From: a virus | Virus record (IMG/VR): IMGVR_UViG_3300027908_000021 | Location: 64,001 to 107,041 of that record | Reading direction: 5' to 3' (one strand) | Length of the DNA stretch: 43,041 nucleotides | Shown: piece after piece, positions 1 to 43,041 of the stretch | Position numbering within the stretch: the first letter of the stretch is position 1 | Layout: every line of letters begins with the position of its first letter | Position numbers and translations under genes: made by a program | The notes under the pieces: generated by a model | What the model was told of the DNA's origin: nothing | What the model saw: the letters and a program-made list of their open reading frames with translations, nothing else | Databases searched by the model: none

Positions 1-410
1 GTCGAAACGATCTTAAGCACTTCCAAATACTCAGGCGTTACCGGTAATTTCATCAAGTCGCCAAAGGACGATAGGTGCAGTTTTAGGTACGTCCAAGGTA
101 TTTCTTTTACTAAACGTGCCGTTTCGATGGAGCAATTTGCCAGCGTCGTGTCCAACCGCATCTTCCAGCCGTCAGCGTTGTACTTACGGATGATTTCAGG
201 AAAGTGGGGGTTGAGAAACGGTTCCGAGAAACCAGACCACACAAGTATTGAGTCTTTTGGTACGGTGCATAAATACTTTTCCAACAAGGCAGGCGTCATG
301 AGAGTTTCGCCGCCGAGTTTCTTGTAAGCTTTGACGTGTTCTGATTGGGGGCAGTAGTCGCAAGCTACCGAGCATCCTAAACCAAGACAAATTGGGAATT
401 CCTTAAACAC
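1..410 (-). CDS. Radical SAM protein, N-terminal part (runs off left edge)
   Basis: The reading frame opens with GTG at 410, overlapping the stop of the DndC-like gene (GTG lies inside the last codons of that gene), and continues past base 1. Residues 9-16 read LGCSVACDYC, which contains a C-x3-C-x2-C cluster typical of radical SAM enzymes that ligate a 4Fe-4S cluster and cleave S-adenosylmethionine. Further on, GGET and WSGFSEPF are consistent with the first strands of the radical SAM barrel. Only about 136 residues are inside the window, so the substrate cannot be told. Its tight coupling to a DndC-like PP-loop gene suggests a joint modification pathway; this is inference. Confidence 0.75.
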   Translation of the reverse strand, partial: MFKEFPICLGLGCSVACDYCPQSEHVKAYKKLGGETLMTPALLEKYLCTVPKDSILVWSGFSEPFLNPHFPEIIRKYNADGWKMRLDTTLANCSIETARLVKEIPWTYLKLHLSSFGDLMKLPVTPEYLEVLKIVS

Positions 411-1680
411 GATTTACAAAAAATCCACAAGTTTGAGGAGCATCACAAGCTAAAATTTCATCACCTGTCCAACCACGCGGATAAACTCCTTCTCGCCAAC
501 ACCGCTCTATTTCTACTAAATCCGCATCCGTTACTAGCACCACCTCAGATCGACGCTGAATGTCCAAAATCTTAGGTAGAAAATACTTTCTCGCTTTTAT
601 TGTCAAAGGTCCGTGGTGTCCTTTACTGAAGTTTTGATTCTTAGATGGTTTCCAAAGTCGGAATGCTGGATTTCGCATCTCTTCCCAAACAGCGCGAAGT
701 TCTAAAATTGGCGTCAGTTTCGGATTCTTCTTTGCCGCTTCAATGGTCATTCTATCTTCGCTTACTACAGAACATCCCAAACAACCGAACCGTAAAGAAC
801 GTTCTACCAAACCGTCCTCGTGTTGGCCGTACATTTTGGCGACAGGTTGAGTAAACCTTTCCAGTCCGTGCCCTTTTCGCAAGAACGACCCTCGTGTTAC
901 TAAGCGGTTCTGAAGCACCGTTTCTCGTGCCGACGGTACTAAATCAACTCTGTAGAAGTTCTTCTCGTTAAAGACAAACCAGCCTTGTAGAAAGTCATAG
1001 ACTATGCACTCTCGCCAATTAACTATTAGCGGCAGAGCGACGTACTTACCGCTCATCTTTTTATCCATCCAAATACCGCCAGAGCCGCACTCTCCTGAAT
1101 CTTTAGAGCATGCGGCAAACGCAACCTGTTTCGAGTCGTTTAACTTAGCGTCCCTACTCCTACTCTCATTGAATCTAACACCACTCATCATCAAAAACTT
1201 CTCACCCGCCACAGCTTCCGCAGTTTTTGCTAATGCTTCCTCCATAGGTTTTACTTTAAGTACTCGTGTACACCACCGTCCACGCAGCGATGCGTGGACG
1301 GGCAGCAAACCTCTCCCCAAAATATTTACATAAAACCTATCTTTTAGAACTGGACCTACAGTAACGGCTCTGAAACCTCTACGTCGTACTTCGGCCATCA
1401 AAATTTCGGCATTGTGGTTCAATTCTGGCAGTTCTTGTGTGGTATCTGATCGTAAAACAGTGAGAGTTTTTGGACGCTCAACGTAACCATTCTCAATGGC
1501 CCACAACACTAACGCTGTCACTGCTGTGCTATCTTTTCCTCCGCTAAAAGGAATTGACCAATGTTTTACTTGTTTACCTAATTCCCGCAACGCCAACAGT
1601 GATCGACAAATTGCGGATTCCCCATTCTCCAACGGTTTTTGAAAGAATCCTAAGCTAATGCGTCGGTAGGTTTGAGGCAT
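403..1680 (-). CDS. DndC-like PP-loop / PAPS reductase family protein
   Basis: 425 residues. The PP-loop ATP-binding motif SGGKDS is at residues 46-51. FYVNILGRG (117-124) followed by GRWCTRVLKVKP (134-145) strongly resembles DndC, the ATP pyrophosphatase that mobilises sulfur for DNA phosphorothioation. A C-x2-C pair at 300/303 (RFGCLGC) and Cys137 could be the Fe-S ligands of that family. DndC needs partners (DndA/IscS, DndD, DndE) that are not seen here, so it may instead be one of the many phage PAPS-reductase-like proteins of unknown substrate. It follows the glycosyltransferase gene closely (22-nt gap) and is coupled to the radical SAM gene downstream. Confidence 0.8.
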   Translation of the reverse strand: MPQTYRRISLGFFQKPLENGESAICRSLLALRELGKQVKHWSIPFSGGKDSTAVTALVLWAIENGYVERPKTLTVLRSDTTQELPELNHNAEILMAEVRRRGFRAVTVGPVLKDRFYVNILGRGLLPVHASLRGRWCTRVLKVKPMEEALAKTAEAVAGEKFLMMSGVRFNESRSRDAKLNDSKQVAFAACSKDSGECGSGGIWMDKKMSGKYVALPLIVNWRECIVYDFLQGWFVFNEKNFYRVDLVPSARETVLQNRLVTRGSFLRKGHGLERFTQPVAKMYGQHEDGLVERSLRFGCLGCSVVSEDRMTIEAAKKNPKLTPILELRAVWEEMRNPAFRLWKPSKNQNFSKGHHGPLTIKARKYFLPKILDIQRRSEVVLVTDADLVEIERCWREGVYPRGWTGDEILACDAPQTCGFFVNRV

Positions 1681-1702
1681 CTACACATCCTTTGTCTTGT
1701 CG

Positions 1703-3322
1703 TTAATCTTCGGAAAGCAAGGTTTTTGCCTGCCAAACGTCGTCCGGCTTGAAAAGATAGGTGCTTTGTTTCCCGAACAACGTAACGTCCAGTCCGTTAC
1801 CTCTCACCCACTCCTCACAAACTTTTCGATTGTAAATTTGAGCGGGGTTCGTGTGGATTTGAGAAGGACGGCTCCAAAATGGGCGGTGTACCGCATGAAA
1901 GCAGATCGGCGTTTCGATTTCTGCCTTGGGGTTATGCTTTAGACACCACCAACGACTAACGGCGTCCCAACCTTCTGCCGCAAGGAAAACCGCCGGTATC
2001 TCATCCCGATGTTCTTTCCACCAACCGATCCTAAACGCGAACAAATCCGCCCCAACGTGAGCAGACTTGCCTTTCAGTGTATTCAAAGTATGCCGAGTAT
2101 CGAAATTCAGTACATCAACGCGACGGCTGAAACAGCAATCCATCTTCTCCATCTTCTGTCTTAGTACCGCCAACGCTTCCGGTACTAACGCAACGTCACT
2201 GTTGCTAAAAACTACAATATCCTTGTCGGTTGCCGGTTCTGTACAACCTCTGTCAATAATATCCGTGATATAAGGCAGGGTCCGCGTGTCGCCCAAGTCT
2301 TTGCTGGAACGCTGGCCGTTGACTAAACGATGCTCGATGATCGTGTAGTCAGGATCACGCCGCAAATCCTCCCATGTCGCTCTGGCTCTTAGTATCCGTG
2401 GATTATCACCAACATTGCCGAGATACCAATCCGCTACGTGATAAATCTTCCTGCCGCCGGACACCAACGCCGCTGAAATCGTATTCTCTTCAAACAACGG
2501 CCGGGTACAACGACCGGGAGCAAAGTCTTTTTCCTTGATTATCTTTTCGATGCGTGCTCTGACTACCGGAGCTATACTTTCGATGTAAGTTGTTTTCAGT
2601 ACAACGTGCTTTCTAGGCTCACTGTCGTAAAATGGACTTGGACGACCTTGCGGATTGGTTCCCGCCGACATTTGAATCGTCGGCGTCATCGTAGCGTAGG
2701 CTAGATGAAGCGATAGCGTATCGACGGTGATTAAGCAATCGGCTTGACTGAGAACTGCCAGAACGTACTGAGGTTTATCAAAACGCTTATCGGTAAGATC
2801 GTAGATGCGGTGGGACTTACTAAATGCTTTGAATATCCAGTCCCATTGACTAACCGTGTGTGCGTAAGGCGACGAATGGGATTTGAAATTGACTACCAAT
2901 AGCGGCCTGCCGTCTGGTTTAGGCAGTCTGGCAATGATTTGTTCTTCGGCTTTGCGATCACGTTTATCAAATAACGGGCGGTAGTCGTGGTACCTCGTTA
3001 AAAACTCAATGCCCGCATTTGCCCATTGCTTGAGAGTGAAGTTTTCGCAATAGACCAAAGGTTCGGTTGGGTTTCCGTTGACTTGAGTTATAAGGATGCG
3101 GTCTAGGCTATCTTTCTCCGCTATTTTAGTTGCTTCCAGTACAGCATCATCACGTAAGTCAAGAGAATGGACGTGGATGTAAGAACATGGTTCCAGTACG
3201 ACGGCATTGTTTTTACTGACGTACCAATGTACTTCATGCCCCTCTAGTGCGAGCATGTAGGCGATTGGGATAGCGTTAACTACGTCACCTAAGCGTCCAA
3301 GCTGAATTATTCCAACCCTCAT
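1703..3322 (-). CDS. Two-domain glycosyltransferase (GT9-like N domain, GT-A-like C domain)
   Basis: 539 residues. The N-terminal 270 residues start MRVGIIQLGRLGDVVNAIP, the signature of GT9 (ADP-heptose/LPS heptosyltransferase-like) proteins; DCLITVDTLSLHLAYA near residues 205-220 is the typical second-domain donor-binding helix. The C-terminal half contains VFSNSDVAL (a DxD-like metal site) and ends with FHAVHRPFW, resembling a GT-A nucleotide-sugar transferase. It starts directly after the stop of the upstream small gene (TGA followed at once by ATG). With the GT-A gene at 3740 it may glycosylate a virion protein, modified DNA or a host surface; the sequence does not decide between these. 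Confidence 0.75.
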   Translation of the reverse strand: MRVGIIQLGRLGDVVNAIPIAYMLALEGHEVHWYVSKNNAVVLEPCSYIHVHSLDLRDDAVLEATKIAEKDSLDRILITQVNGNPTEPLVYCENFTLKQWANAGIEFLTRYHDYRPLFDKRDRKAEEQIIARLPKPDGRPLLVVNFKSHSSPYAHTVSQWDWIFKAFSKSHRIYDLTDKRFDKPQYVLAVLSQADCLITVDTLSLHLAYATMTPTIQMSAGTNPQGRPSPFYDSEPRKHVVLKTTYIESIAPVVRARIEKIIKEKDFAPGRCTRPLFEENTISAALVSGGRKIYHVADWYLGNVGDNPRILRARATWEDLRRDPDYTIIEHRLVNGQRSSKDLGDTRTLPYITDIIDRGCTEPATDKDIVVFSNSDVALVPEALAVLRQKMEKMDCCFSRRVDVLNFDTRHTLNTLKGKSAHVGADLFAFRIGWWKEHRDEIPAVFLAAEGWDAVSRWWCLKHNPKAEIETPICFHAVHRPFWSRPSQIHTNPAQIYNRKVCEEWVRGNGLDVTLFGKQSTYLFKPDDVWQAKTLLSED

Positions 3323-3501
3323 TCAAAGCCCTCTGCTGTCCTTGACCAATTGAATCAAAACTCGCTGGCCGTCGTCGCTATAAACCGTATGAATCAAAAC
3401 TCCTCGTTCTTTGCAACACGCAATCATTTCTTTAGCAACATCTACTGAATAAAACACACCACTTCTTCACGCAAGCAATCGTTTACTTCACGTAATGTCA
3501 T
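3323..3501 (-). pseudogene. Small gene with apparent frameshift
   Basis: An ATG at 3501 overlaps the upstream stop (ATGA) and encodes MTLREVNDCLREEVVCFIQ before a stop. In another frame a peptide beginning VFYSVDVAKEMIACCKERG runs on from 3457 to a TGA at 3323 that touches the glycosyltransferase ATG. The two pieces join smoothly if two bases of a GTGTGT run near 3455-3460 are removed. Either the gene is frameshifted, a sequencing error is present, or the second piece starts on its own at GTG 3457 or ATG 3427. I recognise no domain. Confidence 0.45.
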
Positions 3502-3728
3502 ACTTTTGCCGCCTGAATAATATCACCCAAAGTCAGCATCGACGCCAGATTGAACAACGAAGACTTTTCAATAGCGGCCCACTCGTCTGGGTCTAGGCGT
3601 TGTTTTAGTAAATCCATTGCGAATATGAATGGAATTTCTTCTTCCGGCTTCGCATCAAAAGCTTGTTGATACTCTTCGCTGATTATGACGCCTACCGCTT
3701 TGACTAAAATCTCTCTCATCCTGCTCAT
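3498..3728 (-). CDS. Hypothetical small protein
   Basis: About 76 residues from the ATG at 3728, which has a GAAAGGG Shine-Dalgarno 6 nt upstream; an in-frame TTG at 3743 is less likely because it overlaps the preceding stop. The protein is acidic and helical with PEEEIPFIFAMDLLKQRLDPDEW in the centre. It lies between the GT-A glycosyltransferase and a possibly frameshifted small gene, all overlapping or nearly so, so it is probably co-translated. No family recognised. Confidence 0.6.
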   Translation of the reverse strand: MSRMREILVKAVGVIISEEYQQAFDAKPEEEIPFIFAMDLLKQRLDPDEWAAIEKSSLFNLASMLTLGDIIQAAKV

Positions 3729-3739
3729 TTTACCCTTTC

Positions 3740-4663
3740 TCAAACTCCGTCCTCGTTTCGCATACTGGACGACAACCGAAGATCGTGTTCAAGGTGAGGT
3801 TTATGTCCAGTACGCCATTCGTACAGCCCGCTCTCCCCGACAACTAAATCCGTCTCCGGATTAAACTTGTGAAAGCTGATTATCTCCCATCGCTTCTGAT
3901 ATCCGCGTTGCTCGCTAGCGCCATGCCAATGATGTAAGCAGGCACCCTTCACGTAACCGATGTTCTGCCGGATATGAAGATCGCACCGCCTTGCCCACGT
4001 CTTGATAGCTGCAACGTAGCCGGGCGATAAAGGGTCGGGAGGCAAGTAGCCGTCCCAACGACCCCGCAATGCCCACGCCATGAGCGTATCGCCACTGCCA
4101 GACACGCACGTATCCAACAAGCCTTCAAGATTCTGCCACGCATCGACCGTACAGGCCCATGCCAAACCGGGATGACCTCTGGCGATGTACTCGGTTTGAA
4201 TCGGCGGTATTTGGTGAAATCCCTTGTCTACAAAAACCTTCAAAGCAGAGGGACAGAACCACAAGACTTCTTCAAACTGATTTAGATAAACGGCCTGTCC
4301 AAACATTTGAACAACTTGATAATGCTGCAAAGCATGTACAGTTTCGTTTACCCAATTTTGAATCGAAAACGAAACATCTGCATCAATCCAAGCAATGTAC
4401 TTGGTGTTCGGGTTGGTAGCGATTGCGTGCCGAATGCCGATATTCAGAGCCCGCTCTTTGTGCCAAAGCTCTGATTTCGTTCTCAATTGAATCGTGTCAG
4501 CGTCCGGTGTCGTCTCAAAAGGACGTTCGCCCAAAGCAACCTCTACCGTCACCAACCGACAACCAAATTGCTTGATATAGGCAGCGAACTCCTTGTACAA
4601 CCGGATACGTGAGTTAAAACGGTTCGGGTTAAACAAACAGGTTACAACAGTCAGATCGTTCAT
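3740..4663 (-). CDS. GT-A fold glycosyltransferase
   Basis: 307 residues. N-terminal MNDLTVVTCLFNPNRF is the first strand of a GT-A nucleotide-sugar transferase; ERALNIGIRHAI (about 71-82) and IDADVSF (about 93-99) give the helix and DxD metal-binding motif. GHPGLAWACTVDAW and the region up to CLHHWHG are typical acceptor and late metal-site elements. It is the first gene after a strong terminator (4706-4749) and a GGTATAAT box (4697-4704), with an AAAGGAG Shine-Dalgarno, so it likely starts the leftmost transcription unit together with the second glycosyltransferase and the DndC-like gene. Confidence 0.75.
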   Translation of the reverse strand: MNDLTVVTCLFNPNRFNSRIRLYKEFAAYIKQFGCRLVTVEVALGERPFETTPDADTIQLRTKSELWHKERALNIGIRHAIATNPNTKYIAWIDADVSFSIQNWVNETVHALQHYQVVQMFGQAVYLNQFEEVLWFCPSALKVFVDKGFHQIPPIQTEYIARGHPGLAWACTVDAWQNLEGLLDTCVSGSGDTLMAWALRGRWDGYLPPDPLSPGYVAAIKTWARRCDLHIRQNIGYVKGACLHHWHGASEQRGYQKRWEIISFHKFNPETDLVVGESGLYEWRTGHKPHLEHDLRLSSSMRNEDGV

Positions 4664-4696
4664 TTAAGAAAACTCCTTTGTTGGTTCTCCAAAGGG

Positions 4697-4704
4697 ATTA
4701 TACC
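4697..4704 (-). promoter_or_regulatory. Putative promoter -10 box GGTATAAT
   Basis: On the minus strand GGTATAAT stands 33 nt upstream of the glycosyltransferase ATG at 4663. The -35 position holds no TTGACA-like hexamer. The same GGTATAAT word occurs before other genes in the window. Confidence 0.5.
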
Positions 4705-4705
4705 G

Positions 4706-4749
4706 AAAGAAAAACAGCCGGGCGTAAGCTTCGATTTACTGCCCGGCTG
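4706..4749 (-). terminator. Rho-independent terminator after the 4819-5247 gene
   Basis: Perfect 9-bp inverted repeat CAGCCGGGC (4715-4723) and GCCCGGCTG (4741-4749), loop 17 nt, followed on the minus strand by TTTTTCTTT. It ends the unit carrying the virion genes and precedes the glycosyltransferase promoter. Confidence 0.85.
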
Positions 4750-4818
4750 CCGGAGGTGAAGACTTGGAGATTTTCTTTTGAACACTTCGACCCAAACAAA
4801 CCTAACAAAGCCCTAAAA

Positions 4819-5247
4819 TCAGTAGGCCGTACCATTCGGGGGAGTCACAGTACCACCAGAAATCTGAGCGTTGATCGACAACATCACTTTACCTGCACGC
4901 TCAACAGTGTGTGGCATGTCAGACACAATCATACTGGTGATAGTCCAACCGTCGTTCGATGCGTTGGACACAACCAAGTTGACGTTTGTAAGCTGAGTGC
5001 TCGGGATAATACCTACGGACGTTTGAAAGGGTTGGTGAGCTTGGTCGTAGTCAATCTCAATAGTTACTCGAAAATCGGTAAAGGTTGCCGCTCTTACGGG
5101 GTGATTGCCGCAAAGCGAGTTAGTATACGTCAAGATCGTTGCCGGATTTTGTAAACTCCAGCGAACGACAGGAAACGTAATATTGCTTGCGGATGTGTCG
5201 GTAACCGTGACGTTGCCCGCGAAGCCCGTGGTAGGGGTGTAAGCCAT
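4819..5247 (-). CDS. Putative phage structural protein
   Basis: 142 residues, beta-rich with many T, S, N and V residues and no catalytic motif. ATG at 5247 has a GGAGAT Shine-Dalgarno; the spacer between it and the ATG contains the recurrent TTTACTAAA word. FRVTIEIDYDQAHQPFQ and ERAGKVMLSINAQ suggest a beta-sandwich such as a tail tube, tail terminator or decoration protein. The gene is followed by a strong terminator. The structural assignment rests on composition and position in the head-tail region; no family was recognised. Confidence 0.55.
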   Translation of the reverse strand: MAYTPTTGFAGNVTVTDTSASNITFPVVRWSLQNPATILTYTNSLCGNHPVRAATFTDFRVTIEIDYDQAHQPFQTSVGIIPSTQLTNVNLVVSNASNDGWTITSMIVSDMPHTVERAGKVMLSINAQISGGTVTPPNGTAY

Positions 5248-5277
5248 TTTAGTAAATCTCCAAGTAAAAGTTTGTGT

Positions 5278-5784
5278 TTAATGTCCGGCCAAAAGAAAAT
5301 CGCACTGAATCGTCCCGCTTGACGACTCCAACCGAAACGTATGAGCAGTACTCGAATTGATCGCATATCCAGTTGCCGCCGTAGACGCTATCAGAACTCC
5401 CGCCGTCCCGTCCGCATTACCTAAAATAGTCAGATTACCGCTACCCCAAATACTTGTTACGGGATTCGATCCCCCACCTATGATTAAATTTTGTCCCGTC
5501 GTTGAGTTGTTGTAGAATGCGATTATCAAAAGATCGGCAAACGTACAGGCAGAGCCGTCAGGATTGGTCAAAGTATTCAAATCCAGCACTACGGGCGTAC
5601 CACTCGTTACGCTAACCGTGTTGCCACTGACATTGTTGATTTGCCCATCACCCGAACCGGCACCGTTATTGAAATTGATTGCCCCGCCAAACGCTAACTG
5701 GACCGCCGGACTGCCAAGATTGCCGAAATTATCAAGCCAGTTAGCGATAGCAGCAAGATTGACGATGGAAGATTGGAAAGGCAT
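5278..5784 (-). CDS. Putative phage structural protein, beta-rich
   Basis: 168 residues, very rich in G, N, S and T, without charged clusters or catalytic motifs; reads such as VSGNTVSVTSGTPVVLDL and SSTAHTFRLESSSG look like repeated beta strands of a surface or fibre-associated virion protein. It lies 30 nt upstream of another beta-rich gene on the same strand. No obvious Shine-Dalgarno is seen before ATG 5784. Divergent from the plus-strand moron at 5830, whose promoter lies in the short intergenic gap. Confidence 0.55.
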   Translation of the reverse strand: MPFQSSIVNLAAIANWLDNFGNLGSPAVQLAFGGAINFNNGAGSGDGQINNVSGNTVSVTSGTPVVLDLNTLTNPDGSACTFADLLIIAFYNNSTTGQNLIIGGGSNPVTSIWGSGNLTILGNADGTAGVLIASTAATGYAINSSTAHTFRLESSSGTIQCDFLLAGH

Positions 5785-5795
5785 TATTTAAGTCC

Positions 5796-5803
5796 GGTAT
5801 AAT
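5796..5803 (+). promoter_or_regulatory. Putative promoter -10 box GGTATAAT
   Basis: CCGGTATAAT stands 26 nt upstream of ATG 5830 and is followed by an ACGAAAGGA Shine-Dalgarno. No good -35 hexamer is present at 16-18 bp. Same box type as at 4697 and 6554. Confidence 0.5.
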
Positions 5804-5829
5804 AGCTTTAACTGACGAAAGGAAAAGTT

Positions 5830-6111
5830 ATGCCTTGTACAGACGGCGGTGTTCCTTACGAAACTGAAGAAACCGTTTCCTTGCCCGAAGCAGTTCTTTG
5901 CGGTCTACTTAACGTCCTTCTACAATTTGGTACATATAGCGAGTACGTTAGCCGCATAAACTGGAAGGAATGTGGTGTGTCGTGCCTACAGTTTGATAAA
6001 TGGTGGTTTGAACATCAAAATTCCGACAGAGAAAGAAAAGAAAAAGAACGGCTGAGATCTGCCGCTTTAGCCAAACTCACAGCGAAAGAGAAAGAAGCTT
6101 TGGGTCTGTAG
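5830..6111 (+). CDS. Hypothetical moron protein
   Basis: 93 residues on the strand opposite to the structural genes. The ACGAAAGG ribosome site is shared with most other plus-strand genes here. The N-terminal half holds SLPEAVLCGLLNVLLQFG (helical) and cysteines 50 and 54; the C-terminal third (DRERKEKERLRSAALAKLTAKEKEALG) is a highly charged helix. No family recognised. It meets the minus-strand coiled-coil gene tail to tail with only 1 nt between them. Confidence 0.65.
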   Translation: MPCTDGGVPYETEETVSLPEAVLCGLLNVLLQFGTYSEYVSRINWKECGVSCLQFDKWWFEHQNSDRERKEKERLRSAALAKLTAKEKEALGL

Positions 6112-6112
6112 C

Positions 6113-6553
6113 TCATTCCTCTTGAGCCGCGTCCCATTCGCTCTCGTGCTCACGGGCATGGTCTATTCTCAAGTCGTGGTGCGTGTCACCTAACTGCTCG
6201 TGTTGGTCAGCTTTTTGATTGTGGTACTCCGCTTCCTTTGGATTATCTAAAGCAGTTTTGCGATGAACTTCGGCGGCTTTGCGGTGAGCGTCTTCGGCCT
6301 CAGAATGAGCACCGGCAGCTTCGTCATGATCCTTTTGTGCCTGTTCGTGAGCACCTTCCCAATCAGCCGCAGAACTTTCGTAAGCCTTCTCACTGGCCGA
6401 ATGAGCGTCGGACGATGCTTTATGTGCTGCTCTGGACGCCTCGGATGCGGCTCGTGCGGCATCGGACCATGAGAGGTTTTGTGCTCTGGAAAGACTCTGG
6501 TGCTTATCCCATAACTTTCTAGCAAAGTAAGAAACTGGACGTTTGGCCTGCAC
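6113..6553 (-). CDS. Tagged coiled-coil protein (SLSRAQNL tag)
   Basis: 146 residues from GTG 6553. Residues 21-35 read SLSRAQNLSWSDAAR, matching the tag of the GNAT protein at 19381 (FLSRFAQSLDLSWSDAAREA), so it belongs to the same recurring tag family. The rest is an Ala-, Glu- and His-rich heptad-like helix (repeats of A-H-x-A-S/E) with no catalytic motif, probably a long coiled coil. Role unknown; possibly an internal virion protein or effector. Its start codon overlaps the GGTATAAT box of the plus-strand gene at 6592. Confidence 0.65.
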   Translation of the reverse strand: MQAKRPVSYFARKLWDKHQSLSRAQNLSWSDAARAASEASRAAHKASSDAHSASEKAYESSAADWEGAHEQAQKDHDEAAGAHSEAEDAHRKAAEVHRKTALDNPKEAEYHNQKADQHEQLGDTHHDLRIDHAREHESEWDAAQEE

Positions 6554-6561
6554 GGTATAAT
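6554..6561 (+). promoter_or_regulatory. Putative promoter -10 box GGTATAAT
   Basis: CGGTATAAT lies 30 nt upstream of ATG 6592 and overlaps the start codon region of the divergent gene at 6553. No convincing -35. Downstream AAAAAAGGAAG supplies the ribosome site. Confidence 0.5.
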
Positions 6562-6591
6562 TACTAACGGTTTAACCAAAAAAGGAAGTTT

Positions 6592-6759
6592 ATGGAGTTG
6601 GGCTACTACTGGATTCTAGTCGATGACCGATGGACTGTCGCTCAATATCTGGGTAACGGTTTTTGGGAATGCAGCGGCTTTGATGATGTAGGCTTGACCG
6701 ATTTTGATATTCAAAAAATCGGGCCACGAATCGAATTGCCTAACGAATGCAAAACTTAA
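6592..6759 (+). CDS. Small hypothetical moron protein
   Basis: 55 residues. ATG 6592 follows an AAAGGAAG Shine-Dalgarno and a GGTATAAT promoter box. The peptide starts MELGYYWILVDDRWTVAQYLG and contains FWECSGFDD; this resembles the short WYWVRxxGxWxVAxxxxGxWxxxG phage proteins often found among early or accessory genes (remembered pattern, not searched). Function unknown. It is followed after 14 nt by another small plus-strand gene. Confidence 0.6.
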   Translation: MELGYYWILVDDRWTVAQYLGNGFWECSGFDDVGLTDFDIQKIGPRIELPNECKT

Positions 6760-6773
6760 CAAAAGGTGTTGTA

Positions 6774-6947
6774 ATGAACAAAGAAGATGTGGTTTTCCGG
6801 TACGTTTTCCGGTACGTTTTCCGTTGCTGCATGAGAATGCTTCTTGTTACAGTAACTTATAACTACTTCCATGCAACAAACGGGTTTACCGTTCCTCTGG
6901 ACATAAGGCTTGCTTTTCTTGTCTTGTTTGTTCTTGCCTTTAATTAA
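6774..6947 (+). CDS. Small membrane protein with tandem VFRY repeat
   Basis: 57 residues from ATG 6774, preceded by AAAGGTG. Residues 7-17 are VFRYVFRYVFR, encoded by a direct repeat of TTTTCCGGTACG at about 6790-6815. A hydrophobic helix (residues about 42-56, RLAFLVLFVLAF) ends the protein. It overlaps the 3' end of the minus-strand gene 6944-7468 by 4 nt. Function unknown. Confidence 0.5.
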   Translation: MNKEDVVFRYVFRYVFRCCMRMLLVTVTYNYFHATNGFTVPLDIRLAFLVLFVLAFN

Positions 6948-7468
6948 GTATAAGTTGTGGTTAATAAATCTGCTATCGGAACCATCAAAACCGTGTTAAT
7001 CTGCTGATAGCACGTCCAGAGCGGTTGCTTAAGCATCGAATCTTTTACCCGTTGATCCGCTGGTGCCATAACCCAACTGTAAAACAACGTCGGATTGCCT
7101 AACTTGCCGGGCGTAGTGCCATCCGCAGTCGTTAAGGCTTGCAGAATGACGATATTTAGTAAAGAAAGCTGATCGACATTGTAAGCACCGGACATTATTT
7201 CCAGCGGGTAAGCGATGCTTAGTTCTGACCAGATAGAGTTTCGTTGGTACGGTTTTTCTAGTAAACGACCTAGGCCGATCTTTACCGCTGGTCGATCTGC
7301 TAATTGAGCATTCATCGGCGGGACAAAGCCTTGTGTCTGTTCGTTGATTTGAGTATTGCGGCTCGGCTTGACTAACTGATTAAATTGTGTGGAGTAAGTA
7401 CCGCCATTTACCGTGAGTGCTTGCCAAATCGTGTAATAACCTTGCGAAAATGGATTACTTCCTGCCAT
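6944..7468 (-). CDS. Putative virion protein
   Basis: 174 residues, no charge clusters, with PSRNTQINEQTQGFVPPMNAQLADRPAVKIGLGRLLEKPYQRNSIWSELSIAYPLEIMSG in the middle and a stretch VDQLSLLNIVILQAL. The phrase on 'IxYPLEI..G..N.DxL..L' looks like a tail terminator or minor tail protein that handles measurement at the tail end, but I do not recognise the family. ATG 7468 is preceded by an AGGAAAA ribosome site overlapped by the TTTAGTA word of the plus-strand promoter at 7477. Confidence 0.55.
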   Translation of the reverse strand: MAGSNPFSQGYYTIWQALTVNGGTYSTQFNQLVKPSRNTQINEQTQGFVPPMNAQLADRPAVKIGLGRLLEKPYQRNSIWSELSIAYPLEIMSGAYNVDQLSLLNIVILQALTTADGTTPGKLGNPTLFYSWVMAPADQRVKDSMLKQPLWTCYQQINTVLMVPIADLLTTTYT

Positions 7469-7476
7469 TGGCGAAA

Positions 7477-7522
7477 TTTAGTAAATTTTCCTCTTGCTTT
7501 TACTTAAACCGCACGATATAGT
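7477..7522 (+). promoter_or_regulatory. Promoter P1 with TTTAGTA operator
   Basis: TTGCTT (7494-7499), 17-bp spacer, TATAGT (7517-7522), driving the gene at 7550. Upstream TTTAGTAAATTTTCCT and the -35/spacer TTTTACTTAAA form an inverted pair. Nearly the same 30-bp block recurs at 8229 and 16559. Confidence 0.75.
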
Positions 7523-7549
7523 ATTTAAAGTTCAAACGAAAGGAAAAGA

Positions 7550-7762
7550 ATGAGCGGCAGAGCTTTGACTACTATGCGGGACAGAGTAATCAACCGAATC
7601 GCTAACCAAGGGCGTTTTGACTACTGCTACACAAGAGGCGACCAAAACGCGAAAACCTACGCGAGTTACGCCGACTGGTTACAAACTGAGTGCAGCGATG
7701 ACGATTTGATCGACGCTTTTGTGCGAGTAATTCAAGCAACAACGGAAGCAAACGAGGACTAA
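7550..7762 (+). CDS. Hypothetical moron protein
   Basis: 70 residues. ATG 7550 sits 7 nt after an ACGAAAGGA ribosome site, the shared leader of the plus-strand genes, and is the first gene after promoter P1. The protein (MSGRALTTMRDRVINRIANQGRF...DWLQTECSDDDLIDAFVRVIQATTEANED) looks like a small helical phage protein with a W-L-x(6)-D-D-L motif. No family recognised. It begins an apparent four-gene plus-strand unit (7550-8926, with an added internal promoter at 8241). Confidence 0.65.
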   Translation: MSGRALTTMRDRVINRIANQGRFDYCYTRGDQNAKTYASYADWLQTECSDDDLIDAFVRVIQATTEANED

Positions 7763-7785
7763 TCATGTCAAACGAAAGGAACAGA

Positions 7786-8001
7786 ATGCGGTATTTTGTT
7801 GGTGACGAAAAAGGAAATCGGTTCAACAAACGCACATTCAAGACTTTGAAGGGAGCGGCAAAACACCGTTTCGATTTGTGCGACGAAGGTTCCGGAAAGA
7901 AGTTATGCCGAGAAAATGCCGCTGGCGAAGTTGAAGTTTATTGCGGCACATTTGAGAGTAAGCAAGAATGGCTTTTAGTAAAAACACCACGCATGGCTTA
8001 A
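7786..8001 (+). CDS. Hypothetical moron protein
   Basis: 71 residues from ATG 7786, chosen because AACGAAAGGA lies 6 nt upstream exactly as in neighbouring genes; the in-frame ATG at 7765 lacks a ribosome site. The protein is basic (MRYFVGDEKGNRFNKRTFKTLKGAAKHRF) then acidic and Cys-containing. KGAAKHRFDLCDEG is reminiscent of small phage proteins with a KGAK motif but no family is certain. Its C-terminal codons carry the TTTAGTA word (7974-7980). Confidence 0.6.
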   Translation: MRYFVGDEKGNRFNKRTFKTLKGAAKHRFDLCDEGSGKKLCRENAAGEVEVYCGTFESKQEWLLVKTPRMA

Positions 8002-8021
8002 CCAAAGAAAGGTCTTACACC

Positions 8022-8231
8022 ATGTCGAATGAAATCACCCAACGTCAAGACGCCGCTATCGATGCTGCTCGCAAGGCAGTAGAGAAAATGCAGCTTGCTG
8101 CCGAGTACCTTGAAACGGACTCGGAGCACTTCGTCGGCAGGCAGAAAGACGTTGTTACTAAAATCATCTACCAGCTCCGCGAAGACGCCACCATACTGAA
8201 AGGTTGGCTTAGAAACGGGTGGATTAACTAA
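8022..8231 (+). CDS. Hypothetical helical moron protein
   Basis: 69 residues from ATG 8022, preceded by AGAAAGG. Starts MSNEITQRQDAAIDAARKAVEK and is predicted almost entirely helical; ends ILKGWLRNGWIN. No family recognised. The stop codon lies directly in the next promoter block: the sequence TAACTAAATTTTCCT at the end of the gene is the upstream half of promoter P2. This places P2 tightly against the gene. Confidence 0.6.
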   Translation: MSNEITQRQDAAIDAARKAVEKMQLAAEYLETDSEHFVGRQKDVVTKIIYQLREDATILKGWLRNGWIN

Positions 8232-8268
8232 ATTTTCCTCTTGATTTTTACTAAAAACCTGTTACAAT
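8229..8268 (+). promoter_or_regulatory. Promoter P2 with TACTAAA operator
   Basis: TTGATT (8241-8246), 16-bp spacer containing TTTACTAAAAA, TACAAT (8263-8268), driving the zincin-like gene at 8312. Shares AAATTTTCCTCTTG and the TTTTACT word with P1 and P3. Confidence 0.75.
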
Positions 8269-8311
8269 ACTCCCGTACTCAACAGGGAGTACCAAACGAA
8301 AGGTTTTAGAA

Positions 8312-8926
8312 ATGCGACTGGAAAACTCTACTCACTGGTCCGACTTGTTTCTGCGGAGAATGGTGTCTTTTTGCTGCAAGGAACTGGAAGTACCTGTACG
8401 CACAATCAAGCACGCTCGCTTTCGCAACTCCCGTTCAAGTTGGGGCGGCGTTGCTCGTTCTTGGAAACGACAAATAACAGCTTGCGTTGGCCGTCCCGAA
8501 TGTTTTCCCACAACATGTAACACGCACAAAGTAGGAGAGTCTTTCGCGGATCAAGTCGAGTGCCTTGTGGCTGTGACTGCCCATGAAATTTATCACGTCG
8601 CCGCTACTCACGTTCCAAAGCATCAACAGAAAACAAGAGGCCGCGATTCTTACGCCAGTAGCGAACGTGCAACATGCGTAGCTGAATTTCAAGTACTAAA
8701 CGCTTTCCGTGCCGACCGTGCTAACTTACTTGCGGACTGGGAACGACCCTTCGCGATTGAGCCGGTTATCAAAACCGTACAAGAACAGCGAGCAGAAATT
8801 GCCGAACAACGTTTAACTTACTGGCTCCGCAAGGCAAAGCTTGCGGCAACCAAAGTCCGAAAGTACAAAGCCAAAGTCGCTTACTACGCAAAGAAACAAG
8901 CAGTCGCTGCCGCACCAAAAGCTTGA
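8312..8926 (+). CDS. HExxH metallopeptidase-like (zincin) protein
   Basis: 204 residues. VAVTAHEIYHVAATH (about 89-103) carries the HExxH zinc-binding motif (HEIYH), and SSERATCVAEFQVLNAF about 25 residues later supplies a glutamate that could be the third ligand. The layout (N-terminal LRRMVSFCCKELEVPV, a Tyr/Trp-Gly-Gly segment, then HExxH) resembles small phage SprT-like or zincin proteins of unknown substrate. The C-terminal 45 residues are a Lys/Ala-rich helix. It has its own promoter P2, an ACGAAAGG ribosome site and a terminator, so it is a self-contained moron. Confidence 0.65.
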   Translation: MRLENSTHWSDLFLRRMVSFCCKELEVPVRTIKHARFRNSRSSWGGVARSWKRQITACVGRPECFPTTCNTHKVGESFADQVECLVAVTAHEIYHVAATHVPKHQQKTRGRDSYASSERATCVAEFQVLNAFRADRANLLADWERPFAIEPVIKTVQEQRAEIAEQRLTYWLRKAKLAATKVRKYKAKVAYYAKKQAVAAAPKA

Positions 8927-8944
8927 GTCGATCTTTCGTTTGAC

Positions 8945-8987
8945 ACCGCCTCAATCGGACTTACACGGTTGGGGCGGTTTTGTTTCT
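8945..8987 (+). terminator. Rho-independent terminator of the plus-strand moron unit
   Basis: ACCGCCTCAA (8945-8954) pairs with TTGGGGCGGT (8969-8978) with one G-U pair, followed by TTTTGTTT. It overlaps the last codons of the convergent gene 8961-9914. Confidence 0.8.
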
Positions 8988-9914
8988 ACTGAACGCTTGG
9001 TCGGCTAGAGCTACTGCCTGTTCTGTACTATGCGAACGCTGCATCGCATTCACCAACAGAGCAAAGTACCAATCATCCCCACCGTGAGCTTTGATCGCAT
9101 CGGCCAACGTCCCTACCGCATCCGTTGCGTTAGCTGCAAGGCTGAGATGCAATTTAGCCTTTACCCCTCCCGCAACACTCTTCACCGCATTTGACGCCGC
9201 ACGAGCAACGGCAAGCGTTCCCTGAGTGCCAAGATAGGCAACCGACGCTGTTGGGATGAAAAGAGAAGCTTTCGCGGCGTGCTGTAGTCCGGCATGCTCC
9301 AACCCGAGAAACATCGCCTTGCAGTTGATCGCATCGTAACACGTTACCAGCGACCTAACCTTAGCCGCTTCATCCGCCGACAGTCCTTTTGCCCTTGCTA
9401 CCGCCTCAACAGCTTTCTCACCAGCAATCCACGGTAAGTACGCTGCCTTGAGTCCTGTTACCGCAAGTACAGTAACGCCATGAGCAACCTTGCCCGCAAT
9501 CGACGGCTTGCCCCCAGCTTTAGCAATGTTTAACTTATTTTGTAAGTAACCTAAAGCTGACTTAGCCGCCGACTTGATCTTGCCCGCTACAAAATGTTCG
9601 ACGTGGTAAGGTAATTCAATAGCACTTTGTAACTTACTCGGCTTGCCATCCTCATCAACCGTGTCGGTATCTTTCGGAGTACCTTTTAACTGAGGATAAA
9701 GGTTGTCGTGAGCACTCGGCTTGATTTTGACAGTGGAGTATTTAGTACGGGGCGACAGCTTACTCGGATTCTTGCCGACTAGCTTAGACGGTCCTTTAGT
9801 TATTACGCCGTCTTTGATACAGACGTGGACGCCTTCTAACGTTTTCCAGTCACAGTCTGTAGATAGATTTTGTGCGTAGCGGGACAGGAAAAGTTGTGTT
9901 GATAAGGAAGGCAC
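8961..9914 (-). CDS. Tagged protein (FLSRYAQNL) with HVCIKDG module and hydrophobic helices
   Basis: 317 residues from GTG 9914. Residues 9-17 are FLSRYAQNL, directly followed by a module with DCDWKT and HVCIKDG that is nearly repeated in the 2H phosphoesterase protein at 16889. The remaining 250 residues are Ala-rich with several hydrophobic helices (GVTVLAVTGLKAAYLPWIAG; TASVAYLGTQGTLAVARAA), compatible with a membrane-active or internal virion protein. No enzyme motif seen. The gene ends in the terminator of the convergent moron. The start lacks an obvious Shine-Dalgarno. Confidence 0.65.
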   Translation of the reverse strand: MPSLSTQLFLSRYAQNLSTDCDWKTLEGVHVCIKDGVITKGPSKLVGKNPSKLSPRTKYSTVKIKPSAHDNLYPQLKGTPKDTDTVDEDGKPSKLQSAIELPYHVEHFVAGKIKSAAKSALGYLQNKLNIAKAGGKPSIAGKVAHGVTVLAVTGLKAAYLPWIAGEKAVEAVARAKGLSADEAAKVRSLVTCYDAINCKAMFLGLEHAGLQHAAKASLFIPTASVAYLGTQGTLAVARAASNAVKSVAGGVKAKLHLSLAANATDAVGTLADAIKAHGGDDWYFALLVNAMQRSHSTEQAVALADQAFSRNKTAPTV

Positions 9915-9951
9915 GCGATTTAATCGGAAACAAACTTAAATTCGGCCTACC

Positions 9952-10170
9952 TCAAAACAAACGCCCATAGACAATGAAATAAGCCGTGAAGACCAAAGCA
10001 GCGGGAATCAAAAGAATAAGGAGCAGTCCGGCTAAAAAACACAACAACCCGCCCGCACTCTGTAAAACGTCCGATTTGAGTAGCCGCCCTAGTACCATTC
10101 CAAACAAACCGAGCAAAGAAGGAAGCCAGACGATCAAGCTCATCACCGCCAACATTTTAAGTAATTCCAT
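9952..10170 (-). CDS. Small membrane protein, leaderless-type start
   Basis: 72 residues from ATG 10170 (an in-frame TTG at 10197 overlaps the preceding gene). Two hydrophobic segments: LAVMSLIVWLPSLLGLFGMVLG and a longer LLCFLAGLLLILLIPAALVFTAYFI. A TATAAT box ends exactly 6 nt before the ATG, the same spacing seen at 11371 and 29925, so a leaderless transcript is likely. It lies just after the tail-completion gene. Function unknown. Confidence 0.55.
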   Translation of the reverse strand: MELLKMLAVMSLIVWLPSLLGLFGMVLGRLLKSDVLQSAGGLLCFLAGLLLILLIPAALVFTAYFIVYGRLF

Positions 10171-10176
10171 ACCTTC

Positions 10177-10182
10177 ATTATA
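10177..10182 (-). promoter_or_regulatory. -10 box TATAAT 6 nt before ATG 10170
   Basis: Minus strand reads GAGTATAATGAAGGTATG. Located at the extreme 3' end of the upstream gene; no clear -35. Confidence 0.5.
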
Positions 10183-10183
10183 C

Positions 10184-10660
10184 TCATCTTCCTTCAATCC
10201 ACCTCGTTACGCCTTCTACTTCTTTTTCCTTCATCTTTTCGAGCGTGTCCGATGTGGGCTCAACTAGTATAGGCCGGGCGGGAATGTTTTTAGTACCGTA
10301 GTGCTGGTATCCGGCAACGTCGTTTTGAGTACCTTCAATAACAGAAGTCTCGGTGGTTTCTAGTACGTGATCCGGATCGCCACGTTGCAAAGACTTTTCT
10401 AGTGCTCCGGATACTTTCAATGCGGACGGCAACGGCAAACCTTTTTGCTTGTGTTGCTCAATTGTGCTATCGGCTAATTCCGTCCACGTAGAGCCGCCCG
10501 AACTTGCTTCCGCGAAACGCTGTCGCATGCTTTCATGGTACTCATCGCTCGCATTGAGTACGCCATCTTGCAACGGGCCGGGCGATACCAACGACATAGT
10601 TGTTTCTAAACGGTCGATGAAGGATTGGAAGTTGGTTAGATCAAGTTTGAGCATTTGCAT
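10184..10660 (-). CDS. Phage virion morphogenesis / tail completion protein (Mu gpG or HK97 gp10-like)
   Basis: 158 residues. The N-terminal helical stretch followed by FAEASSGGSTWTELADSTIEQHKQKGLPLPSALKVSGALEKSL, then YQHYGTKNIPARPILVEPTSD, matches the layout of phage virion morphogenesis or gp10-like neck/tail completion proteins: 'TW..L...T...K...........L...G.L..S' and the hallmark 'HQxGTxxxPARPFL'. Such proteins join head and tail. It lies downstream of the major capsid in transcription order and overlaps the upstream gene's 3' end by 20 nt. Confidence 0.75.
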   Translation of the reverse strand: MQMLKLDLTNFQSFIDRLETTMSLVSPGPLQDGVLNASDEYHESMRQRFAEASSGGSTWTELADSTIEQHKQKGLPLPSALKVSGALEKSLQRGDPDHVLETTETSVIEGTQNDVAGYQHYGTKNIPARPILVEPTSDTLEKMKEKEVEGVTRWIEGR

Positions 10661-10946
10661 TCGTCAGACTTACTATTACATCGTAGTTGCCGTCTTCGCG
10701 AAGCCTGCTTTCGATTTTCTCAATTCTAAAGCCGTGCCAATCACGAATCGGCTCATTACCGCCTCGTGCACTAACTATGACAGATTCTTTAGTAGCAAAA
10801 GGTTTTAGTGCCAGCGTTTCGGGAGGACCGCCGAAACTGTCGATCCACTTCAACGAAGCATCGAAATACTGTACTTGCTCGTTTTCAATACGCTTAGCAA
10901 CAAAGCCGGATTTGAAGGCGATGATTTTATAGTCTGATTCGCTCAT
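10641..10946 (-). CDS. Hypothetical head-tail region protein
   Basis: 101 residues from ATG 10946, which overlaps the stop of the upstream gene (ATGA). Begins MSESDYKIIAFKSGFVAKRI; ends RIEKIESRLREDGNYDVIVSLTNANAQT. The beta-rich pattern and place between capsid and the tail-completion gene would suit a head-completion or neck protein, but no family is recognised. Translationally coupled on both sides. Confidence 0.55.
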   Translation of the reverse strand: MSESDYKIIAFKSGFVAKRIENEQVQYFDASLKWIDSFGGPPETLALKPFATKESVIVSARGGNEPIRDWHGFRIEKIESRLREDGNYDVIVSLTNANAQT

Positions 10947-11371
10947 TTCGGTTGCCTCAAAAGTTCGTCGGCCTTGGCATGTTCTAACAAAGCATGTGAC
11001 GCCGCGTCGTATCTCAAACTTTTTAACAGACCAGCACACGCCTCAATGGTAATAACCCGCTCTTTCAGTAGCTGGTCGGTCAAAAAACTGCTTAACTTTT
11101 CCAACAAAACATCGTGAGCTTTTCTTACTAAACTTGCGTCCTGATTTCTCAGAATTTCGTGGTAACTTCCGTACTCATCTACCCAGTATAAGACCTGAGG
11201 CGATGTCTTGTTAATCCTCAGATAAGCCTCGATAATTTCGTACCCTTGAGATTTAGTAACAGTTTTCTCAGCCACACCCAAATCTTGCAAAACCTCAGCA
11301 AGACTCGATGCCGCAGCGTGAGAGAAGTTGCCCGACGTTACCAGTTTTTCGATAATTTCTTCTTTGTTCAT
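10943..11371 (-). CDS. Hypothetical helical protein, leaderless-type start
   Basis: 142 residues from ATG 11371. The TATAAT box (11378-11383) stands exactly 6 nt upstream and there is no room for a ribosome site, so a leaderless mRNA is likely. The protein is helical: MNKEEIIEKLVTSGNFSHAAASSLAEVLQDLG, then an acidic middle and a C-terminal helical pair ending LLEHAKADELLRQPK. It opens a unit just after the terminator of the capsid transcript. Place suggests a head-tail connector, unproven. Confidence 0.6.
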   Translation of the reverse strand: MNKEEIIEKLVTSGNFSHAAASSLAEVLQDLGVAEKTVTKSQGYEIIEAYLRINKTSPQVLYWVDEYGSYHEILRNQDASLVRKAHDVLLEKLSSFLTDQLLKERVITIEACAGLLKSLRYDAASHALLEHAKADELLRQPK

Positions 11372-11377
11372 ACACTT

Positions 11378-11383
11378 ATTATA
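11378..11383 (-). promoter_or_regulatory. -10 box of GGTATAAT type, 6 nt before ATG 11371
   Basis: Minus strand AAGGTATAATAAGTGTATG directly after the capsid terminator. No -35 hexamer. Confidence 0.6.
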
Positions 11384-11387
11384 CCTT

Positions 11388-11464
11388 CCCAAAAGGCCGG
11401 GCGTGGTGAAAGGGTTGCCGCAAGTTGAAAGCCCGAGTCTTGCGGAGTAAAAACCACGCCCGGC
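11388..11464 (-). terminator. Two-tier hairpin terminator after the major capsid gene
   Basis: Perfect 12-bp arms GCCGGGCGTGGT (11396-11407) and ACCACGCCCGGC (11453-11464) enclose a nested stem CCGCAAG/CTTGCGG. On the minus strand the outer stem is followed by CTTTT. It resembles the GCCGGGC stem at 4715. Confidence 0.75.
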
Positions 11465-11490
11465 ACAGTTTGAGAAAGTCGATCATGAGT

Positions 11491-12624
11491 CTATGCAGCA
11501 GAGACAGTTGCAGAATATGGAAAATAACTTGACTTCAACAATGGAAGGGAGTAGTCTTGGGCTACCACGCTGATCTTGATCGGGTCGTAGCACGGAATGC
11601 AGTAACTACTATAGCCCTTGACCGGCGGGCATGACGCCAAGAATTGCTCAACAGGGGTGTTCGGAGCAACTAGCCCTGTCGGACACGGCATCGAGCACGA
11701 CACAAACTCATACCAACTCTTGTTGATCTCAGGGAACAAGATAATTTGATTATGAGCAACCCACTTCTGCTGATTGCCGTTTTGATCGATGTAGTACGCC
11801 GTATACCCCGGATGCCACTTCATATCAAGCAAACCGTCCGGCACTTCGTTGGTGTCCATGAACTGCTGGTTCAGGGACGGTTGACGGCTGAGGTAAGTTT
11901 GCATCGCCGTGTTGTTGTACATGTACGACGGGATCGATTCACCGTAGATACAGTTGGTCATCACGTAATTGCTCGTGAAAACCATCGATTGACGTGCCAC
12001 GCGGATGCTGTTGGGAATATCTGTACTTACGTTCGACCAATCACCCACCGCACCGCCGGTACCGGGCCAATTGCTGGTATACGTCAGCGCGTTAGTGCCA
12101 GCATACAAGCCTTGGAAATTAACCTGCGGCGGAATGGTGTTAGTGCCAAGAGTCGGCAGAATATTACCATTTCGGTCGTAGCCAATCCCGTTAGTAGCGA
12201 TTGCAGCGTTGACCAGCGTAATACGCAAGTTATCGGCACGCTGGCGGAAGTCAGCCATTTTCTGCCGGAGAATGGTCCGCATGCGGTTCTGCCAGAGCGG
12301 AACATTACTCATCAAAGCAGTAATTACTTCACTATCCAGCGGAGTGTTTTCTCTCGTACCCAATGCAACCGCCTGCCGACGTGTACGCGGTTGCGTATCG
12401 GTTCCCCGCGACGGAGACAAGTAATCGACGATGGTTGCGGGCGTTCGCACACCTTGAATCGCATCCCACATCATGTTTACGCCGACACATTCGGTATCGG
12501 ACGTTTGATAAAACTCATCGGGAAACGGTTTAGGAAGTCCCGGTGCAATATCCTGAGACTGGACAAGCTCTGTCATAACCGGCCCGCTGAGCCAGTCCAA
12601 GAGCATTTGATTGCTGTTAGCCAT
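11491..12624 (-). CDS. Major capsid protein
   Basis: 377 residues, in the usual place after protease-scaffold and decoration protein. The layout fits the phage lambda gpE-like major capsid group: N-terminal MANSNQMLLDWLSGPVMTELVQ, a central VALGTRENTPLDSEVITALMSNVPLWQNRMRTILRQKMADFRQRADNLRI helix region (E-loop to spine helix), an extended middle with DGLLDMKWHPGYTAYY, and a C-terminal VEQFLASCPPVKGYSSYCIPCYDPIKISVVAQDYSLPLLK that reads like the P-domain/axial ending of these proteins. Six cysteines in the C-terminal third are unusual. ATG 12624 has an AGGAAAA ribosome site. Confidence 0.75.
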   Translation of the reverse strand: MANSNQMLLDWLSGPVMTELVQSQDIAPGLPKPFPDEFYQTSDTECVGVNMMWDAIQGVRTPATIVDYLSPSRGTDTQPRTRRQAVALGTRENTPLDSEVITALMSNVPLWQNRMRTILRQKMADFRQRADNLRITLVNAAIATNGIGYDRNGNILPTLGTNTIPPQVNFQGLYAGTNALTYTSNWPGTGGAVGDWSNVSTDIPNSIRVARQSMVFTSNYVMTNCIYGESIPSYMYNNTAMQTYLSRQPSLNQQFMDTNEVPDGLLDMKWHPGYTAYYIDQNGNQQKWVAHNQIILFPEINKSWYEFVSCSMPCPTGLVAPNTPVEQFLASCPPVKGYSSYCIPCYDPIKISVVAQDYSLPLLKSSYFPYSATVSAA

Positions 12625-12689
12625 GATAGTATTTTCCTGTTAGTTTGGACCGCCGCATCGGGTCGTTAGCAGCATTTAGTTAGACGGGC

Positions 12690-12714
12690 GGGCGGTTGCT
12701 GCGGAGAACCGCCC
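12690..12714. other. Intergenic hairpin between decoration and capsid genes
   Basis: Perfect 8-bp arms GGGCGGTT (12690-12697) and AACCGCCC (12707-12714), 9-nt loop, without a T-run on either strand. Possibly an mRNA processing or stability element that uncouples capsid from upstream expression. Confidence 0.5.
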
Positions 12715-12751
12715 CTCATATGCTATGGCCTATAGACATGAGTCCCGCCGA

Positions 12752-13456
12752 TTATCGATCATCGTCAAAAGTAAAGACACCGCCGGAATTGGCACGCAAT
12801 TGAGCCTTGAGATACGCTTCCGTTCCCGCATTAACTACCGTAAGATTGATAATCAAGGCGGAAAAGAAATCGCCACCAATCACGAACCGATGGATCGGCT
12901 GATCGATGTTATTATTGAGCACATCGGTAACGTCCGTACCATATTCGTTGTCGTAAATAGTATTGACGTTCTGACTGCCATCGGTCGGCATGATTGCGGC
13001 ACCGGCAGCGACGTTGACGCCAAGACTGCTTACTGTAATAACGCCAGTTGTCGTATTTACAGCAGAGTAGGTAGTCAACGTAACCGTTGCGGCAGCAGTT
13101 GCAGTAGTGCCACCCACCGTATTAAACGTACCAGATGTGCCGATGCGTCGAACGATCTCGGTAGCACACTGCGGCGTAACCGTCAGCGACAAACCGCCGC
13201 TCGTGTAGTTAGCAGTTGTCACGCCAATAACAGAATTAGCATAACCACCGCCTTCAGCACTGGTCGTTACTTTTCCGCACAGCAATCCAGCACGCAAAAG
13301 AGTGGTTGGATTGTCATCCGGATCACGGGCAAGGTTGCCGTCGAAGAAGTAAAAACTGGGACCGTACCGGGCTGTTGCCGGGTTGGTGTAGATATTGATC
13401 GGCGTGATTGTTCGACCGGCATACCATCCCGGCGAACCATAAATTTGAGTAGGCAT
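12752..13456 (-). CDS. Putative head decoration protein
   Basis: 234 residues, directly upstream of the major capsid gene as for lambda gpD-type decoration proteins. N-terminal NPATARYGPSFYFFDGNLARDPDDNPTTLLRAGLLCGKVT fits the 'R.G..LA.....PTTLRPGLLLGK' signature near the start of head decoration proteins. The remainder is Thr/Gly/Ala-rich beta structure and ends IINLTVVNAGTEAYLKAQLRANSG. It likely stabilises the capsid surface. Followed by a hairpin (12690). Confidence 0.65.
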   Translation of the reverse strand: MPTQIYGSPGWYAGRTITPINIYTNPATARYGPSFYFFDGNLARDPDDNPTTLLRAGLLCGKVTTSAEGGGYANSVIGVTTANYTSGGLSLTVTPQCATEIVRRIGTSGTFNTVGGTTATAAATVTLTTYSAVNTTTGVITVSSLGVNVAAGAAIMPTDGSQNVNTIYDNEYGTDVTDVLNNNIDQPIHRFVIGGDFFSALIINLTVVNAGTEAYLKAQLRANSGGVFTFDDDR

Positions 13457-13531
13457 AGTTACCTCAATTGGAGATTGGTCTAGTTAACTTAATAACCAGA
13501 CCGATAAAACACTTGGATTTAGTACGCTGGA

Positions 13532-14731
13532 TTAGTTAACAGGCACTTGAACTTCTTTGCCCGTATGTGGAGATTTGATAGTACGCATTCCGGAACCTTC
13601 GGCACCTGACTGCACATTATCGCGAGAGAGCGTTTGAGTACCGGATTGCATTCCCGTACCCGGTGGCGGGGTAAACTTCAAAGCAACAGCGATTACCTTG
13701 GCAGCAAGGCAATCGTCCGCTCCCTCTTCGCGAGATAGACTAAAAACGTTAGGGGCGTCTTTAGTACCCATCAGCACTTCGCGGAATTCCTGAGCAACGG
13801 CAGGCGTGCAAATCCTGTTAGTCACAAGCAAATCTGCATCCTTGCCGACCCGCAAACTACGCTCAAACAGCACTTCGGTATTGACTACCTTATCAGTGCG
13901 AGAGAGGTTGACTTGTTCAGTCAATTCCTCGTTCTCGCGACTCAGTGCCTTAACTTGATCTTCGAGCGTGCCGGTTTTTGCTTTCATGGCAGGAATGTTC
14001 ATCGCCATGTCTTTTTGCATCTTACCGTGCTCATCGACCATCTTGCTCATAAGCGTGTCATCATCGGTGCTGTCGTTCACACCGTCCATGCCGCTCAACA
14101 GGTTCATGCACATCTTGCGATGGGCAGGACTCATAGTCGTAGCCATAGGAAAACTCCCAGTTGATGCGGCGGAAAGATAAAACACGTTAGTAACTTCTCC
14201 GTCTTCGCCGCTGATTGCAGAGAAGTTACTTAAATTGGTTTGTCCCGGTACGACGGGAATAGGAGTCGCCGCGCAGTGCTCAATTGCCGTGCCCGGATAT
14301 TTGTTACCTAAACCATCTACAAAATCTTGTTTCAAGCCTAGACTCAGCTCGTTCTTACTAACAGTATCAAGAGCGTCTCTGCCGAGTATTTGCAAAAGAG
14401 GTTCGACCCATCCGTCATTTCGCCTAAGATTAACTACATAACCAAGGGTGTCGTCAGCCTTGAGCGAATGATCTTTTACCAGCGGAACACTGACTCCCGC
14501 CTTTTGCATTTTGTGAAAGTTATCTTCCCAATTACCGATACTTTTGGCATTGGTGGGCACTTTAAATTTCTTAGTAGGGTGCTGATACGTTTCACCGATC
14601 TTTGCACCTCTCCCCCATTTGTACACACAAGGCAAACCGTTCTTAGTGGTTGGCAGACCTTGTACTTCATCTGGAGTGGGATCATAGAGAGATTGACCCT
14701 TTTCGAGCGAAAGGCAGAGTAAAGTATTCAT
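13532..14731 (-). CDS. Mu gpI-like prohead protease fused to scaffold
   Basis: 399 residues. Residues about 40-180 (ETYQHPTKKFKVPTNAKSIGNWEDNFHKMQKAGVSVPLVKDHS...GYVVNLRRND...ELSLGLKQDFVDGLGNKYPGTAIEHCAATPIPVVPGQ) follow the Mu gpI-type phage protease: a DH pair, a Ser in NELSLGL and the 'HCA.TP.PV.PGQ' ending. The C-terminal half has a coiled coil (LEDQVKALSRENEELTEQVNL) typical of a scaffold domain and ends with a basic tail. The fused form cleaves itself and the scaffold during head maturation in known families. It is a candidate to process the tagged proteins described separately. Confidence 0.75.
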   Translation of the reverse strand: MNTLLCLSLEKGQSLYDPTPDEVQGLPTTKNGLPCVYKWGRGAKIGETYQHPTKKFKVPTNAKSIGNWEDNFHKMQKAGVSVPLVKDHSLKADDTLGYVVNLRRNDGWVEPLLQILGRDALDTVSKNELSLGLKQDFVDGLGNKYPGTAIEHCAATPIPVVPGQTNLSNFSAISGEDGEVTNVFYLSAASTGSFPMATTMSPAHRKMCMNLLSGMDGVNDSTDDDTLMSKMVDEHGKMQKDMAMNIPAMKAKTGTLEDQVKALSRENEELTEQVNLSRTDKVVNTEVLFERSLRVGKDADLLVTNRICTPAVAQEFREVLMGTKDAPNVFSLSREEGADDCLAAKVIAVALKFTPPPGTGMQSGTQTLSRDNVQSGAEGSGMRTIKSPHTGKEVQVPVN

Positions 14732-14749
14732 GTTTTAATCTGAAAAGAA

Positions 14750-16555
14750 TTAAGCAGATGCCTTGTGTTTGGCATTAGCAAAGTGGGATAGAAACGGTAC
14801 GTCAGGTTTGCTGCTCGCTACTAACTTGGCTTTTGCCACCGCATCCTTCGCTTTTGTTGCCTTTGCTGTTGACGCTACTGAAGCGTCTGTGTGCTTATCA
14901 GCAGCTTGTAAATACTTAGTACCATCTTTACCGAGCTTCATCTGCGTACCTGCCAACGCTTTGTAAGCTGTTGACATTTCTTTGTGACCGTTGGCAGCAT
15001 TCGCGTATTCTTTAGCCGTTTTAGCCGAATCACTAGCAACACTAAAATGTTGTCCGGCCTCCATCAAATGAGCGTCGGCAGTTTCGTCGTCGCCTTTTGC
15101 CCTACTGGCAGCGGATTTAGATAAAGCATCAGCAGCATTTTCCAAGTGTCTGTCTGACTCGCTTTTAACATCTCTCGACATGTTCTGACCATATCGAGAA
15201 AACAGCAAAGGCATTTCCTTACTGCCCGGCACTTTAGTTTCTTTGACGCTCATAATAGTTCCTTTTCCACTTTCAGGGTCAGCAGCTTTTCTCAAATCCC
15301 TTGCTTTTGCGTAATGATCGTTCATCGCATCGAAATGCTTTTGTGCCTGCTCGGTGTTTCCGGCACGCTTGGCAGCTTGTGCTAGTTTTGCTCGATAGTT
15401 AGCTAAATTAACGTGTTGATCCGCCTTTTCATTTAGTTCGGCATAGCGGATTGCTTGGGCTTCTTTAGATATTTTCTCAGGTGTGTTTATTTTGGCTTGT
15501 GCGTTTCTGGCACCAGCAGAGTAAAGTTTTGATGCTGGCGTTTGAAGCTGTTCTTTGGTGTAAGATTGGTTGAGCGGAGTAGCAGACTTGATTTTGATAT
15601 TGCTCGGATCAAGAGAAACAAACTCATGATCATCCTTGATCGCGTCAAAACCGGATTTCTTTAGTACGTCGTTGACGACACTTTTATTGTGGTCGTTATC
15701 TCTGTACCAAGTATTGTAAGCCGCCCGTGCTGGCGAATTCTTTAAACTGTCGCGGATAGGCTTTAGCCCAGCACTCTTAGCATTTTCGTTGATCTTACTA
15801 AAATCATCGTCCGAGATTTGCTTATCGCCCGAAACGTCCAATGATTTCTTTGGGGTGATTTCAACTTGGTGCAAAAAGCCGGGCTTATTTCCTTGAAATT
15901 TAGTAGAATCTTCCGGCTTGTAAGAAAAGTAAGCACCCGGACCCCACTTGTTATCGTTGCCGGGGAGACTGGTGTCGAACGAGCTTATCTTTTCCGGACT
16001 AGCATGGTAGGCGGTTACCGGCGTCTCAGTAGGCCCCACAGCTTTGGCGAAATGACTCTCCACGGCGTCATTGAACGACGAAAACGGATCGTTAGGGCTG
16101 ACAGCCGGGTTTTCGTCCTTTCGTCGTTCTCCTTGCGTGCTAGGCATGTAGCGGATGTGACTGGGTTCTTCGTTGGGCTTGCCAACCAGCAATCTTGCCG
16201 CTGGATTGACCCTTTCGCCCGGATCGTTGACGGGGCCGTAAGCGGCGTACTGTTTTGCACGGTCGGCAGAACCTTTTGCTAAAATCGCCTCATGCTCACC
16301 AGCAGCAACCTTTTTCCACAACTCACGCCGCTTATTTCTCAAATCAGTGAGTTGGTCGGACAAGGCTTTGTGCTCTAGCGTTGTACTGATCTTTTGACTG
16401 CGTTGACGCTCGGTGCGGCGGATCATTCCCGTTATCGTTTTCAGTAACGGATGTGCCGTATTGACTGGCGTGCCGCCTTCGGCAGTGAAACGTCCTCTTT
16501 CGTCCCTTGCCTGATCGGCACGGTACAATAGAAATTGAGCTAAGGACGAGAACAT
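14750..16555 (-). CDS. Tagged polyvalent protein with ADP-ribosyltransferase domain
   Basis: 601 residues. The start MFSSLAQFLLYRADQARDERGRFTAEGG carries a variant of the recurrent tag followed by an RDERGRF motif common at phage head protein N termini. Residues about 180-328 (TAYHASPEKISSFD ... KWGPGAYFSYK ... HEFVSLDPSNIKIKSAT) fit the ADP-ribosyltransferase fold found in phage polyvalent proteins, with Y-H-x-S, a G-x-G-x-Y-F-S strand and the ending F-V-x-x-D-P-S-x-I-K. A second tag LFSRYGQNMSRD stands at 451-462 before an Ala-rich helical domain. Probably a virion-delivered effector, as T4 Alt is; inference. Confidence 0.7.
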   Translation of the reverse strand: MFSSLAQFLLYRADQARDERGRFTAEGGTPVNTAHPLLKTITGMIRRTERQRSQKISTTLEHKALSDQLTDLRNKRRELWKKVAAGEHEAILAKGSADRAKQYAAYGPVNDPGERVNPAARLLVGKPNEEPSHIRYMPSTQGERRKDENPAVSPNDPFSSFNDAVESHFAKAVGPTETPVTAYHASPEKISSFDTSLPGNDNKWGPGAYFSYKPEDSTKFQGNKPGFLHQVEITPKKSLDVSGDKQISDDDFSKINENAKSAGLKPIRDSLKNSPARAAYNTWYRDNDHNKSVVNDVLKKSGFDAIKDDHEFVSLDPSNIKIKSATPLNQSYTKEQLQTPASKLYSAGARNAQAKINTPEKISKEAQAIRYAELNEKADQHVNLANYRAKLAQAAKRAGNTEQAQKHFDAMNDHYAKARDLRKAADPESGKGTIMSVKETKVPGSKEMPLLFSRYGQNMSRDVKSESDRHLENAADALSKSAASRAKGDDETADAHLMEAGQHFSVASDSAKTAKEYANAANGHKEMSTAYKALAGTQMKLGKDGTKYLQAADKHTDASVASTAKATKAKDAVAKAKLVASSKPDVPFLSHFANAKHKASA

Positions 16556-16558
16556 TCT

Positions 16559-16603
16559 TTTAGTAAATTTTCCTGTTGACTTTTACTAAAACTATGCGAT
16601 AAT
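16559..16603 (+). promoter_or_regulatory. Promoter P3 with paired TTTAGTA/TACTAAA operator
   Basis: TTGACT (16576-16581), 16-bp spacer, TGCGATAAT extended -10 (GATAAT 16598-16603). TTTAGTAAA (16559-16567) and TTTACTAAAA (16582-16591) form inverted operator halves overlapping the -35/spacer. Best preserved member of the P1-P3 set. Confidence 0.8.
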
Positions 16604-16647
16604 CCGAAACGAACTAAATGGTTTAGTGCCCAACGAAAGGATCAATT

Positions 16648-16905
16648 GTGGCAAAGCAAATTCTTCGCGGTGTAAGTCTTGCAAACAACGAAGGCACATA
16701 TGGACCATCCGAAGCCGTAAGAGCGGTCGGCACATCAGAACCCGCTTTTACTAACTCAGAAATTTATATCGATGATGCTGGTTTCGTACAGTATCGGGGC
16801 TGTCGTCCGAGCAAGGCTCCCGGCAGATTCCGGTTCAACAAACAGATTCGTTTTAAGTTGACTAAAGACCAACGCGAGCAGTTGAAGCTTATAGAAAACT
16901 CCTGA
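16648..16905 (+). CDS. Hypothetical moron protein
   Basis: 85 residues from GTG 16648, 7 nt after AACGAAAGGA, under promoter P3. Starts MAKQILRGVSLANNEGTYGPSEAVRAVG and has a basic C terminus (RFRFNKQIRFKLTKDQREQLKLIENS). No family recognised. It is a single-gene moron between two tagged effector-like genes and overlaps the 3' end of the 2H phosphoesterase gene by 17 nt tail to tail. Confidence 0.6.
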   Translation: MAKQILRGVSLANNEGTYGPSEAVRAVGTSEPAFTNSEIYIDDAGFVQYRGCRPSKAPGRFRFNKQIRFKLTKDQREQLKLIENS

Positions 16906-18169
16906 TTTTCTTAGCAAAACTCTCACCGAACTTATCTGCCTGCTGCTTACCGCCGAATGAGTCCTCGGCGGTTTTTTCTGTAATCTTCGCGGTTCGGAAT
17001 CCGCTGTAATTACTTTTCTTCAAATCATCTTCCGGCGTTACTGATATTTTAGGACCACCAAACTGATCCGCACTCACATCAAAAACAAAACCGTTTACGT
17101 TGGTAATGTAGTGGTGCCCACCCTCTTCATAATCACCCGGATAAGAACCTTCCAAAATGTTCGCATAAGGTCGATAAGCCAGATAAAGACGTTGGGCTAT
17201 TTCACGACACTGGTTATGCAAATCCTCGCCAAACTGATCCTCGGAAGCTTGCCGCAAAGCTACGCCTAACTCTTTGGCACTTTTCTCATCGGTAGGGACT
17301 TCCAAACCAACTTTCTCAGCAACAGACTCGCCTTGCGGGTTCGATTCCACCTTCAAGCTAGCCGGACCTTTCTCAACTTCGCCGTCTTTTATGCAAACAT
17401 GCGTACCATTGATGGTTTTCCAATCGCAATCGGAACTAGCGTCTAGATTTTGAGCAAACCGACTAAGAAACTGTTCGTCATCCAAACCAAGAAAGGCGTT
17501 CGCATCGTCCGCTATTTCGTCATCGTCAATAAGTCCGGTAGATTGAGCACGAACATTTAGTAAATGTGCTAGCTCGGGGTCAGAGCTTGTCCATACTCCG
17601 CCGTCTAAGGTTGCGGTATCACCTAAGCCTGCATCAATTGTAACAAGACCGGACTGCAAAGGAATATTTGTTTCCGTGTCGTCAACGTCTGAATGAACTA
17701 CAGAATCGGCAGAACCGCTTAGACCCTCTAATCCATGTTTAGCTAAGTATTGTGAACCTTTGCCCGGTTTTAGGTAAGCTATCGTAGCGTGCGGTTGATA
17801 GTCAGAATAAGTATCGGTATGCGGCAGGGCAGCTAACTTGCTATTCAAGCGAACAAGATCGGGGCTTTCAACTTTCGACACTAAAACATCGCTGTCGTGT
17901 TGATTATCGGCGGGGAAAACGTGCAACTTTCCCATCGTAAACTTAACTGGACGCTCATTACCCAAAACCTTCTTTACTGCCGGAAGTGTGTTCTCGTGGA
18001 GTCCATACTTGACGGTAACGTGCGGTTTGATTTGCTCGTCTTCCGCCAAGTCCTCTTTAGGTATTCTTCTGTTAAATTCGGTTATTTTATCCGCGATGTG
18101 TTTTGGCAACTCTATGTGCGTATTTGCGAAACTATGCTTGGACAGGTTTTGGGCAAAGTTAGAAAGCAC
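16889..18169 (-). CDS. Tagged 2H phosphoesterase (LigT-like) protein
   Basis: 426 residues. An N-terminal tag LSNFAQNL (2-9) leads into a 2H phosphoesterase domain (about 18-165) with the two catalytic H-x-T motifs: HVTVKYGL at 50-57 and HATIAYL at 127-133. A second tag QFLSRFAQNL stands at 233-242, followed by DCDWKT and HVCIKDG as in the 8961 gene, then a C-terminal acidic domain ending ADKFGESFAKKIRSFL. 2H enzymes act on 2',5' or cyclic phosphodiesters; phage members such as Acb1 remove CBASS signals. Whether this one does is inference. Start ATG 18169. Confidence 0.8.
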   Translation of the reverse strand: MLSNFAQNLSKHSFANTHIELPKHIADKITEFNRRIPKEDLAEDEQIKPHVTVKYGLHENTLPAVKKVLGNERPVKFTMGKLHVFPADNQHDSDVLVSKVESPDLVRLNSKLAALPHTDTYSDYQPHATIAYLKPGKGSQYLAKHGLEGLSGSADSVVHSDVDDTETNIPLQSGLVTIDAGLGDTATLDGGVWTSSDPELAHLLNVRAQSTGLIDDDEIADDANAFLGLDDEQFLSRFAQNLDASSDCDWKTINGTHVCIKDGEVEKGPASLKVESNPQGESVAEKVGLEVPTDEKSAKELGVALRQASEDQFGEDLHNQCREIAQRLYLAYRPYANILEGSYPGDYEEGGHHYITNVNGFVFDVSADQFGGPKISVTPEDDLKKSNYSGFRTAKITEKTAEDSFGGKQQADKFGESFAKKIRSFL

Positions 18170-18172
18170 GGG

Positions 18173-18376
18173 TTACTTAGACTTGCTGGAACAACCCATC
18201 CAGTCAACATACACCGGATAGCTTTGCATGAACTTAATTAAAACGTCGATTGAAGGCGTGTCGAGAGAGCACGAGTCGTTGATAAAAGTCTGTTGGTTTA
18301 CTTCGTCAGGAATTCGACGTTTTACAGTCACTTTGATCGGTTCGACTTTGACAGGGAGTTTTTCACTCATCGTCAT
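18173..18376 (-). CDS. Hypothetical small protein
   Basis: 67 residues from ATG 18376 (a second ATG two codons on has a GGATG-type site upstream). Begins MTMSEKLPVKVEPIKVTVKRR and ends YPVYVDWMGCSSKSK. Beta-rich then helical; no family recognised. It overlaps closely the preceding zinc-ribbon gene and precedes the 2H phosphoesterase gene by 3 nt, so it is co-translated with them. Confidence 0.55.
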   Translation of the reverse strand: MTMSEKLPVKVEPIKVTVKRRIPDEVNQQTFINDSCSLDTPSIDVLIKFMQSYPVYVDWMGCSSKSK

Positions 18377-19117
18377 TCATCCAATTCTCACACCGAACAG
18401 CCGTTGAGCATAATCCGAATGCAAAGTCGTGTTGGGACTACCATCCGGATTTGCAGGCGTGTCAAGAAAAGGTGTAGTCAATGCGGCGTCTTGATCGTAA
18501 GCATTTCCACCGTTCGGTTCTTGAGCAATAACCGGAGCAGGAGCAACCGAATCACTTTCGTTTTCCTCATCCGGCTCAGAACTATCAAACTGACTGCTGT
18601 ACTTAAATACGGTTGTCGTTCCGGGCTTCATGCTCCACTGTTGTCCACAATGAGTACATTTATCCATCGGGCCGGAATGCTCACTGTCAGCAGGCGTTCG
18701 TTGCACATCATGGCTTCCACAACCGGGACATTTAGCTAACGGTGCGAGCCGACTAAGATCGATTCTTTCCGCCAGCTTGCCTAACGCTTCATAGTAGTTC
18801 ATACTCAAGTTAGAATCGCTCTGCCCTTTAATCGCCTCACTTATTTTAGTCAGTGCTGGAATGATTGCATGTTCCGCGTTCTTAGTAGCATATCCCAAAG
18901 CGGAGCCGACACCCTTTGCACTAACCTTGCCACCTTTGAGTATCGGATACTTAAACTTCTCTGAAGGTATTGCGGAATCGCTGTCATCCATCGCAATCGA
19001 GTTATCTACGTTTCTATCAGCACCAGCCGGAGCTTCCCATTCACCGTGATCTATTTCGCCAGCATGGGCCTTGCCTAAAGCGGCATGAAATACAGAACTG
19101 TTGAGTTTAAGAGCCAT
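18377..19117 (-). CDS. Zinc-ribbon phage protein
   Basis: 246 residues. CPGCGSHDVQ and CTHCGQQW, 26 residues apart around positions 127-156, form a four-cysteine zinc ribbon. The N-terminal part (GEIDHGEWEAPAG ... FKYPILKGGKVSAKGVGSALGYATKNAEHAIIPALTKI) has the 'KYPIxKxGKVSxxGVxSAxxxA' pattern seen in phage head-maturation substrate or XkdF-like regions. The C-terminal third is acidic and disordered. Probably a virion-associated or assembly protein. Gene starts within the end of the upstream gene 19107-19343. Confidence 0.6.
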   Translation of the reverse strand: MALKLNSSVFHAALGKAHAGEIDHGEWEAPAGADRNVDNSIAMDDSDSAIPSEKFKYPILKGGKVSAKGVGSALGYATKNAEHAIIPALTKISEAIKGQSDSNLSMNYYEALGKLAERIDLSRLAPLAKCPGCGSHDVQRTPADSEHSGPMDKCTHCGQQWSMKPGTTTVFKYSSQFDSSEPDEENESDSVAPAPVIAQEPNGGNAYDQDAALTTPFLDTPANPDGSPNTTLHSDYAQRLFGVRIG

Positions 19118-19343
19118 TTGATTCCTTTTTAACTAACCGCCCGTAGGTTATATTGTTGGGAGCACGCACATATCGATTAGGAACGCACCACACTTCTCCC
19201 GTGGCGTCCATGTCGATAACCCATACCAAATCGTCGTCCTTGCTGCCCTCTATTATGAAATTTGCTACTCCACTGCCTGTCGGACCATTCCATTTCGGAT
19301 GTGCCACAACAAGTCTAGGTAACGGCGGGTTTAGTTGAATCAT
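19107..19343 (-). CDS. Hypothetical small protein
   Basis: 78 residues, MIQLNPPLPRLVVAHPKWNG then VWVIDMDATGEVWCVPNRYVRAPNNITYGR. The beta-rich pattern 'FIIEGSKDDDLVWVIDMDATGEVWCVPN..VR...N.TYGR' resembles small SH3-like phage proteins of about 80 residues. Overlaps the next gene by 11 nt. Function unknown; conserved-looking position between the GNAT gene and the zinc-ribbon gene. Confidence 0.6.
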   Translation of the reverse strand: MIQLNPPLPRLVVAHPKWNGPTGSGVANFIIEGSKDDDLVWVIDMDATGEVWCVPNRYVRAPNNITYGRLVKKESNGS

Positions 19344-19380
19344 TTTGGCGGCAGTTTCCTATGACACGCACGAGGTTTTA

Positions 19381-19863
19381 CTATTCGGCGGGCGGCAGGG
19401 TTTCAGGCTCCCGAACCATCCTCTCCAAACTAACTTCGCCAGTAACGCCTTTAAAACCGTGTTTTTCATACCATTGTCGCAATCGATCGTGAGTCAAACC
19501 CTTAGCAAACGGGATTGAATCCAAATACAACGTCGTCCCGTGTTTATCTGCCAAACCAGTAAGTCTTTTTAAAACCTTCGTGCCGTGACCCTTTCCTTGC
19601 TCTTTAGGCACATCTATAGACTCAATTTCCAAGTGGTGCGGTTTGGCAGGAAAGACGTGCATCTCCAAAAGAACTTTTCCATTCTCGTAAGATTTTGTTA
19701 AATTTGTATAAGGCACTTTCTTGCCGAAAGATTCCATCTCCGCTTTAGTGTCAAACGCGGTATGCTTTTCTCTGCGTGCTGCCAAAGCCGCTTCACGAGC
19801 GGCATCGCTCCAAGACAAATCCAGCGATTGAGCAAAACGGGATAGGAACTGAATTTCAAACAC
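19381..19863 (-). CDS. Tagged GNAT-family acetyltransferase
   Basis: 160 residues from GTG 19863, which overlaps the upstream stop; an ATG at 19917 would add 18 residues in a longer overlap. The tag QFLSRFAQSL is then within the first 15 residues, followed by SWSDAAREAALAARR as in the 6113 gene. IESIDVPKEQGKGHGTKVLKRL carries the acetyl-CoA loop motif (Q/R-x-x-G-x-G/A, here QGKGHG), and LRQWYEKHGFKGV is the typical last GNAT helix and strand. The substrate is unknown. As a tagged enzyme it may enter the host with the DNA; inference. Confidence 0.75.
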   Translation of the reverse strand: MFEIQFLSRFAQSLDLSWSDAAREAALAARREKHTAFDTKAEMESFGKKVPYTNLTKSYENGKVLLEMHVFPAKPHHLEIESIDVPKEQGKGHGTKVLKRLTGLADKHGTTLYLDSIPFAKGLTHDRLRQWYEKHGFKGVTGEVSLERMVREPETLPPAE

Positions 19864-20125
19864 TTTTCCAAATACCTTTAGTGATGTATCCGTGCCACTC
19901 GTTTCTTTTCCCACCATTTGCAAGTATTGAAGGCGTAACCGTTATTGTTAAATCTTCATGCTCAACTACTTCGTGGTTTTTCAGCCAAACAGGCAAACCG
20001 TTGGGCGTAATGCCTCGCCAATCTCCCGACTCATCTTTCCAATAATCCCCTACCTCGTAGGGACACTGACCTTCCGGCCATTCCGTAGGCGGAGCAGCGA
20101 TTCTTTTACCTACTAGTTCAGGCAT
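19856..20125 (-). CDS. Hypothetical small protein
   Basis: 89 residues from ATG 20125, which overlaps the end of the sigma-factor gene by 8 nt. MPELVGKRIAAPPTEWPEGQCPYEVGDYWKDESGDWRGITPNGLPVWLKNHEVVEHEDLTITVTPSI reads like a family of small phage/actinobacterial proteins with 'CPYxxGDYWKxxxGxWxGxTPNGxxxxLxxHxVxEHEDGTITVSPSI', here well kept. Function is unknown in all of them to my knowledge. The last 8 nt overlap the GNAT gene. Confidence 0.65.
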   Translation of the reverse strand: MPELVGKRIAAPPTEWPEGQCPYEVGDYWKDESGDWRGITPNGLPVWLKNHEVVEHEDLTITVTPSILANGGKRNEWHGYITKGIWKSV

Positions 20126-20900
20126 ACTTATACACCCTACCGTTTAACTGACCTCTCAACTGATTCAAAACCTTCCACGCCGCACCGGCACTGATTTTCA
20201 TGTCTAACGCAAAGTTGATGAGCGATGACCAGCGGTTCTCGCTCCCGACCTCTTCCACTTCCTTGCCTTTGCGTTCTACAGGTTTAGCTACTACCGATTC
20301 TAATCCACGTTCCTGCCTCAGTAAGTTAATCGCCTCTTGCAAAATAGCATTAACGCGAAAACACGACAATCCCAAACCTCTCGCAACTTCCCGCTTACCA
20401 CAACCTTCGACCGTTATCTTTTTCAGCACCACTCGGTGTCGTGGTGGCAGATCGCACACTAACTCATCAAAACGAAAATCTTGTTTTTTGTCTGCTATCG
20501 AAAGCCAGTTATCAGACTTGAGAGTGCTTACTGCAATCCCCCTGTTTTGCTCACGCCGACCAGATAATGCCACACCCTTTCTCATCGCATCTTTGACAGC
20601 AAAGTAAATCTTTCCAGCAGCGTAGGCTTTAAACGGCACGCCTCTGGCTTTGTCGAACACCCCGCACGCTTCGTACATAGCGATGCTAGCGATTTGATAG
20701 ATTTCATCGTAACCGACGTACTTATTTACCTTATTTTGATAAGCAGCTTGTTCTTTGAGAAAATCCAGATGTGCGTTGTACAGTTTTAGTTGATCGGAGT
20801 TTTCAGCACAGGGTACAGGAGTTTTGGTATTCTTACGTGCGACTGATCTGACAGATAGTACGTCGGGCCGTCTTGTTGACAAATCGGTTGTGGAGGCCAT
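20118..20900 (-). CDS. Phage-encoded sigma factor, sigma-70 family
   Basis: 260 residues from ATG 20900, chosen for the GGAG site 4 nt upstream; this overlaps the upstream gene by 115 nt. YDEIYQIASIAMYEACGVFDKARGVPFKAYAAGKIYFAVKDAMRKG (about 62-107) is sigma region 2: FDxxRGxxFxxYAxxxIxxAxxDxxR. After a short linker, LPPRHRVVLKKITVEGCGKREVARGLGLSCFRVNAILQEAINLLRQ is region 4 with its helix-turn-helix. Lacks region 1.1 and a clear region 3, like FliA/ECF-type or phage late sigma factors. It may direct RNA polymerase to the GGTATAAT boxes. Confidence 0.75.
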   Translation of the reverse strand: MASTTDLSTRRPDVLSVRSVARKNTKTPVPCAENSDQLKLYNAHLDFLKEQAAYQNKVNKYVGYDEIYQIASIAMYEACGVFDKARGVPFKAYAAGKIYFAVKDAMRKGVALSGRREQNRGIAVSTLKSDNWLSIADKKQDFRFDELVCDLPPRHRVVLKKITVEGCGKREVARGLGLSCFRVNAILQEAINLLRQERGLESVVAKPVERKGKEVEEVGSENRWSSLINFALDMKISAGAAWKVLNQLRGQLNGRVYKYA

Positions 20901-21049
20901 GTTACTCCGCAATTAATCAAAACTTCCGGCGGTATCGATCCTGCAAAGTAACCTACCAAAACGTACTCGCGTCCTTTTGGAGATTCGTCCGCAAAACGCA
21001 ACAGAGCGTCGGCTACTAAATAAATCGGATCGATAAAACTACGACTCAT
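20786..21049 (-). CDS. Hypothetical protein overlapping the sigma factor start
   Basis: 87 residues, ATG 21049 overlapping the stop of the upstream gene (ATGA). MSRSFIDPIYLVADALLRFADESPKGREYVLVGYFAGSIPPEVLINCGV then a Pro-rich stretch and LSDQSHVRIPKLLYPVLKTPIN. No family recognised. Its last 115 nt also code in another frame for the first 38 residues of the sigma factor, an unusually long overlap for this genome. Confidence 0.5.
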   Translation of the reverse strand: MSRSFIDPIYLVADALLRFADESPKGREYVLVGYFAGSIPPEVLINCGVTWPPQPICQQDGPTYYLSDQSHVRIPKLLYPVLKTPIN

Positions 21050-21588
21050 CGCTTAGTCAAAGATGGACGTGTACTGACTCGTGCTGTCGGCTCTTGAGCG
21101 ACGACTTTCTTCGCTGCCAACACTTTTTCAACAACCGCTTCAACGGGCGAAACGATTGTTTCTAACTTTTCCGGTCGATGATGCCACGTAAACATCTTGT
21201 TTTCCTCAGCAGCGGCATAGGGAATCTTCGGATGCAATCGATTAGGAATCCTGCCTTGAGTAGACAAAGCAAGACTGAAACCGTCCGGATGAATGCCCGC
21301 GACGATAGCGGCCTTGACTTGCGGATTAATTACTCCCGCATGTGTTTCGGGATCAAGGTATAGAACCACGTCGCCTACCCGCAAATGCTCTGCTGGCGTC
21401 CCTGCCGGTACTTCTGTCGGCATTGGAGCGGTAGGCAGTTGAGCCGGAACGTTTGATACAGGCGTACTTGTTTGTGGGTTGCCTGTCGTAGTTTCTGGCG
21501 GAATAAGGTTTGGGTCGTGCTGTTGACCGATAACCGACATATCAACTTGTGCGGGTTGCATCATTACACCTTGTTTCAAGATACTCAT
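21046..21588 (-). CDS. Hypothetical protein with Pro-rich linker and SH3-like core
   Basis: 180 residues from ATG 21588. Residues 25-65 are Pro/Thr-rich and probably disordered; about 68-145 (EHLRVGDVVLYLDPETHAGVINPQVKAAIVAGIHPDGFSLALSTQGRIPNRLHPKIPYAAAEENKMFTWHHRP) form a compact beta domain with a G-D-V-V-L start, SH3-like. The C-terminal tail is helical and basic. No family recognised. Overlaps the downstream gene by 4 nt. Confidence 0.6.
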   Translation of the reverse strand: MSILKQGVMMQPAQVDMSVIGQQHDPNLIPPETTTGNPQTSTPVSNVPAQLPTAPMPTEVPAGTPAEHLRVGDVVLYLDPETHAGVINPQVKAAIVAGIHPDGFSLALSTQGRIPNRLHPKIPYAAAEENKMFTWHHRPEKLETIVSPVEAVVEKVLAAKKVVAQEPTARVSTRPSLTKR

Positions 21589-21589
21589 C

Positions 21590-21958
21590 TTACATTTCCT
21601 TTTTAGTTAGCTTCCAGCCGTCTCCGTCTTTCAGTACTTTTGACAGCTTTAACAAATCTTCTCGCAAAATCCCACTACTACCTGTTGTTCGTAGTCGAAC
21701 CGATCCAAAGATAATCGCTTTGATTTCAAACCCAATGGGATCGGTTAGAGCATTTACTTCAAATTTAACAGGACATCCCTCTTTTTCAAGAAAAGTAATT
21801 ACCTGTTTGATTTCTCCGATATGCTTACCGATAAGATCTGCCGGTCCGTACGCGACTACGTTATTGTCGTCGAGGTCGGCATGCCGACCATTCACAGTGA
21901 CCCAAACAACACCATCCCTTACATCAATTCCGTTTTTCCAATCAATTACGTGTTCCAC
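21590..21958 (-). CDS. Hypothetical protein
   Basis: 122 residues from GTG 21958, chosen because AAGGAAGAGG lies 6 nt upstream; an ATG at 21994 would overlap the upstream gene by 53 nt. Contains WVTVNGRHADLDDNNVV, LIGKHIGEIKQVITFLEKEGCPVKFEVNALTDPIGFEIKAIIFG and a basic end DGDGWKLTKKEM. Alternating strands and helices suggest a small alpha/beta protein. No family recognised. Confidence 0.55.
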   Translation of the reverse strand: MEHVIDWKNGIDVRDGVVWVTVNGRHADLDDNNVVAYGPADLIGKHIGEIKQVITFLEKEGCPVKFEVNALTDPIGFEIKAIIFGSVRLRTTGSSGILREDLLKLSKVLKDGDGWKLTKKEM

Positions 21959-22148
21959 AAATAACCTCTTCCTTCGCAACAGCGGATTTGCCATAGTCAG
22001 ACGGTTTCATCGTACCTACAACAACAGAGCCGTTATCAAACGGACGACCCAAACCGCAAACCGCTTTTACTTTCTCACGATCAATGACGCTCCCGAAGAC
22101 AGTTTGATTAACAGTAGATTGAAAACGGGGGTGTTGTTTACCTCTCAT
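21942..22148 (-). CDS. Hypothetical small protein
   Basis: 68 residues from ATG 22148 overlapping the stop of the upstream RMF-like gene (ATGA). MRGKQHPRFQSTVNQTVFGSVIDREKVKAVCGLGRPFDNGSVVVGTMKPSDYGKSAVAKEEVICGTRN. Gly/Val rich, no hydrophobic helix, no family recognised. Overlaps the next gene by 17 nt and contains the ribosome site for it. Confidence 0.5.
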   Translation of the reverse strand: MRGKQHPRFQSTVNQTVFGSVIDREKVKAVCGLGRPFDNGSVVVGTMKPSDYGKSAVAKEEVICGTRN

Positions 22149-22348
22149 AGCTGAATTCCTTTTGCTCTTTCAACAGCCAATTCCGCGTCCTTCTCATTCC
22201 AACCGACATTCCACCAATACTTATTCGCCGCTATACTGTAAGGGTTGCTGTCCAATTCTTCAAGTCTGGTGCGAGCATTCCGGCCTTCTTGATAGACCAA
22301 AACGGTTTCAGCGGTAGGCGGCTCGTATTCACTTGAAGGTAAAATCAT
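22145..22348 (-). CDS. RMF/CrpP-like small protein
   Basis: 67 residues. VYQEGRNARTRLEELDSNPYSIAANKYWWNVGWNEKDAEL has the spacing E-G-x-x-A ... N-P-Y ... W-W-x-x-G-W-x-x-A of the CrpP/ribosome modulation factor-like family. RMF dimerises stationary-phase ribosomes; phage homologues are common and their role is unclear. The gene overlaps its downstream neighbour (ATGA) and starts 4 nt after the upstream stop region, inside the long run of small genes after the portal. Confidence 0.65.
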   Translation of the reverse strand: MILPSSEYEPPTAETVLVYQEGRNARTRLEELDSNPYSIAANKYWWNVGWNEKDAELAVERAKGIQL

Positions 22349-22352
22349 TTTG

Positions 22353-22622
22353 TTAAACCTTCTCCATTTGAAGCAATGTTTGCCACAAATTAGCTAAAAG
22401 ATTCGGGTGATTGTCTTTTGACAAAGGTAACAAGGGTGTTGCACCTTCTTCGACAAACTCACGAAACCTTTTCAATGTCATTTTATACTGACTGACTTTG
22501 CCTTCTGGCTCGTTAAACTGAATAGTCACTTCATCAATACTTTTGTCATGGAAAATATCCATCGTCCCGACAACGTGAGGCAACGGTTCGCCACTTTTTG
22601 TTGGAGTTAGTAACTTGCCCAT
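22353..22622 (-). CDS. Hypothetical small protein
   Basis: 89 residues, ATG 22622 overlapping the upstream stop (TAATG). MGKLLTPTKSGEPLPHVVGTMDIFHDKSIDEVTIQFNEPEGKVSQYKMTLKRFREFVEEGATPLLPLSKD then a C-terminal helix. The strand-rich half with a basic helix could be a small nucleic-acid or protein-binding fold. No family recognised; co-translated with neighbours. Confidence 0.55.
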   Translation of the reverse strand: MGKLLTPTKSGEPLPHVVGTMDIFHDKSIDEVTIQFNEPEGKVSQYKMTLKRFREFVEEGATPLLPLSKDNHPNLLANLWQTLLQMEKV

Positions 22623-22864
22623 TATTCTTCTCGGAAGTGACGCCTTACGTTTGGATCGTCCGGCAAGTCAATATGCAAGTAGCCGCCCGTTTGCGTTCGC
22701 GCCAACAACCAGCACATCGCTTTAGCTAACTCAAAAGTAGTTATGTCCGTTTTAGGATCAAATATTTGAGTTTTTTGTGAACTGATCGAACCGACCGGAA
22801 ACACGCTCGCGTCTACAAAAATCGGATAAGTTTCTCGTGGTTTGTGAACATCGTCAGTTTCCAT
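22622..22864 (-). CDS. Hypothetical small protein
   Basis: 80 residues from ATG 22864, which overlaps the portal stop (TGATG). METDDVHKPRETYPIFVDASVFPVGSISSQKTQIFDPKTDITTFELAKAMCWLLARTQTGGYLHIDLPDDPNVRRHFREE. Beta-rich first half with a central helix (TFELAKAMCWLLAR). It is the first of a chain of small overlapping genes behind the portal. No family recognised. Confidence 0.55.
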   Translation of the reverse strand: METDDVHKPRETYPIFVDASVFPVGSISSQKTQIFDPKTDITTFELAKAMCWLLARTQTGGYLHIDLPDDPNVRRHFREE

Positions 22865-24681
22865 CACTTTCCTTTCTTGTTCCCTTTCTTCATTATACCG
22901 TTACCGTTTGCTCCGCTTCCCGCCAACGCTGCAACGCGATTCATGCTCTGACCGGGTTGCGAGCCGTTTCCGTTCCCCTGCGGCTGATTTTGCGGCGTAT
23001 TGCCTTGCAGATCGCTTCCAGCTTGGCCGACAAAGGATTGATTCGGTGCTGGCGGGGGAGGTTTTGGAGCGTTCTTGTTATTGGCGGCTTCTACGATTTC
23101 CTCGATCACTTCATCGATTTGGTCGTCAATGTCGTCAACACAATCAATGTCAAGGTGCTGAAATATTTTAGCTACATTCGGCACCTGTATTAAGTAAGGG
23201 GCCAATGCTGGATTAGCAAACCAAGCTTTAATCAAATCGTTATAGGTGTCTACTTTACTGTCAACAAGCGGTGCTGGTTTGACTACAATTGCATCAACAG
23301 CATCGTCGCCCCAATTCAACCGAAGTAATTCATTGACCAAACCCGGCACATCGTATTGCGGTTGTCCCTGCGTTACTTGTGCAGCAATATCATCGTCAAT
23401 ATCCTCAAGGTCCATCGACGCAGCACCGATATGCGTTTCACTGTCCGCTCTGCTCCCTGCTGTAGTGGCCTCGATTGCTGCTCTTTCACCCCAACCCCAT
23501 GCACGTACTAAAAGCTTTTCATTGTGCTCATCCTCGTGGATAAAGCCGTCCATTGCAGAGGCATAATTACCAGCATCCTCAATTACTAACTTCCACGGAG
23601 CAAGCGTAGCTAACTCAGGGTTTGCTTGAAGATCGGTGTCGGTGTACTCAGTGGTTGGAATAAGAGAACCGCCACCGACAAAAGCTACGGCAAGAATTTG
23701 TTTACCTATCTCAAAATTATCTACAAGTTCTCCGTTGATCGGTGTCTTACCCGGCTTGTAGTATAGAGTAGGTAAAACACCGGATAACTTACCCATCAAC
23801 AGGTATTTCTTTACACGGGTTTTTTGCTTATCAACCCATGGATCAAACGCAGGTTCATTTCGACTAAGACCGTACAGGTTGCCCGCCTCCACATCTTGCG
23901 AGTAAATCCATGACTTCACCGGCGGCAGACTTCCTTGCGATTGGTCAGACGGATTACTTGTATTGATCGTCAGTCCTGCAAAGTTTCCATTCCCGTCGTG
24001 AAGAATGTTACTGAATTCAGGCAACAACGGCTTTACCTTTTTCAGTACGTAAAACCCGTTGCGAATCTCGTACACCCGCTCAAAAGGACGCCAACCACTG
24101 TCCAATCCGCGTAACGCCTCCCTTACTAAACCAGAACGCAACGGCAGGAATGTATCAGAGATAAAATCGATAGCTTTTTGCGGGGCTTGCTTTGGTCGGC
24201 CAGAAATCGGATCGACTACGAACTTATTTCCAGTAGCGGAAACTTTTACACCTTCCGCTGCTTGAACCGACCACTGACTCGCAACAATCGGTTTTCTAAT
24301 TAGAGATCGAATCAGAGCAAGCGTCGGATCAAGAGCCATCATGCGGTACGTTGCATAACTGCCTTTTCTCGGTTGGACAAAACTTGAGCCAGACCAACCC
24401 CAGAACGTACCACCAATATCTAAGTTAACGCCCGGAATCGAACCGGGAAACAAACCGCCCAAACCCATGCCGGTCGGACTGCCGCCAGCATTTTGGTATA
24501 ATAATCCCGGTATGCCCGGAAAGCCAAGGTTGGCACCGCCTGCAACGTTTTGCGGGCCGGTTGTTTCGCCGGACTTCGGTTTAGCGTTTGGATTGACTTT
24601 AGGTATCGTATCGCCGGTGACGCCTAGGATCGATCCTGCGAAGTCGCTGCCGGGAGGTTTAGTAAGTTTTGAACGTTTCAC
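22864..24681 (-). CDS. Portal protein (Mu gp29/DUF935-like)
   Basis: 605 residues from GTG 24681. After a Gly/Pro-rich N-terminal 90 residues, YRMMALDPTLALIRSLIRKPIVASQWSVQAAEGV starts the portal core with the signature of phage portals that anchor the DNA packaging motor at a capsid vertex. GLDSGWRPFERVYEIRNGFYVLKKVKPLLP, ERAAIEATTAGSRADSETHIG and the coiled acidic stretch IDCVDDIDDQIDEVIEEIVEAANN follow, then a Gln/Gly-rich tail and KKGNKKGK. Position between TerL and protease-scaffold genes (separated by small genes) supports the call. It is transcribed leftwards while the csrA cassette upstream points the other way. Confidence 0.8.
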   Translation of the reverse strand: MKRSKLTKPPGSDFAGSILGVTGDTIPKVNPNAKPKSGETTGPQNVAGGANLGFPGIPGLLYQNAGGSPTGMGLGGLFPGSIPGVNLDIGGTFWGWSGSSFVQPRKGSYATYRMMALDPTLALIRSLIRKPIVASQWSVQAAEGVKVSATGNKFVVDPISGRPKQAPQKAIDFISDTFLPLRSGLVREALRGLDSGWRPFERVYEIRNGFYVLKKVKPLLPEFSNILHDGNGNFAGLTINTSNPSDQSQGSLPPVKSWIYSQDVEAGNLYGLSRNEPAFDPWVDKQKTRVKKYLLMGKLSGVLPTLYYKPGKTPINGELVDNFEIGKQILAVAFVGGGSLIPTTEYTDTDLQANPELATLAPWKLVIEDAGNYASAMDGFIHEDEHNEKLLVRAWGWGERAAIEATTAGSRADSETHIGAASMDLEDIDDDIAAQVTQGQPQYDVPGLVNELLRLNWGDDAVDAIVVKPAPLVDSKVDTYNDLIKAWFANPALAPYLIQVPNVAKIFQHLDIDCVDDIDDQIDEVIEEIVEAANNKNAPKPPPPAPNQSFVGQAGSDLQGNTPQNQPQGNGNGSQPGQSMNRVAALAGSGANGNGIMKKGNKKGK

Positions 24682-24694
24682 AAAGGATTTGTTT

Positions 24695-24961
24695 ATGTGT
24701 TTATGTGTTTTTGAAGTTTCTTGGAAAGCGAAGGTTTACATGCAATATGATTGTCAAGGGGATTATCTATATGTTGATAATTTAGTCATCACCATCAAAG
24801 ACGGTGGCAGCGCGATTTCCCTTCCTGTTCAGTACTTCGAGCTAGAAAAAATTGATCCAACTTTATTTAAAGAAATTAAAACGTGGGCTTGGAGTGTCCT
24901 TAATAAAGAACAGGCGAAAAAACAAGATTCAACTAGGCACAGTAAAGAAGTAAAAACCTGA
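24695..24961 (+). CDS. Hypothetical protein upstream of csrA
   Basis: 88 residues from ATG 24695, 8 nt after AAAGGA; a second ATG at 24740 with GAAGG upstream would give 73 residues. MCLCVFEVSWKAKVYMQYDCQGDYLYVDNLVITIKDGGSAISLPVQYFELEKIDPTLFKEIKTWAWSVLNK. Beta-rich then helical. No family recognised. It lies head to head with the portal (13-nt gap) and 17 nt upstream of csrA, so it heads the csrA cassette. Confidence 0.55.
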   Translation: MCLCVFEVSWKAKVYMQYDCQGDYLYVDNLVITIKDGGSAISLPVQYFELEKIDPTLFKEIKTWAWSVLNKEQAKKQDSTRHSKEVKT

Positions 24962-24978
24962 CTTCAGAAAGGAATCGG

Positions 24979-25419
24979 ATGTTGGTTTTAAGTAGAAATC
25001 GCGACGAGTCGGTAATGATTGGAGACGATATTTCCGTTACTATCGTTGATATACGCGGAGATCGAGTCAGACTCGGTTTTAACGCACCAATCAGTTATCG
25101 AATCGACCGCAAGGAAATTTACGATGCCAAGAAACGAGAACAACAGGAAAACAAAGATTCAGTTCCTTTTGTTCCACGCGGACGATATTCAGAAGACAAC
25201 CCACCTTTGATGGGAGACGCCGATCCTGATTACAATCTCGCGACTGACATGGAATGGTGGGATGCACAATTAAAAAACTTCCCACAAGTACGCGTCGAAA
25301 ACAACCAGTGGGTGGTTGCCGTTGCTCCTACACTAAAAACAGTAGCCAGAGGAAAAACATTTCTAGAAGCCGTTAACCGTTGCCGAGAGAATGCAGCAAA
25401 TCTACGAAGGAAAGGGTGA
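24979..25419 (+). CDS. csrA: CsrA-like translational regulator with C-terminal extension
   Basis: 146 residues; the first 55 (MLVLSRNRDESVMIGDDISVTI, DIRGDRVRLGFNAP, IDRKEIYDAKK) are a full CsrA domain with the conserved MLVLSR start and the RKE segment that binds ANGGA in RNA. Cellular CsrA is about 60-70 residues; here about 80 more follow, ending WVVAVAPTLKTVARGKTFLEAVNRCRENAANL, which has a HicB-like look (weak). CsrA represses or stabilises mRNAs by binding GGA loops at ribosome sites; many plus-strand genes here have AAAGGA leaders. Ribosome site AGAAAGGAA. Phage capture of csrA is inference from position. Confidence 0.88.
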   Translation: MLVLSRNRDESVMIGDDISVTIVDIRGDRVRLGFNAPISYRIDRKEIYDAKKREQQENKDSVPFVPRGRYSEDNPPLMGDADPDYNLATDMEWWDAQLKNFPQVRVENNQWVVAVAPTLKTVARGKTFLEAVNRCRENAANLRRKG

Positions 25420-25423
25420 ATTT

Positions 25424-25927
25424 ATGAGCGAAGAAGCACGTTACCAGCTCAAGATAACCAATCCCAACAACAATGTTTCTTGGTTTAATTACAGAATCGA
25501 GCCTGACGATTTTCGCATAGTGAGCAACCAGCAAGACGCTAAGGATTTTGACTATAGCACCACAAACGCTCTTTACGATTGGGTAAAAAACGTTTTGCGA
25601 AAACGAGGCAGCCGCTCCGTTGTAACTATCGCAGCTTCAATTTTGAAAAAGAAAACTGTTTCTTCCAACGAACTAAAACTTTTTCTTTGTAATGCTTCGG
25701 GCTACGACGATCTTTTACCAAAACTGTCCACGCTACTAAGCTTCGCCTACTCGATAGAAGAAGCTATAGGAAAAGCAACACTCAAAGCTAAAGAAACGTT
25801 TCCAAATGTCAAAATGTGGCAAATCGATGTAAGCGAGATTGGGCAAGAGATGATCGACGCGATAGCTAAATTAGCTACAAAGGCATTGTCTTCGGAACCA
25901 AGCTCGGATGTAAGCCAGAAAACTTAG
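25424..25927 (+). CDS. Hypothetical protein of the csrA cassette
   Basis: 167 residues from ATG 25424, 4 nt after the csrA stop, with GGAAAGGG as ribosome site inside the csrA end. MSEEARYQLKITNPNNNVSWFNYRIEPDDFRIVSNQQDAKDF then helical segments ending ALSSEPSSDVSQKT. No family recognised; may be a partner of the CsrA-like protein. It overlaps the 3' end of the large terminase gene by 53 nt tail to tail, an unusual antisense overlap. Confidence 0.6.
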   Translation: MSEEARYQLKITNPNNNVSWFNYRIEPDDFRIVSNQQDAKDFDYSTTNALYDWVKNVLRKRGSRSVVTIAASILKKKTVSSNELKLFLCNASGYDDLLPKLSTLLSFAYSIEEAIGKATLKAKETFPNVKMWQIDVSEIGQEMIDAIAKLATKALSSEPSSDVSQKT

Positions 25928-27353
25928 CGGCACCACGCATGGGCGGTTGGTAGCTGGAGCCCGCCGGTAGGGTGAATACTTGTGCATTGACCTTCACGGG
26001 TTGTTTGTACATAACCGCGTACCGAAGTGCTGAAAGTGAGTGGTTATTCTCATCAACCGGAACCTCTTTGGCATTCTGTCCAGCTTTCTTCGGCGGCATG
26101 GTATAGTTTTCAATTTCTTCCAGCACACCAATCGGCAACTTCGACTCTGCCAGTAAAGGATCGCGTTCGACTAAACAATCCTCAAAAAAGTATAGACGTG
26201 CTTTGCCATCACCTAAAACTTTGAATCTTGACTTAACTGCTTGAATGCCTGTTTCAATGTCGTTCTTAGCTATGATCGTCGGAATGCCGTTCTTATACAA
26301 AGTTGCTCTGCCTTCGGCATCTTCTGGATCGGCAATCGTTGCTTCAAAAACTTCACTACCGCTTAGCTCTTTTATTTTCTTGGCATGATCCTCTACTAAC
26401 ATTTGCGTTTTGTACCATTCTCGATACACGTAATACCTACCGTCAGGATCAATAGCTATAAACAAACAGCTAAACGGGTTGGAAAAGCCGAAGTCGATTG
26501 AACGAATTCGCTTCCACGTTGGCGGTATATCAAAACGTTTAATGACATGGATTGCAGGATCAAAATCCTCCCCGTACACTAAACCCTCACTACTTGCCCA
26601 CAACCCGGACAATAGCCGAAGTTTTCGTGCTCCGGTCAGCGAATGCAACTTGGACATGTAAACCGCACCTTGCGGTGTCCAAGTCATCTTATCGCTATCC
26701 CATAGAAGCGGGTTATCCTCATGCCGCGAATTAAGACGCGTCATTTGCCTCTGACCCGGACGTGCGAGGGGCAGAAAGTCTTTCAACGCCTCTGGGACGC
26801 TGTAAGGCCGGTTGGCGCGTTGATTGAGCCAGTGGCTTGGCGGGCCGGGATTGCAATCCGCGATAGCTTGCTGAAAAGGCATCTTGCCGTTGCGAAGCCG
26901 GGAAGTAAGTTTTTCCCAATCATCCTCTACAAGTTCTAGACTCTCAAAACATGCAATAATATCATAATCGGTTGACATGATACGATCAGGGTTATCAACA
27001 CCCTCAACGACTAGCTCAGAACCGTTTGGAAAAGCGTAAGCTCTGCGGGTTGATCGCAATTGACTGTGAAGGTTTGGGTACAAGTTCGGGTTGTCGGGGA
27101 TTACATCGCGTTCGAGTGTTACTAAAACAGATTCAGTCATCGACACACGAGTCTTGCGGGCAATCAGTCCACGACTGCCGGGACATTTTAGTAACCAGCG
27201 AACTACCTTCTCTAAAACACTTCTCGTTTTGCCAGTTCCTGCGGCCCCTACGATAAGGCACTCCGCATCACGACACGGAAACAGTGCCTTAGCCGCTCCT
27301 CGCGGTTGGTACAGCTTGCAGGCTTGCGTATCTAATTCAGCTAACGCGGACAT
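25875..27353 (-). CDS. Terminase large subunit (TerL)
   Basis: 492 residues. Walker A GAAGTGKT at 36-43, TRKTRVSMTESVLVTLERDV following, Walker B-like YDIIACFESLE at 130-140, then the RNase H-like nuclease half with SIDFGFSNPFSCLFIAIDPDGRYYVYREWY (first catalytic Asp region), EATIADPEDAEGRATLYKNGI (second) and a C-terminal DENNHSLSALRYAVMY (third Asp). This is the ATPase-nuclease that packages phage DNA into proheads. Start ATG 27353 lacks a strong Shine-Dalgarno and overlaps a tiny upstream gene. Confidence 0.88.
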   Translation of the reverse strand: MSALAELDTQACKLYQPRGAAKALFPCRDAECLIVGAAGTGKTRSVLEKVVRWLLKCPGSRGLIARKTRVSMTESVLVTLERDVIPDNPNLYPNLHSQLRSTRRAYAFPNGSELVVEGVDNPDRIMSTDYDIIACFESLELVEDDWEKLTSRLRNGKMPFQQAIADCNPGPPSHWLNQRANRPYSVPEALKDFLPLARPGQRQMTRLNSRHEDNPLLWDSDKMTWTPQGAVYMSKLHSLTGARKLRLLSGLWASSEGLVYGEDFDPAIHVIKRFDIPPTWKRIRSIDFGFSNPFSCLFIAIDPDGRYYVYREWYKTQMLVEDHAKKIKELSGSEVFEATIADPEDAEGRATLYKNGIPTIIAKNDIETGIQAVKSRFKVLGDGKARLYFFEDCLVERDPLLAESKLPIGVLEEIENYTMPPKKAGQNAKEVPVDENNHSLSALRYAVMYKQPVKVNAQVFTLPAGSSYQPPMRGAAKFSGLHPSLVPKTMPL

Positions 27354-27444
27354 TCGGTGGAGCTTTCGGTGGAGCTTTCGGAGATTTTACTCGACATTTC
27401 AGATAACTCTTTGGGGCCGGAACCGCAACTTGACTACCCATCAT
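27337..27444 (-). CDS. Possible micro-protein before TerL
   Basis: 35 residues from ATG 27444 with AAAGG upstream, overlapping both the stop of the gene before it (GGATGATG) and the start of TerL. The C-terminal half (KSPKAPPKAPPNVRVS) comes from a tandem 12-bp repeat. Could be an expressed coupling peptide for TerL translation, or only spacer. Confidence 0.3.
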   Translation of the reverse strand: MMGSQVAVPAPKSYLKCRVKSPKAPPKAPPNVRVS

Positions 27445-27521
27445 CCCCAACCTTTCGGATATGAAGCACGAAAGAGGATTACTAAAACCACGAACAAGAC
27501 AATTTCAAGTAAGCCGGGCAT
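27441..27521 (-). CDS. Possible 26-residue membrane peptide
   Basis: ATG 27521 to TGA 27441: MPGLLEIVLFVVLVILFRASYPKGWG, a single hydrophobic helix with a short basic tail, like the tiny DUF3309-type phage membrane peptides. No strong ribosome site. Codons include the TTTTAGTAATC word. Confidence 0.35.
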   Translation of the reverse strand: MPGLLEIVLFVVLVILFRASYPKGWG

Positions 27522-27529
27522 GATCTTCT

Positions 27530-28057
27530 CTACACATTGACAATCGACCAAAGCGGGTAACGCGAAACATCATTAGAAAAGTCGAATCTTATTTGGCTAA
27601 AGTCAATGCCAAAACCAGAAGTATGCCAAGCAAATTGAGCCCCTTTCATCCTCATTTCAAAGTTATGCGATTTCTTATCTAAAAGACCGCCGCCTTCCGC
27701 TGTTGAGCGATAACAACCTAAGTATTTAATCGTGTAAGGCGGATACCCGCGAAACTCTTTTGAACTGATTCGACCCACAATGTCCAAATTCGTGGCATAA
27801 CCTTGCTGTGTCAGTTTTAACCAATTCGCACACGTCCAGATCGGCTCATCCCAAAGATCGTACTTAACGCCTAGGCAGGTTTCGTCAATCTGAACAATGT
27901 TTCCACATAAATCAGATTTCTTTAAAAGAAGTGAGATCCGGTTAGGCCTATTCAAAACAACTCTGTCCCCTACTTTGAAACGCGGAGCGGCTAGAGTAGT
28001 TGCAGGCAGAATCGACAAAGCACCGATTGTTTTGATAATATCGCGTCGTGTTACCAT
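27530..28057 (-). CDS. Exported protein with Tat-like signal
   Basis: 175 residues. MVTRRDIIKTIGALSILPATTLAAPRF is a signal peptide with a twin-arginine pattern (TRRDIIK then a moderately hydrophobic stretch and TLAAP cleavage site). The mature part begins FKVGDRVVLNRPNRISLLLKKSDLCGNIVQI, a KOW/SH3-like start, and is otherwise unknown. A Tat-exported gene between TerS and TerL is unexpected in a phage. ATG 28057 has an AGGTGA site; gene begins 3 nt after the upstream stop. Confidence 0.6.
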   Translation of the reverse strand: MVTRRDIIKTIGALSILPATTLAAPRFKVGDRVVLNRPNRISLLLKKSDLCGNIVQIDETCLGVKYDLWDEPIWTCANWLKLTQQGYATNLDIVGRISSKEFRGYPPYTIKYLGCYRSTAEGGGLLDKKSHNFEMRMKGAQFAWHTSGFGIDFSQIRFDFSNDVSRYPLWSIVNV

Positions 28058-28060
28058 AAA

Positions 28061-28414
28061 TCACCTGTTGACTGAAAACCAAGGGGTTATCTTGTGCTGC
28101 AAAGTAATATGCGGGTAGTCAGTTAAAATAATCAACTGGCCGAGGTCGGTCTTTGTTCTCTCAACAACGTCTGTCGGCACTAAGGCGTAGACTCGCGTAG
28201 TCACTTGCCCGCCGTCCACGTCCATATAAAAACGCACACTCTCACACAAAACAGACGGTTTAACTAAGTGAGCATTGTTTCTGCAAAACTCCTCTACCGC
28301 CGTGTACTCTTTATCCATCACCTCTTTTACATGCCGCTCAACAAAATCACGAAACGGTTTTCCGTTCAAATAAAACTCAAACTCGGAGACGTTCTTTAGC
28401 TTGTAGTCAATCAC
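28061..28414 (-). CDS. Hypothetical protein
   Basis: 117 residues from GTG 28414, GGAGAAACGAA upstream. MIDYKLKNVSEFEFYLNGKPFRDFVERHVKEVMDKEYTAVEEFCRNN, then beta strands (SVRFYMDVDGGQVTTRVYALVPTDVVERTK) and ITLQHKITPWFSVNR. Mixed alpha/beta, no family recognised. Sits 12 nt downstream of a KOW-like small gene. Confidence 0.55.
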   Translation of the reverse strand: MIDYKLKNVSEFEFYLNGKPFRDFVERHVKEVMDKEYTAVEEFCRNNAHLVKPSVLCESVRFYMDVDGGQVTTRVYALVPTDVVERTKTDLGQLIILTDYPHITLQHKITPWFSVNR

Positions 28415-28426
28415 TTCGTTTCTCCG

Positions 28427-28642
28427 TTACACCAACTCAAACTCATCAGCAAACAGAAAGCACATTCTACGCTCCCCGGAAGCGAAGTAGCAAACCTCGT
28501 ACTGAATAGTACCGCCTTGATTTATCGTGACGCTCCGCACTACGGCTTTCTGTTCTAACTCAGGAACTTTCACCCTATCGCCCGGCACGGCTTTAACTTT
28601 CAGATTCAGCGTTTTATTTGCTTCCACTTTCATCTCCATCAT
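28427..28642 (-). CDS. Small SH3/KOW-like protein
   Basis: 71 residues from ATG 28642 (start among several ATGs uncertain), overlapping the TerS end by 29 nt. KVKAVPGDRVKVPELEQKAVVRSVTINQGGTIQYEVCYFASGERRMCFLFADEFEL reads as a small barrel: PGDxV start, central VxSVxxxxGGxxxYxVxxxxxGExxxxxxxxDEFEL, a pattern common in small phage proteins. Function unknown. Confidence 0.6.
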   Translation of the reverse strand: MMEMKVEANKTLNLKVKAVPGDRVKVPELEQKAVVRSVTINQGGTIQYEVCYFASGERRMCFLFADEFELV

Positions 28643-29285
28643 CAACGTCCATGAACAATTTAGTTATTGCTTTTCCACCAGACGTTACATCAACCTTGTT
28701 CGTCAGTTGACCGTTCATTCGTGCCAGCAGTTCAAGAGCTTTGGTTCGGTCGTACAGCTTGAACCTTCTTTTCAGTACTGTACAGTTTCCGTCCGGTGTC
28801 TGAATCACGTCTTCAACCCATTCGCGTATCTGGCCGATTGCTCCTGCTTGTGCTGCCGCTTTCCAATCAATGTTTGCTTTTCCCTCGTCATCAACCACTA
28901 CAAAATTGGATATATCCGCTTCTGCCAGTGCTGCTATATTTGCCTTCACTCTTTCCGGCCCACAATTGCGTGCCGCTATCTTTCTAGCTATAGCTTGTTG
29001 AACCTTTGGAATCCTTAGTAAGAAACTAGCAGTCACAGCAAGAGCATTTTCGTTATCGTCTTTGTATCCGGCCAACCTTGCCGCCTTAGTACCATTGCCC
29101 ATTGCCTGTCCAGTTATCGCATCCACAAACAACCTACGCCGCATAGTTAAACCATCATTATCCGTATCCTCTTGGCTATCGTCATCAGGCTTATGTTTGA
29201 TCGTAGGTAACTCAAAAGGCTTGGCTTCTGTTTCCTTGACTATTTTAGTAATAGTCTTTCTTTTAGTTAACTTAACCCGCTTCAC
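28614..29285 (-). CDS. Terminase small subunit (TerS)
   Basis: 223 residues from GTG 29285 (AAGAGG upstream). A basic start (KRVKLTKRKTITKIVKE) precedes RRRLFVDAITGQAMGNGTKAARLAGYKDDNENALAVTASFLLRIPKVQQAIARKIAARNCGPERVKANIAALAEADISNFV, which is the Terminase_2-like small subunit pattern: 'FV.....G.NAT.AA..AGY......AA....LL..P.V...I'. A C-terminal helical part KRRFKLYDRTKALELLARMNG follows. TerS binds packaging sites and regulates TerL, which lies about 1.3 kb downstream on the same strand. Confidence 0.8.
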   Translation of the reverse strand: MKRVKLTKRKTITKIVKETEAKPFELPTIKHKPDDDSQEDTDNDGLTMRRRLFVDAITGQAMGNGTKAARLAGYKDDNENALAVTASFLLRIPKVQQAIARKIAARNCGPERVKANIAALAEADISNFVVVDDEGKANIDWKAAAQAGAIGQIREWVEDVIQTPDGNCTVLKRRFKLYDRTKALELLARMNGQLTNKVDVTSGGKAITKLFMDVDDGDESGSK

Positions 29286-29297
29286 TTTACTATCCTC

Positions 29298-29543
29298 TTA
29301 CTTACCTTTTGGGCGTTCGTGCAAGCCCTTTTCTTCGAGCAACGCCGCAACATCATCCAAGTGCAAACAATCGCACATACAAGCACCCGCAACACTGGTG
29401 CTTATTGGGGCGATGCTTCCGTTACAATAATCGTTTCCCGGCGTAGCATCGTGCAAAACACCAATACTAATAATCGAGCCTTTGTTGCCCAATTGAACGA
29501 TTTTATCGCCGTTCTTCGCTTCCCGTCCGTTTCTGTAGTGCAT
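29298..29543 (-). CDS. Small phage protein with KOW-like start
   Basis: 81 residues from ATG 29543 with AGGAGA 8 nt upstream (a TTG at 29549 is in frame). MHYRNGREAKNGDKIVQLGNKGSIISIGVLHDATPGNDYCNGSIAPISTSVAGACMCDCLHLDDVAALLEEKG. 'YxNGRExxxGDKIV...G.....GVLxxAxPGNDxCNGxIAP' recurs in small phage proteins near terminase. The Cys-x-Cys-x-x(-)Asp cluster might bind metal. Function unknown. Confidence 0.6.
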   Translation of the reverse strand: MHYRNGREAKNGDKIVQLGNKGSIISIGVLHDATPGNDYCNGSIAPISTSVAGACMCDCLHLDDVAALLEEKGLHERPKGK

Positions 29544-29561
29544 AAACAATCTCCTATTAAA

Positions 29562-29741
29562 TTACTGCCCTACCTTTTTAACTACAAATCGATTGATCGT
29601 TTTCCCATTGTGAGCAATTGTCGGCTCTACTTCAACCTTGTAACCTAATTCGATAATCCGCTCTACGGCACGATTCAATATAATCTGTGCCTTCTCCTCT
29701 TGTTCCTTGCAATCGGGTTGGGTTGGTTTACTTAAAGACAT
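29562..29741 (-). CDS. Hypothetical small protein
   Basis: 59 residues from ATG 29741, overlapping the end of the zinc-ribbon gene. MSLSKPTQPDCKEQEEKAQIILNRAVERIIELGYKVEVEPTIAHNGKTINRFVVKKVGQ: one helix then two strands. No family recognised. Lies between two small metal-binding-type genes. Confidence 0.5.
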   Translation of the reverse strand: MSLSKPTQPDCKEQEEKAQIILNRAVERIIELGYKVEVEPTIAHNGKTINRFVVKKVGQ

Positions 29742-29925
29742 TATCAAAAAGGTGTTGTACTGCGTGCCACAACTGCTCTAGTATACCACGAACACGCCCC
29801 ACATCTTGAGTTAACCTACCACAACAAGGACAAAAGTTTGCTTCCGATCTGACAACACTACATCGCGGACACCAACGAACGTAGAATTTCAAAGCAGACG
29901 GATTTCTACGCAATTTGAAGCTCAT
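29728..29925 (-). CDS. Zinc-ribbon small protein, leaderless-type start
   Basis: 65 residues. WCPRCSVVRSEANFCPCCGRL has two CxxC knuckles 11 residues apart (zinc ribbon). The TATAAT box ends 6 nt before ATG 29925, so the transcript is probably leaderless; GAGGG lies too close to the ATG to be a Shine-Dalgarno. The C-terminal helix LEQLWHAVQHLFDNVFK is amphipathic. Possibly a small regulator. Confidence 0.6.
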   Translation of the reverse strand: MSFKLRRNPSALKFYVRWCPRCSVVRSEANFCPCCGRLTQDVGRVRGILEQLWHAVQHLFDNVFK

Positions 29926-29931
29926 GCCCTC

Positions 29932-29937
29932 ATTATA
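29932..29937 (-). promoter_or_regulatory. -10 box of GGTATAAT type, 6 nt before ATG 29925
   Basis: Minus strand ACGGTATAATGAGGGCATG. No -35 hexamer at 16-18 bp. Fourth base pair spacing identical to 10177 and 11378. Confidence 0.55.
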
Positions 29938-29988
29938 CCGTCCAAGATGCTTTTCGTCGCTCTACGCTGCTGCTATCGACCGCAAAGG

Positions 29989-30147
29989 CTATTGGATAGG
30001 GCTTCCGAACACGCGGTAGCCGAGCAGTCCAATCAGAACGAAAACGACGATCCAGATACTTGACCGCTTCTCGAAAGGATAGCTCATGTATCCGCCGAAC
30101 AGAAGGCAGATAACAAACAAAATCCAGAACCATATCGCAGCGCTCAT
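29989..30147 (-). CDS. Small two-helix membrane protein
   Basis: 52 residues from ATG 30147, ribosome site AAAGAGG. MSAAIWFWILFVICLLFGGYMSYPFEK then SSIWIVVFVLIGLLGYRVFGSPIQ: two transmembrane helices joined by a charged turn. The spacing between ribosome site and ATG contains TTTAGT and the start is part of the TACTAAA word (30147-30153). Holin- or accessory-like in shape; function unknown. Confidence 0.6.
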   Translation of the reverse strand: MSAAIWFWILFVICLLFGGYMSYPFEKRSSIWIVVFVLIGLLGYRVFGSPIQ

Positions 30148-30164
30148 ACTAAACCTCTTTCTAG

Positions 30165-31004
30165 TTAAGAAGACGGCCCGGTATCGTTATCTAAGTTGTT
30201 CGCGTAGGGGTAGGTTGGCAGCATGTTTGAACTCAGGCCGCTCAACGGATTCGGATTACCAAAAGGCCACAGGCTCGGGTTAAGTACTATGGTCGGTTGA
30301 TAAGAAAGATTGTACCTTGGCACGTCATAAATTTTGTTGCGGATAATCCTCTTTACCGACGCAACCGCTTCTCTGCCCATTTGAGCAAACTTACCAGCCA
30401 TCTGATCCGAACCATCGTAACTACCTCTTTTACTATATACCCATGCTGCCGCTAATTCTGTCGCATTCATCGCAAGCATTGGAAACGCATAACTACTTGC
30501 TGGAAACGACGGGTTAGACGCTCCGTTTGAGTAAAAGAATTGAGCTAGTTCCAAATTTAATACAGCCTCACTTCTCTGAATTGCGTCAGCAAAGCCGAAC
30601 AAGCTGGGAGCGGTATTGGAATTATTTAAGTTAGATAGCTGATCGGCGTTAAACTGCCCTAACAAAGCCTCTACTACTGGTTGCGAAGTAAAGAATCCGG
30701 CTACTTGCGGAACACCGCTTACCAACGAGAACTGAAACGGTATTTGATTACCGCCAGCCGTTTGAACCGCCTGACACCAGTACGACGGAGCAACCCCAGC
30801 AGGATCAGTAAAACTTGCCTGCCAAAACTGACCAGTTCCTGTATAATTAATCGGGAAACTTACACCAGCAGGCGGCAAATTAGTATCGGATCGAACTGCA
30901 TTGATTAACTGAACCGCTGTTACGTTTGGTGCGATCATCCAGAGATAGCTGATTACCGATGCCATTTCTGGTGCAAAGAAAAAGAATAGGTCTAGCGGTA
31001 ACAT
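30165..31004 (-). CDS. Phage structural protein
   Basis: 279 residues from ATG 31004 overlapping the upstream stop (TGATG). MLPLDLFFFFAPEMASVISYLWMIAPNVTAVQLINAVRSD, then a beta-rich middle and an Ala-rich helical section ending in NLSYQPTIVLNPSLWPFG. The hydrophobic MLPxxxFFF start is shared with the small gene at 31266. It lies in the fibre region between beta-helix/structural genes and the terminase. Family not recognised. Confidence 0.55.
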   Translation of the reverse strand: MLPLDLFFFFAPEMASVISYLWMIAPNVTAVQLINAVRSDTNLPPAGVSFPINYTGTGQFWQASFTDPAGVAPSYWCQAVQTAGGNQIPFQFSLVSGVPQVAGFFTSQPVVEALLGQFNADQLSNLNNSNTAPSLFGFADAIQRSEAVLNLELAQFFYSNGASNPSFPASSYAFPMLAMNATELAAAWVYSKRGSYDGSDQMAGKFAQMGREAVASVKRIIRNKIYDVPRYNLSYQPTIVLNPSLWPFGNPNPLSGLSSNMLPTYPYANNLDNDTGPSS

Positions 31005-31258
31005 CACTGAATGACACAAAACACGCCCGTCATCCCACTGCCTTGCACCCACACACCAGCCAAGTACATCCCATTAGGCAAAGGAATACTCGTGCCAGCC
31101 GGAAGCGGAGTATAATTAACGCCATCGATAGAATATGTACCCGCCGTAGAACCATTAACTAAAAACCCCTCTTTGAAACACATCCCTGTTTGATTAGGAA
31201 TTACCTGCAAAGGGGCACTCCCTGACGTGCTTAAAGTAGTCGGGCCGCTGCTCACCAT
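31004..31258 (-). CDS. Small beta-rich structural protein
   Basis: 84 residues. MVSSGPTTLSTSGSAPLQVIPNQTGMCFKEGFLVNGSTAGTYSIDGVNYTPLPAGTSIPLPNGMYLAGVWVQGSGMTGVFCVIQ: short strands with many G, S and T, like carbohydrate-binding or tail-decoration domains. ATG 31258 has AGGTGA upstream. No family recognised. Confidence 0.5.
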   Translation of the reverse strand: MVSSGPTTLSTSGSAPLQVIPNQTGMCFKEGFLVNGSTAGTYSIDGVNYTPLPAGTSIPLPNGMYLAGVWVQGSGMTGVFCVIQ

Positions 31259-31265
31259 GAATCAC

Positions 31266-31418
31266 CTACGGTTTAGTTACAACAATTCTCGCACTAATTC
31301 CCCACACACCGCCGCTTGTCAGACCGCTCACTGTGTCAAGAGCTATTGAGTATCCCATACTTGACGGAGGCGGGCCGCTGCTGCCTTGGAAGAAAAACAG
31401 AAAGTAGATTGGCAGCAT
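31266..31418 (-). CDS. Small hypothetical protein with MLPxxxFFF start
   Basis: 50 residues from ATG 31418, overlapping the upstream stop (TAATG). MLPIYFLFFFQGSSGPPPSSMGYSIALDTVSGLTSGGVWGISARIVVTKP. The first 10 residues match the start of the 30165 gene, suggesting a repeated small motif among these virion genes. Function unknown. Confidence 0.5.
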   Translation of the reverse strand: MLPIYFLFFFQGSSGPPPSSMGYSIALDTVSGLTSGGVWGISARIVVTKP

Positions 31419-32158
31419 TAGTTATACTCAAGATTAAGTACGATCTGATTTGCAGCAACAGCCGTTGTGTCGCTGTCTGCTAGATTAGCAGAAATAACAA
31501 AACCAATGCCTAAACTAAAAGCCCTACCTATCGCATCGGGCGGAATACTTACACCGCCTACCTGACCGGACGCAGATGCAGGCGGGATGGGGATAGTTTT
31601 TACTGGCGTGTCGGTTCCCGGTACAGGCGTTGAAACTTTGTTGTAAAGTTTGAGAAACGCGATTGTAGTTCCAAGATTATAAACGTTAATACCGTAAACT
31701 TGACCAGCCCCGTTTTTCAGATTCGTGGCGTTGTCCGAATTAGCCGACAGCAAGCGGTACATCGTCAAGCCGCCAGTGGTTGCCGGTTTTGCCGTGCTTT
31801 GGACCGCAAACGTACCGGAACCCGTCACAACCACAGAAGCCCCGCCAGCGGCGAGCGGAAGGGCATCGTAGGCAGGCGTACCGTCCGCTGTCTTACCTCC
31901 AACAATCAGTATTTTCGTTGGTGCCGAAGTCGATCCTGCTGTTTCATCGGCGTTTGTCGCCCATGTGGCAGAAGTTGCGGGTTGGACGGGCAATCCACTT
32001 GATGGTTGAACCACTACTAAAACATTGGCACCGTTACTAACAGTCGTAGCGTAACAAACTACGGACGCAGGCCACTGATTGCTGCTTGAATCGGATAACG
32101 TGCGAAACACGTCACCGTCTGTAGTTTGAATATTGCCTTGAAAATTATCAGATGCCAT
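31418..32158 (-). CDS. Putative virion surface protein
   Basis: 246 residues, ATG 32158. Beta-rich with N, S, T, G; repeats like SSSNQWPASVVCYATTVSNGANVLVVVQPSSGLPV and a late VKTIPIPPASASGQVGGVSIPPDAIGRAFSLGIGFVISANLADSDTTAVAANQIVLNLEYN. The second half has the 'LRTLCIPNN..IxxxxxPxGxxF..GIxxxVTG..ADxDxTAV...xVxxNxxY' pattern I associate with phage tail-associated or fibre proteins. Two nucleotides separate it from the 32160 gene. Confidence 0.6.
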   Translation of the reverse strand: MASDNFQGNIQTTDGDVFRTLSDSSSNQWPASVVCYATTVSNGANVLVVVQPSSGLPVQPATSATWATNADETAGSTSAPTKILIVGGKTADGTPAYDALPLAAGGASVVVTGSGTFAVQSTAKPATTGGLTMYRLLSANSDNATNLKNGAGQVYGINVYNLGTTIAFLKLYNKVSTPVPGTDTPVKTIPIPPASASGQVGGVSIPPDAIGRAFSLGIGFVISANLADSDTTAVAANQIVLNLEYN

Positions 32159-32159
32159 T

Positions 32160-33113
32160 TTATCCGCCTAGAATGGTAGATTGTTCTACTAACGTTCCTT
32201 GTGATCCCGTGCCATTAACACCCCAAGTACCAATTGACTTCAACACGCCTATAGTTACCGGCAACGTTGCCGCTCCACCACTTGGTCCGCCGTAAGAAGG
32301 CCCAAGGACGTACTGATTCGCGGGCGTACTCGGTATGCTCGCCGTCACCGTCCCGCCCGATCCCGTCAGCACCACCGTAGCCGTGCTGCCAGAAATCGAA
32401 GCTGTATTGATAACGGGGCCGCTGATTGTCCCAATTTCTGTCCATACGACGCTGTTCCATGTCACCGCCGATGCGGGAGCGATAGTCATGTTCAGCGTAA
32501 CGGAGGGGCCATTTTGGGTAAGGCCGTCATTGAAATTCGATGAGCTTGATTGAAGTGTCACACTCGGACATGTCAGCGGGCAAGAGAAAGTTACAGCCTG
32601 ATTACCATCATTAATCGCCGTAGCCGTAAATGATGCAAAGGTCAGTGTAATTCCGCTGGAAAATTCGGCAGTCCCGTCGTCCGTAACCGTCGTCGTTGCA
32701 TCATTCATCACAACGTTTAGTTCGCACGCAGACACGAAATGGACGGTGGGGGTTCCGCTTCCCAAATTAAACCCCGGATCGGTCGTGAAAATGCAACCGG
32801 AACAAGTGAGGTTTCCGCTAGGAGACGGCCCCATATATCCGCCGTTGGTTTGAATGCCTGTCGCCGTACCGTGACATTCAACGTAAGCTGCCATACTCGG
32901 CGTAGTGCCCGACCCGCCTAGATAATTAGCACCAGTTCCGCTGCTATCAGAGATATTCAAGCAGGGGACGGGAGCATTGCTGGTAGCACAGTTTGTCGGA
33001 ATCGCCGCCAGCACAAGATTGTCCGCACTGGTCGGAACGCTGAGCGTGTCGTAATTGGCAAAATTACTCAAATCGCCATCAGCCGTCGTATTTTGGAAGG
33101 TATCGGTTGCCAT
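32160..33113 (-). CDS. Putative beta-helix-like virion protein
   Basis: 317 residues from ATG 33113 overlapping the upstream stop. MATDTFQNTTADGDLSNFANYDTLSVPTSADNLVLAAIPTNC starts like N-terminal parts of secreted/virion beta-helix proteins ('DxFTxxxGDxxxxNxxNWSGGxxPxxxDxxVI'), followed by many strand-turn repeats and a Gly-rich end. No enzyme motif. Probably a tail fibre or surface protein; co-translated with neighbours. Confidence 0.6.
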   Translation of the reverse strand: MATDTFQNTTADGDLSNFANYDTLSVPTSADNLVLAAIPTNCATSNAPVPCLNISDSSGTGANYLGGSGTTPSMAAYVECHGTATGIQTNGGYMGPSPSGNLTCSGCIFTTDPGFNLGSGTPTVHFVSACELNVVMNDATTTVTDDGTAEFSSGITLTFASFTATAINDGNQAVTFSCPLTCPSVTLQSSSSNFNDGLTQNGPSVTLNMTIAPASAVTWNSVVWTEIGTISGPVINTASISGSTATVVLTGSGGTVTASIPSTPANQYVLGPSYGGPSGGAATLPVTIGVLKSIGTWGVNGTGSQGTLVEQSTILGG

Positions 33114-33304
33114 TACGTAGAAACCCCTAGTTTCGTTTCGTGGCTCGTCACTTTGATTTTGTCCGTCTTGATGCGAGCCAATAAGGCATGAACCTGATCA
33201 GCCGTACTTACCACATTATCAATCTCAAAAACAACAGATACTACACCGCTCGCGTCTCGCGTCGTAACCTTCTCAACGTGATGGGTTTCTATTGGTTCGC
33301 TCAT
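33113..33304 (-). CDS. Hypothetical small protein
   Basis: 63 residues, ATG 33304 (no clear ribosome site). MSEPIETHHVEKVTTRDASGVVSVVFEIDNVVSTADQVHALLARIKTDKIKVTSHETKLGVST. Mixed strand and helix, His near the start. Lies between two fibre-like genes and overlaps the downstream start by 1 nt. No family recognised. Confidence 0.5.
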   Translation of the reverse strand: MSEPIETHHVEKVTTRDASGVVSVVFEIDNVVSTADQVHALLARIKTDKIKVTSHETKLGVST

Positions 33305-33337
33305 GTGCTTACAGGTTAACTCAAATCACCCCGGATT

Positions 33338-34273
33338 CTATTTCACCACGTCGATCAAACCACCACCCGATACCACAACCTGCGGCATCGGCAGCGTAGT
33401 CTTAAAAACCGTTTGCGATTTGGAGTACTGAAAGATTGAGCCAAAACGAACACCCACCCCGGCGTTACCTGTTGGAATGTCCATCAACGTCACATCAGCA
33501 AACACTACCATACCGTTCTCGCCGGGGGCATACGCCTGTGCCGGTGTAGGAGGCGGTGTAGTTCGCTGCACACCCTGTCCGGTTATCACATCGCCATGAA
33601 TTACACAACCGCCCGTAACAGTGATGGACACCTGCCTCGCCTCGACCGTTTGCACATTTTCCGCAACCTTCCAATACTCGCCGCCCGTAACTACAACGTT
33701 GATCGGCGTAACAAAGGTTCCATTAGTGCTCAGCGTTACACCGTCGTTATCCCCGCGTATAGTAGCTTGGTGCAGCGAACCCTTACAAGTACAATTGACG
33801 ATGTTCATTCCGCTTTCTTGGCAGAAGAATCCGTAGTCCTGCACAACGCCAATAGTAAAATTCTTGACGGTGAAATTCAAACCGCCTCGCGTTGGACACG
33901 CACCGCCACCTATGCTTCCCGGTGGAGTCGCGGAGTTCATACCAAGCACGAACCCAGAGGCCGAGCAGTTGGCAGCATTGGCTTCAACAAAATAGGTTGG
34001 GCATTTCTCACACGTACATCCATTGCCATTAACCGAAGCACCAACCGCCGCAAGTAGAAAAGGTTCTCCGGTTCCGGTGTAAGTCAATGTCGAACCGGAT
34101 GCGAACGTTAGATTGTATCGAACAATCAGTGTCTCATCAAGTGTGTAGTTGCCCTTCGGCACGGTAACGCTTGAATCCGGAATCGCTGCCTTGATTGTCG
34201 GGTAGGTAGATAGATCAGCACCAGCAGTTACACGGACAAACAGAATTACCAAAAACAAAATCGAGCGTCTCAT
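33338..34273 (-). CDS. Exported beta-helix protein (pectate lyase-like repeat fold)
   Basis: 311 residues from ATG 34273, ribosome site AAAGGAAAG. MRRSILFLVILFVRVTAGADLS is a signal peptide; the rest (TYPTIKAAIPDSSVTVPKGNYTLDETLIVRYNLTFASGSTLTYTGTGEPFLLAAVGASVNGNGCTCEKC) has the 'TVxxGxYxLxxxL.I..xLT..SGSTL' right-handed beta-helix start. Coils with many aspartic and cysteine ladders follow, ending in SQTVFKTTLPMPQVVVSGGGLIDVVK. Such proteins form tailspikes that bind or cleave polysaccharides; a Sec-type signal is unusual for a virion spike. Confidence 0.6.
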   Translation of the reverse strand: MRRSILFLVILFVRVTAGADLSTYPTIKAAIPDSSVTVPKGNYTLDETLIVRYNLTFASGSTLTYTGTGEPFLLAAVGASVNGNGCTCEKCPTYFVEANAANCSASGFVLGMNSATPPGSIGGGACPTRGGLNFTVKNFTIGVVQDYGFFCQESGMNIVNCTCKGSLHQATIRGDNDGVTLSTNGTFVTPINVVVTGGEYWKVAENVQTVEARQVSITVTGGCVIHGDVITGQGVQRTTPPPTPAQAYAPGENGMVVFADVTLMDIPTGNAGVGVRFGSIFQYSKSQTVFKTTLPMPQVVVSGGGLIDVVK

Positions 34274-34304
34274 CTGCTTTCCTTTCGATGAGTACTTTAC
34301 CTTT

Positions 34305-34715
34305 TCAGTGGTGAAACAGAAACGCAAATGCAGCGATCAAAGTCAAAACCGCAACCAAAATTCCCCAACTCAAAGCCACGCCCACTCCCCGCCCTTCTTG
34401 CTTAGTAAACCGCTGCTTAATGTCGTCCATCCTGTTAACGAACAGTTGGTAGTGAGTCTCATACGTTTCTTTTGTAACAAACGTATCTCGCTGTACCGAA
34501 AGTTGCTCGCGAATCTCGTTCATCTTCTCTAAACGAGCGTCTACTACTTTACTGGCAAGTGTGGTTTCTTTCTCTATAGTTACGAATTTGAAATCGATTA
34601 GCTTTTGGTTGGCCGCGATTAGCTCAAAAACGTGCTTGTCGGTCAATTCCGCAATGCGGGCTTCGTACTCAATACGTTGCTCTAACAAAAGAAAAGTTTT
34701 CTTTTGCCTTCCCAT
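34305..34715 (-). CDS. Coiled-coil protein with C-terminal transmembrane helix
   Basis: 136 residues from ATG 34715; a GTG at 34766 would overlap the preceding gene. The middle MGRQKKTFLLLEQRIEYEARIAELTDKHVFELIAANQKLIDFKFVTIEKETTLASKVVDARLEKMNEIREQL is an extended coiled coil; a C-terminal helix VGVALSWGILVAVLTLIAAFAFLF spans the membrane. Layout as in phage DUF1515/inner membrane accessory proteins. Sits among the lysis-type genes. Confidence 0.6.
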   Translation of the reverse strand: MGRQKKTFLLLEQRIEYEARIAELTDKHVFELIAANQKLIDFKFVTIEKETTLASKVVDARLEKMNEIREQLSVQRDTFVTKETYETHYQLFVNRMDDIKQRFTKQEGRGVGVALSWGILVAVLTLIAAFAFLFHH

Positions 34716-34731
34716 GACTTTGGTAGAAACC

Positions 34732-34899
34732 TCATAGTGTTGGCCCGTTACCCCGCCACCCGCCACAAAGAATAACGATGAGGACTACCGCCAAAATCAA
34801 CCCCAAACTGCCGCCACCGTAACCATAGCCCCCGCTATAAAAACCAAAACCAGAGCCGCAAAGAATCAACAAGACAAGAATTATCAAAAGTACTTGCAT
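34732..34899 (-). CDS. Glycine-rich small membrane protein (DUF3309-like)
   Basis: 55 residues from ATG 34899. MQVLLIILVLLILCGSGFGFYSGGYGYGGGSLGLILAVVLIVILCGG... two hydrophobic helices around a Gly/Tyr hinge, as in DUF3309-type peptides found across phages. No ribosome site of note. Too short for an annotated domain length but strongly patterned. Function unknown. Confidence 0.6.
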   Translation of the reverse strand: MQVLLIILVLLILCGSGFGFYSGGYGYGGGSLGLILAVVLIVILCGGWRGNGPTL

Positions 34900-34922
34900 T
34901 GTTTTAATCCTCCGTAAACGGA

Positions 34923-35201
34923 CTACTTTCCTACCCGCAACTCCGCGTTCTCTTTCTTTAACTCTGCAATCTCAGCGTCTCTTGCTCCAAGCAGTTCTAC
35001 TAAATCGTTTTTAGTGCGACCAGAAGGGATGCGTACTTTATCTGCATCAAACGGGACAGCATGAACTAGCTTTTCATTTTGCTCAATTAACTGTAATAAC
35101 TCCCGCTCATGCCAAGTGTAATTACAGTACAGCCCTACACTGGAAAATGCTAAAGAAAGAATGCACGACAGCAAAAGAAAATTGAAGCGAGCATTGCTCA
35201 T
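34923..35201 (-). CDS. Membrane-anchored coiled coil (possible i-spanin-like)
   Basis: 92 residues from ATG 35201 overlapping the upstream stop (TGATG). MSNARFNFLLLSCILSLAFSSVGLYCN is a single N-terminal transmembrane helix, then an acidic/basic coiled coil TKNDLVELLGARDAEIAELKKENAELRVGK. One TM plus coiled coil near a holin-like and a lipoprotein gene is the layout of Rz-type spanins that disrupt the outer membrane; no o-spanin pair is clearly identified, so the call is tentative. Confidence 0.5.
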   Translation of the reverse strand: MSNARFNFLLLSCILSLAFSSVGLYCNYTWHERELLQLIEQNEKLVHAVPFDADKVRIPSGRTKNDLVELLGARDAEIAELKKENAELRVGK

Positions 35202-35734
35202 CAATTCAACGTTCCGCTCGCTTTTTCTCTTACTCCAGTTGTCTCTTTGGCTTTCTCTATCAACAGGAGCAAGCATTGCAAGTCCGTCATATTATGCTTG
35301 AGGCACAAATGTTCCAAAATACGCGGGCGGAAAGCCTCATCAATTGCCCACATCATATCCACATCGGACAACACGGCACGATTGCGGCTATAAAAGTCGG
35401 ACACGTCGCGGAGCAAACCCGTTGATTCCATTGTCTCAACGATCTCCGGAGCTATGTGATGGATGGGAGGCAGGCTTGTACTGTCACTAGAAGGCGGAAA
35501 TTCTCGCACGTTGACCTTTCCGAACCCTCGCAACTCTATACCCACAGCAGCCCGATCGACAAGAGCACGTTCCAGAATACGGAACTTGCCTAGCAATATC
35601 CGTACCCGCCGCACTGTCCAGCGTGCCAAAGCGAACAACGTACTGCAAATAGTTATAGCGAATGCCCAAACGCCGCACCACGCTGCCACTTTGTCTACAT
35701 CCACGCTCGCCCTCACGGGTACGGATTTCAACAT
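35201..35734 (-). CDS. Membrane protein of lysis/accessory region
   Basis: 177 residues from ATG 35734, GAAGG 7 nt upstream. VAAWCGVWAFAITICSTLFALARW (about 16-39) is a transmembrane helix; the soluble part contains PIHHIAPEIVETMESTGLLRDVSDFYSRNRAVLSDVDMMWAIDEAFRPRILEHLCLKHNMTDLQCLLLLIEKAKETTGVREK, helical. The pattern around 'FRxRxxxxVCxxHxLxxxEALxxAI' looks like a phage/plasmid regulatory domain family, remembered weakly. Next gene overlaps its end. Confidence 0.55.
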   Translation of the reverse strand: MLKSVPVRASVDVDKVAAWCGVWAFAITICSTLFALARWTVRRVRILLGKFRILERALVDRAAVGIELRGFGKVNVREFPPSSDSTSLPPIHHIAPEIVETMESTGLLRDVSDFYSRNRAVLSDVDMMWAIDEAFRPRILEHLCLKHNMTDLQCLLLLIEKAKETTGVREKASGTLN

Positions 35735-35798
35735 GGGCGTGCCTTCTAAACCGCCCCTTACCGAAGGGTTTTAACTAAAGATTGGGTTGTAACTTTTC

Positions 35799-36005
35799 TT
35801 ACGGTGCAGGCGGTGTAGGACCGCTGCCGTTCTCAAATGCAGTTTGATCCGCTTGAGTTTGAGCAACCGCTGCATTGAGTGCGGCAGCTTGTTCGGCAGT
35901 AGTTGTAGTCGAGCCGTCCGCGATAAGCTCATTGAATAGATTCACGCCTGTACTAATGAGACTTTCGCCAACACCCAAAGCCGCCAGAATTTCAGCAATA
36001 CTCAT
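35799..36005 (-). CDS. Hypothetical small protein
   Basis: 68 residues. MSIAEILAALGVGESLISTGVNLFNELIADGSTTTTAEQAAALNAAVAQTQADQTAFENGSGPTPPAP: an amphipathic helix, a Thr linker and a second Ala-rich helix. Start ATG 36005 preceded by GAGGAAAACT. No family recognised. Follows the lipoprotein gene with a 15-nt gap. A 64-nt gap behind it (35735-35798) contains TTTTAACTAAAG and a small hairpin only. Confidence 0.5.
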   Translation of the reverse strand: MSIAEILAALGVGESLISTGVNLFNELIADGSTTTTAEQAAALNAAVAQTQADQTAFENGSGPTPPAP

Positions 36006-36020
36006 GGTAGTTTTCCTCTA

Positions 36021-36380
36021 TTAAGGTTGTGTAGTCGGTTGCGTCGTTGCTTTAGCCGTCGTAACAAACCCGGACAAAGCCGCCTGTGCGACTTGCAAAT
36101 CATCCAGATCAGTCTGCAAAGCTGACGTATTTCCGGCTTGAGCGTCTGTTGCCGCCTGTGCCAGTGCTTTAGATGCCGAATTTAGATAGGGAGTGATTTG
36201 CGTCTTTAGTGCCGGAGAAATGTATCCAGCAGCTTGAGCGGCAATCAAAGCTTTTAGTACAGTGTCGTACCCTTGATATGCAATCGTCACTTGTGCGACA
36301 GGAGTAAGGGCCGGATTCGTTGAGGGACACCCCGTAAGCAAAGTAAGTCCGACAACTGCGGCAAGTAGTTTACTTTTCAT
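36021..36380 (-). CDS. Lipoprotein
   Basis: 119 residues from ATG 36380, ribosome site AAAGGAAAC. MKSKLLAAVVGLTLLTGC has a clear lipobox (LLTGC) at residues 14-18, so the Cys would be lipidated and the Ala/Gln-rich helical rest (IAYQGYDTVLKALIAAQAAGYISPALKTQITPYLNSASKALAQAATDAQAG) displayed outside or in the periplasm. The ending TTAKATTQPTTQP is Thr/Pro-rich. An o-spanin or accessory role next to the holin-like gene is possible. Confidence 0.7.
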   Translation of the reverse strand: MKSKLLAAVVGLTLLTGCPSTNPALTPVAQVTIAYQGYDTVLKALIAAQAAGYISPALKTQITPYLNSASKALAQAATDAQAGNTSALQTDLDDLQVAQAALSGFVTTAKATTQPTTQP

Positions 36381-36388
36381 GTTTCCTT

Positions 36389-36694
36389 TCATTGAGCAGG
36401 TTTTGTTTGCGAAACGGACGCCGTAACCGTTGATTCTGTCAAATTTTCCAACGGTGCGAGCAACGGCGAGCCAACCCACGGTTGCAAATCAGATTTTGCC
36501 TTGGCGATCAGAGTTTGTATACGCTGACTGTGAAGGAAGGATGACGCCAGTACCAAAACCGCCCCAACGATCCATTGCGTAATTGCCGCTGACTGATTTT
36601 GAGTAACAAAACCGTGAGCAACCAACGTTACGCCCAAGCCTTTACTAATTAACAACTCACCGTAAGAAACGAGTTTTTGTTCCAGAACATTCAT
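36389..36694 (-). CDS. Putative holin
   Basis: 101 residues. KLVSYGELLISKGLGVTLVAHGFVTQNQSAAITQWIVGAVLVLASSFLHSQRIQ forms two amphipathic/hydrophobic helices like Pam3 gp28-type phage holins ('LxxxLGGxLVAxGxVxxxxxxxIxGxxxxLAGxxWSxxx'). The C-terminal tail is long and helical. It overlaps the NusG-like gene end (ATGA) and precedes the lipoprotein gene. The holin would time lysis by forming inner-membrane lesions. Role inferred from shape and neighbourhood. Confidence 0.55.
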   Translation of the reverse strand: MNVLEQKLVSYGELLISKGLGVTLVAHGFVTQNQSAAITQWIVGAVLVLASSFLHSQRIQTLIAKAKSDLQPWVGSPLLAPLENLTESTVTASVSQTKPAQ

Positions 36695-37251
36695 ATTTTC
36701 TCCACGTCACCTAAATCAACTTCTTGCGACATATTACCGAGAACTACTTCCACCCGCCGCTTTGCCGTGTTGATTCTTTCCACACGACCTTGAGAACTCG
36801 CCAAAGCCCCCTTGACGACTTTGACGGTATCGCCGGTTTGGACAATTACTGGTTCTTCGATGCGACGTGTCTTCGCTAAATCAGATTCGATTTGCACAAG
36901 CTGCTCGTGTAGGACGGTTTGGTAGGAGGGGTGAAGTGATTGTGGTCGTAAGAATTGATCATAAGCCCATTCCCGCGAACGCTGGCCGTTGAGAAACAGC
37001 CAACCGGGGAACATGGGGTATTCCCGCCATCGCCACTCTACGGTATCGCTACGGGCCTTGCGGCGAAAGCTGGATTTTTGCTCAACAATCGGAAGGTAGT
37101 AATCCAACCCCGCAATCCCCATTTTGCGAGCAAATCGATAACTTTCCTTGATTGTGCCGACGTTGGAGACAAACCAAACTGCCTGTAGTTCCGCTACCGG
37201 ACGTAGACTTGCGGGCGGCACTACTTTGGTTGAAAATAGAGATAAACCCAT
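36691..37251 (-). CDS. NusG/RfaH-like transcription factor
   Basis: 186 residues from ATG 37251. VWFVSNVGTIKESYRFARKMGIAGLDYYLPIVEQ ... WREYPMFPGWLFLNG is the NGN domain (RfaH/NusG entry, including the 'Y.P.F.GY' surface); after a helical linker, PVIVQTGDTVKVVKGALASSQGRVERINTAKRRVEVVLG is a KOW domain. NusG paralogues bind RNA polymerase and act as antiterminators or operon-specific elongation factors. As a specialised phage copy it could let late transcription pass the many terminators and TTTAGTA sites, which is inference. Start has no strong ribosome site. Confidence 0.75.
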   Translation of the reverse strand: MGLSLFSTKVVPPASLRPVAELQAVWFVSNVGTIKESYRFARKMGIAGLDYYLPIVEQKSSFRRKARSDTVEWRWREYPMFPGWLFLNGQRSREWAYDQFLRPQSLHPSYQTVLHEQLVQIESDLAKTRRIEEPVIVQTGDTVKVVKGALASSQGRVERINTAKRRVEVVLGNMSQEVDLGDVEKI

Positions 37252-37264
37252 AACCACAAAGAAT

Positions 37265-37372
37265 TTAAAGATTTGATTGAATCAACGCTACGCGACAGAC
37301 AGCGTACAGAACCGATTCGCTGCCGCAGGAATTTTCTTTGTGATTGTTTGTAACCTTAGCGTGCATTTTCAT
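37265..37372 (-). CDS. Possible 35-residue protein
   Basis: ATG 37372 to TAA 37265: MKMHAKVTNNHKENSCGSESVLYAVCRVALIQSNL. TTGACA lies just upstream but no -10 and no ribosome site support it. The stretch between the NusG-like and broken DUF550 genes holds nothing else clear. Confidence 0.2.
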   Translation of the reverse strand: MKMHAKVTNNHKENSCGSESVLYAVCRVALIQSNL

Positions 37373-37388
37373 AGTGTCAAGAGAAAAG

Positions 37389-37625
37389 TTACTGCGGCAA
37401 CGGAGAATGTTTCGGCTTGTTCTTTTGCTTTTCCCGTATTGCATCGATCTTCTCCCAAATTCTTCCCAGTTCTCGCAATCCTGCCGATTCCAATCCAATC
37501 CCTTGAGCTTGACACAGAGCAGCTAAAGTTATCAGAACCCCGCCAACCTCTTGTAACTTTTCTCCAATGTGCCGTTGACCGTACACATAATCAACAAGCC
37601 TCAACACGTCGTCTTTAGTCATTCC
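37389..37625 (-). pseudogene. dATP/dGTP pyrophosphohydrolase (DUF550/MazZ-type), C-terminal half
   Basis: Codes for KDDVLRLVDYVYGQ, then KLQEVGGVLITLAALCQAQGIGLESAGLRELGRIWEKIDAIREKQ, the second half of DUF550 (MazG-like helical NTP pyrophosphatase; EVGGV and E-L-x-R-I-x-E are typical). The N-terminal half is 4 kb away (41671-41832), separated by a transposon. Removing the element and one copy of the 10-bp duplication restores one 122-residue frame exactly. Now it may be read only from an in-frame internal ATG (GGA-ATG-ACT) or not at all. Confidence 0.88.
37616..37625. repeat. Target-site duplication, left copy
   Basis: TAGTCATTCC, repeated at 41691-41700 on the far side of the transposon. 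The site belongs to the DUF550 gene. Confidence 0.9.
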
Positions 37626-37680
37626 GGCTTTGCACAACGAAACCCGTTTGCACAACGGGACAAATCCTGCACAACAGAAC
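37626..37680. repeat. Transposon left end with TGCACAAC repeats
   Basis: Terminal GGCTTTGCACAACGAAAC plus two further copies TGCACAACGGGAC (37649-37661) and TGCACAACAGAAC (37668-37680) at 18-19 bp spacing. Probably transposase binding sites. Confidence 0.8.
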
Positions 37681-37693
37681 AATTCATTCCCTG

Positions 37694-37699
37694 ATTATA
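37694..37699 (-). promoter_or_regulatory. Outward-facing -10 box 6 nt before ATG 37687
   Basis: Minus strand GCGGTATAATCAGGGAATG at the transposon edge: same TATAAT-N6-ATG spacing as leaderless genes. It reads into the left end and the DUF550 C-terminal half and may drive it. Confidence 0.4.
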
Positions 37700-37847
37700 C
37701 CGCTCGCGGCAAGCCGACTGAGTCGATGAGAAATCCACCAAGAATTCTCAGAAAATTTTCGACCGCCGAAACTGAATTAACTACAACCGCTTTCCAATAA
37801 TGTCAGGCGCGCAAGTTATTGTTATCGGCCCTCTTACCGAACGCGAA

Positions 37848-37876
37848 TTTTAGTTAAAAACCGACTTTAACTAAAA
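37848..37876. repeat. Inverted repeat in transposon non-coding region
   Basis: TTTTAGTTAAA (37848-37858) and TTTAACTAAAA (37866-37876) are perfect 11-bp arms around a 7-nt spacer. The 37688-38029 stretch has no gene; apart from this repeat and a terminator it shows nothing else clear. Likely an operator for the tRNA-like gene region or regulator. Confidence 0.5.
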
Positions 37877-37947
37877 GTTAAGTATAGACTTACGATAAAT
37901 CGCCACGCTTGACCTACGCCGCCCTAGTGCCTCAAATCCTTCCAATG

Positions 37948-37976
37948 AAAAAGCGGCGAGTCCTTCGACCCGCCGC
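37948..37976 (-). terminator. Rho-independent terminator inside transposon
   Basis: Arms GCGGCG (37953-37958) and CGCCGC (37971-37976) with TTTTT on the minus strand. Would stop leftward transcripts such as that of the RHH gene. Confidence 0.6.
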
Positions 37977-38029
37977 GTGTCCCCTTTAACCTTCCCGACC
38001 CTAGTCGGATCGGTACAAGCAAAAAGGAT

Positions 38030-38128
38030 GGAAGGTTGGCCGAGCGGCAAGGCATCGGTTTTATAAACCGTAGTCGGCGGCACCCTGAAAAGCTGACCAC
38101 CGCGTGGGTTCGATTCCCTCACCTTCCG
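38030..38128 (+). tRNA. tRNA-like gene with long variable arm, anticodon apparently UAU
   Basis: 99 nt. Acceptor GGAAGGT (38030-38036) pairs fully with ACCTTCC (38121-38127); a 3-bp D stem GCC/GGC, T loop TTCGATT and G at the discriminator position are present. The anticodon loop TTTATAA would put TAT at 34-36. The 32-nt variable region is longer than in ordinary Ser/Leu tRNAs, with GCGG/CCGC closing. Mismatches occur at 27:43 and 50:64. Class II shape plus G73 is serine-like, but UAU would read Ile AUA. It may be a degenerate tRNA, an allo-tRNA or a tRNA-like RNA carried by the transposon. Confidence 0.7.
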
Positions 38129-38158
38129 ATGAGAATCTAAGGACATTATACGTTGCAG

Positions 38159-38356
38159 CTAGGTCGGGTCAATTTTAGACGGGGCTTTCGCTGCCACGTC
38201 CAAGAGGATCATTCGTGCCCATGTGGACGTATCCAGCGTTCGCGTTGCTGCCGTTGCGTCCAGCGTGGAGCGTTCTTTTTCGGTAAGCCGGATGCGTAAA
38301 GTGTTCGTTCTAGAAGTCTCTCCCGGTTTTTTAGTTTTCTTGATTTTGCCTGCCAT
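38159..38356 (-). CDS. Ribbon-helix-helix regulator of the transposon
   Basis: 65 residues from ATG 38356. RTNTLRIRLTEKERSTLDATAATRTLDTSTWARMILLDVAAK is a CopG/Arc-type RHH pattern: a strand (TLRIRLT) and two helices, with 'DTSTWARxxL' as the second. It likely represses its own and the transposase promoter at the shared palindromic operator. A TACAAT box lies exactly 6 nt before the ATG (leaderless type); the GTG two codons earlier would be inside that gap. Confidence 0.75.
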   Translation of the reverse strand: MAGKIKKTKKPGETSRTNTLRIRLTEKERSTLDATAATRTLDTSTWARMILLDVAAKAPSKIDPT

Positions 38357-38441
38357 GTCCACATTGTAGCCACGAAAGGTTTTTAGTCAAACGGAGTATT
38401 TTCTCATTGACTTGTAGACCCATTGTAGCTACAATGTGGAC
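38357..38441. promoter_or_regulatory. Divergent leaderless promoters with palindromic operator
   Basis: Rightward: TTGACT (38407-38412)-N17-TACAAT (38430-38435)-N6-ATG. Leftward: TTGACT-N16-TACAAT-N6-ATG. GCTACAATGTGGACATG is mirrored at both genes, and CATTGTAGCTACAATG (38421-38436) is a perfect palindrome over the rightward -10; CACATTGTAGCC is its near copy over the leftward -10. Confidence 0.85.
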
Positions 38442-39677
38442 ATGAAAGACGCACGAGAACAACGCGGGCAGGACATTGCAAAGGTTGCCGTCATTGCCAA
38501 GCGGACGGACGGAACCTACGCCGTTCCTTCGATGAGCGGCAACGGCAAGTACACCGTCAAGCTGGGAGAGAAGCCCACTTGCACCTGCCCCGATTGCCAA
38601 AACGGCTTTAAGTGCAAGCACATTTACGCCGTCGAATTCACGATGACGCTGGAAGCCGTTCAAAACGCCGATGGGTCAACAACCGTTACTGAAACGGTCG
38701 AAATAAAGGCAACGGCACGAAAGACGTACAAGCAGAATTGGCCCGCATACAACGAAGCGCAGACAACCGAGAAGCACGAATTCCAATCGATCCTTTTCGA
38801 CTTGTGCAAGGGCATCACGACGCCGGAACAGAAGGGACGGGGTCAACGTCGCTTGCCCATGTCCGATGCGACGTTTGCCGCCGTGTTCAAGGTCTATAGC
38901 ACCGTGAGCGGTCGGCGTTTCATGTGCGATCTGTCGGACGCACAGGACCGGGGATACATCGAAGAACTCCCGCACTTCAATTCGATTTTCAACTATCTCG
39001 AAAACCCGGACATGACGCCGATCCTTGAATCCCTCATCGTGGAATCAGCCAAGCCGCTCGCAGAAGTGGAATCGAACTTCTCCGTTGACTCAACAGGCTT
39101 TTCGTCGTCGCGGTTCGTCCGCTGGTTTGATCAAAAGTACGGCGTCGTGCGGCAGGACCACACATGGGTCAAAGCTCACTTCTGTTGCGGGGTCAAAACC
39201 AACGTCGTGACTGCCGTTTCGATCTACGAAAAGAACACGAACGACACGCCGATCTTGCCGGAACTGGTGGATGCAACCGCAAAGAACTTCACGATGAAGG
39301 AAGTGAGTGCCGACAAGGCGTACGCCACGAACGACAATTTCAACGCCATTGAGCGGGCCGGGGCAAACGCCTACATCATGTTCAAGTCGTCACACAACGG
39401 CAGTTCAGGCGGATTGTTGGCGAAAGCCTTCCACTACTTCTGCTTCAAGAAAGACGAATTCCTTGCCCACTACCATAAGCGGTCGAATGTGGAATCGACC
39501 GTGAGCATGGTGAAGGCGAAGTTCCGGGACCACGTCCGGAGTAAGACCGACATTGCCATGAAGAACGAAGTCCTCTGCAAGTTCCTCTGCCACAACATTT
39601 GCTGCCTGATTTCTGCAATTTACGAGCTTGGAATCGAGCCGATGTTTTTGGCTGAAAAGTCAAGGACGACTGCTTAG
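38442..39677 (+). CDS. SWIM zinc-finger DDE transposase
   Basis: 411 residues from ATG 38442; residue numbers here count two codons more (GTG-GAC). CTC and CKH at 49-51 and 60-62 form a SWIM finger. The catalytic core has D218 (FSVDSTGFSS), D293 (EVSADKAYATNDN) and E353 in the YHKRSNVESTVSMVKAKF motif, an IS4-superfamily DDE_Tnp_1 layout. The YxKRSxVExxxSxxK element is diagnostic. This enzyme would cut at the TGCACAAC ends and give the 10-bp duplication. GC- and codon-rich style differs from the phage genes. Transcribed from a strong repressible promoter. Confidence 0.9.
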   Translation: MKDAREQRGQDIAKVAVIAKRTDGTYAVPSMSGNGKYTVKLGEKPTCTCPDCQNGFKCKHIYAVEFTMTLEAVQNADGSTTVTETVEIKATARKTYKQNWPAYNEAQTTEKHEFQSILFDLCKGITTPEQKGRGQRRLPMSDATFAAVFKVYSTVSGRRFMCDLSDAQDRGYIEELPHFNSIFNYLENPDMTPILESLIVESAKPLAEVESNFSVDSTGFSSSRFVRWFDQKYGVVRQDHTWVKAHFCCGVKTNVVTAVSIYEKNTNDTPILPELVDATAKNFTMKEVSADKAYATNDNFNAIERAGANAYIMFKSSHNGSSGGLLAKAFHYFCFKKDEFLAHYHKRSNVESTVSMVKAKFRDHVRSKTDIAMKNEVLCKFLCHNICCLISAIYELGIEPMFLAEKSRTTA

Positions 39678-39679
39678 TT

Positions 39680-39971
39680 TTTACTTGCACCGATTAACTA
39701 AATCGGTATCGTTTATTGCTGACAACTAAAACGTTCGCTGGACAAGCGAATCGTCCTGTGCGTCTGAATTTCCACCCCCGGAACAATTCGGGGTTTTCCG
39801 CACTCAGGACATTTGCCGGGTCCGGCCCCTTGCGGGGTCCGGCTCCCGGTGGATGAGCCGAGTGCAAGGGCCGTGGAAAGCCTAGACGCGCGGTGAGTCC
39901 ATCGGATGATGGACCCCGCTTCATTTCAAGACGATTACCTTCCATCCCGCGACATTTAAAAAGGGTGTTTT
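39680..39971. other. Structured intergenic region in the transposon
   Basis: About 290 bases without a supported gene. Holds a strong hairpin CCGGGTCCGGCCCC / GGGGTCCGGCTCCCGG (about 39818-39851) and GGTGAGTCCATC...GATGGACCCC around 39893-39917. The minus strand has a short frame with CPECGKPRIVPG that could be the remnant of a zinc-ribbon gene. Confidence 0.4.
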
Positions 39972-40883
39972 ATGCGAAGGTTTTCGCTCGCTGCTGCTGT
40001 CTTTTTACTAACCACGCCCGGCTTGATTTTGGCCGACGCCGCACGAAAGTCAGCCGATGGAGTCGAATTCCCCGACGTTATTCAAAAACCGCTGCCATTT
40101 GTATTGCCCGGCATCGCCGCGTGTCTCGGACAAAAGCCGGAGGATGCAATAAAAGAGAAGATTTACTCTTTCGAGAGCGAGAAACCGCCTGCAAAAAACT
40201 GGCGGGAATTGCTACGCACAAAGTACGAAATTCGATTCGATCCGTCCATAGCCGGTTTTATCAGCCCAGAAGCCTTGGCAAAGATTCGATTCGCACCAGA
40301 AAGCAGATGGATTTGCCGAGGTGCGTTCGGGGCTGATTTTGAAGTTTTCAACCTGACTGATGGAAGAATTTCCGAAGTAACCTTTGTCTTCCCGAGACTA
40401 ACTTTTGATCGTGCAAAATCGATGCTGGCCCCGCTTCAAAAGGTTGGGAAGATGAGTCCAGAATGGCATTGGATAATTAAGGACGTGAACTTACAGCTAA
40501 TGTTCGCAGGGAAAAGGTCGCAGGAAGGTGCTCCGACGTGCCAAGGATTTACTCTACGGATTGACCCTCTCGACTGGTATATCACGCTTCACGAACCAGA
40601 CCCCGAACTTGTCACCGCCTTACGAAGAGGAGTCCCGCTAAAGGGGATGACTAAAGACGCAGCAGTAGCCATGTTTGACCCGCGCCGCCCTTTTACAAAA
40701 CTTCCGAACGGAGAAGCAAATAAGGAAACAATCGTTTGGGAGTGGCGGAAAGTTGATATGACCGGGGCCGATTCGACAGAGGCTTGGCTCAAAATGCAAG
40801 GTCCGGGTTATGTGTACCGGCGGGTTACAATGACTTTTACAGACGGCGTTTGCACTGAAGTTTTAGACGAATCAAAGAAGTAG
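39972..40883 (+). CDS. Exported BamE/SmpA-like protein (transposon cargo)
   Basis: 303 residues. MRRFSLAAAVFLLTTPGLILADAA is a signal peptide. The C-terminal region LKGMTKDAAVAMFDPRRPFTKLPNGEANKETIVWEWRKV...YRRVTMTFTDGVCTEVLD follows the SmpA/OmlA (BamE-like) pattern 'GMTxxxVxxxxGxPxxxxxxxxxxxWxYxxx...xxxFxdGxVxxv', and the middle part (LTDGRISEVTFVFPRLTFDRAKSMLAPLQKVG) may be a degenerate repeat of it. Start ATG 39972 has AAAAAGGGTG upstream. Function unknown; its presence in a transposon implies host-chromosomal origin. Confidence 0.6.
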   Translation: MRRFSLAAAVFLLTTPGLILADAARKSADGVEFPDVIQKPLPFVLPGIAACLGQKPEDAIKEKIYSFESEKPPAKNWRELLRTKYEIRFDPSIAGFISPEALAKIRFAPESRWICRGAFGADFEVFNLTDGRISEVTFVFPRLTFDRAKSMLAPLQKVGKMSPEWHWIIKDVNLQLMFAGKRSQEGAPTCQGFTLRIDPLDWYITLHEPDPELVTALRRGVPLKGMTKDAAVAMFDPRRPFTKLPNGEANKETIVWEWRKVDMTGADSTEAWLKMQGPGYVYRRVTMTFTDGVCTEVLDESKK

Positions 40884-40889
40884 CACGGC

Positions 40890-41255
40890 ATGGAAACCTG
40901 CGAAAACTGCGGTGCGACGATCGGCAAGCTGGAAACGCCGAACGTTTGGAAAGAACACGTCGTTTGTGGGGCGTGCTACAGAAAGTTGTCGTCACAAGAA
41001 ACAGAGGAACTATTTCAGCCCATTGCGGCCCCAAGACCACGTCAAGTTGAGCACGCCCGAGGACCAACGCTCCAAAGAAAGTACAACAACTTCCTGTTAA
41101 TGCCTCAGATTATTTCTTTCATTCTAGCGGTATTCGGCATCTTGTACCCCGGACCGGAAGGCGGTTTTATATTCTTGGTATCCGGTGCAATCTTCATCAC
41201 ACTTTTCCTCGCGGGAATGATAATGAAGGCGAATTGGAATCAGAAGTACGGGTAA
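40890..41255 (+). CDS. Zinc-ribbon membrane protein (transposon cargo)
   Basis: 121 residues, 6 nt after the 39972 gene. CENCGATIGKLETPNVWKEHVVCGACYRKL is a four-Cys zinc ribbon; LMPQIISFILAVFGILYPGPEGGFIFLVSGAIFITLFLAGMIM gives two transmembrane helices. Such N-terminal ribbon plus membrane helices are frequent in planctomycete and other environmental genomes and of unknown role. Likely expressed with the exported protein upstream. Confidence 0.6.
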   Translation: METCENCGATIGKLETPNVWKEHVVCGACYRKLSSQETEELFQPIAAPRPRQVEHARGPTLQRKYNNFLLMPQIISFILAVFGILYPGPEGGFIFLVSGAIFITLFLAGMIMKANWNQKYG

Positions 41256-41262
41256 TGAGTTA

Positions 41263-41637
41263 CTAGGCCTCGGCGTTCTTCTTGACCGGCTCGCGATCTG
41301 CCAACGCCTCTTCAATTTGCTTTTTCACCGCATAAAGTCTTAAGTCTAAATCGGTAAGGAATTTCTTACCGGCGTCCGTCTTGACTACGCTGTCTCCGTC
41401 CCGAGTCTCAAGAATGCTCGCTTTGATCGCGTTTAAATGCTCATTAATTGACCGTAGGTGAGAACGGAGAGCGTCCTTGTCCTTCTCGGAAAACAGTTTT
41501 CGTATCCACTCAAACACGGCAATTCCTAGTGAAAATAGGCCGAAACCCCACCCCGATAACGTCCAAAAGTCTGCAATGGCTAGCATCCGCAGATTTGACT
41601 GCCGCAGGGATGCAAAATCCATACGGTTTCTGCACAA
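41263..41637 (-). CDS. Membrane-anchored hypothetical protein (transposon cargo)
   Basis: 124 residues if started at the first in-frame codon; ATG MLAIADFWTLSGWGFGLF is a likely shorter start. FWTLSGWGFGLFSLGIAVFEWIRKLF is one transmembrane helix followed by a cytoplasmic helical domain (RSHLRSINEHLNAIKASILETRDGD...DLDLRLYAVKKQIEEALADREPVKKNAEA). No family recognised. Convergent with 40890. Confidence 0.55.
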   Translation of the reverse strand: MCRNRMDFASLRQSNLRMLAIADFWTLSGWGFGLFSLGIAVFEWIRKLFSEKDKDALRSHLRSINEHLNAIKASILETRDGDSVVKTDAGKKFLTDLDLRLYAVKKQIEEALADREPVKKNAEA

Positions 41638-41690
41638 CAGAAGAATTTCTGCACAACGGGACGCTAAAATTCAGTTCCGTTGTGCAAAGC
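41626..41690. repeat. Transposon right end with TGCACAAC repeats
   Basis: TGCACAACAGAAG (41631-41643) and TGCACAACGGGAC (41650-41662) in the plus orientation, then terminal GTTGTGCAAAGC inverted (41679-41690). Confidence 0.8.
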
Positions 41691-41832
41691 TAGTCATTCC
41701 ACACGCTTGTACCAACTCTAACGACTCCTCAAAGAATCGGTGATTTCTTTCAGCGCGATCGGACGGAATGAGCGGGCCGAAACAACTACTCATCCACAAC
41801 TTGACGTTTGATTGAAAATCTTCAATAGTCAT
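41671..41832 (-). pseudogene. dATP/dGTP pyrophosphohydrolase (DUF550/MazZ-type), N-terminal half
   Basis: ATG 41832 overlaps the DUF3310 stop (ATGA). Native codons give MTIEDFQSNVKLWMSSCFGP and SDRAERNHRFFEESLELVQACGMT, the N-terminal half of DUF550 with its ERxxRFxEExLEL metal-binding helix; then the frame runs into the transposon end and stops at 41671. Known MazZ enzymes hydrolyse dATP and dGTP to monophosphates, and in Z-genome phages feed 2-aminoadenine synthesis. Inactivation is recent, since both halves stay intact. Confidence 0.88.
41691..41700. repeat. Target-site duplication, right copy
   Basis: TAGTCATTCC, identical to 37616-37625. Confidence 0.9.
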
Positions 41833-42050
41833 TTTATATTCTTTTCTTCCAACCGCTCAATTTCCCGATTCACGTACCACGCTGCCTTTTTCAAATCCTC
41901 CAATACCTGTCCTTTCTTTCCAGCCCTACAGATATATTTTACAGCATTACCTAAGCAAAACCCCAATCCCCACGCCTCGATGACTTTTATCGCCTCGAAA
42001 GGGTTTTCGGCACCTCCGTAATGTTTCGGATGATTTACATTGTCGCTCAT
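41829..42050 (-). CDS. DUF3310 (SaV-like) protein
   Basis: 73 residues, ATG 42050 overlapping the thyX stop (ATGA). VNHPKHYGGAENPFEAIKVIEAWGLGFCLGNAVKYICRAGKKGQVLEDLKKAAWYVNREIERLEEKN matches the DUF3310 consensus ('xHPxHYxxxxxEcIxxIexxxxxxFxxGNxxKYixRaGkKxxxxeDLkKAxxYlxrxIxxx') almost throughout. Its role in nucleotide metabolism is suspected from neighbours; here it sits between thyX and the pyrophosphohydrolase. Confidence 0.85.
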   Translation of the reverse strand: MSDNVNHPKHYGGAENPFEAIKVIEAWGLGFCLGNAVKYICRAGKKGQVLEDLKKAAWYVNREIERLEEKNIK

Positions 42051-42925
42051 ACTTTCCTGTATTTAGGTTTCCAAAATCCGCCCTCTTGCACGAAGTCTCC
42101 CATAAGTCGCGGCTCTTGCTCGCACATTTCTTTCGCGACTAACCCCATCGCATAAGCGATTTCTTCCTCTGCTGCTGGATCACAACGCATAGTGATAATA
42201 TGCCGCAATGCCCGCAAGTTTAATGTGTAAACCGCACCTACGCTGACACCTAAAGGAACTATGCGACGAAACATACTTGTTAGTTGTTTCTTTCTAGCAA
42301 AGTCTCCAGCTAGGTCGTCGGCCCAAATTTCTTCAAGCATTCTATACGTACTTAAAACGTGCTCAAAAACACTTTTGAAGTAAGACCGCGTTCTGTGCTT
42401 TTTACTCTCAATAAGACGGTTCTCATCAGTAATCTCTCCCTCGCACGCTCGAATACTTAAAGGCTCCCAATACGGAATAGCATCGCCAAAACGGATGTAA
42501 CGTAAACTGGCTTCGCTTATCGCAACACCAGCACGGTGTCGGTTCATTTCTGCTGTAAAAACTCTAGTTACGCCCTCAAAAGCCCATGTCCAAGACGTGT
42601 GCTCAAGTACACTTCCATGCCCGGACTTTAGTATGTTGTCAAGATAAACGCCCCAGTCTTCCCTTATTTTACTAACGTTCGGATTCATCCCCACTTCAAA
42701 CGAGTTATAACAGCGTTTGCCGGAAACACCTACTAACAAATCAGCATCCGTTACAGTACCTTCCGGTTGCGTATATTCTTCATCAAAATGCACGTTAGAT
42801 TCGTGGTACGTTGACGGCAGTTTTTCAGAAAACTCAACAGCCCCCACGTTCTCTAGCCACGCCTGCATTTCCTCCCGATTAGTTCTCGTTTGAGCAATAC
42901 AATGAACTGTGATTTCTTTTTTCAT
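42047..42925 (-). CDS. thyX: Flavin-dependent thymidylate synthase
   Basis: 292 residues. RHR at 129-131 in MNRHRAGVAISEASLRYIRF is the ThyX motif (RHRx7-8S...RY), the catalytic and substrate-binding segment; SVLEHTSWTWAFEGVTR before it is typical. ThyX methylates dUMP to dTMP with FAD and methylenetetrahydrofolate. Located at the head of a minus-strand nucleotide-metabolism block and overlapped by both neighbours (ATGA). A phage copy boosts dTTP during replication. Confidence 0.9.
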   Translation of the reverse strand: MKKEITVHCIAQTRTNREEMQAWLENVGAVEFSEKLPSTYHESNVHFDEEYTQPEGTVTDADLLVGVSGKRCYNSFEVGMNPNVSKIREDWGVYLDNILKSGHGSVLEHTSWTWAFEGVTRVFTAEMNRHRAGVAISEASLRYIRFGDAIPYWEPLSIRACEGEITDENRLIESKKHRTRSYFKSVFEHVLSTYRMLEEIWADDLAGDFARKKQLTSMFRRIVPLGVSVGAVYTLNLRALRHIITMRCDPAAEEEIAYAMGLVAKEMCEQEPRLMGDFVQEGGFWKPKYRKV

Positions 42926-43041
42926 AACCCGCCTTCCTCTATCTCAAGAATTTTCAGTAATGGCCTGATCGGCTCCAAGTTAACTACGGGACAAACAAAA
43001 TCGCTTAGCTTGCCTACCTCAACAGCCGTATCTAACTTCAA
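42922..43041 (-). CDS. Unknown protein, C-terminal end only
   Basis: Frame open from the right window edge to TGA 42922, overlapping the thyX ATG (ATGA). The visible end reads LKLDTAVEVGKLSDFVCPVV and PIRPLLKILEIEEGGL. Too little to assign; belongs to the thyX unit. Confidence 0.5.
   Translation of the reverse strand: MKLDTAVEVGKLSDFVCPVVNLEPIRPLLKILEIEEGGL

Follow-up and report, generated by a model that had tools for sequence, protein, structure and literature searches.

The virus examined here carries, in what appears to be its tail module, an operon of about ten genes that we read, with a probability of about 0.5, as the source of a glycan that is methylated and radical-modified and that most likely decorates a tail fiber. 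The stretch of DNA analyzed (the window; 43,041 nucleotides) corresponds to G000:64001-107041, the right-hand 43 kb of a virus record that spans 107,041 bp and is called a soil phage; coordinates with the prefix G000 are those of the whole record, and those without a prefix are those of the window. Since both ends of the record have 99 bp in common, a circular assembly is the simplest reading of it. The two glycosyltransferase genes, the DndC-like PP-loop gene, and the radical SAM gene at the left edge of the window are only the front half of the operon. Each part of the cassette is of a known kind, and their combination is unusual; among the loci examined, only those of this phage placed a DndC-like enzyme within a tail glycan operon.

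All four genes named in a preliminary description of the window are indeed present on the minus strand. In the order of transcription, the window contains a GT2-like glycosyltransferase gene (307 residues; 3740..4663), a small open reading frame (ORF) of 81 residues with no family match (3498..3743), a gene for a GT9-type, i.e., heptosyltransferase-type, protein of 539 residues (1703..3322), a gene for a DndC-like PP-loop ATPase of the PAPS-reductase superfamily (425 residues; 403..1680), and the start of the radical SAM-SPASM gene (1..410). The GT2-like gene and the small ORF overlap by 4 nt, the GT9-type and PP-loop genes are separated by 22 nt, and the PP-loop and radical SAM genes overlap by 8 nt. 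The quartet had been described as one tightly coupled unit, which holds at these junctions, but the small ORF brings the number of genes to five and a gap of 175 nt separates it from the GT9-type gene. The unit had also been placed after a strong terminator, and this stands because a stem-loop followed by a U-run is present near 4706..4750, on the minus strand upstream of the cassette, and folds at -25 kcal/mol (z score of -3.54), a stability reached by none of 200 shuffled sequences. Extending the sequence to the left, as had been proposed, completed the radical SAM gene and revealed five further genes and an IS1 element. The window edge leaves 136 N-terminal residues of the radical SAM protein inside; the full gene (G000:63619-64410) encodes 263 residues. 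Beyond it, the minus-strand unit runs on with a membrane ORF, an FkbM methyltransferase gene (G000:60316-61122), an ORF of 125 residues (G000:59942-60319), a GT17 glycosyltransferase gene (G000:59160-59945), and a gene for a 2OG-oxygenase-like protein of 324 residues (G000:58098-59072). Overlaps of 4 nt link the FkbM gene, the 125-residue ORF, and the GT17 gene. The operon is probably expressed late.

The cassette unit is split by a 2.25-kb transposon of the IS1 family, which carries passenger ORFs (G000:61187-63435, equivalent to L007:5187-7435). The element has inverted repeats of 16 to 17 bp, a GC content of about 53% compared to about 47% in its surroundings, and an IS1 transposase that matches those of alphaproteobacterial plasmids at about 50%. 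A chimeric assembly at this site was considered and judged unlikely, since an 8-bp target duplication (CAATAACG) flanks the transposon. Because joining the flanks without the element restores a membrane ORF of 76 residues, truncated by the insertion, that ends 9 nt before the FkbM gene, the genes on both sides appear to have formed one unit of about ten genes before the insertion. A search for the four-gene combination elsewhere, which had been suggested as a check on synteny in other phages, led only to the same phage, recorded as IMGVR_UViG_3300002245_000012, whose copy is 100% identical and whose contig ends inside IS1. The sole other contig found to pair a PP-loop gene closely with a GT2 gene is L057.

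Most genes of the unit point to the assembly of a glycan. The GT2-like protein falls just under the cut-off of the Pfam Glycos_transf_2 model (E value of 2e-4; 21.6 bits against 23.3) and contains a DxD motif (WIDADV) whose aspartates, D94 and D96, are invariant in its relatives. These relatives were found in 12 other viral contigs and in Xanthomonas phage XaC1, and the one in contig L181 directly abuts an FkbM gene. The N-terminal GT9 domain of the 539-residue protein likewise scores under the cut-offs of the NCBIfam model heptsyl_trn_I (4.6e-5) and of Pfam GT9 (0.004 to 0.008; 15.9 to 17 bits against 22), and GT9-like motifs, GRLGDVV and DTLSLHLAYATMTPTIQMSAGTNP, can be recognized by eye at both ends of the domain. 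The C-terminal part of about 250 residues matched no family, no phage relatives of the whole protein were found, and its single-sequence structure model was too poor for use (pLDDT of 33). The FkbM and GT17 proteins are both above their Pfam cut-offs, and the nucleotide-sugar cluster of Synechococcus phage S-B05, which adjoins tail fiber and endosialidase genes, contains a GT17 relative. The 2OG-oxygenase-like protein has no Pfam match and was assigned by eye from an HxD...H...R pattern. No genes for nucleotide-sugar synthesis were recognized in the phage, and the sugar donors would therefore be made by the host. We also considered a sulfated-glycan route relying on PAPS and a sulfotransferase and rejected it, no sulfotransferase having been found in the phage genome.

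The complete radical SAM protein matches both Radical_SAM and a C-terminal SPASM domain above the Pfam cut-offs and carries the CxxxCxxC motif. Its relatives were collected by an alignment-based search, from which the best 80 of 215 viral stretches were kept. Within this sample, 19 of 30 viral records contained FkbM, mostly in one long open frame spanning the radical SAM position, and 55 of 79 radical SAM ORFs exceeded 450 residues; fusion of the two domains thus appears to be the common state among viral relatives. In the phage of the window they are separate genes, which were neighbors before the IS1 insertion. Synechococcus phage DSL-LC02 encodes a radical SAM-FkbM protein together with a mannosyltransferase between tail fiber and collagen-like genes. 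Collagen-like ORFs, defined by nine or more Gly-X-Y triplets, occurred at 7 of 30 distinct radical SAM loci, mostly within three ORFs, versus none of 79 viral PP-loop loci, a supportive comparison only, as the two sets of loci may differ in phage type and lineage, for which no matching was made. The phage itself encodes a fiber-like protein of 704 residues (G000:51313-53427) with GATGATGATG/GTNGTNGTN collagen-like repeats of the (GAT)n/(GTN)n type, whose profile score (27.0 bits) nearly reaches the cut-off of 27.2. This gene lies about 5 kb downstream of the cassette, outside the coupled unit, and a GT4 glycosyltransferase above its Pfam cut-off is also encoded downstream. The link between radical SAM, FkbM, and collagen-like fibers offers a concrete hypothesis for why radical SAM genes are kept by phages near their tail fibers.

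The cassette is flanked on one side by small same-strand ORFs and on the other by tail-assembly or tail-like genes. The position and size of these genes suggest a tail module with the cassette inside it. As in the cassettes of large-phage tail modules, glycosyltransferase, FkbM, and radical SAM genes lie here in the tail region near fiber genes. Radical SAM and glycosyltransferase cassettes lie in the hypervariable tail-fiber region of pelagimyophages (PMC7029224) and of cyanomyophages such as Synechococcus phage DSL-LC02; the present cassette shares with both the glycosyltransferases, FkbM, and radical SAM-SPASM near fibers and collagen-like proteins. Unlike those cassettes, it keeps radical SAM and FkbM apart and adds the DndC-like PP-loop and GT9-type genes.

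From this gene set we infer the glycan product, its acceptor, the order of the steps, and the role of the PP-loop protein as follows. The GT2, GT9-type, and GT17 enzymes would assemble or transfer a short glycan, which FkbM would methylate, and the radical SAM-SPASM protein would modify that sugar or its carrier by radical chemistry. Hydroxylation of the acceptor may be the task of the 2OG-oxygenase-like protein, and the PP-loop protein probably activates some substrate, by adenylation and thiolation or in another way. The acceptor would most likely be a virion tail protein, the best guess being the collagen-like fiber, with the host surface as second choice. The preliminary description had left DNA, tRNA, and a virion component as targets of a sulfur- or sugar-bearing modification. 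The evidence for a modification cassette is good, and the virion is the favored target because of the glycan-type gene set, its site in the tail module, and the radical SAM relatives fused to FkbM near collagen-like fibers; DNA as the target of the whole cassette found no support in this genome. Several points weigh against a virion glycan: the GT2 and GT9 matches lie under curated cut-offs, the 2OG assignment was made by eye, the collagen-like fiber is not part of the coupled unit, the donors would need the host, and the relatives of the PP-loop protein indicate DNA rather than glycans. A literature search on glycosylated phage virions gave no usable result.

The main alternative is that the same enzymes remodel the host surface instead. 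In bacteria, GT9 enzymes act on the lipopolysaccharide core, and a cassette that alters lipopolysaccharide or capsule during infection would exclude competing phages and leave the virion undecorated. This role of GT9 enzymes and the small membrane ORF within the operon fit such a scheme, as does the preference of the pelagimyophage authors for modification of the host O-chain by genes of this kind (PMC7029224). We nonetheless consider it rather unlikely, given the location of the cassette inside the tail module, the association of radical SAM-FkbM relatives with collagen-like fibers, and the presence of such a fiber in the same genome. A further alternative is that the quartet consists of chance neighbors, i.e., independent morons (phage accessory genes) that share no product. 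The quartet co-occurs nowhere else that was found, only contig L057 brings a PP-loop and a GT2 gene together, and the relatives of each gene move independently; however, the overlapping starts and stops, the single strand, the one upstream terminator, and the consistent glycan functions of most members make unrelated morons an improbable explanation. These readings do not exclude one another, and the confidences placed in them, including those for the PP-loop protein below, therefore need not sum to one.

The PP-loop protein belongs to a family with a different habitual setting. It matches PAPS_reduct and phrog_12882 (2.7e-59), as well as the DndC model TIGR03183 at 92.1 bits (E value of 3.4e-26), which does not reach the cut-off of 290 bits. 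An alignment search yielded 80 viral and 80 genomic loci, which together with loci of cultured phages gave 106 distinct relatives at 90%. The SGGKDS motif is conserved in 104 of these 106, each of the cysteines C137, C191, C198, C225, C300, and C303 is found in 104 to 106 of them, and the window protein contains them all. When Salmonella DndC is included in the alignment, S46 to S51, C137, and the C300/C303 pair are still invariant. The AlphaFold model has a confident core (pTM of 0.80) and matches PP-loop ATPases such as APS reductase, TilS, and the Fe-S thiolases NcsA and TtuA, and also LarE; the alignments cover the core alone, which keeps the TM-scores low. The terminal branch that leads to the window protein in a tree measures 4.2 changes per column, compared with a median of 0.2, and the placement of the protein is unsure. 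It is related to phage proteins of phrog_12882 (Rhizobium phage RR1-A, Pseudomonas phages Dobby and phiC725A, and Microcystis phage Mae-JY29) by SGGKDS, RWCT, and the six cysteines, with about 31 to 34% identity over about 90% of the protein. In those phages the gene mostly lies beside DNA methyltransferase genes and away from tail genes; unlike them, the window protein combines its very long branch and an insert of about 30 residues with a place in a tail-module glycan operon. It is thus a strongly diverged member of the family, with motif residues intact, outside the usual setting.

DNA methyltransferases account for 14% of the ORFs adjacent to the PP-loop gene across the family, 6% of those at two ORFs, 5% at three, and about 2% or less beyond four ORFs, the labels of neighbor clusters resting on a Pfam check of examples. 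Such a gene is found within two ORFs at 38 of the 106 distinct loci, a frequent rather than universal association, and 21 of 36 viral records contain a C5 methyltransferase. Many phages carry PAPS-reductase-like genes, which are usually assigned to sulfur metabolism, with their function considered open (PMC11437467); the tie of this DndC-like family to DNA methyltransferases speaks for a role in modifying nucleic acids rather than in assimilating sulfate. In the phage of the window, the PP-loop gene has no adjacent DNA methyltransferase gene. The 107-kb genome gave no match to a C5 methyltransferase, and two tandem N6/N4 DNA methyltransferase genes (G000:17395-19070) lie 45 kb from the cassette. 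DndD, DndE, and a cysteine desulfurase were also unmatched in the whole genome, in agreement with the stated absence of the usual Dnd partners; the DndE model did find Salmonella DndE as a positive control. The window protein shares with DndC of the DndABCDE phosphorothioation system the PP-loop core, RWCT, and the CxxC pair, whereas Salmonella DndC has only C137, C300, and C303 of the six family cysteines. With its partners missing and the DndC score below the cut-off, a complete Dnd system was rejected. The protein also shares the PAPS-reductase superfamily with BrxP of type 4 BREX and with SspD, enzymes found in DNA-modification settings, but matches them over the PP-loop core only (32.1 and 32.9 bits), and five cassette proteins tested had no match to other BREX or Ssp parts.

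These comparisons leave a role in DNA modification open for the PP-loop protein alone, as its family associations elsewhere would suggest. It may act on phage DNA (or tRNA) apart from the glycan genes, a possibility that we take seriously while giving it less than even odds. The enzyme would then be a solitary DndC/SspD-like sulfur-transfer or base-activating protein whose partners are those of the host or the phage N6/N4 methyltransferases; the desulfurase absent from the phage could be replaced by that of the host. Family neighbors that are DNA methyltransferases, including examples in cultured phages, the two N6/N4 genes of the phage itself, and the several thiolases among the structural matches (NcsA, TtuA, LarE) agree with such an activity. 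They are set against a genome lacking a C5 methyltransferase, DndD, DndE, and a desulfurase, N6/N4 genes 45 kb away, a very long branch, and the coupling of the gene to those for radical SAM and GT9. We thus regard the protein as a DNA or tRNA enzyme carried in the operon or, less likely, a sulfur-transfer enzyme recruited to the glycan pathway. The one indication of a sulfur-bearing modification is the homology of the PP-loop protein. It is quite a long shot that this enzyme no longer serves DNA modification and instead acts with the radical SAM protein of the overlapping gene to place sulfur on a sugar or a fiber residue; if so, the phage tail would bear a thio-glycan or a thiolated glycoprotein. 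The presence of a very divergent, motif-intact member in a tail glycan operon makes such substrate switching testable.

Two associations were noted among the PP-loop loci. DUF5131 (phage Gp37/Gp68, possibly radical-SAM-like) is encoded near 18 of the 106, for example in L100, L019, and L113, and PP-loop, DUF5131, and DNA methyltransferase genes possibly form a module. In viral contig L057, genes for Csf2- and Csf3-like proteins lie next to one for a CysH-like protein (L057:13850-16670), near the PP-loop and GT2 genes; the phage contig thus seems to carry an effector module of type IV CRISPR.

The phage of the window is only distantly related to sequenced phages, its best terminase match being 42%, to a Thermobifida phage, and a search for sister phages with the large tail protein found no relatives. 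A second mobile element is present at 38442-39677, where the encoded DDE transposase has a SWIM zinc finger at its N terminus. The phage also encodes a CsrA-like regulator of phrog_9500 at 24979-25419.
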